Source of the DNA: Candidatus Roizmanbacteria bacterium RIFCSPHIGHO2_02_FULL_37_13b
GTDB lineage: Bacteria > Patescibacteriota > Microgenomatia > UBA1406 > HO2-37-13b
Direction: 5' to 3'
DNA length: 45,869 nt
NCBI GenBank assembly: GCA_001789395.1
Contig: MFZK01000014.1
Coordinates: 1-45,869, forward strand
Positions within the stretch are counted from its first letter, which is position 1. Each line of letters starts with the position of its first letter. Below, one piece after another: positions 1-45,869 of the stretch. Made by a program: the position numbers and the translations under genes. Below the pieces are notes generated by a model. The model saw only the letters and a program-made list of their open reading frames with translations. It did not search any database and was not told the DNA's origin.

Positions 1-120
1 TTATGGAAAAAGAAGCTAACAGTTACAAGTTCAGAAGATTTACGTCTTCAAAAGAAACAAGTGTTGCACTTCAACTTAGAATGTAGGATATTGGCATTAT
101 ACTATCAAATAGTCCTATAA
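1..120 (+). CDS. Possible 3' end of a gene cut by the window edge
   Basis: The first forward frame is open from base 1 to a TAA at 118-120 (39 codons). I do not recognise the peptide, which is basic and then mildly hydrophobic at its end. An alternative forward frame starts with ATG at base 3 and stops after 27 codons. Either could be chance. Bases 121-169 hold no gene. They include a 15-nt palindrome at 125-139 (CAAGATA-T-TATCTTG), which could act as a weak hairpin between this end and the convergent gene that follows. Confidence 0.2.
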   Translation, partial: LWKKKLTVTSSEDLRLQKKQVLHFNLECRILALYYQIVL

Positions 121-169
121 AATGCAAGATATTATCTTGTTGGTACAATCTATGCAATTAATTTATAGA

Positions 170-1837
170 TTATTCAATATATCCTCGTTTCTTTAGCTTC
201 ATTAAAATCTGTTCTTGTTTGTCATTGCGGATAAACAGATGATGGCCGAGAGTGAATGAGGACGGACTTTTCAATATCTTAATATTGGGTATTTTTTCAA
301 GCAGAGTATATTTATCACTCATCCATACGAGCAAAAAATCAGCAAATTTTTCTGCCGGTGTCATAAAGATCCCCATATCAGTCTTAAAGATAATTAGTGT
401 CGGTCGAGTCTTATCAAGTTGGTTGATGAAGTCATTTTTCAAAAATCCGTTTTCTTTATATTGCGGAAGCAATACTGGATATTTACTTGCCAGCTTAGCT
501 TTTTTGACGAAAAACATCTCTTGAGGTTCAAACGGGCCCATCCAATAATAATCATTATTACCGATAATCTCATCAGTGAAGCTTGCCGATGGAGCTAAAT
601 CATAGATCGATGGCATTGCTTGACTATAACGCAAATACCATTTTTCATACGTATTTTTAGCAAGAAATAAAAAAGTAAATAATAATAATACCGATGTCAT
701 AATCACTGATAATCTTTTTATATCATTTAAAAGTTCATCCCGAAGTTTAATTCTTCTTAAGTAGTATATAGCGATAAATGCAGCTGATAAACCAAAAACT
801 AAAAATACACCCATTTGGTAATCGGTCTCGTTAGCAGTCTGTAAATTACTTCTTGGAGCTGTAAATGACATCAGCAAAAAAAATATTATTCCTAAAACAA
901 ATGAATATGAAGATAGTATCAAAAGAAGAAGAAATCCAGCCAAACCGGACAGCGTAATAATAGGTAAATTCAGACTTAAATCCTTGAGTTTTGCCAAGAG
1001 TGGAATATATTCATGCCAAAAATTGAAAATTAAAGCAAGACCAAATTTTAGCGGATTAAACAATCTGCCACGAGTATAGTTAGCAATCCCTATATATTGA
1101 TTGGTATTGTAGGTAAAGTTGGCAAATATAAAATCCGATAGGGAACCTGTCAATACGAGATATACAAAATAGACGAGGTATGGCAGTGCCGCAAAAGCCA
1201 AGAAATTAATAATTGACCTACGGTCAAATTGTGACCTTATAAGTAAATACAATTGCCAGAGGTATAAGGCACCACTGAGGTAAAGAAAAGTCATTGACGA
1301 AAATATCAGACAAAATGTTAAAAGCGATGCAATATAAAGCATTTTTTTATTGATTTTTTGAGTTAAGGTAAGCGTCATCAACAACCAAAAAATTACAGCA
1401 AAAAAAAGCACCGCGAGACTATCAGCAAGGTACAAGTGAAGCCAAAAATATACGGCCAGGAGGGGAAAAGTGATCAGAAAACCAAGATAATAATTATAAA
1501 GAGATCGGTTTTGACTTTTGATCCAAACTCCTAAAATAAAAAGCAGGGCAAACTGAAACATAGACCATAAAAACCTAAAAACGATATAAGATCCGGCAGA
1601 CATTTTGATAAGCACTGCGCTAAGATACCAAGGAAGAGGCATGTGATTATCAAAAAAATCTCTATAGGGTAATTTCCCCGCAAGTAAAGCTTTGCCGCCA
1701 AGAAGATTAACAAACTCGTCCGGATAAGTGACATATTGCGCATTGATGATAAATACAACCAGTGTAGTAATAAGGATAATAATTTCTATTTGCGCAAACC
1801 GGTTTTTATTGAAAAAGGCGAGCATTTTTTTTAGCAT
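170..1837 (-). CDS. GT-C type membrane glycosyltransferase-like protein (555 aa)
   Basis: A polytopic membrane protein with about 10-12 hydrophobic helices and a soluble C-terminal part of about 120 residues. After the first helix comes a loop with an Asp-Glu pair (D40-E41) and then the FFDNHMPLPW segment, which matches the position of the catalytic acidic loop and the 'DHPP'-like element of GT39/GT83 (PMT/ArnT) enzymes. Such enzymes move a sugar from a polyprenyl-phosphate donor to an acceptor outside the membrane; substrate and acceptor are unknown here. It is the last of three minus-strand GT-C genes, and its start overlaps the gene before it by 32 nt, implying co-transcription and translational coupling. 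The family assignment is by architecture and motif, not close identity. Confidence 0.7.
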   Translation of the reverse strand: MLKKMLAFFNKNRFAQIEIIILITTLVVFIINAQYVTYPDEFVNLLGGKALLAGKLPYRDFFDNHMPLPWYLSAVLIKMSAGSYIVFRFLWSMFQFALLFILGVWIKSQNRSLYNYYLGFLITFPLLAVYFWLHLYLADSLAVLFFAVIFWLLMTLTLTQKINKKMLYIASLLTFCLIFSSMTFLYLSGALYLWQLYLLIRSQFDRRSIINFLAFAALPYLVYFVYLVLTGSLSDFIFANFTYNTNQYIGIANYTRGRLFNPLKFGLALIFNFWHEYIPLLAKLKDLSLNLPIITLSGLAGFLLLLILSSYSFVLGIIFFLLMSFTAPRSNLQTANETDYQMGVFLVFGLSAAFIAIYYLRRIKLRDELLNDIKRLSVIMTSVLLLFTFLFLAKNTYEKWYLRYSQAMPSIYDLAPSASFTDEIIGNNDYYWMGPFEPQEMFFVKKAKLASKYPVLLPQYKENGFLKNDFINQLDKTRPTLIIFKTDMGIFMTPAEKFADFLLVWMSDKYTLLEKIPNIKILKSPSSFTLGHHLFIRNDKQEQILMKLKKRGYIE

Positions 1838-2906
1838 GCAGCTTTTTGGATTTAAATAATATTACAAAAAGATTTATTCCTAAGAAAATTGTAATGATCC
1901 AATGTTTAATGCTGACATTATTTGGACTAGTCCATTGCCCAAATCTGATATACGGATAATATGATAACATAAGCCCGGCAAAAAAAATATTGAACTGCGA
2001 AACGAGCTTTGGAAAAAAAGGTAATATAATTAGCAAATTCAAAAAATACCAAGGTTGAATTTCTACTTGAAATGAATAATAAATAATAGCAAAAATGAGA
2101 CTGAGTAACACGATATTATTAAACTTTTTTTTATTGGCCGACAGAAAAACTAAAGGAAGTGTCAGGTATTTTATTCCCCCGGAAATTAATAACATTATTT
2201 TTCCAAGAGCAGTTTTGTTTTGATGCAGAAATAAATATATACCAATAAAAGCCAATGATATAGCAATTAAATCGTTGTGGTTATTAATCAAGCCCTCCAA
2301 AATTACAAATGGATTAAATGCAAAAAAAATCGCCACTCGGTGATTGATCTTGTTTAAATAAAATACGGATAAAAAATAAAATAAAACAAAAGTTAGCTTA
2401 AAGAAAAAATAGTTTAATATAAATTTTCCAGCTGCTAAAAAAGATGGAGCAATAGAGATGATGAGAAATGACGGTCCATAAGGGTATGTTCGATGAGTCC
2501 AATGCATAAATCTTATCCATGGATCGTAGGGGAAGTCCAATGCTTTAAAAGCATAAGGATTTTTACCATAAAATGTCAAGATTTTAGCATCAAATAAATA
2601 ATTGAAGAAATCATGAGACAAAAAAGGATAGGAAAAAACAGTGATTAATCCAATTAAGACCGTCAATTTCATTAAATCTTTAATTTTCGGTCGAAGTGCA
2701 ATCCGACTACTTAAGAAAAAAAGTAATAAGATTAACAAAATATAAGCAATCGATGAAAGATCACGTCTGTAATAGCCAAAATAAACCATAATTTCTCTAA
2801 AATACGCCCATACTGAGTTATTAAACAGAGTCAAATTAGGATCAACCAAAGAAAAAGAATAGACAGAAAGAAGTGATAACAAGAAAAAATACAAAATAAT
2901 CATCAT
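1806..2906 (-). CDS. GT87/mannosyltransferase-like GT-C membrane protein (366 aa)
   Basis: About ten transmembrane helices. The first long loop carries an acidic pair in a 'SHDFFNYLFDAK' context, and a later loop has 'YPYGPSFL', resembling the Y-P-x-G-P signature of GT87/DUF2029 and MptA/B-like polyprenol-dependent mannosyltransferases. It is shorter than the PMT-type neighbours and lacks their large C-terminal domain. It starts 10 nt after the upstream gene (2917-4395) and overlaps the following one, so the three form a single minus-strand unit. It probably acts at the outer face of the cytoplasmic membrane in glycan assembly. The exact sugar cannot be read from the sequence. Confidence 0.65.
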   Translation of the reverse strand: MMIILYFFLLSLLSVYSFSLVDPNLTLFNNSVWAYFREIMVYFGYYRRDLSSIAYILLILLLFFLSSRIALRPKIKDLMKLTVLIGLITVFSYPFLSHDFFNYLFDAKILTFYGKNPYAFKALDFPYDPWIRFMHWTHRTYPYGPSFLIISIAPSFLAAGKFILNYFFFKLTFVLFYFLSVFYLNKINHRVAIFFAFNPFVILEGLINNHNDLIAISLAFIGIYLFLHQNKTALGKIMLLISGGIKYLTLPLVFLSANKKKFNNIVLLSLIFAIIYYSFQVEIQPWYFLNLLIILPFFPKLVSQFNIFFAGLMLSYYPYIRFGQWTSPNNVSIKHWIITIFLGINLFVILFKSKKLHAKKNARLFQ

Positions 2907-2916
2907 TATTATTTAA

Positions 2917-4395
2917 TTATAATCCTGTAATAGCTGAATAGGTATTATTTTTTTCCAATACTTTTACAATCATTTTTTTCTTTTTAAGATCATCGATTAC
3001 CCAATTTTGAGTTACCGCAATTGATGCCGGTTCGCGTGCAAATAGATTAGTAAAAGTCGTTATATCATCTGATTCAAAGACAAGGGTATCAATTTTTCGA
3101 TTTGAATAAAATACGGCGACTGGTAGATAATCATGATCTACATATATAGTTTTTTCATATTTAGCCAATTTTTTTGAAATATCGACTTGATCGTTTATGT
3201 ATTGAGTTGATGGAATAATTTCCACCCAAAAATTTTTTATCTGAATAATAGTTAACATTAAGAAAAAAATTAAACAAGTTAAAGTTATTGCCGATGTTGG
3301 TATATTAATTTTTAATACCTTCATTACTTTAGTTTTCAGAAGCTGTTCCAAATCAAAAAATACAACTGCAATTATAATCGATATGGGTGCATAGACCGGT
3401 ATTAGATGCCATATTTCAGTTTTTGAGTTGATAATAAAAGGAAAAAGAATTGTTATATTCCAAAAAAGAATAAAGAAATAGGGAACTATTTTCTTATTCT
3501 TTTTTAAAGATCGTCCTTGAATTACTTTCTTTATCAAAAATACCACATAGACTGCAAGGATGGCTAGTGCCAATTGCCAAATTTTATACCATTTTCGTAT
3601 ACCCATATGTAAATAGAAGAGCGGTTGTTGTAAATGCAAATTCACCTGACTATCAATTGACTGATTTTTAAGACCAATATTTACAAAATGGTAATTAATA
3701 AAATCCGGATATTTGTGTATATGGAGCTGATACCAAGGTAAAGTTATAATAATAAAGAGTACTATTCCCAACAAAAAAAACACCGGGTTTCTTCTACTTT
3801 TAAAAAATGAAAAAAAATTCCAATAAATAATTAACGGTAAGACAGTGATACCACCTAAGGTTTTAGATAGTATTAGACAAGCAAAACTAATCATTACAAC
3901 GGGAAAATAGTTAAAATTTCTAGCAGACTTTATAGATAAATAGATCGTCAATAATGTAAAAAAAACAAATATAGAATCCAAATTTCCCGATCTGACTCGC
4001 AGCGTGTACCAAACACTGGTTCCTAAGATAGCAGAAGCAGTAAATGCAATTGTTTGTTTTTTAAAAAGATTCATGGTGATGAAATAAATTAATATAATGC
4101 TCATTAACCCCAAAGTAGCAGATGGTAATCTTGTGGTAAATTCGTTAATTCCAAATAGTTTGTATGTTATTGCCATTAGCCAAAAACCCATGGGAGGATG
4201 ATCAAAGAATGGATCATCGTTATATTTCATATTCATGTAGTCATTGTTGATCGACATCTCACGGGCAATTGATCCATACCATGCTTCGTCCCAACTTTGA
4301 AGAGTATTAAGTCCCAACCGATAGAAAAAAATGAATCCAAATACCGCGAGAAGTAATATTATCCAAATTTTAGCTTTCAAATACCGAATAAACAT
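2917..4395 (-). CDS. PMT/ArnT-like glycosyltransferase, GT39/GT83 family (492 aa)
   Basis: The clearest PMT/ArnT-type enzyme in this locus. After the first helix, W35-D36-E37-A38 gives the catalytic Asp-Glu loop, and D65-H66-P67-P68 gives the 'DHPP' element typical of ArnT and related family 39/83 transferases. About eleven helices are followed by a soluble C-terminal tail of about 100 residues. Family members transfer a sugar from a polyprenyl-phosphate donor to lipid or protein acceptors at the outer membrane face. It is the first gene of the three-gene minus-strand unit and is divergent from the gene at 4454; the 58-nt gap holds the promoters. Confidence 0.8.
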   Translation of the reverse strand: MFIRYLKAKIWIILLLAVFGFIFFYRLGLNTLQSWDEAWYGSIAREMSINNDYMNMKYNDDPFFDHPPMGFWLMAITYKLFGINEFTTRLPSATLGLMSIILIYFITMNLFKKQTIAFTASAILGTSVWYTLRVRSGNLDSIFVFFTLLTIYLSIKSARNFNYFPVVMISFACLILSKTLGGITVLPLIIYWNFFSFFKSRRNPVFFLLGIVLFIIITLPWYQLHIHKYPDFINYHFVNIGLKNQSIDSQVNLHLQQPLFYLHMGIRKWYKIWQLALAILAVYVVFLIKKVIQGRSLKKNKKIVPYFFILFWNITILFPFIINSKTEIWHLIPVYAPISIIIAVVFFDLEQLLKTKVMKVLKINIPTSAITLTCLIFFLMLTIIQIKNFWVEIIPSTQYINDQVDISKKLAKYEKTIYVDHDYLPVAVFYSNRKIDTLVFESDDITTFTNLFAREPASIAVTQNWVIDDLKKKKMIVKVLEKNNTYSAITGL

Positions 4396-4440
4396 GATTT
4401 GTTAGCTACAATAATACATTATTAACGGTAAGTAATTAGA

Positions 4441-4446
4441 TATAAT
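4441..4446 (+). promoter_or_regulatory. -10 box just upstream of the 4454 start codon (leaderless)
   Basis: A perfect TATAAT ends 7 nt before the ATG at 4454. Transcription would begin at or within a base of the start codon, giving a leaderless mRNA. No Shine-Dalgarno sequence fits in the gap. The box sits inside the near-palindrome GATATAATATT between divergent genes. Confidence 0.55.
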
Positions 4447-4453
4447 ATTTACG

Positions 4454-6118
4454 ATGAATTCAAATAAATCTACAAATAAGTTGAAAAAATTTATTAAAGA
4501 TGAAGCATTCTGGTTATGCATCTTATTCTTTTTTATTTTTTTATCTTCTAAGGCAATATTTCATACGGGCTTTTTTAGAACAATCGACGACATCTCGACA
4601 GTAAGGATTATGTATATGGTCAAAGAATTACAACGGGGAAATTGGATTAATAATTTTCCCATAAGATGGTCAGCGGATCTAGCTCATGGTTTTGGTTATC
4701 CTTTGTATTTGTTTTACGCTCCTTTAGTTTACTATGCTGGCGCAATTTTAATGATATTCGGAAAATTCAGTCACATTGTTGCTACTAAATGGGTATATGC
4801 ATTCCCTTTGCTTGTCGGACCGATATTTTTTTACTTGGCAGCCCGGCAAAAGATGAGTCGCTTGCCGGCCACCCTTGGAGCCTGTACTTATGCTTTGTTT
4901 CCGTTTAGAGGATATGATACATATATTCGTGGTGGTGTTGGTGAAGCCTGGTCGATGGCGTTTTTACCGATGATTTTTGCAGGAATTTTCCTGTTAGAAA
5001 AAAACAAGCGATGGGGAGGTATCTTATTTTCTTTATTTTTAGCTTTGGCAATATTATCTCACAATCTGAGCGGGCTTTTAATCACAGCATTGATAATAAT
5101 TTATGGCTTTATTTTCTATCGAAAAAGTGCGGATTTCTGGAAATCCTTTTTTTTGGGTTTAGGTTTGTCTGCTTTTTTTTGGTTACCGGCATATTATTAC
5201 TTAAATATTGTCAAAGTTAGTTATTCAAATCAAAATACAGGGCAAATTTTAAATTTCTTGGAGCCGATATCGACTTTTTTTAAAGTTGAAATACCCTATA
5301 ACCCAGAAGCAAGATTTTCCAGCTTAATATTCTATTTATTTATTTTAATATTAGCAATTTTTGTATGGCAGTACAAAAAAATAAATAAAAAATACCAGTC
5401 CCATTTTATTTTTTGGATTACCTCAGGTTTCATTTTCTATTGCATATTATTTCAACCATTTGCATTTATCTGGAAAATGACATTGCCGATAACTCGATTA
5501 ATACAGTTTCCCTGGCGAATCCTTATTGTATTGTCATTTATAATTCCATTTCTATTGGGATGCACAATAGAGTTGATAAAAAAAAATCGATTTATGATTC
5601 CATTAGTTATGATTTTAATCTCATTAAATCTTTTTTACCTACCTGTTTTTAAACCCCGGGAATACTCATTTTTCTACGAATATTCAGCCGCTGACACAGG
5701 AATCTGTGCAACAAGTTGGGGTGATGAATATTTACCTGTTTGGGTAAAGCTGTGCGCAGGGGGTGAGCCCTCAAAAAAAATTGATATTAAAAATGGTAGC
5801 GTCAAATTATTAAAATCAGACAACATGGATTTATTGGCAGATGTTAATGTTGAAAAGAAAACAGATTTAATTGTATATAAATATTATTTTCCAGGATGGC
5901 AAGTTTTTGTTGATGGTAAAAAACAGCCGGTTGATTATAGTTTTTCCGAGCAAGGTAATTTTAAGACGCAAGTTATGCCGGGTCATCATAAAGTTCAAGT
6001 CATTTTTTCAAAAACCGCAATAATGTGGATGTCTGATTTTATAACAATCATCAGTTTGATTTTTTTTATTTGGAGATTTTTTCCGAATCGTCTATCTAAA
6101 ATGAAGATCTTTCAATAA
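4454..6118 (+). CDS. YfhO-like / 6-PTPS-related membrane glycosyltransferase (554 aa)
   Basis: A large membrane protein of about 12 helices with a loop containing D-D in 'RTIDDISTVRIMYM' after the first helix. The C-terminal soluble domain carries the 'YYFPGWQVFVDG' signature, followed by a beta-rich segment and a final helix. That end is characteristic of the YfhO / '6-pyruvoyl-tetrahydropterin synthase related' membrane family, a GT-C-like group linked to surface glycan or teichoic-acid glycosylation in Firmicutes. The database name refers to a domain label and does not mean pterin synthesis. It is transcribed alone and runs 27 nt into the 3' end of the convergent gene at 6092-7609. Confidence 0.75.
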   Translation: MNSNKSTNKLKKFIKDEAFWLCILFFFIFLSSKAIFHTGFFRTIDDISTVRIMYMVKELQRGNWINNFPIRWSADLAHGFGYPLYLFYAPLVYYAGAILMIFGKFSHIVATKWVYAFPLLVGPIFFYLAARQKMSRLPATLGACTYALFPFRGYDTYIRGGVGEAWSMAFLPMIFAGIFLLEKNKRWGGILFSLFLALAILSHNLSGLLITALIIIYGFIFYRKSADFWKSFFLGLGLSAFFWLPAYYYLNIVKVSYSNQNTGQILNFLEPISTFFKVEIPYNPEARFSSLIFYLFILILAIFVWQYKKINKKYQSHFIFWITSGFIFYCILFQPFAFIWKMTLPITRLIQFPWRILIVLSFIIPFLLGCTIELIKKNRFMIPLVMILISLNLFYLPVFKPREYSFFYEYSAADTGICATSWGDEYLPVWVKLCAGGEPSKKIDIKNGSVKLLKSDNMDLLADVNVEKKTDLIVYKYYFPGWQVFVDGKKQPVDYSFSEQGNFKTQVMPGHHKVQVIFSKTAIMWMSDFITIISLIFFIWRFFPNRLSKMKIFQ

Positions 6119-7609
6119 ATTCGGATCTGCAGAGATGGAAATTTCTTTATCCGTAAGCAAATATTTTTGGATTATATAACCATTGTCATATTTGATTACT
6201 TGTTGTGGTTTCTTATTTATTTTAACCTGATTTTTTATCCACCAATCGATACTAATATCAGGTCTGTCATCAGGAACAGGCAAAAGAATTAGATATGTTT
6301 CCTTTTTCTTTTCAAAAGGATATGACTTTTTATTATTATCAAGCTTTTGGTAATAATTCATTGCGTATCTGGGCGTATAACCAAACATTTCAGGACTAAA
6401 AATATAATACCCAAATTCACTCCCAGCTTTTTTATAAATACTTTTTGCCATCATAAGATTGAATTGCCATGAGCTGCCGTTCTTATCTATAAATTTATCG
6501 GCAGAAAGAACATGGTTGAAGTTAATACAAGTATTGAACAAAATTAAGCTAATAAATAGGGCGTAATATATTTTTTTATTAAATTTGTTATATAGTGAGG
6601 CAAATATGATTATGGTAAGCGGCATAAAAGGGATAAGATAATAATTCCAAATCGGTCCTTTAAATAAAAATACTAATGCCCAGTAACCTGAATAAAGATA
6701 TAGAAAAAGAAAATAGAAATTTCGCTTTGGAAATATCTTATTTTTATATAGACGATAAAAGAAATATATAAAAAGTATCGTAATTGCAACTGAAATCGGT
6801 AAAAATTCTTCAGTTGTAATCTGTAAACCGCCAATAAAAAATCCTCGTACCCGCGATATTAAAAGGGGAATTAATTTAAGATTTCCCATTTCTGATGAAC
6901 CGGAAACATATTTAAATAATGATGTTATTTGCAAGAACTGATGTCTTAAGTCGAAGAGTATGAAAGTTGATAATGCTATCGGTAGAGAAATAAATGATGC
7001 AAAATGCGATATTTTTCTATTTTTAATAAACAAAATAAATAGATGACTTGACATTAAAAGTAGTATTGGTAGACCAAACGCCATTTGAAAATGGATCAAT
7101 AAACCCAATAAAAATAGAGAAAGAAAAGCATCAGTTATTCTATGTTTTTTAATGTATAAATAATAAAAATAAAACATTATCGGTGATAATATCACCGCGC
7201 CGAATGGATTAAATAAACCAAAGATTGACACAGCGGTCGTTGAAGCAAATAGTGATGTACTCAGCATTGCTATTGTATTATTAAATATTTGTTTTGAGAT
7301 TTTATAGATCACGGCCAAACTTAAAGCATAGAGAACGATCCAAAAAAATCCAACAAAAATGGGATTTCCGTGACCTAATATAAAAGCAGGTAGGTTTAGA
7401 TAAAACCACAGTGGTCCATGAAAAAGTCCAGGAATCCCCCCAGATCTAGCACCAATTAATGTTAATTTCTTAAGAGTTACCATCTCTTCCATGACTAAAA
7501 AATCTCGGGCAATATCTACATGAAAAAGAATATCGCTTTTTAGCTGATAGAATGAAGCAAAGAAGAAATTAAGTATGATGAATAACCAGAGTGCCAGTCT
7601 TTTAGACAT
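6092..7609 (-). CDS. GT39-like membrane glycosyltransferase (505 aa)
   Basis: A polytopic protein with about ten helices and a C-terminal soluble domain of about 110 residues. The first loop reads 'HVDIARDFL' (acidic residues D32 and D36), followed by 'GLFHGPLWFYL'. This is a Microgenomates-style variant of the PMT acidic loop plus the 'HPP'-like element. The likely role is transfer of a polyprenyl-phosphate-linked sugar outside the membrane; substrate unknown. Its 3' end overlaps the convergent gene at 4454-6118 by 27 nt. On its 5' side it is divergent from the GT2 gene at 7649, with only 39 nt between start codons. Confidence 0.7.
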   Translation of the reverse strand: MSKRLALWLFIILNFFFASFYQLKSDILFHVDIARDFLVMEEMVTLKKLTLIGARSGGIPGLFHGPLWFYLNLPAFILGHGNPIFVGFFWIVLYALSLAVIYKISKQIFNNTIAMLSTSLFASTTAVSIFGLFNPFGAVILSPIMFYFYYLYIKKHRITDAFLSLFLLGLLIHFQMAFGLPILLLMSSHLFILFIKNRKISHFASFISLPIALSTFILFDLRHQFLQITSLFKYVSGSSEMGNLKLIPLLISRVRGFFIGGLQITTEEFLPISVAITILFIYFFYRLYKNKIFPKRNFYFLFLYLYSGYWALVFLFKGPIWNYYLIPFMPLTIIIFASLYNKFNKKIYYALFISLILFNTCINFNHVLSADKFIDKNGSSWQFNLMMAKSIYKKAGSEFGYYIFSPEMFGYTPRYAMNYYQKLDNNKKSYPFEKKKETYLILLPVPDDRPDISIDWWIKNQVKINKKPQQVIKYDNGYIIQKYLLTDKEISISADPNLLKDLHFR

Positions 7610-7615
7610 GTATGA

Positions 7616-7624
7616 GATATAATA
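7616..7624. promoter_or_regulatory. Shared symmetric -10 region between divergent GT genes
   Basis: GATATAATATC around 7616-7626 is nearly self-complementary. On the plus strand it gives TATAAT (7618-7623), 25 nt before the ATG at 7649. On the minus strand it gives TATTAT or TATATC, 9 or 6 nt before the ATG at 7609. One AT-rich element could therefore serve both directions. No convincing -35 hexamer was identified for either side. Confidence 0.4.
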
Positions 7625-7648
7625 TCATGCTAAAATTGATAAGTAAAT

Positions 7649-8416
7649 ATGAAAACGACTATTACTGCTGTGATTTATACCTTTAATGAAGAGGAGAACA
7701 TTGAGGCAGCGATAAAAAGTGCCGCCAATCTCTCAAAAAAAATAATAGTCATTGACATGGAAAGTGACGATAAGACAGTTGAAATTGCCAAAGATTTGGG
7801 AGTTGATACATTCAATATTAAGCGTTCTAATTATGTTGAACCTGCGAGACAATTCGGAATAGAATTAGTTAATACGCCATGGGTTTTTGTTCTTGACGCT
7901 GATGAGAGAATATCTCCAGAGCTTGTAAGGGAGATAAGAGAAAAGATCGATAATAATAAATATACATACTATGCAATTCCCCGGAAAAACATTTTTGGTG
8001 GTATTAAATGGTTACGTCACGGTGGTTGGTGGCCAGATAGCCAAATTCGATTAATCAAGAAAGAGTTCTTTAAATCATGGCCTTGCGAGATTCATTCAAC
8101 ACCAATAATCAGTGGACGATTGGGTACGTTAAATAGCCCAATTCTTCATTATTTCCATCCATCACTAGAAAATATGGTGAAAAAGACCATAATCTTTGAA
8201 CAAATTGAGTCTGATCTTCTATACAAAGGTGAGAAAAAAGTCTCTGTAATAACTTTTTTCAGAAAATTTATCGGAGAGCTGTATCGTCGTTTATTAAAAC
8301 AATTAGGCTTGAAGGACGGTGTTATTGGTATAATCGAATCTCTCTATCAAGCTTTTTCTAAGTCTATTACATATATATTTCTATATGAGAAAAAACGTCA
8401 AAGTCGCTCTGTATAG
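7649..8416 (+). CDS. GT2 family glycosyltransferase, WaaE/KdtX-like (255 aa)
   Basis: A cytoplasmic GT-A fold enzyme. The N-terminal 'YTFNEEENI' motif and the metal-binding D83-A84-D85-E86 are those of the LPS core beta-1,4-glucosyltransferase (WaaE/KdtX-like) branch of GT2. Arg/Trp-rich loops near 'RHGGWWPDSQIRLI' are also typical. Such enzymes transfer a nucleotide-activated hexose to a lipid-linked acceptor on the inner membrane face. First gene of a four-gene plus-strand operon; the following GT4 gene begins 32 nt before this one ends. No Shine-Dalgarno is seen before the ATG. Confidence 0.8.
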   Translation: MKTTITAVIYTFNEEENIEAAIKSAANLSKKIIVIDMESDDKTVEIAKDLGVDTFNIKRSNYVEPARQFGIELVNTPWVFVLDADERISPELVREIREKIDNNKYTYYAIPRKNIFGGIKWLRHGGWWPDSQIRLIKKEFFKSWPCEIHSTPIISGRLGTLNSPILHYFHPSLENMVKKTIIFEQIESDLLYKGEKKVSVITFFRKFIGELYRRLLKQLGLKDGVIGIIESLYQAFSKSITYIFLYEKKRQSRSV

Positions 8417-9467
8417 TCCTTATCTTGATATTTTTGGTGGCGGTGAAAAACACATCTTGTCAATACTCAAGATATTCGATCTCTATGGATGTGAAGTAGA
8501 TTTATTATGGAACGATCTTGAAATTGCAGGAAAAATAAAGAATGATTTAGCATTAAATTTTGAACATTTAAAGATTGTGGACAATTTCCTGATTAAAGAT
8601 AATTTTATAAACAAACTTATTAAAACAGGACATTATGATTACGTATTTTATGTTACGAACGGAAGTTATTTTTTCTCACTCGGCAGAAATAATTATATTT
8701 TTGCCATGGTGCCAAAGAAAGAATTATTTCAATTATCAATGATTAATAAAGCAAAGTTATATAACTGGAAATTTATCTGTAATTCACAATTTACTCAGAG
8801 ATTATTGACAAGCTTCGGAATCAATTCTCAATATATATATCCATATATAAATATCGACTCATCGGTGCTAAATAATAAGAAAGATAAAATAATTTTAACA
8901 GTTGGTCGGTTTTTTCCTCATTTGCATAGCAAAAACCATAAAAAGATCATTGAAATGTTCAAAAAATTTAAACAAAAATCCAGTTTATTCAATGACTATA
9001 AACTATATATAATAGGTCGATGTGACAATAAAGATTTACCATATTTACGAGACGTCGAGGAAAGTGCAAAACAAAATGATGACATTGTAGTTAAGGTCAA
9101 CGTTAGCAATCAAGAATTAGATATTTTATATCGAAAAGCAGCTATCTATTGGCATTTCACTGGATTGGGTGTCAATGAAGCAGAAAATCCTGAAAAAGTT
9201 GAACATTTGGGAATGGCACCACTTGAAGCTATGGCTAATAAATGTATTGTCTTTTGCTTCTGCGCAGGAGGAATAAAAGAAATAGTCAGGGATGGGATCA
9301 ATGGCTATATTTTTTTTAATGAAACCGATTTATATAACAAAATGTCTAATATAATTATTAATCATTCAATTCAAAAAGAGTTAGCTAATAATGCATCCAA
9401 ATTTATTGAAGAAAATTTTTCCTATAAACAATTTGAAGAAAAAGTAAGCAAAGTATTTAATTTATGA
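8385..9467 (+). CDS. GT4 family glycosyltransferase (360 aa)
   Basis: A GT-B fold retaining glycosyltransferase. The N-terminal glycine-rich loop 'YSPYLDIFGGGEKH' is typical of GT4. The C-terminal half has 'TVGRFFPHLHSKNH' and then the donor-binding E-x7-E motif in 'EHLGMAPLEAMA', followed by the 'GGIKEIVRDGINGYIF' segment. The donor would be a nucleotide sugar, and the likely job is adding a sugar to a lipid-linked glycan in the cytoplasm. It overlaps the previous gene by 32 nt and shares an ATGA with the next, indicating tight translational coupling in the operon. Confidence 0.85.
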   Translation: MRKNVKVALYSPYLDIFGGGEKHILSILKIFDLYGCEVDLLWNDLEIAGKIKNDLALNFEHLKIVDNFLIKDNFINKLIKTGHYDYVFYVTNGSYFFSLGRNNYIFAMVPKKELFQLSMINKAKLYNWKFICNSQFTQRLLTSFGINSQYIYPYINIDSSVLNNKKDKIILTVGRFFPHLHSKNHKKIIEMFKKFKQKSSLFNDYKLYIIGRCDNKDLPYLRDVEESAKQNDDIVVKVNVSNQELDILYRKAAIYWHFTGLGVNEAENPEKVEHLGMAPLEAMANKCIVFCFCAGGIKEIVRDGINGYIFFNETDLYNKMSNIIINHSIQKELANNASKFIEENFSYKQFEEKVSKVFNL

Positions 9468-10366
9468 CAATATCTGTAATTATACCGGTTTACAAGAATC
9501 GTACATTATTTATTGAAAATCTTAAAAATAACTTCCAATTTATATCAGATAATGAGATCGTAGTGATTGACGATGCATCGCATGAAAGCATTGCTCCATC
9601 AATAAAAAAAATATCGTCAAGGATTATTGTTATTGAAAATAAAAAAAATTTAGGGTTTGCTAAATCAGTAAATATTGCTGCTAGTCAAGCTAGGGGAGAA
9701 CTTTTTATGATGTTAAATTCAGACGTTAAATTGATTGATGATTCTTATAAGCGATTAATATCAGATTTCAATCAAAACAAAAATCTTTTTGGGGTTAGTT
9801 TTTTACAAATTGAAAAAAATAATAATTTTGTCGGTAAAAACTCAATTGAGTTTAAGCGAGGGTTAATTCAACATAAAACAGCTTCTGACAAAAGTGTAGG
9901 TATGACCGGCTGGCTCGAAGGTGGTTCAATGATTCTTCGAAAGTCATTTTTTGATGAGCTAGGAGGTTTTGATGCGATATATGCTCCTTTTTATTGGGAA
10001 GACATTGATTTAAGCTTTCGAGCTTTAAAACACGGTTGGCAGTTAATATTTGATCCTTCGATTAAAGTTTACCACAATCATCAATCTACGATTGGTAAAT
10101 ATTTTTCAAGAGCCCAAATAAAAAGAATTAGTTTCAGAAATAGTTTCATTTTTATTTGGAAAAATATCCATGATAGAAAAATGTTGTTCCAACATATTAT
10201 ATTGTTACCCTATAATATAATTTACTATTTTTTAAAGGGTGAGAGAGATTTTCTATGGGGTTTTGTTGATGGATTGAGGTTGATAACCCAAATAATCAGA
10301 AAAAGAAGAAATGAAAAAAAATATTGTATAAAAAAAGATAGTGAAGTTTTATTAATGACAAAATGA
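9464..10366 (+). CDS. GT2 family glycosyltransferase, rhamnosyltransferase-like (300 aa)
   Basis: A GT-A enzyme with 'SVIIPVYKNR' at the N-terminus, 'VVIDDASHES' in the nucleotide-binding region, and a 'MMLNSDVKL' segment where the DXD-type aspartate sits. It also has the 'GWLEGGSMILRKSFFDELGGFD' and 'FYWEDIDLSFRAL' blocks of the GT2 rhamnosyl/hexosyl transferases (read here only as short motifs). A C-terminal hydrophobic stretch suggests membrane association. It begins inside the stop of the GT4 gene (ATGA) and ends inside the start of the GT-C gene, so three transferases are translationally coupled. Confidence 0.85.
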   Translation: MTISVIIPVYKNRTLFIENLKNNFQFISDNEIVVIDDASHESIAPSIKKISSRIIVIENKKNLGFAKSVNIAASQARGELFMMLNSDVKLIDDSYKRLISDFNQNKNLFGVSFLQIEKNNNFVGKNSIEFKRGLIQHKTASDKSVGMTGWLEGGSMILRKSFFDELGGFDAIYAPFYWEDIDLSFRALKHGWQLIFDPSIKVYHNHQSTIGKYFSRAQIKRISFRNSFIFIWKNIHDRKMLFQHIILLPYNIIYYFLKGERDFLWGFVDGLRLITQIIRKRRNEKKYCIKKDSEVLLMTK

Positions 10367-12006
10367 TAAACATGGGGAGAGTGAGGCAATATAAATACAA
10401 AATAAGTTTTTTATTGATAATATGCTTGATTATCAGTATTTTTTTTAGTCTCTATAAGATAGACCAAGTTCCCCCATGTTTGAATGCAGATGAGGCTGCA
10501 CATGGTTATAATGCCTATTCAATGCTTAAGACGGGTAGGGATGAATACGGTAATTTTCTACCAACGCGCTTAGTCTCTTTTTTAGATTATAAATTACCTT
10601 TATATTCTTACCTGTCAATACCAATAATCGCCATTTTTGGTCTGAGTGATTTTTCGACGCGTTTTTTAAATATTTTAGTTGCCTTATCTTTTGTACCATT
10701 AATGTATTGGTTGTCGAATGAACTATTCAATAATAAAAAAATATCCATTCTAGCATCATTTTTCGTATCTTGTTCACCATGGGTTTTTATTTTGACACGA
10801 CACGCGCATGAAGGAGCTCTAAGTTCCGCATTTATCTTATTGTCGTTAATATACCTAATAAAATTTCACAAACAAAGGTCGTTATTAAATTTTATTGTCT
10901 GTAATGGAGCATTATTAGGAGCTGGATTTTCATATCATACTGCAAGACTGTTTTTTCCCGTGTTTGTATTTATTCAACTTTATTTGCTCTTCCCTAAAAA
11001 TAGGAAAATATTTCGTAACAATTTATTAATGTATTTAATTCTATTTATTACCGTTATATTCACTTTTTATCCTGATTTTCACTATGGAGCAAATAGAGTG
11101 GCTAACTTGTTTTATTTGAGAAATAGTGGTTTTCAGTCGAGACTTCTTGAATACAGAACGGAACATGGTAATCCTTTTGTGCATAATGTAATAACAGAGT
11201 CTATCCGTGATGTATCGTTTCGTTATCTTCAACAATTATCCCCGGATTTTCTAATTATTAATGGAGATAAAAACTGGCGATTTGGTTTTCAAAACATTGG
11301 TTTGATCACACCGATTGAATACTTGTTTATATTCGTCGGCATAGGTTATATGTTATTAAGAAAAGAGCGATATCGTTGGTTTGTAGGTTTGTTTATGATT
11401 ATATCGCCGTTGCCTAATGCGCTGACCTGGCAAGATGCATCTATAACTCGAAGCTACTTTCTAATTTTTCCTATGATTTTTTTTACTTCTTATGGAGTCT
11501 ATTATTTATACAAGGATTTATCTAATAATCTTCAAAGAAATAAATTGTATCTGATATCAACTTCACTAATAATACTTTTTTGCTTTTTCTTATATAATAG
11601 CTTCGATGTATATTTTAATCACTACCCAAAGCGAGCGTTGACCATTCGCGCTTGGCAATGTGGTTATAAAGAATTAGTTCAGTACATAGCCGACAATTAT
11701 TCAAAATTTGAGACCTTTTATATTACAGATCGACACGGGCAACCTTATATTTTTCTTCTTTATTACCTGCAGTACGATCCGGAAAAATACCAGAAAATGG
11801 CTAAAATATCAGCTCCTGATAAATATGGATTTGGGCAAATCTATAAGTTTGATAAATTTGTTTTTGATATAAATGTTAATCTTAAAGCAAAAAAACAAGT
11901 ATTTATCGGTTATCCAGAAGCTTTTAATGACATGCCTATCGATAAAAATAAGATTAAACATATCAAAGTTGGTACCGAGGATATTTTTTGGATTTGGGAG
12001 ACTTAA
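10363..12006 (+). CDS. PMT-like GT-C glycosyltransferase (547 aa)
   Basis: About 12 membrane helices with the catalytic-type acidic loop N41-A42-D43-E44-A45 after helix 1 and a conserved 'YKLPLYSYL' loop further on, as in GT39 relatives from Microgenomates. A large C-terminal domain of about 130 residues follows the last helix and is presumably extracytoplasmic. The ATG overlaps the stop of the GT2 gene by 4 nt; a second in-frame ATG lies at 10372, but coupling favours the first. It closes the operon and ends 4 nt inside the convergent CPBP protease gene. Confidence 0.75.
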   Translation: MINMGRVRQYKYKISFLLIICLIISIFFSLYKIDQVPPCLNADEAAHGYNAYSMLKTGRDEYGNFLPTRLVSFLDYKLPLYSYLSIPIIAIFGLSDFSTRFLNILVALSFVPLMYWLSNELFNNKKISILASFFVSCSPWVFILTRHAHEGALSSAFILLSLIYLIKFHKQRSLLNFIVCNGALLGAGFSYHTARLFFPVFVFIQLYLLFPKNRKIFRNNLLMYLILFITVIFTFYPDFHYGANRVANLFYLRNSGFQSRLLEYRTEHGNPFVHNVITESIRDVSFRYLQQLSPDFLIINGDKNWRFGFQNIGLITPIEYLFIFVGIGYMLLRKERYRWFVGLFMIISPLPNALTWQDASITRSYFLIFPMIFFTSYGVYYLYKDLSNNLQRNKLYLISTSLIILFCFFLYNSFDVYFNHYPKRALTIRAWQCGYKELVQYIADNYSKFETFYITDRHGQPYIFLLYYLQYDPEKYQKMAKISAPDKYGFGQIYKFDKFVFDINVNLKAKKQVFIGYPEAFNDMPIDKNKIKHIKVGTEDIFWIWET

Positions 12007-12665
12007 ATATACAATATTATCGCGAGATTATAAAAAGCGTGAATAAGAATTGGAAGAAATAAACTCTTTCGTTGTAAAAAAATAAATGAATTTGCAAGAC
12101 TTAATATTAAATCCGTGACCATAAAGATCATCAGTAAACTACCACTTAACTTGGCGTTAGTAAATAATATTGGTATGTGGAGTATAAAAAATAAAATACT
12201 AGCATTAAATGAAGCAACAAAAACATTTTGAGAATCTTCATAGAGTCGTTTTAGAATAAAACCACGAGAGAGAATTTCTTCAGATATACCCGTAGCCAGA
12301 GCAGTAATGAAAAATAAACTTAATTTTGAAATACCAATAGAAAAAATAGGATTGCCTAGGGATATGCCGTCACTCCTAATTAAATTAGAGAGGAATGCGC
12401 TTATTGCAAAAATTAATCCAATAGAGATTCCAAGATATAGATCGGCAAATATTTTTTTGAAGTCAAACCATATTGCGTCAAAAAAATTCTTATTTTCATA
12501 TTTTTTTATATACCAAAATACCGGTAATATAAATACGATAGGCTTGGCAATAAATTCATCAAACCATTCAGGAAGGCGGAATTTCGTCCGATAAATACTC
12601 CAAATAATTAAAATAATTGCCCAAACATTAAGAACTCGCTGAATAGTCGAGACGGTTTTTTTCAT
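12003..12665 (-). CDS. CPBP family intramembrane metalloprotease (220 aa)
   Basis: An integral membrane protein of about seven helices with the CPBP/Abi (type II CAAX protease-like) motifs: E129-E130-x3-R134 in 'GISEEILSRGF', H163 in 'FILHIPI', and H209 in 'IHAFYN'. These are the glutamate and histidine residues expected to form the intramembrane active site. In bacteria the family handles membrane peptides, bacteriocin immunity or prenyl-protein-like substrates; nothing here fixes the substrate. It is the last gene of the minus-strand operon that starts with UDP-glucose dehydrogenase, 33 nt after the GT2-GtrA gene. Its 3' end overlaps the convergent GT-C gene by 4 nt. Confidence 0.8.
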   Translation of the reverse strand: MKKTVSTIQRVLNVWAIILIIWSIYRTKFRLPEWFDEFIAKPIVFILPVFWYIKKYENKNFFDAIWFDFKKIFADLYLGISIGLIFAISAFLSNLIRSDGISLGNPIFSIGISKLSLFFITALATGISEEILSRGFILKRLYEDSQNVFVASFNASILFFILHIPILFTNAKLSGSLLMIFMVTDLILSLANSFIFLQRKSLFLPILIHAFYNLAIILYI

Positions 12666-12698
12666 TATTCAAATAATATTACATTGTCGTCCTAAAAA

Positions 12699-13805
12699 TC
12701 AAGATGACTTATTTGTCCAGATAAACCGATTGTACATGAAATAGCTGTAAGGAATGATAAAAACAATTACCGATGTCAATAGGAACAAGAATCTCGTTTG
12801 GTCTCCAAAAAATGACGTACCGAGAGTTACTACTATAAATTGAATGACGATCGAGCCAAAAGAAACCAAATTAAACTGACCAAATTTGTTAATGATATTT
12901 GTGTTTTTGTCAATTTTATTATGGGAAAAACTCCAAAAATTATTAAGAATAAAGTTTGAAATGATGGATAATTCAGCGCCAATGGCGGCGGCGACACCAG
13001 GTGTAAAGCCTATACGATAAAATAATTCAAGACCGAAAATGTTAATTATAAAACCGATAAAACCAACAAAACAAAACTTGAGAAAAGTAGAATTTAATAA
13101 AATATATAACAAAATATCTAAGATATATTTCCCAGCATTTATCTTTGATATACCGCTTTTTCTTTCTTTAAAATGCATCGGTACCTCAACAATGTTAAGA
13201 TGGTTTTTTATAGCTCGATCAAGAATGGCAATTTGGAATACGTATCCGTTAAATGAATTAAGTTCAGTTAATATCTTACTAATGAAAGATCCTTGAATAG
13301 CTCTAAATCCGTTTGTCCATTCATGCATTTTAAGATTCATAAATCCTAATCGAACGACGATATTTCCAAAAAATGAGAAGATTTTTCGATACCATCTCCA
13401 TTCCGCTGGAATAGACCCGCCTTTTATATATCTGCTTCCGATAACAAAATCCGCACCTTTATCGATTTCTGTGATAAATTGAGGAATTATTTCCGGTAAA
13501 TGAGACCAATCCGCATCCATTTCAAATAGGATCTGCGGTTGCAGATTCTTTAACGCATAGTCAAATCCACGGATATATGCCCGTCCCAGTCCTTCTTTGT
13601 TACCTTGAATTAAATAGAGGTTATTATATTTACTCTGGAGCTTGATTATTTCAGCGTAAGTATTATCAGGTGAATTATCATCAACTACCAAGATAGAAAA
13701 TTCCCAATTGGTAATTTTTTTTGTTTCATCAAAGATTGCCGGAATAAGACTTTTTATATTATCTTTTTCATTATATGTCGGTAAAACTATTACGGCTTTT
13801 TTCAT
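12699..13805 (-). CDS. Polyprenol-phosphate glycosyltransferase (GT2) fused to GtrA domain (368 aa)
   Basis: Residues 1 to about 235 form a GT2 domain of the dolichol-phosphate mannose synthase type: 'VLPTYNEKDNI', 'VVDDNSPD', the acidic 'EMDADWSH' motif and the 'GSRYIKGG' block. Residues from about 240 to the end are a four-helix GtrA-like membrane domain. This fusion is a common way to make polyprenyl-phosphate-sugar and flip or retain it at the membrane. It would supply the lipid-linked donor used by the many GT-C enzymes in this window. The start overlaps the UXS stop by 4 nt (ATGA). Confidence 0.88.
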   Translation of the reverse strand: MKKAVIVLPTYNEKDNIKSLIPAIFDETKKITNWEFSILVVDDNSPDNTYAEIIKLQSKYNNLYLIQGNKEGLGRAYIRGFDYALKNLQPQILFEMDADWSHLPEIIPQFITEIDKGADFVIGSRYIKGGSIPAEWRWYRKIFSFFGNIVVRLGFMNLKMHEWTNGFRAIQGSFISKILTELNSFNGYVFQIAILDRAIKNHLNIVEVPMHFKERKSGISKINAGKYILDILLYILLNSTFLKFCFVGFIGFIINIFGLELFYRIGFTPGVAAAIGAELSIISNFILNNFWSFSHNKIDKNTNIINKFGQFNLVSFGSIVIQFIVVTLGTSFFGDQTRFLFLLTSVIVFIIPYSYFMYNRFIWTNKSS

Positions 13806-14767
13806 ATTTTAAATCTGGTTTTAAAATAAGTGATAGTTTTATCTATGCCATTCGATAGATCAATTTTTGGTTGCCAATCTAACAATTTACGAGCTTTACT
13901 TAAATCGGGTTTTCTTTTTTGAGGATCATCTGAAGGTAGTGGTTTAAAAACCAGTTGAGATTTCGACGCGGTTTTCTTCTTAATAAGTTTGGCAATGTCA
14001 ACGATTTTTTTTTCATCGTCATTTCCTATATTAATTATTTGCCCAGCCAAATTTGGTTGTGATAAAGCCACTAGACCTTCGACCAAATCGGAAATATAAC
14101 AAAAAGACCGTGTTTGAGTTCCGTTCCCATAAATTGTAATATCTTTATTGCTTAATGATTGAACTATAAAATTTGATATTACTCGGCCATCGTCCTTTTC
14201 CATGTTTGGTCCATAGGTATTGAATATTCTTGCAATTCTGACATCGATATTATTTTGCCGGTATGATGTGGTGCAAACGGTCTCACCGAATCTTTTTGAT
14301 TCATCATAACAAGATCTGATTCCAACAGGATTGACATTGCCCCAATAGGATTCTGGTTGAGGATGTAACAGTGGGTCTCCATATATTTCTGATGTTGATG
14401 CATAAATGAAGGTGTGACTCCGGCTTTTAAGAACATAGTCGATTGTATTAAGAGTCCCTAAAGAATTCGCCATCAGGGTTTCCGTTGGATATTTTACATA
14501 TTGTTTTGGTGAGGCGGGTGATGCCAAATGATAAATAATATCAAAATTCATTTTATTCAACTGGGTAAATATTTTTTTTTGCGTAACATCACCAAAGAAA
14601 AATTCAAAATCAATATTCGACTTAAAAGAGGAAAGATTCTCTTTGTTGGAAGTCAAGAAATTATCGATAACTACAACTTTATTTCCTTGATTAAGAAAAA
14701 ATGTCGATAAATTAGATCCGATAAAACCAGCGCCACCGGTAATTAATATATTTTTTTTTGTATTCAC
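13802..14767 (-). CDS. UDP-glucuronate decarboxylase (UDP-xylose synthase), SDR family (321 aa)
   Basis: An extended short-chain dehydrogenase/reductase. The Rossmann motif GGAGFIGSN is at residues 11-19, and the catalytic Y154-x3-K158 lies in 'RSCYDESKRFGET'. The segment 'ASTSEIYGDP' and the block 'YWGNVNPVGIRSCYDE' are diagnostic of UXS rather than UDP-glucose epimerase. The enzyme decarboxylates UDP-glucuronate to UDP-xylose, or makes a UDP-4-keto-pentose, using bound NAD. It lies 3 nt downstream of UDP-glucose dehydrogenase, its biochemical predecessor, and overlaps the glycosyltransferase gene after it. Length is normal for bacterial UXS. Confidence 0.9.
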   Translation of the reverse strand: MNTKKNILITGGAGFIGSNLSTFFLNQGNKVVVIDNFLTSNKENLSSFKSNIDFEFFFGDVTQKKIFTQLNKMNFDIIYHLASPASPKQYVKYPTETLMANSLGTLNTIDYVLKSRSHTFIYASTSEIYGDPLLHPQPESYWGNVNPVGIRSCYDESKRFGETVCTTSYRQNNIDVRIARIFNTYGPNMEKDDGRVISNFIVQSLSNKDITIYGNGTQTRSFCYISDLVEGLVALSQPNLAGQIINIGNDDEKKIVDIAKLIKKKTASKSQLVFKPLPSDDPQKRKPDLSKARKLLDWQPKIDLSNGIDKTITYFKTRFKI

Positions 14768-14770
14768 GTT

Positions 14771-16054
14771 TCAGCTACCAAATGCAATATATTTATAGCC
14801 TAATTCACTAAGATATTGATGATCATAAATATTTCGGCCATCTATGATCAATGGGTCATTTAGTAATTTTTTAACTTGTTTTAAATCAGCATGTTTGAAT
14901 TCATTCCATTCGGTTAGTATGAGCAAACAATCTGCATTAATACAAGCATCATATGGGTTACTCATATACTCTATTTTGTCATAAATTATTTTTTTGAAGT
15001 TTGCTGTTGCTTCTGGGTCATACGCTTTTATTTTGTAACCTTTTGAAATTAAATCCTTAATAATATATAGAGAAGGAGCTTCTCTTATATCATCTGTATT
15101 CGGTTTAAAAGCCAGTCCCCAAACCGCTAATTTCTTACCTTTTGAATATTTAATAATTTTCGACAAATAATTATATCTTACAGTTTGATTTATCTTTTCT
15201 ACCGCGTGAAGGAGTGAAACATCGATTTTATTTTTTTCTCCAGTCATAATTAACGCCTTTACATCTTTTGGAAAACAACTGCCACCATACCCGATCCCCG
15301 GGTAAAGGAAGTGCCGACCGATTCTTTTATCTAAGCCAACACCATCAAGCACTTCTTCTACGTTTGCATTTGTTTTTTCACATAATAATGCAATTAAATT
15401 AGCGAACGATATTTTTGTCGCCAAAATTGCATTGGATGCATATTTGATGACTTCAGCAGATTCTAATTTGACTATTACTCTTTCTCCCTTTAGCGGCTTA
15501 TGAAGTTTGAGTAGTACTTGAATTGCTTTTTTGCTATCTGATCCGATTACAATTCGATCAGGAGTGAATGTATCATGTAGAGCTGTGCCTTCTCTTAAAA
15601 ATTCAGGGCATGAAGCAACATCAAATTTTGCATCTGGATTGACTTGTTTAATCATTTGTTCGATTTTACGATTAGTTCCGACGGGGACGGTACTTTTACA
15701 AGAAATTACACAGTAGTTTTTATTGAGATAGGGCGCAATCTTTTTTACTACCGAATAAATAGATAATAGATCAGCATCTCCGTTTTCTTGAGATGGAGTT
15801 CCGACTGCTATAAAAATTATTTCAGATTGTGAGATAGATGATTCATACTCATCAGTAAAACTTATTCGGTTAGTTTTTAAATTAATCTTCAAAACCTCTT
15901 CAAGTCCCGGTTCAAAAATCAGAGGATCTCCTTTTGCCAGTCTTTGAAGTTTTATTTTGTTTCGACCAATACAGTACACTTTATTACCTAGATCTGCGAA
16001 AACACAAGCGGTGATCAGTCCAACGTAACCGTGACCAATTACACTAATAGTCAT
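14771..16054 (-). CDS. ugd: UDP-glucose 6-dehydrogenase (427 aa)
   Basis: Oxidises UDP-glucose to UDP-glucuronate with two NAD+. The N-terminal NAD motif 'GHGYVGL' starts at residue 7, the 'SCPEFLREGTA' block is present, and the catalytic cysteine C260 is in 'GYGGSCFPKD'. The C-terminal UDP-binding domain includes 'WGLAFKPNTDD'. Full length for the UDPGDH family. It is the first gene of the minus-strand operon ugd - uxs - GT2/GtrA - CPBP, giving a UDP-glucose to UDP-glucuronate to UDP-xylose route beside the transferases that could use those sugars. A -10 box 8 nt from the ATG supports this start and a leaderless message. Confidence 0.92.
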   Translation of the reverse strand: MTISVIGHGYVGLITACVFADLGNKVYCIGRNKIKLQRLAKGDPLIFEPGLEEVLKINLKTNRISFTDEYESSISQSEIIFIAVGTPSQENGDADLLSIYSVVKKIAPYLNKNYCVISCKSTVPVGTNRKIEQMIKQVNPDAKFDVASCPEFLREGTALHDTFTPDRIVIGSDSKKAIQVLLKLHKPLKGERVIVKLESAEVIKYASNAILATKISFANLIALLCEKTNANVEEVLDGVGLDKRIGRHFLYPGIGYGGSCFPKDVKALIMTGEKNKIDVSLLHAVEKINQTVRYNYLSKIIKYSKGKKLAVWGLAFKPNTDDIREAPSLYIIKDLISKGYKIKAYDPEATANFKKIIYDKIEYMSNPYDACINADCLLILTEWNEFKHADLKQVKKLLNDPLIIDGRNIYDHQYLSELGYKYIAFGS

Positions 16055-16062
16055 AGAGATAA

Positions 16063-16090
16063 ATCATATCAAAAAACTTACAAAATACAA
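16063..16090 (-). promoter_or_regulatory. Promoter of the ugd operon (leaderless)
   Basis: On the minus strand, TTGTAT (16085-16090), a 16-nt spacer and TATGAT (16063-16068) lead to the ATG at 16054 with only 8 nt between. Transcription would start at or next to the start codon. Confidence 0.5.
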
Positions 16091-16141
16091 TTTGACTATT
16101 TTGCTCTTGACATTTAGTTTCCTTTTTATAAGAATTATCGA

Positions 16142-16417
16142 ATGATAGATACTACGCAAGTAATTCTTGTGGCAGCTTTAACTGTAATGACAGTAATTCT
16201 TACCGTGATTGGAATCCAATTGATCTTTGTGCTTCGTGATATGAGAAAAATGTTGGTTAAAATTAACGGAATTATTGCTGAATTTGAAAAGGTAGGCTTC
16301 AATCTTTCTCACGGCTATACAGAAATTATCGGATTTGTTTCCGGTATAAAGCGGCTTTTTTATCTCGCTGATATTCTATCCAAAAAGAAAAAAAATAAAA
16401 AAAATGAAGACAAATGA
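16142..16417 (+). CDS. Small membrane protein, DUF948-like (91 aa)
   Basis: One N-terminal transmembrane helix (about residues 8-32), then a short amphipathic stretch and a very lysine-rich tail. The layout resembles DUF948/YtxG-type proteins that sit beside YtxH-domain proteins, and a YtxH-like protein is encoded immediately downstream with a 14-nt overlap. The function is unknown; such pairs are thought to be envelope- or stress-related. A TTGACA at 16107-16112 and TATAAG at 16127-16132 lie upstream, but their 14-nt spacing is short. The ATG has no Shine-Dalgarno. Confidence 0.6.
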   Translation: MIDTTQVILVAALTVMTVILTVIGIQLIFVLRDMRKMLVKINGIIAEFEKVGFNLSHGYTEIIGFVSGIKRLFYLADILSKKKKNKKNEDK

Positions 16418-16724
16418 ACAAGTGGTTCAGCCGTCAAAATCTGATCTTTGGTCCGGTATTATTATTGGATTAATTTTGGGAGCCGGAGGACTATTTTTTT
16501 TGGGAACTAAAGCTGGGCGGGAACAGCTAAGAAAGCTTCTTGAGTTGATTGAAGATATGGAATTGTCGACAGAAGATATGATCAAGACTATAGAAGACAT
16601 AGCTTCAAATGAGCTTTTAAAACACGATCTACAAGAAGGAACGAGCAATGTTGAATCCGGAAATATTGAGAATGTTATGTCAAAAATAAAAATGATCTTA
16701 CCCACGGGTAAAAAAAGTAGTTGA
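16404..16724 (+). CDS. YtxH-like small membrane protein (106 aa)
   Basis: A glycine-rich transmembrane segment at about residues 16-34 is followed by 'GTKAGREQLRKLL', the Gly-Thr-Lys-x-Gly-Arg turn typical of YtxH-domain proteins. The rest is an acidic amphipathic helical tail. The start overlaps the previous gene by 14 nt, so the two are probably co-translated. The role is unknown in detail; YtxH proteins are small envelope proteins induced by stress in Firmicutes. The stop codon is TGA, which shows UGA is a stop in this genome and directly abuts the rpoB promoter. Confidence 0.6.
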   Translation: MKTNEQVVQPSKSDLWSGIIIGLILGAGGLFFLGTKAGREQLRKLLELIEDMELSTEDMIKTIEDIASNELLKHDLQEGTSNVESGNIENVMSKIKMILPTGKKSS

Positions 16725-16749
16725 CAAATAATCCTGATTAATGTATATT
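16721..16749 (+). promoter_or_regulatory. rpoBC operon promoter
   Basis: Perfect -35 TTGACA (16721-16726), 17-nt spacer, -10 TATATT (16744-16749). The -35 overlaps the stop of the preceding gene. Transcription should start near 16756, giving a leader of about 110 nt before the rpoB ATG. Confidence 0.75.
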
Positions 16750-16768
16750 ATTTAGGTTCGTCAACCAA

Positions 16769-16793
16769 AATAGGTCGTTTAGTGCGGCCTATT
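16769..16793 (+). promoter_or_regulatory. Leader hairpin upstream of rpoB (attenuator-like)
   Basis: AATAGGTCG (16769-16777) pairs with CGGCCTATT (16785-16793) across a 7-nt loop, a 9-bp stem with one G-U pair. The T-rich stretch TATTTTATT follows. This resembles an intrinsic terminator inside the rpoB 5' leader, though the U-tract is interrupted by A. It may tune read-through into the operon. Confidence 0.45.
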
Positions 16794-16866
16794 TATTTTA
16801 TTATCATTTAATAGTCTCTTTTAAATAGGTAGCAAAACTACTTTGATGCAAGGCTAAATTTCCCAA

Positions 16867-19800
16867 ATGATTAAGAAACACAACAAAGAAAGACAATCTA
16901 AGCTAAAAGAAGACGAAGGTAATGAAAGAATAATTTTTGGAACTAAAGACGCATTAGACACAATAGATTTAATTGAAATTCAAAAAAATTCCTGGGCACT
17001 ATTCTTAGAAAAAGGCATAAGTTCGCTGCTCCATGAATTTTTTCCAATCGAAGATTACACAAAGCGAAATTTTTCGCTCGAACTTGATAGTATAACGTAT
17101 GGTGAGCCAAAACACGCGCTTGAAGAATGTTTGGTGAAGAAACTCACATATCAATTCCCGATTTCTCTTAAGGTTAGATTGACTAATAAGAAAAAGAACA
17201 CTGAGAAAAAACAAGATGTATATTTTTTTACTCTTCCCAAGATGACCTCACGTGGTACATTCATCATAAATGGAATTGAAAGAGCTGTAATCAGCCAAAT
17301 AGTCAGATCGCCTGGTGTTTATTTTACTGCTGAAGTTGATAAATCCACAGGTGCGACTGTTTACAATGCAGAAGTCAGGCCTTTTATTGGATCTTGGTTG
17401 GATTTTACCATTTCAAAAAATAATATTCTTGAAGCCAAGATCAACAAAAGACGAAAATTTCTCGCAACATCATTTATAAGAGTATTTGAAGGTTTGTCTG
17501 ATAGTCAAGTAATAGATTTATTTTCTGACCTGGATAAAGATTTAGTAAATAAATTTATTATTCCAACGCTAGAAAAAGATTCTCATAAAACTAAGGATGA
17601 AGCAGTTCTGGAGATATATCGAAAATTAAAACCAGGGGAACCATTAATTGTCAGCAATGCGTATGATACTTTAAATAACTTATTCTTTAATCTACGTCGG
17701 TATTCATTGTCTGATGTTGGTCGCTACAAAATTAATAAAAAATTACAACTCGATATTCCAGTTGAACCGGCCAATTATGTCATAACGTTGAAAGATGTTG
17801 TCGCGACGTTGAAACATCTCATCAATTTGACTGTTGGAAATGGGCAATTTGATGATATAGATCATTTAGCCAATAGAAGAATTCGTACGGTCGGAGAACT
17901 CGTAGAAATGTATGGACTTAGAGTAGGCATGGTTCGAACTGAAAGAGATATTAAAAGCCGGATGAGTATGACAATGGTTGATACTGACGTATTACCTTCG
18001 CAAGTAATTAATACAAAGTCGTTGATGGCAACTATTAATTCTTTCTATCGAACAAGTCAACTATCGACAATTATTGATCAGACCAATCCGCTTTCTGAGC
18101 TCGACAATTTGCGACGTTTTACGGTAGGTGGTCCCGGTGGAATTAAAAAGGAAAGAGCTTCATTCTCAATCCGTGATATTTCTTCATCTCAGTATGGTCG
18201 AATCGACCCGATTCGGTCTCCGGAAGGGCCAAATATCGGCGTAGTTACATATATGGCGCTGTACGCCAAAGTTAATAAATATGGCTTTTTAGAAGCGCCA
18301 TATAAAAAAGTAATTAAAGAAAAATTTGGGGATAAGATTCGCGTTCGAGTTACTGACGACGTAGTTTATTTACAGGCCGATGACGAGGAAAAATATTATA
18401 TTACTCACAATGGTATCAAATTAGACGATCAGGGATATTTAATTGATGAAAGAGTTCCAGCCAGATATCAAGGGGATATGGTTGAAGTTACGGTAGATAA
18501 AATTGATTTAATTGATTTTTCACCGCGACAGGTTGTTGGTTTGGCAGCATCTTTGATTCCTTTCCTGCAGCATGATGATGCCTCTAGAGCTCTTATGGGA
18601 AGTCATATGATGGCTCAGGCAGTACCACTTCTAAAACCGGCAGCTCCAATTATTGGCACGGGGATTGAGTCAAAGGTAGCCGATTCATTACATCGCACTG
18701 TGAAAGCAATAGATGATGGTGTTGTTGAATACGTTGACAGTGAGAAAATGTCAATTAAATATAAAACAGGCAAGACAAAAGACTATAAACTAGAGCGTTT
18801 TTATAAAACTAATAAAGATGTTGTATTTGATCAAAAACCAGCAGTATCTTTGAAACAAAAAGTACGAAGTGGTGATATTCTAATCGGTGGACCAGCGACT
18901 GATAGAGGTCAATTAGCTCTCGGTCAAAATTTAATCGTTGCCTATTCATCACTAGATGGTCTTGGATACGAAGACGGATTTGTAATTTCAGAAAGATTAG
19001 TTAAAGAAGATCTATTTACGTCAATTAACATGGAAGAATTCATAGCTGATGTGGTTGATACTAAACTTGGTCCTGAAGAGCTGACTCGCGATATTCCAAA
19101 TGTCAGGGAAGAAATTTTGGCTAATTTAGACAAAGATGGTTTAGTGACTATTGGAGCCGAAGTCCAGGGAGGCGATGTATTGGTCGGTAAAGTTGCTCCA
19201 AAAGGTGAAAAAGAACTTAGTGCCGAGGAAAGATTGCTTCGAGCTATATTTGGAGAAAAGGCCAAGGATGTTAAAGATACATCATTAAGATTACCATATG
19301 GTAAAAAAGGCATCGTCGTTAAAATAAATACGATTGATGCGAAAAAGGATCCAAATGAACTAGAGCCAGGAATTTTAAAGCGAATAATGGTCACTACAGC
19401 TCAACTGCGAAAAATCACAGTTGGTGATAAGTTAGCAGGACGGCATGGTAACAAAGGTATCATATCCAAAATTCTCCCGGTTCATGATATGCCATATTTA
19501 GCCGACGGTACACCAGTTGATGTACTTTTATCCCCTTTGTCAGTTTTATCAAGGATGAATTTAGGTCAGTTATATGAGACTATGTTGGGGATGGGAGCAG
19601 CGAGATCTGGAAAGCGGTATTCCTTACCGGTATTTGAAAAATTAGCCGAAGAAGTTATTAAAAGCGAGCTTGCTAAAATTGGATTTGCTGTCGATGGGAA
19701 GATTGATGTCTTTGATGGTAGAACGGGCATTCGCTATGAAAAACCCGTCTTAGTTGGTGTGGGTTACATTATGAAATTAGTCCATATGGTTGAGGACAAG

Positions 19801-20100
19801 TTTCATGCTCGATCTACTGGTCCATATTCTCTTGTTACTCAACAACCTCTGGGGGGTAAGTCACAAATGGGAGGACAGCGATTTGGAGAGATGGAAGTGT
19901 GGGCGCTTGAATCACATCGTGTTCCTTACACTCTTCAGGAGCTTCTGACGATTAAAAGTGATGATGTCCAAGGTAGAACTAAAGCATTTGAAGCGATAAT
20001 TAAGGGGATTGATATCCCACAATCAACAGTACCGGAGTCATTTAATGTACTAATTAAAGAATTGAACGCATTGTGTTTGAATATTGAACCCTTAGAGTAA
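16867..20100 (+). CDS. rpoB: DNA-directed RNA polymerase subunit beta (1077 aa)
   Basis: The beta subunit of RNA polymerase. Recognisable blocks are the fork/rifampicin region (S-Q-L-S and N-P-L-S-E at about residues 395-410), 'PIRSPEGPNIG', 'GQNLIVAYSSLDGLGYEDG', the active-site 'GDKLAGRHGNKG' loop and the C-terminal 'GGQRFGEMEVWALE' clamp. At 1077 residues it is shorter than E. coli RpoB (1342), lacking the lineage-specific insertions, as expected for a reduced genome. In a gapless alignment with E. coli, positions 513, 526 and 531 are Thr, Asn and Thr while D516 is kept. It is followed after 2 nt by rpoC. The ATG has no Shine-Dalgarno. Confidence 0.98.
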   Translation: MIKKHNKERQSKLKEDEGNERIIFGTKDALDTIDLIEIQKNSWALFLEKGISSLLHEFFPIEDYTKRNFSLELDSITYGEPKHALEECLVKKLTYQFPISLKVRLTNKKKNTEKKQDVYFFTLPKMTSRGTFIINGIERAVISQIVRSPGVYFTAEVDKSTGATVYNAEVRPFIGSWLDFTISKNNILEAKINKRRKFLATSFIRVFEGLSDSQVIDLFSDLDKDLVNKFIIPTLEKDSHKTKDEAVLEIYRKLKPGEPLIVSNAYDTLNNLFFNLRRYSLSDVGRYKINKKLQLDIPVEPANYVITLKDVVATLKHLINLTVGNGQFDDIDHLANRRIRTVGELVEMYGLRVGMVRTERDIKSRMSMTMVDTDVLPSQVINTKSLMATINSFYRTSQLSTIIDQTNPLSELDNLRRFTVGGPGGIKKERASFSIRDISSSQYGRIDPIRSPEGPNIGVVTYMALYAKVNKYGFLEAPYKKVIKEKFGDKIRVRVTDDVVYLQADDEEKYYITHNGIKLDDQGYLIDERVPARYQGDMVEVTVDKIDLIDFSPRQVVGLAASLIPFLQHDDASRALMGSHMMAQAVPLLKPAAPIIGTGIESKVADSLHRTVKAIDDGVVEYVDSEKMSIKYKTGKTKDYKLERFYKTNKDVVFDQKPAVSLKQKVRSGDILIGGPATDRGQLALGQNLIVAYSSLDGLGYEDGFVISERLVKEDLFTSINMEEFIADVVDTKLGPEELTRDIPNVREEILANLDKDGLVTIGAEVQGGDVLVGKVAPKGEKELSAEERLLRAIFGEKAKDVKDTSLRLPYGKKGIVVKINTIDAKKDPNELEPGILKRIMVTTAQLRKITVGDKLAGRHGNKGIISKILPVHDMPYLADGTPVDVLLSPLSVLSRMNLGQLYETMLGMGAARSGKRYSLPVFEKLAEEVIKSELAKIGFAVDGKIDVFDGRTGIRYEKPVLVGVGYIMKLVHMVEDKFHARSTGPYSLVTQQPLGGKSQMGGQRFGEMEVWALESHRVPYTLQELLTIKSDDVQGRTKAFEAIIKGIDIPQSTVPESFNVLIKELNALCLNIEPLE

Positions 20101-20102
20101 AT

Positions 20103-23100
20103 ATGACAATAACAAAAAAAAGCACTGGGCAGGATTTCAAGCTTGTCGATTTTTCCGGTTTGCAAATAACCCTTGCATCACCAGAAGTCATTGCTGGTTG
20201 GTCACATGGAGAGGTATTGAAACCGGAAACGATAAATTATCGTACTTTTAAACCCGAAAAAGATGGGTTATTTGATGAGAGAATATTTGGTCCGACAAAA
20301 GATTATGAGTGTTATTGTGGAAAATATAAAAGAATACGCTACAAAGGAATTATTTGTGATCGTTGTGGTGTAGAAATTACAACAAATTCAGTTAGGCGAG
20401 AACGAATGGGTCATTTAAAGTTAGCATCTCCAATAGCTCATATCTGGTATTTTAAGGGCGTATCGTCTCCACTTAGAGTATTGCTCGACATTCCTTCTAA
20501 TAATTTAGAGAGAATAATTTATTATGCTTTGTATTTGGTAAAAGATATCAACGAAGAGAAAAGAAGTAAGGTTCTGGATGGTGTTAAAAAATTATATGAA
20601 AAGGAATTAGATATTCTGGATGAAAAGAGCAAAGTAGATACTACGCGGATAAAAGATGAAGAGCAAAAAGAAAAGCGGGACATCGAAGCAAAAGTTAAAA
20701 ACAAGGAAAGAAAAGAGTTGACTATCAATGAAATAGAATTCAAATATCGTGAAAGGTATGTTGGCTTAAATAAAAAATACGCCGAAAAAAAGGCTGACAC
20801 ACGTATTTATTTTGAACGGGTGGAAAAATTGGTTCAAACAATAAGTCCTTTGGGAGTAATTGAAGAAGAAGACTATCTTTTTTTTAAGGAAAAGAATCTA
20901 GATAATTTCATGTCGGTAGGAATGGGAAGTGAAGTAATTCTAGAGATATTAAATAACCTTGATATCACCAAATTACATTCAGAAGCGATTAAAAAGCTTA
21001 TCAAAGCGAAAGGGAATAAAAGAACTCAACTGGTAAAAAAAATTCGACTTATTGAAGCCTTCATGAAATCTGATGTTTCACCAAAATGCATGATATTAGT
21101 AGTTTTACCTGTTATTCCTCCAGATCTTCGACCGGTTGTCCAATTGTCAGGAGGTAAATTTGCTACATCAGATCTAAATGATTTCTATAGACGGGTAATT
21201 AATCGAAATAATCGTTTGAAACACTTGATTGAGCTTGGAGCACCTGAAATAATTTTACGTAACGAAAAAAGAATGTTGCAGGAAGCGGTTGATTCTTTAA
21301 TTGATTTCCAAAAATCAAGAGGCAGATCCAGAATTGCATCATCAAGTGTCAAAGCACTCAAATCATTATCAGATATTCTCAGCGGCAAACAGGGACGCTT
21401 TCGACAAAATTTACTTGGAAAACGAGTTGATTATTCAGGTCGATCAGTCATTATTGTAGGGCCGGATCTAAAGATTAATCAATGCGGTTTGCCTAAAGAA
21501 ATGGCTTTGGAACTTTTTAAACCATTTTTACTCAGGGAAGTTATCATCAGGGGATTGGCACAAAATATAAAAAGCGCCAGAAATTTCCTAGAAAGAAAAG
21601 AACCGGTGGTTTATGATATCTTAGAAGAGATCACACGAAATCATCCAGTTCTTTTGAATCGTGCTCCAACCTTGCATAAATTATCAGTCTTAGCTTTCTA
21701 TCCGGTGCTGACCGATGATTATGCTATTAAGCTTCATCCGACAGTTACGGCAGGTTATAATGCAGATTTTGATGGAGACCAAATGGGTGTATTTGTACCT
21801 TTATCACAAAAAGCCATTACCGAAGTCACAGAGAGGATGTTGCCGGAGCAAAACCTACTTAAGCCATCAGATGGTTCTCCGATAGTATTACCGACAAAGG
21901 AGATGGCCTTAGGTTGTTACTATATAACGACAATCGATAAACAATACGACGATCTTAAAGATGAAGATTTGAGATATTTTGCTTCTGAAGACGAGAGCGT
22001 AATAGCCTATCGTTTACACAAAATAGCTACAAGACAACCAATCTGGGTCAAAATTAATGATAAAGCCATAAAGACATCTGTCGGTCGGATTATATTTAAT
22101 TCAAAATTACTTCCAGAATTGCGGTTTATAAATAAAGAAGTTAGAGCCGCTGATCTTAAGGGTATTGTCAATAAGGCCCTGGATATTTACAAGAGCGATT
22201 ATGAGAAAATTGGTGGTTTGATTGACAATTTGAAAGAAATTGGATTCTGGGGAGCGACAATATCCGGAGGCGTTTCCGTGTCGGTATTTGACTGTAAAAT
22301 AATTGGAGAAAAGGAAAAATTAATCGAGAAAGCTGAAGGAGAGGTAAAAAACATTGAAAAAAATTACTTAAAAGGATTAATCACCGAAGAAGAAAAAAGA
22401 CGCAGTGCAAATGATATATGGATCGATGTGACTGAAGATATGGCAAAAAAAACCTGGAATATAATTGAAGAGGAAAATCCCGTTAAAATTATTATTAAAT
22501 CCGGAGGTGCTCGTGCATCTATCGAGCAGATCAAACAACTTTCAGCTATGAAAGGTTTGGTCATTGATCCCTTAGGGAAAATAATCGAGGTTCCGACAAC
22601 GTCAAACTACAGAGAGGGATTGTCTATCTTTGAATATGTGATCAATGCTCGAGGAGCAAGAAAGGGACTCACGGATTCAGCTTTAAAGACTGCTGATGCA
22701 GGTTATCTAACTAGACGACTTGTTGATGTGTCTCACGACATGATAATTAAGGAAGAAGATTGTGGTACGGAGGAAGGGTTACTCATTTCCAAAGACGATG
22801 AAAGGAGTGAAAAGTTTTTAGATAGAATTAAGTATCGATTCGCGTTGAAAAAAGTGATAGGAAAGAATAAGAAGACAATTCTAAAAGAAAATCAATTAAT
22901 TACCCCGGAATTACTAAAAATAATCGAAGAGAATGAAATAGATAGAATGGTGATTCGTAGTTCATTTTATTGTCAGACTAAGCACGGAGTTTGTCAACGG
23001 TGCTACGGAGCTGATATGTCTAATAATCACCTTGTTGAGATTGGCACTCCGGTTGGAGTGATTGCAGCACAGTCTATTGGTGAGCCGGGAACGCAGTTGA

Positions 23101-23909
23101 CAATGCGTGTTCGACATTTTGGAGGTATTGTCATTGCGGACGTCACTCAGGGGTTACCACGTGTTGAAGAACTATTTGAAACGAGAACTCCCAAAGTTGT
23201 CTCGCCGATATGCGACATCGCTGGGAAAGTAAGTATTCAAGAGGATACAGAGAAGGAAAGTTATATTGTGAAAGTAAAATCAACTGACGAAAAGACAGCC
23301 GAAGAACGTGAATTCGTCATTCAAACTAGTAGAAAGCTTAAAGTTCATGATGGTCAGCTGATTCCATCAGGTAAAAGTTTGTGCGAGGGGTATTTAGATA
23401 TTAAAGAGATATTAGCGGTTAAGGGGCTTAGAGAAGCACAGCTTTACTTATTAAACGAAATTCAAAAAGTGTATGAATCGCAGGGAATCATGATTCATGA
23501 TAAGCATTTTGAGGTTATTATCAGAAAAATGAGTGATAAGGTCATCATTGAACAAGAAGGAGATACCTCATTTATCGTCGGAGAAGTGGTTTCAAAACAT
23601 CGCTTTGAAGAAGAGAATAGACAAGTATTATCTCAAGGTGGGTCACCTGCGACAGGACGCGTCTCAATTCTTGGTGTAACGCGGTCAGCGACTCATACAG
23701 ATTCTTGGCTATCAGCCGCATCATTCCAAGGTACAACAAATGCCTTGATGGAAGCCTCTATTAAGGGGCAAGTAGATTATTTGTTAGGTCTAAAAGAAAA
23801 TGTTATAATTGGCAGACTAATTCCTGTCACTGAAGCCCTGTTGGAGAAATACTACGGAGCAGATAAGGATAAGGAACCTGTATTAAATCAAGAAATAGCG
23901 GTAAGTTAA
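20103..23909 (+). CDS. rpoC: DNA-directed RNA polymerase subunit beta' (1268 aa)
   Basis: The catalytic subunit. The N-terminal zinc ribbon is 'CYCGKYKRIRYKGIICDRCG', the metal-A loop 'NADFDGD' is intact, and the second zinc site 'CQTKHGVCQRC' is present with its earlier cysteine. The bridge/trigger region 'GEPGTQLTMRVRHFGG' and the C-terminal 'SWLSAASFQGTTNAL' are also present. A charged coiled-coil-like segment (about residues 155-260) replaces the usual clamp-head insertion. It starts 2 nt after the rpoB stop and is followed closely by rpsL, so polymerase and ribosomal genes share one transcript. Confidence 0.98.
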   Translation: MTITKKSTGQDFKLVDFSGLQITLASPEVIAGWSHGEVLKPETINYRTFKPEKDGLFDERIFGPTKDYECYCGKYKRIRYKGIICDRCGVEITTNSVRRERMGHLKLASPIAHIWYFKGVSSPLRVLLDIPSNNLERIIYYALYLVKDINEEKRSKVLDGVKKLYEKELDILDEKSKVDTTRIKDEEQKEKRDIEAKVKNKERKELTINEIEFKYRERYVGLNKKYAEKKADTRIYFERVEKLVQTISPLGVIEEEDYLFFKEKNLDNFMSVGMGSEVILEILNNLDITKLHSEAIKKLIKAKGNKRTQLVKKIRLIEAFMKSDVSPKCMILVVLPVIPPDLRPVVQLSGGKFATSDLNDFYRRVINRNNRLKHLIELGAPEIILRNEKRMLQEAVDSLIDFQKSRGRSRIASSSVKALKSLSDILSGKQGRFRQNLLGKRVDYSGRSVIIVGPDLKINQCGLPKEMALELFKPFLLREVIIRGLAQNIKSARNFLERKEPVVYDILEEITRNHPVLLNRAPTLHKLSVLAFYPVLTDDYAIKLHPTVTAGYNADFDGDQMGVFVPLSQKAITEVTERMLPEQNLLKPSDGSPIVLPTKEMALGCYYITTIDKQYDDLKDEDLRYFASEDESVIAYRLHKIATRQPIWVKINDKAIKTSVGRIIFNSKLLPELRFINKEVRAADLKGIVNKALDIYKSDYEKIGGLIDNLKEIGFWGATISGGVSVSVFDCKIIGEKEKLIEKAEGEVKNIEKNYLKGLITEEEKRRSANDIWIDVTEDMAKKTWNIIEEENPVKIIIKSGGARASIEQIKQLSAMKGLVIDPLGKIIEVPTTSNYREGLSIFEYVINARGARKGLTDSALKTADAGYLTRRLVDVSHDMIIKEEDCGTEEGLLISKDDERSEKFLDRIKYRFALKKVIGKNKKTILKENQLITPELLKIIEENEIDRMVIRSSFYCQTKHGVCQRCYGADMSNNHLVEIGTPVGVIAAQSIGEPGTQLTMRVRHFGGIVIADVTQGLPRVEELFETRTPKVVSPICDIAGKVSIQEDTEKESYIVKVKSTDEKTAEEREFVIQTSRKLKVHDGQLIPSGKSLCEGYLDIKEILAVKGLREAQLYLLNEIQKVYESQGIMIHDKHFEVIIRKMSDKVIIEQEGDTSFIVGEVVSKHRFEEENRQVLSQGGSPATGRVSILGVTRSATHTDSWLSAASFQGTTNALMEASIKGQVDYLLGLKENVIIGRLIPVTEALLEKYYGADKDKEPVLNQEIAVS

Positions 23910-23935
23910 TTTTATGACTTGTTAATTATATATAT

Positions 23936-24361
23936 ATGCCAACCATAAATCAGTTAATAAAAAATAATCGTAAAAGAAGAATTAGAAAAACCAAAGCGAC
24001 GGCTCTTAAATCTGTACTTAACACGATAAAAAGACAGAGGAAGAATTTAAATAGTCCTTTTAAACGCGGAGTTTGTACAGTTGTTAGAACCATGACGCCA
24101 AAAAAACCAAACTCAGCATTAAGAAAAATAGCCAGAGTCAAATTATCAAATGGTATGGAAGTGACAGCATATATTCCGGGCATTGGACATCAGTTGGCTG
24201 AACACTCTATAGTATTGGTTCGTGGTGGTAGAGTTAAGGATTTACCCGGAGTTAAATATCATATAGTACGTGCCGTCTATGATACGACCGGTGTAGAAAA
24301 TCGCAAGCAATCAAGATCAAAATACGGAACAAGAAAAGCAGTAGCTAAAGCTACCAGTTAA
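23936..24361 (+). CDS. rpsL: 30S ribosomal protein S12 (141 aa)
   Basis: S12 of the decoding centre. The conserved '[10 protein letters not shown]' loop (with the lysine equivalent to E. coli K43) and '[13 protein letters not shown]' (equivalent to K88) are intact, so no streptomycin-resistance substitution is seen at these sites. It has a short, very basic N-terminal extension. It lies 26 nt after rpoC and 15 nt before rpsG, in the rpoB-rpoC-rpsL-rpsG unit. Confidence 0.98.
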
Positions 24362-24376
24362 ATATATTTACCTAAA

Positions 24377-24850
24377 ATGCCAAGAAGACCATATAAAAAA
24401 ACAAAAACCAGACCGGATTTACTATACAGCAGTTATGAAGTAGCGAAATTGATTAATTATGTTATGTTGGACGGGAAAAAATCCGTCGCCCAAAAAATAG
24501 TTTATTGCGCAATAGATTTAATAAAACAGAAAAACCCAAATCCAGTCGAAGTTCTTCAATCATCAATTGCTAACGTTGCTCCAGATCATGAGGTGAAACC
24601 AAAGCGAGTGGGAGGAGCTTCGTATTTGGTACCTATTGATACCAGACCTTCAAGGCGAATTTTTTTGGCATTGAATTGGATAATAACTGCCGCGAAGGCA
24701 AGATCAAATTCAGAGTTTAAGAATTTTGACCAAAAGCTTGCTGCGGAGTTGCTTGATGCCAGCAATGGACTGGGAGAAGCAGTTAATAAAAAGAGACAAG
24801 TTGAAAAATTAGCTGAGGCTAATAAAGCATTCGCTCATTTTAGATGGTAA
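24377..24850 (+). CDS. rpsG: 30S ribosomal protein S7 (157 aa)
   Basis: S7, the primary 16S rRNA binder of the small-subunit head. It shows the conserved N-terminal 'PRRPYKKTKTRPDLLYSS', central 'VGGASYLVPIDTRPSRR' and C-terminal 'KANKAFAHFRW' segments, full length for bacteria. It sits between rpsL and fusA as in the classical str operon. A large hairpin with a T-tract separates it from fusA. Confidence 0.98.
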   Translation: MPRRPYKKTKTRPDLLYSSYEVAKLINYVMLDGKKSVAQKIVYCAIDLIKQKNPNPVEVLQSSIANVAPDHEVKPKRVGGASYLVPIDTRPSRRIFLALNWIITAAKARSNSEFKNFDQKLAAELLDASNGLGEAVNKKRQVEKLAEANKAFAHFRW

Positions 24851-24875
24851 CTAAAAGGCAAAAATTTCAAGTGAC

Positions 24876-24957
24876 AAGAAACAAGTAACAAACAAATAAC
24901 ATATCACAATTTCCAAATGTTTGTTTCTTGGTATTTGTTTCTTGTTTCTTTTTTTTT
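24876..24957 (+). terminator. Long AT-rich hairpin with T-tract between rpsG and fusA
   Basis: The left arm 24876-24898 and right arm 24932-24950 are complementary over 19 bp, apart from a 4-nt bulge (TAAC) in the left arm. The core is AAGAAACAAG / CTTGTTTCTT. Nine Ts follow (24949-24957), so the structure has the form of an intrinsic terminator or attenuator 7 nt before the fusA ATG. The right arm also contains a partial tandem repeat of the TTTGTTTCTTG unit, which suggests a dispersed palindromic repeat rather than a simple terminator. Confidence 0.55.
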
Positions 24958-24963
24958 AATATT

Positions 24964-27069
24964 ATGGCACAACAAAGTATTATCACAAAAAATCGTATTG
25001 TCACCTCTGACAAGATCAGAAACATCGGTATTATTGCTCATATAGATGCCGGAAAGACCACTACCACAGAAAGAATTCTCTATTACACCGGTCGAAATTA
25101 TAAGATCGGAGATATAGACGAAGGTACAACTCAAATGGACTGGATGGATCAGGAAAGAGAAAGGGGAATTACGATAGTTTCTGCAGCAACCACGACATTT
25201 TGGCGAGAACATCGAATAAATATTATTGATACTCCTGGTCATGTTGATTTTACCGCCGAGGTAGAAAGATCACTTCGAGTTTTAGACGGTGCTGTTATGG
25301 TTTTTGATGCAGAAGAAGGTGTACAATCGCAATCCGAGACGGTCTGGCGACAAGCTGATAAATATAAAGTTCCAAGAATTTGTTTTGTCAATAAAATGGA
25401 TAAGCTGGGAGCGAACTTTGAGAGGACTCTTGATGATATAAGAAATCGCTTGGGTGCCAAACCTGCTGTTATGGTTTATCCTCTCGGGAGTGAATCGAGC
25501 TTTGTTGGAGTAGTTGATTTGTTGACAAGAAAATCGATGCGCTGGAGTAACGATGATCAAACGGGTGGTAAATACGACATCAGTGACGAAATTCCTGCAG
25601 ATATCAAGGCCGAAGTAGAAAAAAAACGACACGATCTAGTGGAGCAAATATCTGAACATGATGATGCGTTACTGGATAAATATTTAAATGGAAAAGAGAT
25701 TACAAATGAAGAGTTGATGTCTGCATTAAGAAAAGCCGTATTGGGTTATAAACTGGTCCCTGTATATTGTGGTACATCACTGAGAAATAAAGCAGTCCAG
25801 CCAGTACTTGATGCTGTAGTTGATTATTTGCCATCACCATCCGATTTAAAGGAGATTAAGGGTATTAATCCTGATAATAATGAAGTGGTTATTAGAAAAT
25901 TAGTGGATAATGAATCAAAAACTGTTTTAGCCTTTAAAATCCAACTGGATCCCCATGTTGGAAAATTAACTTATGCTCGTGTTTACTCGGGGGTAATTGA
26001 ATCGGGATCATATTTATATAATCCAATTCGACGAAGTAAGGAGAGAATTTCAAGAATATTACTGATGCATGCCAATCAGCGTGAAGAAATTGATAAAGCA
26101 TATGCTGGTGAAATTGTTGCTTTAGTCGGTCCAAAGGATACAAGAACGGGTGATACATTATGTGAGGAGACAAAACCGATTACACTAGAGCAGATCACTT
26201 TCCCCGATCCAGTGATATCTTTGGCGATAGAACCAAAGACAAAAGCCGATCAAGAAAAACTTTCATTTTGTTTACAGCGGCTTGCTGAAGAGGATCCCAC
26301 ATTTCATGTCAAGATTGATCAAGAGACAGGTCAGACCATTATGTCTGGTATGGGTGAGTTGCATTTGGAAATTTTAGTTGAGCGGATGAGAAGAGAAATG
26401 GGAATGACAGTCAATGTCGGTAAACCTCAAGTTGCATATCGGGAGACGATAAAAACCTCTGTAGAGGCAGAAGGTAAATACATCAAACAAACAGGTGGTC
26501 ATGGTCAATATGGTCATTGTTTGTTGAAATTGGAACCATTGGGGCGAGGCGAAGGATTTAAATATATTAATAAAATTAAAGGAGGAGCCATTCCAAATGA
26601 ATTTATTCCAGCCGTTGAGAAGGGAGTCATAGAAGCGATGGAAAAAGGAGCGCTTCTTGGTTTTCCAATAGTTGACATACAGGTGACATTATATGATGGT
26701 ACTTATCACGATGTTGATTCTTCTGATTTGGCTTTTAAGATAGCCGGCTCAATGGCTCTGCAAGCTGGAGTCAAAAAAGCAGGAATATCACTTCTAGAGC
26801 CTATCATGAAAATGGAAATTGTTACCCCTGAGGAATTTATGGGATCAGTCATTGGTGATCTTTCTTCCCGTCGGGGTAAAATATTGGGGACAGAGACACG
26901 AAATAAGGTCGTCATTATCAAATGCTATGGTCCATTGGCCGAGATGTCCGGTTATGCAACGACAATAAGATCCTTGACTCAAGGAAGAGGGTTTTTTTAT
27001 ATGGAACCATCACATTATGAAGAAGTTCCACAGAATGTTGTCTCCAAAATGCAGTCAGAACGAGTCTAA
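24964..27069 (+). CDS. fusA: Elongation factor G (701 aa)
   Basis: The translocation GTPase. P-loop 'AHIDAGKTT', switch I 'ERERGITI', G3 'DTPGHVDF' and G4 'NKMDK' are intact, followed by domains II-V with 'GMGELHLEI' and the C-terminal '[10 protein letters not shown]'. I place the start at ATG 24964 (MAQQ...), giving a normal N-terminus. An in-frame start 36 nt earlier would add 12 mostly hydrophobic residues encoded by the upstream hairpin repeat and is unlikely. A T-tract hairpin separates it from rpsG, so it may be expressed partly independently. tuf does not follow; a convergent gene begins its 3' end 6 nt later. Confidence 0.97.
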
Positions 27070-27075
27070 GCAAGA

Positions 27076-27942
27076 TCAAGGATTAAAATTTACAAGATTT
27101 ATCTTTATCGACGCTGATATAATTCCATTTATATTCAAATTAATATCAAATTCTTTAATTCCTACATTTTCTAATAAAATATAACGAAGTTTGATCATTT
27201 CCGCACCACCTAATAAATCGATAGGTAAAGCACTATTAAGTTTTGTTTCAACAGTCAACTGAGTTCTCATCTGACTGTTGAAGTTAATTTTTTCTTCTTT
27301 AATTACTTTATTCGTTAGTCCCAGGCCAAGTGCACCAAGCGGGATACTAAGATTTGAATCGATGTCTAGAGCAGTTTTCCAAGTTCCACCTAAAGTCAAT
27401 TTATCATCAGGGGGCAGAAAGAGTAATGGCTTTATTTTTACATTGCTCAAAATAGATAGTTGTCCGCCGGAGGACGAAGTTGATAAATCGTCCAATATAG
27501 GCAGTGGAAATCCATAAATTCCGCTCTTCCTGCAATTAATTTCTGACGTTTTATTTTTACCTTTTTCACTATAACTGGTTTTTATAGAAGCCGAATAGGA
27601 AGCATTGTTTTCAATAACATTAGTAAAAGTTTGATTGAATTTCTGCGTTTTTTTGACGTTATCTTGATTTGTCTCAAATTGACCTATTATTTTATATTGC
27701 CACTTTGCTCCAGGATTAAAATTAAAATATTGACTTGAACAGATTAGATCTGGGTCAGGATTACCGGTCACTGCCAATATTTGAGGTCTATAATCCTGTG
27801 AAGCAATGGCTGTTTGCGTCGGAGCGACGCTTGGGATCATTATAACAGCTGGTGTTTTAGGACTGATATAATCATGCACTCCTATAAATATCAATCCTGT
27901 CATTGATATGGCGATGATGGTGTTAAGAAACTTTATTGACAT
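27076..27942 (-). CDS. Secreted or membrane-anchored hypothetical protein (288 aa)
   Basis: An N-terminal hydrophobic helix (about residues 4-24 from the chosen start) is followed by a Pro/Thr-rich linker and a beta-rich extracytoplasmic domain with two cysteines (in 'LICSSQYF' and 'INCRKSG') that could form a disulfide. I do not recognise the family. I chose the ATG at 27942 because a TATACT box lies 6 nt upstream. A longer version would start at a TTG inside the REP palindrome at 27984. It ends 6 nt from the convergent fusA, with no terminator visible between them. Confidence 0.6.
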   Translation of the reverse strand: MSIKFLNTIIAISMTGLIFIGVHDYISPKTPAVIMIPSVAPTQTAIASQDYRPQILAVTGNPDPDLICSSQYFNFNPGAKWQYKIIGQFETNQDNVKKTQKFNQTFTNVIENNASYSASIKTSYSEKGKNKTSEINCRKSGIYGFPLPILDDLSTSSSGGQLSILSNVKIKPLLFLPPDDKLTLGGTWKTALDIDSNLSIPLGALGLGLTNKVIKEEKINFNSQMRTQLTVETKLNSALPIDLLGGAEMIKLRYILLENVGIKEFDINLNINGIISASIKINLVNFNP

Positions 27943-27983
27943 TCCATAAGTATACGAATTTATATCCATTATTGCTAAGATTA

Positions 27984-28000
27984 CCAACCCTCGTGGTTGG
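27984..28000. repeat. REP-like palindrome, 3' side of the RAYT gene
   Basis: CCAACC-CTCGT-GGTTGG forms a 6-bp stem with a 5-nt loop. Its reverse complement matches the element at 28810-28826 with one mismatch, so the two lie in inverted orientation on either side of the transposase. It is downstream of the RAYT stop codon. Confidence 0.75.
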
Positions 28001-28046
28001 AAGTCTTGTTATAACAGTCTAAAGAAGCGTACATTAAATTATTTCC

Positions 28047-28724
28047 TTACCATTTATTTAAATATTTAACTGTTTCCAAGGTTTTTTGATATTCCGCGTT
28101 TGATAATACGAAATTTTTATATTTATTTTTATCGTTATTAAAAATAGATATTATATCTTTTTGAATGGTTAGCTTATTTGTATTTTGGTAAATATATTCT
28201 TTTAACGAAGACCAAGGATAATTTATAAGTTTTTCGCAATTATCAACTAAGCCATTACTATATGGGTTAAGATGTATATATCTACTGACATGTAGAAGTT
28301 GAGCTTCGTTCGTTATCATAACTGATTTGAAATCTGGTAAAAAAACGGGACCTTTTCTTTCAATTTTTAAGTTAAAATGTCGTGTAAAAGCATTAAATAA
28401 ATCTCCCATAAATTTTGATATACCTTTATCCTTTTTTTGTTTAAGTAAAAAATGGAAATGATTTGGCATAAAGCAATAAGAAAGTATTTCAACACGAAAA
28501 GAACGTCGGCAAAGTATTTTTTTTAGATAGTCTTTAGCAACGATGGGATTTAAACGAATAAATTGTGAATAGCCAAATTTAACTTCATTTGATCGATAAT
28601 ACCGTATTAAATTCAGTAGTTGAATACAATTATTGTCGTCATTGAAGACAAGTCTATGGTCAATAGTTTTATTAAATACATGATAGATTCCGTTGTTGAC
28701 AAAAGGTTCTAAACGCAGAGACAT
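28047..28724 (-). CDS. REP-associated tyrosine transposase (RAYT), Y1/IS200-like HUH enzyme (225 aa)
   Basis: A single-domain HUH transposase of the TnpA-REP type. The His-x-His metal motif is in 'YCFMPNHFHFLLK', and the conserved 'SRYIHLNPY' block carries the tyrosine expected to act as nucleophile. Adjacent 'GPVFLPDFKSV' and 'NYPWSSLKEY' blocks are standard for this family. RAYTs are domesticated relatives of IS200 that act on REP hairpins; the two REP-like palindromes on either side fit. Length and motifs look intact, so the enzyme may be active. It has its own promoter. Confidence 0.9.
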   Translation of the reverse strand: MSLRLEPFVNNGIYHVFNKTIDHRLVFNDDNNCIQLLNLIRYYRSNEVKFGYSQFIRLNPIVAKDYLKKILCRRSFRVEILSYCFMPNHFHFLLKQKKDKGISKFMGDLFNAFTRHFNLKIERKGPVFLPDFKSVMITNEAQLLHVSRYIHLNPYSNGLVDNCEKLINYPWSSLKEYIYQNTNKLTIQKDIISIFNNDKNKYKNFVLSNAEYQKTLETVKYLNKW

Positions 28725-28731
28725 AGTTTCA

Positions 28732-28760
28732 AATATCTATTTTATTTCTTGCTTTGTCAA
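28732..28760 (-). promoter_or_regulatory. Promoter of the RAYT gene (leaderless)
   Basis: On the minus strand: TTGACA (28755-28760), 17-nt spacer, GATATT (28732-28737), then 7 nt to the ATG at 28724. The perfect -35 makes this one of the better promoters in the window. Confidence 0.55.
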
Positions 28761-28809
28761 CGGATTATAATCAACAATTCGCAGGTTTTAGCCCGTCATT
28801 AAAGCATTC

Positions 28810-28826
28810 CCAACCACGAGGGTTAG
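28810..28826. repeat. REP-like palindrome, 5' side of the RAYT gene
   Basis: CCAACC-ACGAG-GGTTAG is the inverted partner of the element at 27984-28000, with one mismatch at the outer stem. It is preceded by TTC and followed by AAA, as its partner is (read on the minus strand) by TTCC... and ...TAA. The pair spans 843 bp, centred on the transposase. Confidence 0.7.
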
Positions 28827-28855
28827 AAATTCAATCTTGATGTTGATGAGTATGT

Positions 28856-29557
28856 TTAGGGACAATGTTTGGCTTTTTCATATCCAGCGCGCCTTGCATC
28901 TGCATTACTGCAAAACCAACTTTCACCCAAATCTTTTTCAACAATGACTTGGTTATATTCCTGACAATTCGGTAAGTGATAAGTTTTTGTCTTTGAGTGT
29001 CTATCAATATTACCTTTAATCAAACAATTTGGTTTATCGGGATGAACACTTATGCATGTTTTAAATATTCCAATATCTTCGACTTTTGCTTTGTCATAGG
29101 CCGACTTAAGACGATCTCTTTCCTTTGATGGAGTTCCATCATAGCGGGCTAAGCCTTTTCTTAATAAAACCTCATTAACCAATAAATCGTCGACATAAAC
29201 CAAAGCAATTGGTCGTTTGTATAGGTCGTGAGCAAAAATATCAAGCTTAACCGTTTTACCAAGAATCAGTTTGGTCAACACTTGTTTCGCTTCATTACCC
29301 ATACAGTTTTCAAGTTCCGGAGCCTCCAAGTTTCCCAGTCTGATAGACTGATCAGTTGACAATATAAAGCTATCGCCATCGATAACGTTAACGACTTTAA
29401 ACTGTGTTTTAAAGTATTTAATTTGCTTTAGGTAAGTTTTGCTGATTGTCGAAAGTCCAATTACTACCGCTGCAAGTGATGCTGCTATTACTTTCCAGCT
29501 AGTCTTATTTTTAGATTTTGATGGACTTTTTGGTGATTTTTTTGAACTCTTTGCCAT
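28856..29557 (-). CDS. Membrane-anchored SNase-like nuclease (233 aa)
   Basis: A short basic N-terminus and one transmembrane helix (about residues 18-36) are followed by a staphylococcal-nuclease fold of about 100 residues: 'NVIDGDSFIL', 'IRLGNLEAPE', 'LVNEVLLRKGLARYDG'. Arginine and acidic residues expected in the catalytic site are present. The C-terminal region 'TYHLPNCQEYNQ ... WFCSNADARRAGY' holds conserved Cys/His positions seen in many CPR thermonuclease-family proteins, perhaps a metal-binding module. It likely degrades extracellular DNA/RNA, useful for a nucleotide-scavenging cell. I chose the ATG at 29557, which has a TATATT box 7 nt upstream, over a GTG at 29605. Confidence 0.82.
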   Translation of the reverse strand: MAKSSKKSPKSPSKSKNKTSWKVIAASLAAVVIGLSTISKTYLKQIKYFKTQFKVVNVIDGDSFILSTDQSIRLGNLEAPELENCMGNEAKQVLTKLILGKTVKLDIFAHDLYKRPIALVYVDDLLVNEVLLRKGLARYDGTPSKERDRLKSAYDKAKVEDIGIFKTCISVHPDKPNCLIKGNIDRHSKTKTYHLPNCQEYNQVIVEKDLGESWFCSNADARRAGYEKAKHCP

Positions 29558-29654
29558 TAATATTAATATATCAAATACTGAGTATCTCCGATTTTTATTA
29601 AGCACAGAACGAGATTATCGTATATAATAAAGAAAATAAATCTTAAAGTTATCG

Positions 29655-29732
29655 TGCTCGTAGACCTGCCCCGATGAATATCGGGGTCAACTGGCAGATC
29701 CGCCTACAGCGGACTTTAAGCCGTTAGTTGGT
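29655..29732 (+). repeat. Composite palindromic repeat resembling part of tRNA-Lys
   Basis: Two hairpins lie here: CCCCGAT-GAAT-ATCGGGG (29669-29686) and TCCGC-CTACA-GCGGA (29699-29713). Outer complementary pieces (GTAG/CTAC, CTGCC/GGCAG) allow a branched fold. Between and after the hairpins are pieces matching the tRNA-Lys 30 nt downstream: CGTAG, then 12 identical bases TCAACTGGCAGA, then a CTTTAAGC.GTT segment matching the anticodon arm less one T. It could be a tRNA remnant carrying palindrome insertions, or a mobile repeat that mimics a tRNA. Confidence 0.55.
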
Positions 29733-29757
29733 ATAAAATTAAAAACATGTGTAGTGA

Positions 29758-29830
29758 GGGCCCGTAGCTCAACTGGCAGAGCAGCAGCCTTTTAAGCTGT
29801 TGGTTAAGAGTTCGAGTCTCTTCGGGCTCA
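29758..29830 (+). tRNA. tRNA-Lys (anticodon UUU)
   Basis: A complete cloverleaf: acceptor GGGCCCG/CGGGCTC (one G-U), D arm GCTC/GAGC, anticodon stem GCAGC/GCTGT with loop CTTTTAA (anticodon TTT), and T arm AAGAG-TTCGAGT-CTCTT. The discriminator base is A at 29830 and CCA is not encoded. It sits in the accessory pocket between the palindromic repeat and a convergent hypothetical gene. Confidence 0.95.
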
Positions 29831-29831
29831 C

Positions 29832-29866
29832 TGAGCTCACCTCGGTGATAGCCAGCTAAGCTGGCT
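29832..29866 (+). terminator. Palindromes after tRNA-Lys
   Basis: TGAGCTCA (29832-29839) and the strong hairpin AGCCAGCT-A-AGCTGGCT (29850-29866), with CACC/GGTG between them, follow the tRNA. The strong stem could end the tRNA transcript or the convergent gene, but no clear T-run follows on the plus strand. Confidence 0.35.
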
Positions 29867-29892
29867 CGCGGATTTTAGATTATTAAGGCGAT

Positions 29893-30561
29893 CTAGTTCT
29901 TTGCTGCAGTTTCAGCTATTCTTTCGTTTCCAATTCTGACCAAAGTTAAACCGGTGACATAATTTGGAATAATAGTATCCCACCAGGGATTTGCTGCTTC
30001 AGGAGGAGTTCCTTTAGGAGGTGTTCCTTCTGTTGGTGTCTCAGGAGCCTGTGGAGGTTTTTCAATAAATCCAGCGTCTTGAAGCGCTTTGTAGACATGA
30101 AGTCTCATTGGAATACCTTCTTTATCTACAGCGTCTCCTAATTCATCTAAAACAGATCTTGCTTTTTCTCTGACCTCTGCAGCCTGTGCATCAACATCGA
30201 TTCCTGTTTGATCCTTTACAGACCTTGCATAGTCTATTTTTTTTTGTTGTCTTTGATAAATCAAATCCAATGGTAGTGCCACCACAGCGCCTTGACCTAA
30301 ATCAACTGTTGTGTCAAATGATAATTGTGGAAATTGTTGTAATAACATTCCTAAATTAATCACATCAGTTGTAGGAGTACTTGCTTCTCTGGCTAATCTA
30401 TCTATATAAGCATGAGCAAAAGGCATATCAGATGTTTCAGCCTGTACTGTAGTATAAATACGAGTTGCAGCAGCGATTCGCTGTCTCAATTCAATAGGAA
30501 AATTAGTAGCGTGTTCTAAAATCAAATCTGGTGGCATTATGCCCGGTGTTTCTTCTGCCAT
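29893..30561 (-). CDS. Hypothetical soluble protein of atypical composition (222 aa)
   Basis: I do not recognise this protein. It has no membrane segment, is mostly helical by composition (Ala, Gln, Glu, Asp rich) and has a Pro/Thr/Glu-rich linker near residues 170-192 with a TP-repeat. About 4% of residues are lysine, far fewer than in neighbouring proteins, and the codons are less AT-rich, suggesting transfer from another genome or a phage-like origin. The C-terminus 'NPWWDTIIPNYVTG' is hydrophobic and may bind a partner. TATAAT lies on the minus strand about 14 nt before the ATG. Confidence 0.6.
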   Translation of the reverse strand: MAEETPGIMPPDLILEHATNFPIELRQRIAAATRIYTTVQAETSDMPFAHAYIDRLAREASTPTTDVINLGMLLQQFPQLSFDTTVDLGQGAVVALPLDLIYQRQQKKIDYARSVKDQTGIDVDAQAAEVREKARSVLDELGDAVDKEGIPMRLHVYKALQDAGFIEKPPQAPETPTEGTPPKGTPPEAANPWWDTIIPNYVTGLTLVRIGNERIAETAAKN

Positions 30562-30687
30562 ATTTTGAAAGAGAAATTATAGGATTAAATATAATAATTC
30601 TAAAAGAATAATGCAATATCTATCGAAATTTATAAATATACGCTTCAACACCCGACGTTGAATTCACTATATCTCTGCCAATATTTA

Positions 30688-30733
30688 ATGTGTCGATCTC
30701 TATTCTGAAAGTGTATACCATGTGTTGATCTCT
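30688..30733. repeat. Pair of 14-nt direct repeats upstream of the DUF2294 promoter
   Basis: ATGTGTCGATCTCT (30688-30701) and ATGTGTTGATCTCT (30720-30733) differ by one base and start 32 bp apart, about three DNA turns. A third partial copy, ATCTCTGC, is at 30671. They lie just upstream of the -35 at 30759, where an activator could bind. The rest of the 377-nt gap (30562-30938) also has a small hairpin TTCAAC-7 nt-GTTGAA at 30644-30662. Confidence 0.45.
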
Positions 30734-30758
30734 GCACAAACAGAAATAATCCTCCCGC

Positions 30759-30786
30759 TTGATTTTTTGATATATTTTTGTATAAT
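30759..30786 (+). promoter_or_regulatory. Promoter of the leader RNA and DUF2294 gene
   Basis: TTGATT (30759-30764), 16-nt spacer, perfect TATAAT (30781-30786). The start would be near 30792, leaving a leader of about 147 nt, unlike the leaderless genes around it. Confidence 0.7.
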
Positions 30787-30791
30787 AGAGG

Positions 30792-30911
30792 CTGATCGTT
30801 GTATTTTGGTCGACATTAAAAAGATCTATCGAAAGATTGTTTTATTGTAAACCAGCAAAAATCTTATTATCAATTTTCAGGACTGATAAGAAGAAAATGC
30901 TGGTTTTTTTT
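30792..30911 (+). ncRNA. Structured leader or small RNA ending in an intrinsic terminator
   Basis: From the predicted start near 30792 the transcript reaches a long hairpin: AAACCAGCA (30849-30857) pairs with TGCTGGTTT (30898-30906), with an inner stem TTATCA/TGATAA (30867-30872/30884-30889) and an 11-nt loop. Eight Ts (30904-30911) follow. This is the best intrinsic terminator in the window, located 27 nt before the DUF2294 ATG. AAGATT (30833-30838) could instead pair with AATCTT (30860-30865), a possible antiterminator. It may be a stand-alone RNA of about 120 nt or a read-through switch; it matches no RNA family I know. Confidence 0.45.
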
Positions 30912-30938
30912 GTCTCGTAGATTCAGGTTTGAATCATT

Positions 30939-31328
30939 ATGGAAATAGTACCGACAAAAGGACAAATAGAAGATAAAATAAGCAAAGGCGTAACCAAGTT
31001 TTATGTAAAATCATTGGGGGTTGGTCCTAATCAATCAAGATCATATCTTCTTCAAGACATGATCATTATTCGGCTCAAGGGTAAGCTTCTGCCAATTGAG
31101 GAGACATTACTCGACGGACACCGAGGTGTTCAGCTAGTCAAAGATCTACGTAAAGCACTACACGAAGCAACTATTGATGGCATAAGTGCTCTTCTGAAGA
31201 AAATTACGAAACATACTGTATTAAGTTCACATTCAGACATCAGTACGAAGACCGGAGAGATTGTTCAAGTATTTGTCATGGATGCAAATTTGGATAAACA
31301 GTTTATAAACAAAGAACCTTTAAGGTAA
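30939..31328 (+). CDS. DUF2294 / MpsC-like domain protein (129 aa)
   Basis: A small soluble protein. The order of motifs matches DUF2294 (PF10057, now linked to MpsC of the membrane-potential-generating system): an N-terminal 'KGQIEDKISKGVTKF', 'GVGPNQSRSYLLQDMIIIRLKG', then a C-terminal 'SSHSDISTKTGEIVQVFVMD' (read as short motifs). In Staphylococcus MpsC belongs with MpsA and MpsB; no partner is seen near here, so the role may differ. It has a long leader with a terminator-like hairpin and repeats upstream, which suggests conditional expression. No Shine-Dalgarno is visible. Confidence 0.75.
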   Translation: MEIVPTKGQIEDKISKGVTKFYVKSLGVGPNQSRSYLLQDMIIIRLKGKLLPIEETLLDGHRGVQLVKDLRKALHEATIDGISALLKKITKHTVLSSHSDISTKTGEIVQVFVMDANLDKQFINKEPLR

Positions 31329-31466
31329 ACTGTCGAAATAAATCATTCTTTTTGAAGGAGTTAGTTATACAGTAGACCTATCATTTCTTCTTTCTTGGAG
31401 GACGAAAAAGCAAACATGTTCTATTGATGTAGGTGTTTTGTAACCCAAGTAAATATTTATATTACT

Positions 31467-31628
31467 ATGGGTGACACCTTTTGGAAATATTTTAGCTATA
31501 GTTATTTTATTTGTAATACGGTATCAATATTGATTTTATTGGAAGTAATTTTTGTAGGTTTTCCTTATCTGACTCTCTTTTTTTGTGTCTTTTTGATGAC
31601 CTTATATTTAAACAGAAGAAATATATAA
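31467..31628 (+). CDS. Possible small membrane protein (53 aa)
   Basis: An ATG-to-TAA frame in the 358-nt gap between DUF2294 and the deacetylase. The predicted peptide is strongly hydrophobic from about residue 18 to 47 and ends in a basic 'LNRRNI', like a small inner-membrane protein. Its ATG lies in a potential hairpin (GGTGT and ACCC at 31432-31446 against GGGT and ACACC at 31469-31478). Phe/Tyr-rich composition is also what AT-rich noncoding DNA gives, so it may be spurious. Upstream, 31329-31466, I see no other gene. Confidence 0.3.
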   Translation: MGDTFWKYFSYSYFICNTVSILILLEVIFVGFPYLTLFFCVFLMTLYLNRRNI

Positions 31629-31686
31629 TTTTGTTCTGAATTGTTGTAGATACATTATGACGATAAAAAAAATAGACTTACTTTTT

Positions 31687-32502
31687 TTACGAATTGGATA
31701 ATAGTTCTGAAATTGTTACAAATGTAAATCCTTTTTTCTTCAGTCCTTGTATTATTAAGGGTAATGCATCATCTGTTGATGATGCATTTGGTCCTCCGTT
31801 TAAATGCATCACAACAATTGAACCGTTTTGAGATCTATTTAATACTCTACTGATAATAGCATTAGCATCATGTGTAAAAGCATCTTTAGAAACTACATCC
31901 CATTGGATTATTTGTAACTTCTGTTTTGTAACAATGTTCAGATCGTGAGCGCTGTAACACCCACCGGGAAATCGAAATAACATATTTTGTTTATGAGTAA
32001 TATCTTTAAGTATTTTTTGTGTTTTTGTAATTTCCAATGTTTTTTCTGAGTCAGACTTAATTTGTTGGAGACGATAACAATTGTCATTAAATGAAGGGTG
32101 AGAATATGTATGATTTCCCAATTCAAATAAGGAGTTTTTGGCAAGATCTTCTGTTTCCTTTTTATATGTTTCAATCCACATTCCTGTTAAGAAAAGCGTT
32201 GCTTTTGTATGCGTTTTGATAAGCGTATCTATTATTTTTTTGTTAAACCATGAATTAATTTTTCCATCTTCTAACATAACTTTCATATTATTTGTCATAT
32301 CGGCATCAAAAGTTAATGCAATTTGCTTTTTTTGACGTGAACCATGAAATAAAACAGAAAAATCCTTGTCGTCAACTTTTGCGTAAACTATACTACTCGC
32401 AAATGATTTTGCTCGAGTATAACTCGAGGGGTATATTTGATTACTCAAAATAAGAACGACGAACGCGGCAGCAAATATTTTTAGAAGGATCTTATGTATC
32501 AT
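31687..32502 (-). CDS. Polysaccharide deacetylase (NodB/CE4 family), membrane-anchored (271 aa)
   Basis: An N-terminal hydrophobic helix (residues 4-24) is followed by a CE4 domain. Motif 1 is T64-F-D66-A-D68, the 'TFDAD' variant; motif 2 is H131-T-Y-S-H135 (metal ligands); motif 3 has R177 and P179 in 'RFPGG'; the later motifs are 'WDVVSKDA' and H233 in 'VVMHLNGG'. Such enzymes remove N- or O-acetyl groups from peptidoglycan or surface polysaccharide. Its start overlaps the upstream GT-C gene by 11 nt. With the acyltransferase-like gene before that, it makes a glycan-modification operon. Confidence 0.88.
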   Translation of the reverse strand: MIHKILLKIFAAAFVVLILSNQIYPSSYTRAKSFASSIVYAKVDDKDFSVLFHGSRQKKQIALTFDADMTNNMKVMLEDGKINSWFNKKIIDTLIKTHTKATLFLTGMWIETYKKETEDLAKNSLFELGNHTYSHPSFNDNCYRLQQIKSDSEKTLEITKTQKILKDITHKQNMLFRFPGGCYSAHDLNIVTKQKLQIIQWDVVSKDAFTHDANAIISRVLNRSQNGSIVVMHLNGGPNASSTDDALPLIIQGLKKKGFTFVTISELLSNS

Positions 32503-33682
32503 TTAAAGTTGGTTTGAGTCTTTCGAAAAGATATAAATTATAGATATCATTCAATTTCCATTCTTCTATTTTTTTATTTGGCTGAAATGTTTTGATTTCA
32601 TAAGCTGGATCGTTGAAGATTTTTTCGTTATTACTTATTACGTAAAGAAAGTCATTATGATAGTAGTCATCGAAATTTATCGATACGTTATCTTTTTTCA
32701 TTTGATACTTAATAACAATAGATAGATTGTCGTAAATGTGGTTTACTATATTATAATTTTTTAGATTTTGCCCGCGGATAATTTCATAAGCTTTTTTTTC
32801 CATTAAATAATTCCAATTTTCATTCATTCCAAACCCATGTGACGGTAGAGGAAAATAGATTAAGATATCAATCAGTATTAAAAAGACAAATAAGGTTGAA
32901 ATTGTTATTTTTGTTAAAAATCTTTTATAAAAGTGTCCACCGAGAACTATGACTATTAATAAATTATTCATATATCGATGAGGCGATAACTCAAAATTTT
33001 TGGCACTTCGGGCAATTCGCCAGTATTCGGATAAAATTGTGATGTTATAAAAGTTATTTTTAAATTCAAATAGAATCATTGGAAGAAACCCAATAGCAAA
33101 CCCGAAGATGGATAAAGTCAGGACCTGTTTTTTATTTTTATTAAGCATTAAATAATAAACGATAAGGAAAAACAAAATCAATATTGTTGCAAAATGAAAT
33201 TGACAAATAACTCCGACGGTAAAAAAAATCAAAAACAGAAAACTTATATTAGTTGTTTTTTTATACAAACCCATAAATAAAATAACTATGGGTAAAAGTG
33301 ACAATTGAAAATTAGGTCCAAAAAAAAAGCGAGTAAAGTCTATGTAAATCGGTAGCAGTGAATATAATATGCAGATGAAAAAAGCCACCCGACAATTAAA
33401 CAACATTTTACTGCCGTAAAAGAGAGGTATTAGCATAAGGGCAGCAAATATCATAAACAGGAAGGAAGATGTAATGGGGTCAAAATTACCCAAAACAAAA
33501 AAAATCATTGGGAAGTAATAATTAATTGATCCTTGAATCATTTGCTTATTTTGAACAATAATTGAATTTCCCGGACCAACAAGAGTGATTTCTTTATTTT
33601 TCCATAAATTCATAATTTTAGTACCGGCATCAGCTTGGTCGAATGAAAAATTCAAATGATATTGAAAGTTAACATTCCGCAC
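32492..33682 (-). CDS. GT-C membrane glycosyltransferase-like protein (at least 396 aa)
   Basis: A polytopic protein of about nine helices with an acidic loop 'FSFDQADAG' in the first external position and a short soluble tail; a PMT-like GT-C enzyme is the best guess. The GTG at 33682 is the first usual start codon, but the frame continues upstream to a TAA at 33754. Those codons encode a basic patch and a clear hydrophobic helix (through 33736-33683), which is what a PMT-type protein needs before its acidic loop. No ATG, GTG or TTG occurs there; ATT at 33736 or ATA at 33745 or 33751 could start it, or the sequence has an error. It overlaps the deacetylase by 11 nt. Confidence 0.6.
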   Translation of the reverse strand: MRNVNFQYHLNFSFDQADAGTKIMNLWKNKEITLVGPGNSIIVQNKQMIQGSINYYFPMIFFVLGNFDPITSSFLFMIFAALMLIPLFYGSKMLFNCRVAFFICILYSLLPIYIDFTRFFFGPNFQLSLLPIVILFMGLYKKTTNISFLFLIFFTVGVICQFHFATILILFFLIVYYLMLNKNKKQVLTLSIFGFAIGFLPMILFEFKNNFYNITILSEYWRIARSAKNFELSPHRYMNNLLIVIVLGGHFYKRFLTKITISTLFVFLILIDILIYFPLPSHGFGMNENWNYLMEKKAYEIIRGQNLKNYNIVNHIYDNLSIVIKYQMKKDNVSINFDDYYHNDFLYVISNNEKIFNDPAYEIKTFQPNKKIEEWKLNDIYNLYLFERLKPTLNDT

Positions 33683-33755
33683 AAGAATATATATGAATAA
33701 TAGAGTAAGCAGTAGAAAGAATTCGCGTTTCTGAATTGTTTTTATATTTATTTAA

Positions 33756-34850
33756 TTATAATTGTCCTTCTGAGTTATAATCCTTTTCGTATTTAAAAAG
33801 AGGTACTTCCTCAAACCATTTATTTTTCCATCCATAATCAATTTCCAAAAAATCCATCTTTTTCATGCCTAGTGACAGTGCATCTTTAATTTCAAAAAAA
33901 TTCATAAAGTTACCAATCCCCGGGAAATTTGCGACATCATATCCACATTTTAGAGGATAATAACATTTTTTATAAATAGCGATCAAATCACAAGCGGCAA
34001 TATGATCTTTAATATAAACGGAAACCATTCTGATATGAAAACTCTTTTTCAGTAGGCCAAGTCGAAGTACATGGCGGAATGTAGCAATGCGCCTCGGATC
34101 TTCCCAATCAGTATCTTCGCCTTTTTGCTCAAATCTTTTTATATTTAAATCTACTAATTTATCAAAATCAGAAAAATTGTTTATCACAATCTGGGGAAAT
34201 TGTGATTCAATATGTTTTACATCGCGTTTAAGATTGTATCGGCGTTTCTTTTTCAGAGAATACAAAAAATCCTCAGGTGTTTGAATATTGGAGAGGTTAA
34301 GTATGAATTTCGGATCATCAGCGGCAAAATCAATTAGATCTTTTGCCCAGATTAATGCTTCTTTATTGATGGCGTTAAGGTACAACGGTGTGGGGCAAAC
34401 CCCCAAAAGAAGTGGAATAAATAGGGGATCTTTGACGAAAAAAACGCTTTCTTCTTGCCAAGGACTTCCAAACCATACATAACGGTTTGAATCTCTTTCA
34501 TATTGAAGAGGTAAAAGAGCTAAGTTCTCACTGTTATTTTTTAAAACAATAAAATGCAAATCAGGATCATAGCTTTCATAAAAAGCTTTTCGAAACTCCC
34601 AAGTGTCAAAGAGTGTCCGATTTTGGTTAAACTCATTCCATAAATTCTGACACTGATCAAGCGAACTAGATATTTCAATGGTCAGACTCTTAATAAGTTT
34701 CAAGTGCCCGTTTTTACTATAGTAATTTTTTACTTCCTTTGGAGCTTTCTCTTTTTTCCAATAAGAATAGAAGGGTAATAAATTATTACTTACAGTGGGG
34801 GGTTTTTCTTCTTGAACTAATTCTTCGTTAGATTGATTTGACGCTGCCAT
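33756..34850 (-). CDS. GNAT/FemAB-like acyltransferase (PF13480-type), 364 aa
   Basis: A cytoplasmic protein whose central and C-terminal parts match the BioF2/FemAB-like GNAT fold: 'FLYSLKKKRRYNLKRDVKH' (short), 'DWEDPRRIATFRHVL', and a C-terminal 'GIGNFMNFFEIKDALSLGMKKMDFLE' pattern with a final 'DYGWKNKW'. Family members attach amino-acyl or acyl groups to peptidoglycan or exopolysaccharide precursors. The N-terminus (about 50 residues) is Gln/Glu-rich and may be disordered. First gene of the minus-strand unit with the GT-C and deacetylase genes, behind a strong promoter. Confidence 0.75.
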   Translation of the reverse strand: MAASNQSNEELVQEEKPPTVSNNLLPFYSYWKKEKAPKEVKNYYSKNGHLKLIKSLTIEISSSLDQCQNLWNEFNQNRTLFDTWEFRKAFYESYDPDLHFIVLKNNSENLALLPLQYERDSNRYVWFGSPWQEESVFFVKDPLFIPLLLGVCPTPLYLNAINKEALIWAKDLIDFAADDPKFILNLSNIQTPEDFLYSLKKKRRYNLKRDVKHIESQFPQIVINNFSDFDKLVDLNIKRFEQKGEDTDWEDPRRIATFRHVLRLGLLKKSFHIRMVSVYIKDHIAACDLIAIYKKCYYPLKCGYDVANFPGIGNFMNFFEIKDALSLGMKKMDFLEIDYGWKNKWFEEVPLFKYEKDYNSEGQL

Positions 34851-34876
34851 GTTAAATATTTTGATGCCCTAAAAAA

Positions 34877-34904
34877 ATTATAGTTACTTTTATCAACTTG
34901 TCAA
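34877..34904 (-). promoter_or_regulatory. Promoter of the acyltransferase-GT-deacetylase operon
   Basis: Minus strand: perfect TTGACA (34899-34904), 16-nt spacer, perfect TATAAT (34877-34882). The transcript would start about 19 nt before the ATG at 34850. Confidence 0.7.
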
Positions 34905-34939
34905 GATACTATTTTTTTTATTTAGCATAAAATAAGATT

Positions 34940-35260
34940 ATGACAGCATTTTTTTGGAACAGACGTTCATTGCAAAAGCGAAAAATTTCATCAATTTTGA
35001 TAAATATTATTGTTATTTTTATCACGATTTTTCTATTTCCTCCAAAAGATTATGTAATTATTAGTATCGTTGTCTTATCAATTACATTGCTGATATTTCA
35101 AATGAGCTTGCTATTTACGACACGGAAAAATTCATTATTGGTTTCATTTACCGTTTTTTCTCTATTGCTTTTAAAAGTATTATTAATCCTGGATTACGTC
35201 AATTTAATAATTGTTTTATCCTTGGTGATTACTATCAGTTTTTTCTTAAGGGAAAAATAA
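34940..35260 (+). CDS. Small polytopic membrane protein (106 aa)
   Basis: A basic N-terminus and about four hydrophobic helices with short loops. No family is recognised. It is 14 nt upstream of a membrane GT2 enzyme and may be its partner, as small helical proteins often accompany such transferases. It is divergent from the acyltransferase operon. Confidence 0.5.
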   Translation: MTAFFWNRRSLQKRKISSILINIIVIFITIFLFPPKDYVIISIVVLSITLLIFQMSLLFTTRKNSLLVSFTVFSLLLLKVLLILDYVNLIIVLSLVITISFFLREK

Positions 35261-35274
35261 GCTATAATATCAAT

Positions 35275-36756
35275 ATGATTAAGAAGATTGTCAGAACGCA
35301 ATTATTTTATTCTGTGGTTGAAAAAATTGTTCCATTTCTGACTTTAGCAATCATATTACTACCAGTGTGGATGTCGCCGCTTCATCCGGCAATAGCGTCT
35401 TATTTTATTCTAGGATATTTAATATATTTCTTATATAAGTCGATCAAAACCGTATATTTTGCGGCCGTTTCATATAATCTTCTTACAAAAGCAGGGAAAG
35501 TTAATTGGTACAAAAAACTACTGAAAGAAAAAGATTTTCAAGACTATTACCATTATCTGATCATCACCAACTACAAAGAGTCAGCTTCAAAAATGGATGA
35601 GACATTAAAGTTCATCAAAGATCAAAATTATCCTAAAAGTAGAATTTCGATAATTCTTGCCATGGAAGAAAGAGAAGGTGAAGAAGCAAAGAAAAGAAGC
35701 GAATATCTGACAAAAAAATACGCATCGTATTTCCGTGAATTTTATACAACCTATCATAAACTTATACCTGGTGAAATCATAGGTAAAGCGAGTAATGAAA
35801 CGTTTGCAGCTAAATATATCGACCGATTGATTATGACCAATAAGATCAATCCTAAAAAAGTGTTAATCACAGTATGTGATGCTGATTCATTACTTCCCGA
35901 GGACTATTTAAGCTATCTTACCTTTGAATATATTCATGACAAGAAAAGATATTTTCATTTTTATTGGGCTCCAGTTCTGCTTTATAACAATTTTTGGAAA
36001 TTATCCCTACCGGTCAGAGTTCAATCAATATTATCATCGGTAGTTAGGATATCCATATTACCTCAACGAGAAAATTTGATACATGTTTCAACTTATTCAA
36101 CAAATATGTGGTTACTAAAAGAAGTTGGTTTCTGGGATCCGGATATTATTCCTGAAGATTGGCATATATGGTTTCAGGCCTTTTTTAAATTTGGCGAGGA
36201 AGTTAGAACGTTGCCAATATATTTACCGATCTCAGCTGATGCTGTCTATACAAATGGATTTTGGAACACATTCAGGAATCGTTATGAACAGGAAAAAAGA
36301 TGGGCTTGGGGAGTATCCGACATACCATATGCAATAGTACGTTGTTTCGATACCCCACATATAAAACCAATCGTCAAGATCCGTAAATTGTGGTTTTTAG
36401 TCGAACATCACTTATTTTGGCCATCGTCTTTTTTTATATTGACATTAAGCGCCTACATACCTCCCCTTATCAATCCAATGTTTAAAAGAACTGTTATGGG
36501 TTTTTTATTACCCAAGTTATCGTCATTTATTTTAACCGTAAGCTCACTCCTTTTAATATTTATTCTCTACTTTGATCACAAAATGAGAGAAAAAGTTAAA
36601 ATTAAAACTGAATTAAAAAGAATGCCATTGCTATTTATACAATGGTATTTATTACCAATAATATCATTTGTTTTTTCCTCACTGCCTGCATTGGATGCTC
36701 ATGTTAGGTTACTGCTAGGAAAGAAAATTGAATATAAAGTTACAGATAAGAGATAA
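35275..36756 (+). CDS. Membrane GT2 family glycosyltransferase (493 aa)
   Basis: Two N-terminal helices, a cytoplasmic GT-A domain and three to four C-terminal helices: the layout of processive or polyprenyl-linked GT2 enzymes. Catalytic features are D202-A-D204, E294-D295 ('PEDWHIWF') and Q339-E-K-R342-W343, the QxxRW motif of cellulose/hyaluronan synthase-like enzymes. It could polymerise or export a surface glycan. A TATAAT box ends 6 nt before the ATG and overlaps the intergenic gap after the small membrane gene, so it may be transcribed separately as a leaderless message. Confidence 0.82.
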   Translation: MIKKIVRTQLFYSVVEKIVPFLTLAIILLPVWMSPLHPAIASYFILGYLIYFLYKSIKTVYFAAVSYNLLTKAGKVNWYKKLLKEKDFQDYYHYLIITNYKESASKMDETLKFIKDQNYPKSRISIILAMEEREGEEAKKRSEYLTKKYASYFREFYTTYHKLIPGEIIGKASNETFAAKYIDRLIMTNKINPKKVLITVCDADSLLPEDYLSYLTFEYIHDKKRYFHFYWAPVLLYNNFWKLSLPVRVQSILSSVVRISILPQRENLIHVSTYSTNMWLLKEVGFWDPDIIPEDWHIWFQAFFKFGEEVRTLPIYLPISADAVYTNGFWNTFRNRYEQEKRWAWGVSDIPYAIVRCFDTPHIKPIVKIRKLWFLVEHHLFWPSSFFILTLSAYIPPLINPMFKRTVMGFLLPKLSSFILTVSSLLLIFILYFDHKMREKVKIKTELKRMPLLFIQWYLLPIISFVFSSLPALDAHVRLLLGKKIEYKVTDKR

Positions 36757-36782
36757 TAGCTGCGGCTAATTTAGTTATAAAA

Positions 36783-37493
36783 TTACATTTTGCCACCACC
36801 GAAAATTATATCAACTGAGAATCCATTACTACCTATCCCAACATGAGACCATGAATTATCCAATTGATTGCTATTATGTTCCGAGCTTGAAGCAAATAGC
36901 CATTCGATCACATGTACACCATAAAGGGGCGTGCCATAATAAGAATTTTCTCCGACCTTGTTAAAACTTAACTCAACAAAGCCATTCCTGTTATCTAAAT
37001 AATCATTGAGTTCGGCGTGTTCATCAGTACTATTAATTGATTTAAAGTAATCAGCTCTTTTTTGTGCGTATTGAGCCAGTTTTTCATCCCAAGAAAGATA
37101 GCCTTTATTCATCTGATTTCGATAGTTGTTTAATGCTTCGTAGATCTCATTTGGACTTCCCATTGCGTTATCATGGCCTAATTTAATGGTATAAGTGTGA
37201 TCACCAATTTTTTTTGCCACTCCCCAAGGATCTGTGTTTTCCTTAGGAACAGTTTTTTTTACTGTTTTTGGTTTGGGTGATATATCAAGTTCTAAAGAAA
37301 TGTTTGTCGGTTGTAGCTTATTTATCGATGTAGTTGGGATGTTATTTGTAGGATTAATAATTTTATTAAAATTGTTCTCTGCTAAATCACTAAATTGAAA
37401 AAAATTGATAGCAAAAAAAAATAAAGCGGTAATTAATATCGTAATAAATAAAACAATAACGAAATAACCAGTCAATCGGATTATATTTTTCAT
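36783..37493 (-). CDS. CAP-domain (SCP-like) secreted protein (236 aa)
   Basis: An N-terminal hydrophobic helix (about residues 8-30) and a Pro/Lys-rich linker lead to a CAP domain. Signature pieces are 'LNNYRNQMNKGYLSWDEKLAQYAQKRA' (read as short motifs), the 'DEHAEL' histidine, 'VGENSYYG' and 'SSEHNSNQLDNSWSHVGIG' containing the second histidine. Bacterial CAP proteins are extracellular and may bind lipids or act on envelope polymers; their exact activity is unknown. It is transcribed away from the superoxide dismutase gene, sharing a 97-nt promoter region. Confidence 0.85.
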   Translation of the reverse strand: MKNIIRLTGYFVIVLFITILITALFFFAINFFQFSDLAENNFNKIINPTNNIPTTSINKLQPTNISLELDISPKPKTVKKTVPKENTDPWGVAKKIGDHTYTIKLGHDNAMGSPNEIYEALNNYRNQMNKGYLSWDEKLAQYAQKRADYFKSINSTDEHAELNDYLDNRNGFVELSFNKVGENSYYGTPLYGVHVIEWLFASSSEHNSNQLDNSWSHVGIGSNGFSVDIIFGGGKM

Positions 37494-37523
37494 AATATAG
37501 AGTTTAGACGTATAAATTATAGC

Positions 37524-37579
37524 TTGATTTTTGTTAAATTAAAGAGTATAAACTATTATAAATAGATTAATAGTTTATA
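37524..37579 (+). promoter_or_regulatory. Superoxide dismutase promoter with overlapping 12-bp dyad
   Basis: TTGATT (37524-37529), 17-nt spacer, TATAAA (37547-37552). The -10 lies in the left arm of a perfect inverted repeat: TATAAACTATTA (37547-37558) and TAATAGTTTATA (37568-37579), 9-nt spacer. The dyad spans the -10 and start site, 11 nt before the ATG, as an operator would. It could also fold in RNA. Confidence 0.6.
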
Positions 37580-37590
37580 TAAATATTATT

Positions 37591-38190
37591 ATGTTTAAAT
37601 TACCAGACCTACCTTATCCATATGATGCGCTTGAACCACATATTGATGAAGAGACGATGAGAATACATCATGATAAACATCATGGCGCTTATGTAAATAA
37701 TTTAAATGAAGCATTGACGGGTCATGATGAATTCTTGGAGATGGATATAGATAGCATTTTAGCGGATTTAATGAAATTGCCTGAAAGTATACGTACAAAA
37801 GTGAAAAACAATGGCGGAGGTCATGCTAATCATAGTTTGTTTTGGCAGATCATGAGGCCAAATCAAAAGAGTCATCCAAATGATAAATTGTCCTCAGCCA
37901 TAGAAACACAATTTGGCAGTTTTGATAGTTTTAAAACGGAATTTTCTCAAAGAGGTGTCGCAAGATTTGGTAGTGGATGGGTTTTTTTAGTCGTCAATAG
38001 CGAGAATGAACTATCTATTGTTGACACGGCAAATCAAGACACGCCCGTTTCAGATGGTTTAAGACCGATACTAGCGCTCGATGTTTGGGAGCATGCTTAT
38101 TATTTGAAATATAAGAACCTGAGGAAAGATTATATTGATGCTTGGTGGAATGTAGTCAATTGGGAATCTGTATCGATGCTTTTAAAGTAA
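37591..38190 (+). CDS. Superoxide dismutase, Fe/Mn family (199 aa)
   Basis: Converts superoxide to oxygen and hydrogen peroxide in the cytoplasm. The four metal ligands are visible: H26 (in 'MRIHHDKHH'), H81 ('GGHANHSLFW'), D164 and H168 ('DVWEHAYY'). The second-sphere glutamine Q149 in 'TANQDTP' and the glycine triplet before H78 are the MnSOD-like arrangement, so Mn or cambialistic use is likelier than Fe; this is inference. Length is typical. It has its own promoter with a dyad, and is not in an operon with other oxidative-stress genes. The CPR are mostly anaerobic fermenters, so it hints at oxygen exposure. Confidence 0.95.
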   Translation: MFKLPDLPYPYDALEPHIDEETMRIHHDKHHGAYVNNLNEALTGHDEFLEMDIDSILADLMKLPESIRTKVKNNGGGHANHSLFWQIMRPNQKSHPNDKLSSAIETQFGSFDSFKTEFSQRGVARFGSGWVFLVVNSENELSIVDTANQDTPVSDGLRPILALDVWEHAYYLKYKNLRKDYIDAWWNVVNWESVSMLLK

Positions 38191-38196
38191 AGTCAA

Positions 38197-38811
38197 TTAA
38201 AGATTAACGAAAAGCTTAACTCGATTATTGTTAAATTCATGGTCTAGCCATTGCTGAAATCGTTTAACAATTTGTTGTTTTAATAATATGTTTTGGACAG
38301 CGATTTTTTGACTCTCATAAATAGCTACCTGCGTGCTTTTTTGAACGTTATTTGAAGATAAATAATTATCAATATCGATGTCTGTTATTTTGATATTCGG
38401 CTTAAACAATTCCTGAATCGCCAGCTCAAGTTTTATCTCTGTTTTAAACTGTTCCAAAGTTTTACCTTGCTGTTGAAGCGATTGTTTAAATGAAGTGTCA
38501 TTGTGGACCAAGTTCTTTTTTATAGTTTGTATTTCTGAATTAATTTGAGAATCTGAAATTTTTATATTTCTTTTTATCATTTCTACTTCTACCAATTTAC
38601 GGGCGATTAGAACATTTAAAGTTTGTTTCCCGTTATTTTTTGTTAATTGTTGCGCAAAATCGCGTCTTGTGATTATGCCTCCATCAACCACAGCTACAGG
38701 AAATAAATCTTTGAAAAAAAGCCCGATAAAAAAAACGATAATTAGTAACAATAAATAAGCAATTTTTTTAATTAGATTTGGCATCAATTTCTTTTCTTGC
38801 TTCAACTGCAT
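38197..38811 (-). CDS. SurA-N/PrsA-like chaperone domain protein without PPIase (204 aa)
   Basis: A short basic N-terminus, one hydrophobic helix (about residues 15-38), then an extracytoplasmic helical domain with 'VVDGGIITRRDFAQQL', 'ARKLVEVEMIKRN' and the 'DIDIDNYL' turn, as in the N-terminal chaperone module of SurA/PrsA/PpiD. The parvulin PPIase domain that usually follows is absent; the two chaperone lobes appear joined directly. It may fold secreted proteins without isomerase activity. TATACT 9 nt upstream supports the first ATG. Confidence 0.7.
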   Translation of the reverse strand: MQLKQEKKLMPNLIKKIAYLLLLIIVFFIGLFFKDLFPVAVVDGGIITRRDFAQQLTKNNGKQTLNVLIARKLVEVEMIKRNIKISDSQINSEIQTIKKNLVHNDTSFKQSLQQQGKTLEQFKTEIKLELAIQELFKPNIKITDIDIDNYLSSNNVQKSTQVAIYESQKIAVQNILLKQQIVKRFQQWLDHEFNNNRVKLFVNL

Positions 38812-38913
38812 AATGTGTATAGTATACCAGGTTTTTAGCTCCTTATGAAGGGTTAAAACTTGATGATATTTATTGTATTCTATTATAAAATATATTGAAA
38901 AGGATTATTGATT

Positions 38914-39306
38914 ATGGGAAAAATCACGATTATTACAAAAAATAGAAGAGAGATTATCGATCTGACGGAAGATATTGAATCGGCAATCTCAGCCTCAAAT
39001 AAAAACGACGGATTAATAGTGCTTAATATTGTCCATACTACAGCAGCTTTAACTACTGCCGATTTAGATCCGGGGACAGATCTTGATATGCTCGATGCAT
39101 TTGATGGAATGGTACCTCGTTTATCATATCGCCATCCTCATGATCCGTCACATGTTAAGGATCATATTCTGGCATCTATGATTGGATCACAACTTATTAT
39201 TCCATTTGATGCAGGTAAATTAATTTTAGGAGTCTGGCAGCGACCTGTCATTGTTGAATTTAATGGCCCGAAAAAAAGGACCATATATGTTAAATTTATT
39301 ATTTAA
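38914..39306 (+). CDS. YjbQ family protein (UPF0047), 130 aa
   Basis: A small trimer-forming family described as 'secondary thiamine-phosphate synthase' because E. coli YjbQ has weak thiamine-phosphate synthase activity; the true role is unknown. Characteristic parts are 'VHTTAALTTADLDPGTDLDML' (short motif), 'YRHPHDPSHVKDHILASMIG' (read as 'HPHD' plus 'HILASMIG') and 'LGVWQRPVIVEFNGPKKRTI'. The ATG at 38914 is preferred over a TTG 6 nt earlier. AAGGA about 11 nt upstream is one of the few Shine-Dalgarno-like sequences in the window. The GT-C gene begins 20 nt before this one ends. Confidence 0.9.
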   Translation: MGKITIITKNRREIIDLTEDIESAISASNKNDGLIVLNIVHTTAALTTADLDPGTDLDMLDAFDGMVPRLSYRHPHDPSHVKDHILASMIGSQLIIPFDAGKLILGVWQRPVIVEFNGPKKRTIYVKFII

Positions 39307-40579
39307 TTTCACGCCCTTAAAATTAGTCGCAGAGTTTATATGGAGAGATGAAGCCTTTTCATATTTTATGGCAAGAGAAAACTTGATGAATATTGTATTG
39401 ACGACCGCCCGTGATAACAATCCACCTTTATATTACATCTTGTTGCATTTTTGGATGAAAATTTTTGGACCATCTTCGATCGCGATGCGTAGTTTATCCA
39501 TGATTTTTTTTGCTGTAATGATATATTTTTGTTATCTACTTCTAAAAAGATTACTTAAAGTTAGCGATAAAAAAATCGGAATATATTTAGTATTAATTTT
39601 TTTCAATCCTTTTTTATTATATTACGCATTTGAAGCCCGTATGTATTCATTATTTGCAGTTCTATGTATTTGTTCATATTATTTCTTCATTAATAAAGAT
39701 AGGTTAAAAGTAGCTATTTTTAATACTTTAGGTATATATACTCATTACTTTTTTTTGATGGTAATCCTGTCTCAGATTATTTATTTGGCAATTTATGAAC
39801 GCCATCAATTCAAAAAATACGCTAAAGTTCTTATTCTACCTTTGATTTTAGCATTACCGTGGTTTTTGTATATTTACAAATGGTTGTTAGGAAATACAGC
39901 TGTCTTTTGGGCGCAGCGCCTTCAATTTAGTAGTGTAGTTGAATCATTGGCTGTGCTTTTAACAGGATATGAAAGCGCATACTACAGTTATTATGATAAA
40001 TATTTATGGATGGTTTCTATCTATCTTTTAACATTGGTGGTCTTTGGGGTTTTCAGACTTAAGACAAACAAGACGACAAAAATGTTATTAATTTGGTCCT
40101 TTTTATTTTATTATCTAGTGGTAATCATTTCTTTTTTTAAGCCGATCTTTGTTCCCCGTTATCTGATTTTTTCTGCTGTGGGTTTTAACGTTTTAATGAT
40201 TTATATCATTAATGGATTGAGTAAAAAGTGGAGTATTTTGATTTTGATCTCAATTTTTGTAATTTATATTCATTATTGGTGGATGTTACTTATTTATCGA
40301 CCCAAAGCCCATGAGGTTAAAACAATAATGGAGATAAAAAAAATTGCTAGCGATAAAGATTTGTTATACCTCACTGATCCGATTCTTTATTTTACAGCTC
40401 GTTATTATTTCGATGAAAAACGTGTTTATTTATACAACTTAGATCCAAAAAAAAAGCAATCATATTATGGGTTAGTACTGATACCAAAAGAGAGTTATAT
40501 CAATCTATTGCCCGAATATCCGGTCAAAGCATTTATAATGTCCTCTGAAGACAATTTTAAGATTGAAACAACATTGTAA
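39287..40579 (+). CDS. PMT-like GT-C glycosyltransferase (430 aa)
   Basis: About ten helices with a W-R-D21-E22 acidic loop followed by 'ARDNNPPLYYIL', the catalytic DE and 'NPP' elements of GT39-type enzymes. The first helix before the acidic loop is short. I chose ATG 39287, which overlaps the YjbQ stop by 20 nt; a TTG at 39251 is less likely. It is probably translationally coupled to YjbQ. Its C-terminal soluble domain is about 70 residues. A small membrane protein and a WecA-like enzyme follow at once, suggesting a lipid-linked sugar pathway. Confidence 0.72.
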   Translation: MLNLLFNFTPLKLVAEFIWRDEAFSYFMARENLMNIVLTTARDNNPPLYYILLHFWMKIFGPSSIAMRSLSMIFFAVMIYFCYLLLKRLLKVSDKKIGIYLVLIFFNPFLLYYAFEARMYSLFAVLCICSYYFFINKDRLKVAIFNTLGIYTHYFFLMVILSQIIYLAIYERHQFKKYAKVLILPLILALPWFLYIYKWLLGNTAVFWAQRLQFSSVVESLAVLLTGYESAYYSYYDKYLWMVSIYLLTLVVFGVFRLKTNKTTKMLLIWSFLFYYLVVIISFFKPIFVPRYLIFSAVGFNVLMIYIINGLSKKWSILILISIFVIYIHYWWMLLIYRPKAHEVKTIMEIKKIASDKDLLYLTDPILYFTARYYFDEKRVYLYNLDPKKKQSYYGLVLIPKESYINLLPEYPVKAFIMSSEDNFKIETTL

Positions 40580-40585
40580 AATATT

Positions 40586-40933
40586 ATGAAATCATCGATG
40601 ATGAAACTTCTTAAACGTTACAGCATAACTCTTTTATTGTTGATTCTTTCTTTAATTATCATTGGACTAATTTCATTATTACTATCTAATAGTATGCCGC
40701 CTCAAGTACCGTTATTTTATTCTCGTCCGAATGGAGATGATCAGATAGTGGATGTCGCCTATTTATCCTATATACCAATTTCAATGGTAATCATTATTCT
40801 AATAAATATCTATATCAGTCGTTTTATTTTTACAAGTAATATTTTTGTCCGGCGGATAATATTTTATTCCAATGTCATTACCATCATTCTTTTTACTCTA
40901 ATTTTTATTAGGATTATAATCTTAATTACCTAA
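40586..40933 (+). CDS. Small membrane protein, DUF1648-like (115 aa)
   Basis: Three hydrophobic helices. A loop reading 'MPPQVPLFYSRPNGDDQ' after the first helix resembles the 'P..VPLHF...G..D' signature of DUF1648-type proteins; its function is unknown. It sits 6 nt after the GT-C gene and directly abuts the WecA-like gene (the stop TAA and the next ATG touch), so it is in their operon. Confidence 0.6.
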   Translation: MKSSMMKLLKRYSITLLLLILSLIIIGLISLLLSNSMPPQVPLFYSRPNGDDQIVDVAYLSYIPISMVIIILINIYISRFIFTSNIFVRRIIFYSNVITIILFTLIFIRIIILIT

Positions 40934-42004
40934 ATGTTATTAATACTCATTGCTTCCGTAGTTGCATTCTTTTTTAGTTATATTTCCACCCCCTTATTTA
41001 TTGTCATTGCCAAGCGTTTGAAATTAATTGATGATCCAAAATTAAGAGCGCATCCGGCCAATACCCACGTTGGGATCATACCACGTGCCGGGGGCTTACC
41101 AATATTTATTGGATTTTTGGTTACCGTATTGATTTTTATACCACTTAATAAAATCATTATCGGTATTATAATAGCAAGTTTATTAATGTTAATTCTTGGT
41201 ATTCTGGATGATCGTTTTGATCTATCTCCATACTTCAGGTTTTTTGCCAACATTTTTGTAGCAATGTTGGTGGTGTTGTTTGGACTCGGAATCCCATATA
41301 TCTCCAATCCATTGGGAGGAATCATTAGACTGGATCAGTTTATAGTTACGATAAATCTACTAGGATCTCACAAAATATTAGTTTTTGCTGACATTTTTGC
41401 AATTTTTTGGTTAGTCGCAGTTGCCAATTTCGTCAATTGGAGTAAAGGCGTTGATGGGCAAATGCCAGGTTTTGTAGCAATATCATCTTTTTTTCTTGGA
41501 ATATTAGCTTTGAGATTTACAGCTCATGATATATCAACATATTCGGTAGCGATGTTAGCATTTATCATCGGAGGGACTTTTTTAGGATTTCTGCCCTACA
41601 ATTTTTATCCACAACGGATAATGCCTGGATATAGTGGAGGCGTGTTAGGAGGCTTTTTTTTAGGAATTCTATCGATTCTTTCCTGGGGGAAAATGGGTAC
41701 GCTGCTTTTAGTTTTGTCTGTTCCTATTATCGATGCTATCTATGTAATTATAAGAAGGACTATAAATTTCAAGTCGCCTTTTAGAGGAGATGCAGGTCAT
41801 TTTCATCATCGATTACTGAGTATTGGGTGGGGCAAACGGCGGATTGCTGTTTTTTATTGGTTAGTCTCTTTTCTTTTTGGACTGACAGCACTTTTTTTAA
41901 ACGCCGAAGAAAAATTTTTTGCATTGATATTAATCTTTATTGCCGTCTCCTGTTTTATATTGATTACAAGCAATGTCAAACGGATAATAGATAAGGATAA
42001 ATAG
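40934..42004 (+). CDS. WecA/MraY-family polyprenyl-phosphate sugar-1-phosphate transferase (356 aa)
   Basis: About ten helices with family motifs: 'HVGIIPRAGGLPIF', D92-D93 in 'LGILDDRFD', 'ANFVNWSKGVDG' (N165 to D174), and H289-x-H291-H292 ('HFHHRLL'). Enzymes of this family start glycan synthesis by loading a sugar phosphate on undecaprenyl phosphate. The 'FMGD' motif that normally carries a catalytic aspartate reads 'IMPGYSGG', with Tyr in place of Asp. The TAA of the preceding gene and this ATG touch. It ends 10 nt from the convergent PEGA-SH3 gene. Confidence 0.82.
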   Translation: MLLILIASVVAFFFSYISTPLFIVIAKRLKLIDDPKLRAHPANTHVGIIPRAGGLPIFIGFLVTVLIFIPLNKIIIGIIIASLLMLILGILDDRFDLSPYFRFFANIFVAMLVVLFGLGIPYISNPLGGIIRLDQFIVTINLLGSHKILVFADIFAIFWLVAVANFVNWSKGVDGQMPGFVAISSFFLGILALRFTAHDISTYSVAMLAFIIGGTFLGFLPYNFYPQRIMPGYSGGVLGGFFLGILSILSWGKMGTLLLVLSVPIIDAIYVIIRRTINFKSPFRGDAGHFHHRLLSIGWGKRRIAVFYWLVSFLFGLTALFLNAEEKFFALILIFIAVSCFILITSNVKRIIDKDK

Positions 42005-42014
42005 GTATAAAGAA

Positions 42015-42893
42015 CTATTGTACTTTGGTATATGTCGCCGAGATCCATCCTTCGTTTCTACCCAGGTAACGTATTTTATACCATCCTGCCTGTTCTTCAA
42101 TTACTGTAAATTTGTCACCCGGTTTGACTTTGGCGGCTTCGGAAGCATTGAGATTTGGTTCAGTCCTGACTCTAAGCCAACCAGTTGGTGTATCTGCAAT
42201 AATGATATTTTTTGAAGAAGATGTTTTATCAGTACTTTCTGATTGTGTTGGTGTGGCGCTGGCAGTTGCATCCTGCAAATCTTTTTCCTCAACTGCTTTA
42301 AAAGCAGGATCTATTGCGAGTTTAAAAGTAGTATTAATTCGGTAATTTGCTTCAACATTTATTTTTTGGGTTCGGCGAAAAAAACCAGGAGCGCTTACAG
42401 ATAATTCATGATCTCCTTTCTCAATTCTAGTCAGAAGAAGAGGTGTCATCCCTTTTTCATCGTTATCAAGATAAACTATTGAACCTTCAGGTTCAGATTC
42501 GACTGATATTTCTCCTTCTGTGGATGAGAAAGGTTTTGAAGCAATTTTTACTACAGTAAAGACTACTCCTGAGGAAGAAAGCTCGCTATTGCCGAGTTCT
42601 CGATCTATAAAAGCTAAAGTATTTCGAAAGACATTGATTTTTCCCTGCCAGCTTGCAGTATCAGTGGCATTACCCTCGGGAATGAGTTTAACCAAATATT
42701 CACCTTCCTTGATTCTATCTTCAAAAGGAGTTTTGCCTATGGCCTCATTATTTAAAAATATCGATGCATTTGGGGAGGAAAGAACTTTTAAAATGCCGCT
42801 ATCAGATTGGTTGTCGAGTATAAAAAACTTAATTCCTAAAAATGTAATGAAAGCGATGATCAAGAGCAATAGTACAAGCAATTTCTTTTTCAT
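42015..42893 (-). CDS. PEGA- and SH3-domain surface protein (292 aa)
   Basis: A signal anchor (about residues 4-24) is followed by two PEGA-type beta repeats (about 32-70 with 'GILKVLSSPNASIFLNNE' as short motif, and 125-190 with 'ISVESEPEGSIVYLDN'). A Ser/Thr-rich linker and a C-terminal bacterial SH3 domain (about 236-290, 'WLRVRTEP', 'GWYKIRY', 'GWISATY') follow. PEGA modules occur in S-layer-associated proteins and bacterial SH3 domains bind cell-wall peptides, so it likely attaches to or organises the cell surface. Confidence 0.85.
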   Translation of the reverse strand: MKKKLLVLLLLIIAFITFLGIKFFILDNQSDSGILKVLSSPNASIFLNNEAIGKTPFEDRIKEGEYLVKLIPEGNATDTASWQGKINVFRNTLAFIDRELGNSELSSSGVVFTVVKIASKPFSSTEGEISVESEPEGSIVYLDNDEKGMTPLLLTRIEKGDHELSVSAPGFFRRTQKINVEANYRINTTFKLAIDPAFKAVEEKDLQDATASATPTQSESTDKTSSSKNIIIADTPTGWLRVRTEPNLNASEAAKVKPGDKFTVIEEQAGWYKIRYLGRNEGWISATYTKVQ

Positions 42894-43043
42894 GTTTGGT
42901 TATTTACGGCAATCATAATATAGTTCACATGGGTCAAAATTTCAACAGGCTATTTTTTAAGTCTACTTTTATCCCGATTGCACTACGTTTGGGGAAAGGA
43001 TTTATAAATCGAATTCTTATTTTGAAGTATAATAATTACCAAT

Positions 43044-44312
43044 ATGACAAGTTTTGTCTGTGCCTCATGTGGCTATAATGCGAGCTCCTGGTATGGTCGC
43101 TGTCCGGAGTGTCATTCCTGGGATAGTTTTAAGAAATTTGCCGAAGAAAAAAAAAGATCAATTGAGCCGGCAAAAATAGTTGCTTTTACCGATATTTCAA
43201 GGGCATCAAAGCAGCGACTATCTACTGGTATTTTTGAGGTAGATCGGGTTTTGGGAGGTGGAGTTGTTTCCGGGGAGGTAATTTTACTAGCTGGGGAGCC
43301 TGGCATTGGAAAATCGACCTTACTACTCGCAGCTTGTCAGAATTTATCATGTCTTTATATAGCGGGCGAAGAATCAGCCACGCAAGTCAAAGAAAGAGCC
43401 CAAAGAATCAAAGCAACTTCAAAGAGGTTGTATATTTCCGAAAATACACAAATAGATGCAATAATCCAAGCCATCATGAAAACTACTCATAAGTTTGATC
43501 TTGTTGTCATCGATTCGATTCAAACTGTGCGTTCGTCCAATCTTTCAAATCCATCAGGAAGTATCAGTCAAGTCAAAGAAGTAGCTGATAAATTAATTGA
43601 TTATGCAAAAAAAAATGATATCGCTATGATTCTTGTCGGTCATGTCACCAAAGAAGGAGATGTAGCGGGACCGCGGACGCTGGAGCATTTGGTAGATTGT
43701 GTCTTGTATTTTGAAGGAGAAACTTCGTCAGAATATCGTATTTTAAGGGCAAAAAAAAATCGTTTTGGTACCACTGGTGAAGTTGGAGTTTTTCAAATGA
43801 CCGGCGCGGGACTTAAAGAGGTTAATTCAGCGACAGCTTTTATTGATGATATATCAGTGTCGCCTGGGAAAGTCATAGTTGGTATTGTTGAGGGTCAGAG
43901 ATCACTTTTTTATGAAATCCAAAGTCTTGTTAACGCATCATTTCTTCCCGTCCCGCGAAGAGTCGTCGCCGGTCTTGATTATAATCGCGTACAACTAATA
44001 TTAGCCGTTATCAGAAAGAATCTACGTATTTCACTCGAAAAGCATGATGTTTATTGTAGCGTGGCCGGTGGATTAACTGTTAAATCTCCGGTAGCTGATT
44101 TAGGAATTGCCGCCTCAATCATTTCGTCTTTTAAAAATAGAGCACTTCCTCCAAAATCTGTTTTTGTCGGGGAGGTGGGACTTCTTGGGGAAATCAGAAA
44201 GTCTAATTATGACTCAAAATTAATTGCAGAGGCAAAGCGACATGGATTCAAATCGATATTCACCAATAAAGAAACCCCAAAAATTTCCTCGCTTAATTCT
44301 TTTTTTACTTAA
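43044..44312 (+). CDS. radA: DNA repair protein RadA (422 aa)
   Basis: A RecA-like helicase that helps branch migration in recombination. The N-terminal zinc finger C6-x2-C9 and C20-x2-C23, the Walker A GEPGIGKST (84-92), the 'VVIDSIQTV' Walker B region and the RadA-specific 'KNRFGTTGE' motif are intact. The C-terminal Lon-like domain follows, a little shorter than usual (family about 450). TATAAT ends 10 nt before the ATG, so the message is probably leaderless. Its end overlaps the convergent gene by 8 nt. Bases 42894-43043 contain no gene. Confidence 0.95.
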   Translation: MTSFVCASCGYNASSWYGRCPECHSWDSFKKFAEEKKRSIEPAKIVAFTDISRASKQRLSTGIFEVDRVLGGGVVSGEVILLAGEPGIGKSTLLLAACQNLSCLYIAGEESATQVKERAQRIKATSKRLYISENTQIDAIIQAIMKTTHKFDLVVIDSIQTVRSSNLSNPSGSISQVKEVADKLIDYAKKNDIAMILVGHVTKEGDVAGPRTLEHLVDCVLYFEGETSSEYRILRAKKNRFGTTGEVGVFQMTGAGLKEVNSATAFIDDISVSPGKVIVGIVEGQRSLFYEIQSLVNASFLPVPRRVVAGLDYNRVQLILAVIRKNLRISLEKHDVYCSVAGGLTVKSPVADLGIAASIISSFKNRALPPKSVFVGEVGLLGEIRKSNYDSKLIAEAKRHGFKSIFTNKETPKISSLNSFFT

Positions 44313-45162
44313 GGAACGGATAGAGTTTTTTATTAAAAAAAACTTCTATCACAGCGACGAAACCAAATAAACTATTCATTATCAAAAACCAAAAAGGTAA
44401 TCTGACAGTGAGGTTAAAAACGATTAATATATAATCAAACATCAATGGAATAATTGTCCCAATAATGATTATTTTATAGACATGTGAGTAAATAATTTTT
44501 TTATTAAATTCGTGCGCTATAAAATAGAGAATCAAGGATATGATTGTGAGGTAAAATAATCTTCCAAATAAGATGAGAATCGATTCGATAAATGTTAATT
44601 TTATTATCAATAGAATTAATAATAATGGTAGTAGAAAATTGATTGTCTTGAGTAGATATTCTAATGATCCGATGACTTTTGAATCAATATGAATGTTATT
44701 TAATCCTTTATAGTTAAAAAAAAAGTCATTTTGATTAATTCGCAATCTGATACCATTTTGACTTAAGAGAAACAAAGAATTATAGTGATCAAAGTCGGCA
44801 TTCATTGTCGAAAATTCGTCGATTACGATCAAGCTTTGAGGGAGATGCAGATGATTTAAGTAGATAAACAAGGGGCGGTCGTAGCTAGTATAAAGCCGAC
44901 CTTCCACAATGTTTATCGTGTAATCGGAAGGAATTTGATGAAGGCCGGCGATGAGCGTTGTAGGAAATGTAGTCAGGTTATATTTAATTGTAGTAGAAAT
45001 GACTTTTATGGTGGTTGTCACGAGCGTTAGAAGAAAAATCAATATAGCCAGATAAGTTATTAGAGAAACTAGTTTTTTATTTAATACGCTTTTAAAAAAA
45101 TCATTATCAAAAAAAATAGCCTTGCGTGTAAAATTTATAAAGAATTTGATTTTATTCTTCAT
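44305..45162 (-). CDS. DUF1189-like membrane protein (285 aa)
   Basis: A short basic N-terminus, a first helix near residues 33-55, an extracytoplasmic segment of about 110 residues, and a block of four to five helices at the C-terminus. The shape matches DUF1189 proteins of unknown function. TATACT ends 8 nt before the ATG, giving a leaderless message. It converges on radA and diverges from tuf. Confidence 0.6.
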   Translation of the reverse strand: MKNKIKFFINFTRKAIFFDNDFFKSVLNKKLVSLITYLAILIFLLTLVTTTIKVISTTIKYNLTTFPTTLIAGLHQIPSDYTINIVEGRLYTSYDRPLFIYLNHLHLPQSLIVIDEFSTMNADFDHYNSLFLLSQNGIRLRINQNDFFFNYKGLNNIHIDSKVIGSLEYLLKTINFLLPLLLILLIIKLTFIESILILFGRLFYLTIISLILYFIAHEFNKKIIYSHVYKIIIIGTIIPLMFDYILIVFNLTVRLPFWFLIMNSLFGFVAVIEVFFNKKLYPFLK

Positions 45163-45212
45163 ATAATTTTAGTATATAACAACCTTTAAAAAATATTCAC
45201 TTTAAATATCTA

Positions 45213-45241
45213 TTGCAAAAAGATATATTCTTGTTTATAAT
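45213..45241 (+). promoter_or_regulatory. tuf promoter
   Basis: TTGCAA (45213-45218), 17-nt spacer, perfect TATAAT (45236-45241). The transcript should begin near 45248, leaving a leader of about 70 nt before the tuf ATG. Confidence 0.7.
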
Positions 45242-45270
45242 TTCTATTCTGATTACAAATTTCAAAAGTG

Positions 45271-45310
45271 GCGTAGCAGTACGTTGATTTTGTTACGCTT
45301 ATTTTTTATT
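45271..45310 (+). promoter_or_regulatory. Terminator-like leader hairpin of tuf
   Basis: GCGTAGCA (45271-45278) pairs with TGTTACGC (45291-45298), 8 bp with one G-U pair and a 12-nt loop, followed by TTATTTTTTATT. It lies 8 nt before the ATG and could attenuate transcription or block ribosome loading. Position and form are like the rpoB leader hairpin. Confidence 0.5.
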
Positions 45311-45318
45311 AAATTATT

Positions 45319-45869
45319 ATGGCACAGGATGTATTTAAAAGAAACAAGCCTCACTTAAATATTGGTACCATTGGTCATGTTGATCATGGAAAAACTACTC
45401 TCACATCAGCAATTCATCATTATCTGGCAAAAAAAGGATTAGCAAAAGCTTTGAAATATGAAGAAATCGATAAAGCTCCAGAGGAAAAAGCTCGTGGTGT
45501 GACGATAAACATTCATCACTCAGAATACGAGACGGAGAAGAGACACTATGCTCATATTGATGCTCCAGGACATGCTGATTATATAAAAAATATGATCACG
45601 GGAGCGGCTCAGATGGATGGAGCAATTTTAGTTGTATCCGCACCTGATGGTCCAATGCCACAGACAAGAGAACACATCTTACTTGCAAGACAAGTTAATG
45701 TACCTGCGATAATTGTCTATCTTAATAAAACAGACATGGTTTCAGATAAAGAAATTTTGGATTTAGTTGAAATGGAAGTAAGAGATCTTTTGAAGAAATA
45801 TAAGTTTCCTGGTGATGAAGTACCAATCATTCGAGGATCAGCTCTAAAAGCTATTGAGGGTGATGTGGA
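45319..45869 (+). CDS. tuf: Elongation factor Tu (partial, cut by the window end)
   Basis: Residues 1-183 of EF-Tu, which delivers aminoacyl-tRNA to the ribosome. G1 'GHVDHGKTT', switch I 'KARGVTIN', G3 'DAPGHADY' and G4 'NKTD' are present. The frame is open at the right edge. It is about 18 kb from fusA, has its own promoter and leader hairpin, and is divergent from the DUF1189-like gene. The ATG lacks a Shine-Dalgarno. Confidence 0.97.

Follow-up and report, generated by a model that had tools for sequence, protein, structure and literature searches.

What does the structured leader RNA in front of an mpsC/DUF2294 gene do in Candidatus Roizmanbacteria bacterium RIFCSPHIGHO2_02_FULL_37_13b? 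The leader occupies positions 30759-30938 of a 45,869-nucleotide stretch of DNA (contig MFZK01000014.1; hereafter the window), which belongs to a genome of 1.16 Mb in 23 contigs. A sequence-only reading of the window had proposed either a new small RNA of about 120 nt or a transcription switch for a gene connected with membrane potential or ion handling. Here, comparison across related genomes strongly supports the reading as a putative transcription switch. From the sequences compared, the leader is probably a cis-acting transcription attenuator that would act as an 'ON' switch for mpsC.

Promoter-like site, predicted terminator and gene at the locus

The leader and the gene behind it comprise the following features, of which the switch hairpin is defined by covariance model R1, the pair counts and the element table.

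30759..30786, + strand: sigma-70-type promoter-like site, with TTGATT at 30759-30764, a 16-nt spacer and TATAAT at 30781-30786
30808..30853, + strand: conserved switch hairpin P1-P2-P3, the candidate ligand- or protein-binding domain
30808-30810 / 30851-30853, + strand: P1, GGU with ACC
30811-30812 / 30849-30850, + strand: internal loop IL1, CG opposite AA
30813-30821 / 30840-30848, + strand: P2
30822 / 30839, + strand: internal loop IL2, A opposite G
30823-30827 / 30834-30838, + strand: P3
30849..30911, + strand: intrinsic terminator, with a 9-bp stem of AAACCAGCA (30849-30857) and TGCTGGTTT (30898-30906), an inner hairpin and U8 (T8 at 30904-30911)
30902..30904, + strand: 3' GGU of the terminator, competing with the 5' GGU at 30808-30810 for the ACC at 30851-30853
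30939..31328, + strand: mpsC/DUF2294 gene (129 aa, PF10057), the candidate regulated gene, followed by oppositely oriented genes

The promoter-like site is present as the sequence-only reading had described it, and the transcript start is predicted near position 30793. Since shuffled versions of this region contain sigma-70-like sites about as often (28.6 expected versus 31 observed), we weighted the promoter call by conservation in relatives alone. All 14 leaders compared carry a -10-like box 1-23 nt 5' of the conserved element, and most of them match the -35 box at no fewer than 4/6 positions.

The long hairpin with its T8 was likewise found, separated from the ATG (30939) by exactly 27 nt. 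The predicted terminator has a folding energy of -16.9 kcal/mol, where shuffles average -7.8 (z -3.4; 1/200 shuffles as good), and the whole leader also folds better than shuffles (z -3.1). Our automated terminator scan of the window did not call this terminator because the loop limit of the scan is 8. As the gene upstream of the leader is divergent, the terminator does not belong to that gene. The assignment of the downstream gene to DUF2294 holds as well, with the protein matching PF10057 at 100.9 bits (cut-off 23; 5.7e-29). Elsewhere in the window, positions 28047-28724 of the minus strand encode a Y1/IS200-like transposase family protein (PF01797).

Occurrence of the leader across Patescibacteria

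Conservation upstream of DUF2294 in relatives, on which the sequence-only reading had staked its proposal, was observed: the leader precedes mpsC in 14 Patescibacteria, from two families of the window's order and from family f18 of the same class. Not counting the window's own gene, a search of 144 related genomes yielded 19 clear mpsC homologues, of which one is a fragment. The same leader layout lies upstream of the window mpsC and of 11 of the 19 homologues; at one further homologue (G031) only 14 nt of contig precede the gene, so that its leader cannot be judged. Seven homologues have no leader, and mpsC thus does not require it.

Covariance-model searches gave a consistent picture. Model R1 found a single real site in the window genome (57.7 bits, E 4.6e-10), an apparent second copy (20.1 bits) being this site read on the reverse strand. 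Across the order (83 genomes) it returned 12 strong sites (E ≤1.2e-6), all before mpsC, with the rest at E 0.01 or worse, and in the class sample (373 genomes) it returned the same kind of match and one in the further family f18, both mpsC genes of which carry complete leaders. The retrained model R2 recovered the two mpsC leaders among 73 f18 genomes, together with one weak match inside a helicase-like gene, and matched the window and G172 alone in the phylum sample (380 genomes). Genomes are shared among these order, class, phylum and f18 samples, and whenever a search covered more than 40 genomes its filters were stricter, at the cost of weak matches. The mpsC gene itself is rare, occurring in 12/373 genomes of the class and 2/380 of the phylum. 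No mpsC was found in viral contigs.

Several weak hits were inspected and rejected: the model matches L056:4310-4361 and L073 fall within coding sequence, and a pattern match in a viral contig (L074) lies inside a nucleotidyltransferase-like gene. Besides these inspected hits, the order search returned weak matches at E 0.01-0.08 in G035, G039, G069, G016 and G037.

Credible copies of the element thus occur once per genome and solely before mpsC in the genomes searched, ending 17-82 nt upstream of the gene on the same strand, whatever the upstream gene. Because the element always lies in cis at this short distance, the small RNA of about 120 nt once proposed is at most a terminated by-product. 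A free RNA of about 119 nt, with incidental read-through into mpsC, would account for the leader's own promoter-like site, compact fold and strong terminator. It would leave unexplained the fixed position and the lack of any credible copy without mpsC in the genomes searched, and it is hard to see what purpose a hairpin sharing strands with the terminator would serve in such an RNA. We consider this explanation very improbable.

Leader presence is clustered on the protein tree, with 3 changes compared with a shuffled mean of 6.6, on a tree with few well-supported branches; this pattern is consistent with one early gain of the leader and some losses. A neighborhood of cysS, ssb and a peptidase S41 gene is common to a subset of the mpsC loci, while the others differ and are mostly unrelated. 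In one genome only (G048; L057:5994-7346, minus strand), a gene for an MgtC/DUF4010 family membrane protein stands convergent beside mpsC.

Structure and covariation of the switch hairpin

By hand segmentation of the leaders, we identified the same element in 14/14 Patescibacterial sequences, with the order GGU-NR-P2-purine(+optional base)-P3-loop-P3'-(optional base)G-P2'-AN-ACC. The hairpin is 43-59 nt long, the helix between the two internal loops measures 8-10 bp, and the window and 11 relatives have the common sequence layout GGUNGAC...GUANACC.

For part of the covariation count we used an alignment that had itself been fitted to the structure. This alignment shows changes on both sides at 9/16 modelled pairs, and 85% of its cells are paired, compared with 78% in shuffles (0/500 as high) and 30-49% in slid registers. 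In a MAFFT alignment of 12 sequences made with no model fitting, the signal is weaker than in the structure-fitted one: 81.9% of the cells are paired versus 77.0% in shuffles (1/500 as high), and the covariation score was reached in 3/500 shuffles. The 3-bp P1 (GGU/ACC) is invariant, and since it never varies, covariation lends no separate support to its pairing.

Specific unpaired bases are nearly invariant. Counting the Anoxybacillus hairpin described below, the 3' A of IL1 is found in 15/15 sequences, the 5' G of IL1 in 14/15 and the 3' G of IL2 in 15/15. A conserved, structured domain in which unpaired bases hardly vary is expected of a riboswitch, and the leader has one.

Mutually exclusive folds of hairpin and terminator

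The terminator is conserved as ACCAGC...GCUGGU-U7 in 13/14 leaders. Its 5' strand includes the ACC that closes P1, and because both structures require ACC 30851-30853, P1 and the terminator exclude each other. The conserved pairing that competes with the terminator is that of the GGU at 30808-30810 with this ACC, and not the AAGATT/AATCTT pairing suggested from the window alone: those letters exist, AAGATT in the P3 hairpin and AATCTT in the variable loop of the terminator, but they are not conserved. In the 13 terminator-bearing leaders, the free, terminated fold is favored over the P1-forced fold by 2.6-7.0 kcal/mol (3.9 in the window). As the unforced molecule prefers the terminated fold, this arrangement suits a switch that is OFF by default and turned ON when P1 and its loops are stabilized. 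An expression platform that is mutually exclusive with the conserved domain is present in 13/14 Patescibacterial leaders and at the Anoxybacillus site.

The fourteenth leader, in G053 (L061:6739-6818), keeps the switch hairpin and has no terminator, with the ATG about 20 nt after ACC. Attenuation as drawn here cannot run in this leader, since the terminator is missing, and it possibly reflects a different output mechanism or decay. ACC persists in G053 and also in G042, where the final stem base of the terminator is changed so that it ends in GGC, which argues that ACC is retained for P1 too. The leader of G068 (L058:3888-3950) has a duplicated terminator arm, with the 22-nt unit AACCAGCAGAGCTGTGTTGAAG occurring twice and followed by the final AACCAGCAGAGCTGGTT terminator hairpin.

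These observations also bear on whether the leader is a mere terminator, insulating mpsC against upstream transcription or attenuating it constantly with no sensing. In favor of this, the upstream gene runs in the same direction as mpsC at 8/13 loci with an identified upstream gene, but it is divergent at the window and four others, and a promoter-like box separates it from the terminator. This reading does not account for a separate hairpin upstream with conserved unpaired bases, or for the survival of that hairpin in the terminator-less G053, and we regard a simple insulator as improbable.

The DUF2294 protein and its Bacillota neighborhoods

The AlphaFold2 model of the window MpsC is a confidently predicted alpha/beta structure with a mean pLDDT of 87.9. 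A search of this model against the PDB gave no significant match, RNA-binding or other (none at E <0.001). The top fold matches, TRAPPC3, H-NOX and B. subtilis YslB, reach E values of 0.02 or worse and TM-scores of about 0.4, and were not accepted; we take these three proteins to share one ligand-binding fold superfamily, and the weak matches hint at a small ligand-binding fold for MpsC. DUF2294 proteins are not consistently basic, with a pI of 5.4 in G172, 5.8 in Anoxybacillus and 9.5 in the window.

The connection with membrane potential or ion handling that was drawn from the window goes back to the family name and appears weak. In S. aureus, deletion of mpsC is without phenotype and the gene is dispensable for MpsAB function, and co-location of mpsC with mpsAB is reported for staphylococci only (PMC6689103). 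MpsB/DabA (PF10070) was found in 0/77 genomes, the window's own included, and SbtA is absent from the window genome and the sampled relatives. The sole paper naming DUF2294 in our literature search was unrelated.

Additionally, we compared five Bacillota DUF2294 loci on plasmid records, one of which, on Anoxybacillus amylolyticus pDSM15939_1, has a structure-level match to the element. The hairpin lies directly after the DUF2294 stop codon and before a gene for a PF05982 Na+/bicarbonate transporter (SbtA). It consists of GGU, a CG/AA loop, an 8-bp P2 of wholly different sequence, an AA/AG loop, a 6-bp P3 and ACC, and it overlaps a very stable U8 terminator, after which come a ribosome-binding-like site and the transporter gene. 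The covariance-model score of the site is weak (15.5 bits, E ~0.11). A structural descriptor gave 0 matches in 2.7 Mb of Markov-shuffled sequence, while in 752 kb of real strands it returned six mpsC leaders and the Anoxybacillus site. As this descriptor was written after the site had been seen and recovers under half of the true leaders, the match is suggestive only. On this single example, the site may represent the same element.

No copy was found at the DUF2294 loci of Acetoanaerobium, Staphylococcus, Bacillus badius and Priestia, or at the SbtA loci of Arthrobacter and Haliscomenobacter. The neighbors of plasmid DUF2294 genes (L076-L079) are DabA in Staphylococcus pettenkoferi, SbtA in Anoxybacillus, and fdhD in Bacillus badius and Priestia megaterium, so that inorganic carbon or formate forms a theme of these plasmid-borne Bacillota neighborhoods. 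Two records deserve separate mention. Anoxybacillus NZ_CP015439.1 carries a second, unrelated structured leader before DUF2294 (L077:2318-2500; about -65 kcal/mol) with a terminator-like hairpin and no convincing Rfam match on its own strand. The Acetoanaerobium noterae 'plasmid pTPELB2' (NZ_CP154629.1; L075/L083), at 2.63 Mb and with 4 features listed, is probably a chromosome.

Comparison with known RNA elements

The window leader is unmatched in Rfam at the gathering threshold, and up to E 10 it yields chance matches to snoRNA, miRNA and sRNA families only; at permissive thresholds, no riboswitch was found at 11 related loci. The ribonucleic antiterminators (RATs) recognized by BglG, SacY and LicT are hairpins of about 30 nt, closed by GG.../...ACC and containing two internal loops with conserved bases. 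Our element resembles them in this closing sequence and in its two loops with conserved bases, and in a hairpin 3' strand that doubles as the 5' strand of an intrinsic terminator (PMC9981650). Unlike a RAT, it is 43-59 nt long, has an 8-10-bp helix separating its loops and adjoins no sugar-uptake gene. The RAT-binding domain CAT_RBD (PF03123) was not found in the window genome, in a search that passed the cut-off in 4 control genomes.

Ion-sensing 'ON' riboswitches such as Na+-I (DUF1646 motif) share with our element a short aptamer 5' of a terminator and target genes nominally tied to cation or bicarbonate transport. The leaders have no Rfam riboswitch match, and we presume that the Rfam library includes the Na+-I family. 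The Na+-I model differs from the element in its conserved bases, which lie at the bottom of P1 and in the P2 loop (PMC9337991). Orphan riboswitch candidates (e.g. PMC11109978) likewise combine a structured covarying leader, an expression platform and a narrow gene association, but our element occurs in Patescibacteria and is tied to DUF2294; the main text of that paper mentions neither DUF2294 nor SbtA nor Patescibacteria. The element thus would act like a RAT or an ON riboswitch. We rate it as a putative new family of antitermination leader, which may conceivably have been listed before under another name.

Proposed mechanism and effector

These features suggest how the leader may work; we infer its operation in cells, its ON polarity and its effector. 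RNA polymerase would start near 30793 and make the P1-P2-P3 hairpin (30808-30853) first. By default, the terminator strand would then invade the weak 3-bp P1 and pair with the same ACC, and transcription would stop at U8 to give an RNA of about 119 nt. With an effector stabilizing P1 together with both conserved internal loops, ACC would stay occupied, so that the terminator could not close and mpsC would be transcribed.

A small molecule or ion sensed by a riboswitch is our leading candidate for this effector, at somewhat under an even chance. The conserved internal loops, the lack of a consistent basic charge on the protein, the missing match to an RNA-binding fold and the mpsC homologues without the element all point in this direction. 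Inorganic-carbon or Na+ status is the best guess for the sensed signal, and a weak one.

Within the same leader architecture, the DUF2294 protein itself may instead bind P1-P2-P3 and block termination in the manner of BglG, LicT and SacY. In Patescibacteria it would thereby regulate its own gene, and in Anoxybacillus the neighboring bicarbonate-transporter gene. Such a role would fit an element found solely beside DUF2294, with no credible copy in a DUF2294-free genome among those searched, and a GGU...ACC hairpin overlapping a terminator in the layout of a ribonucleic antiterminator (PMC9981650); the location between DUF2294 and the transporter gene in Anoxybacillus is likewise the position of an antiterminator target. 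The range of pI values (5.4-9.5), the predicted fold with no significant PDB match, the seven element-free homologues and the failure to find PF03123 in the window genome speak against it, and we hold the protein to be an unlikely, though serious, candidate. The evidence is compatible with a riboswitch and with a DUF2294-dependent antiterminator alike, and the remaining probability falls to other factors or none.

It is a doubtful extension of the riboswitch reading that a new riboswitch class spans Patescibacteria and Bacillota, with this leader as the first of its branches to be seen. Such a class would respond to inorganic carbon (CO2/bicarbonate) or to a coupled ion such as Na+, turning on DUF2294 and bicarbonate-transporter genes.

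Regulatory RNA in Patescibacteria has hardly been studied, as far as our literature searches show. The leader offers a compact candidate switch before a conserved protein family with no assigned function, described by covariance models and giving clear mutational predictions. If the Bacillota copy ahead of a bicarbonate-transporter gene is real, the element would give practical access to what DUF2294 does, and to a possible inorganic-carbon sensor made of RNA or of RNA and protein.
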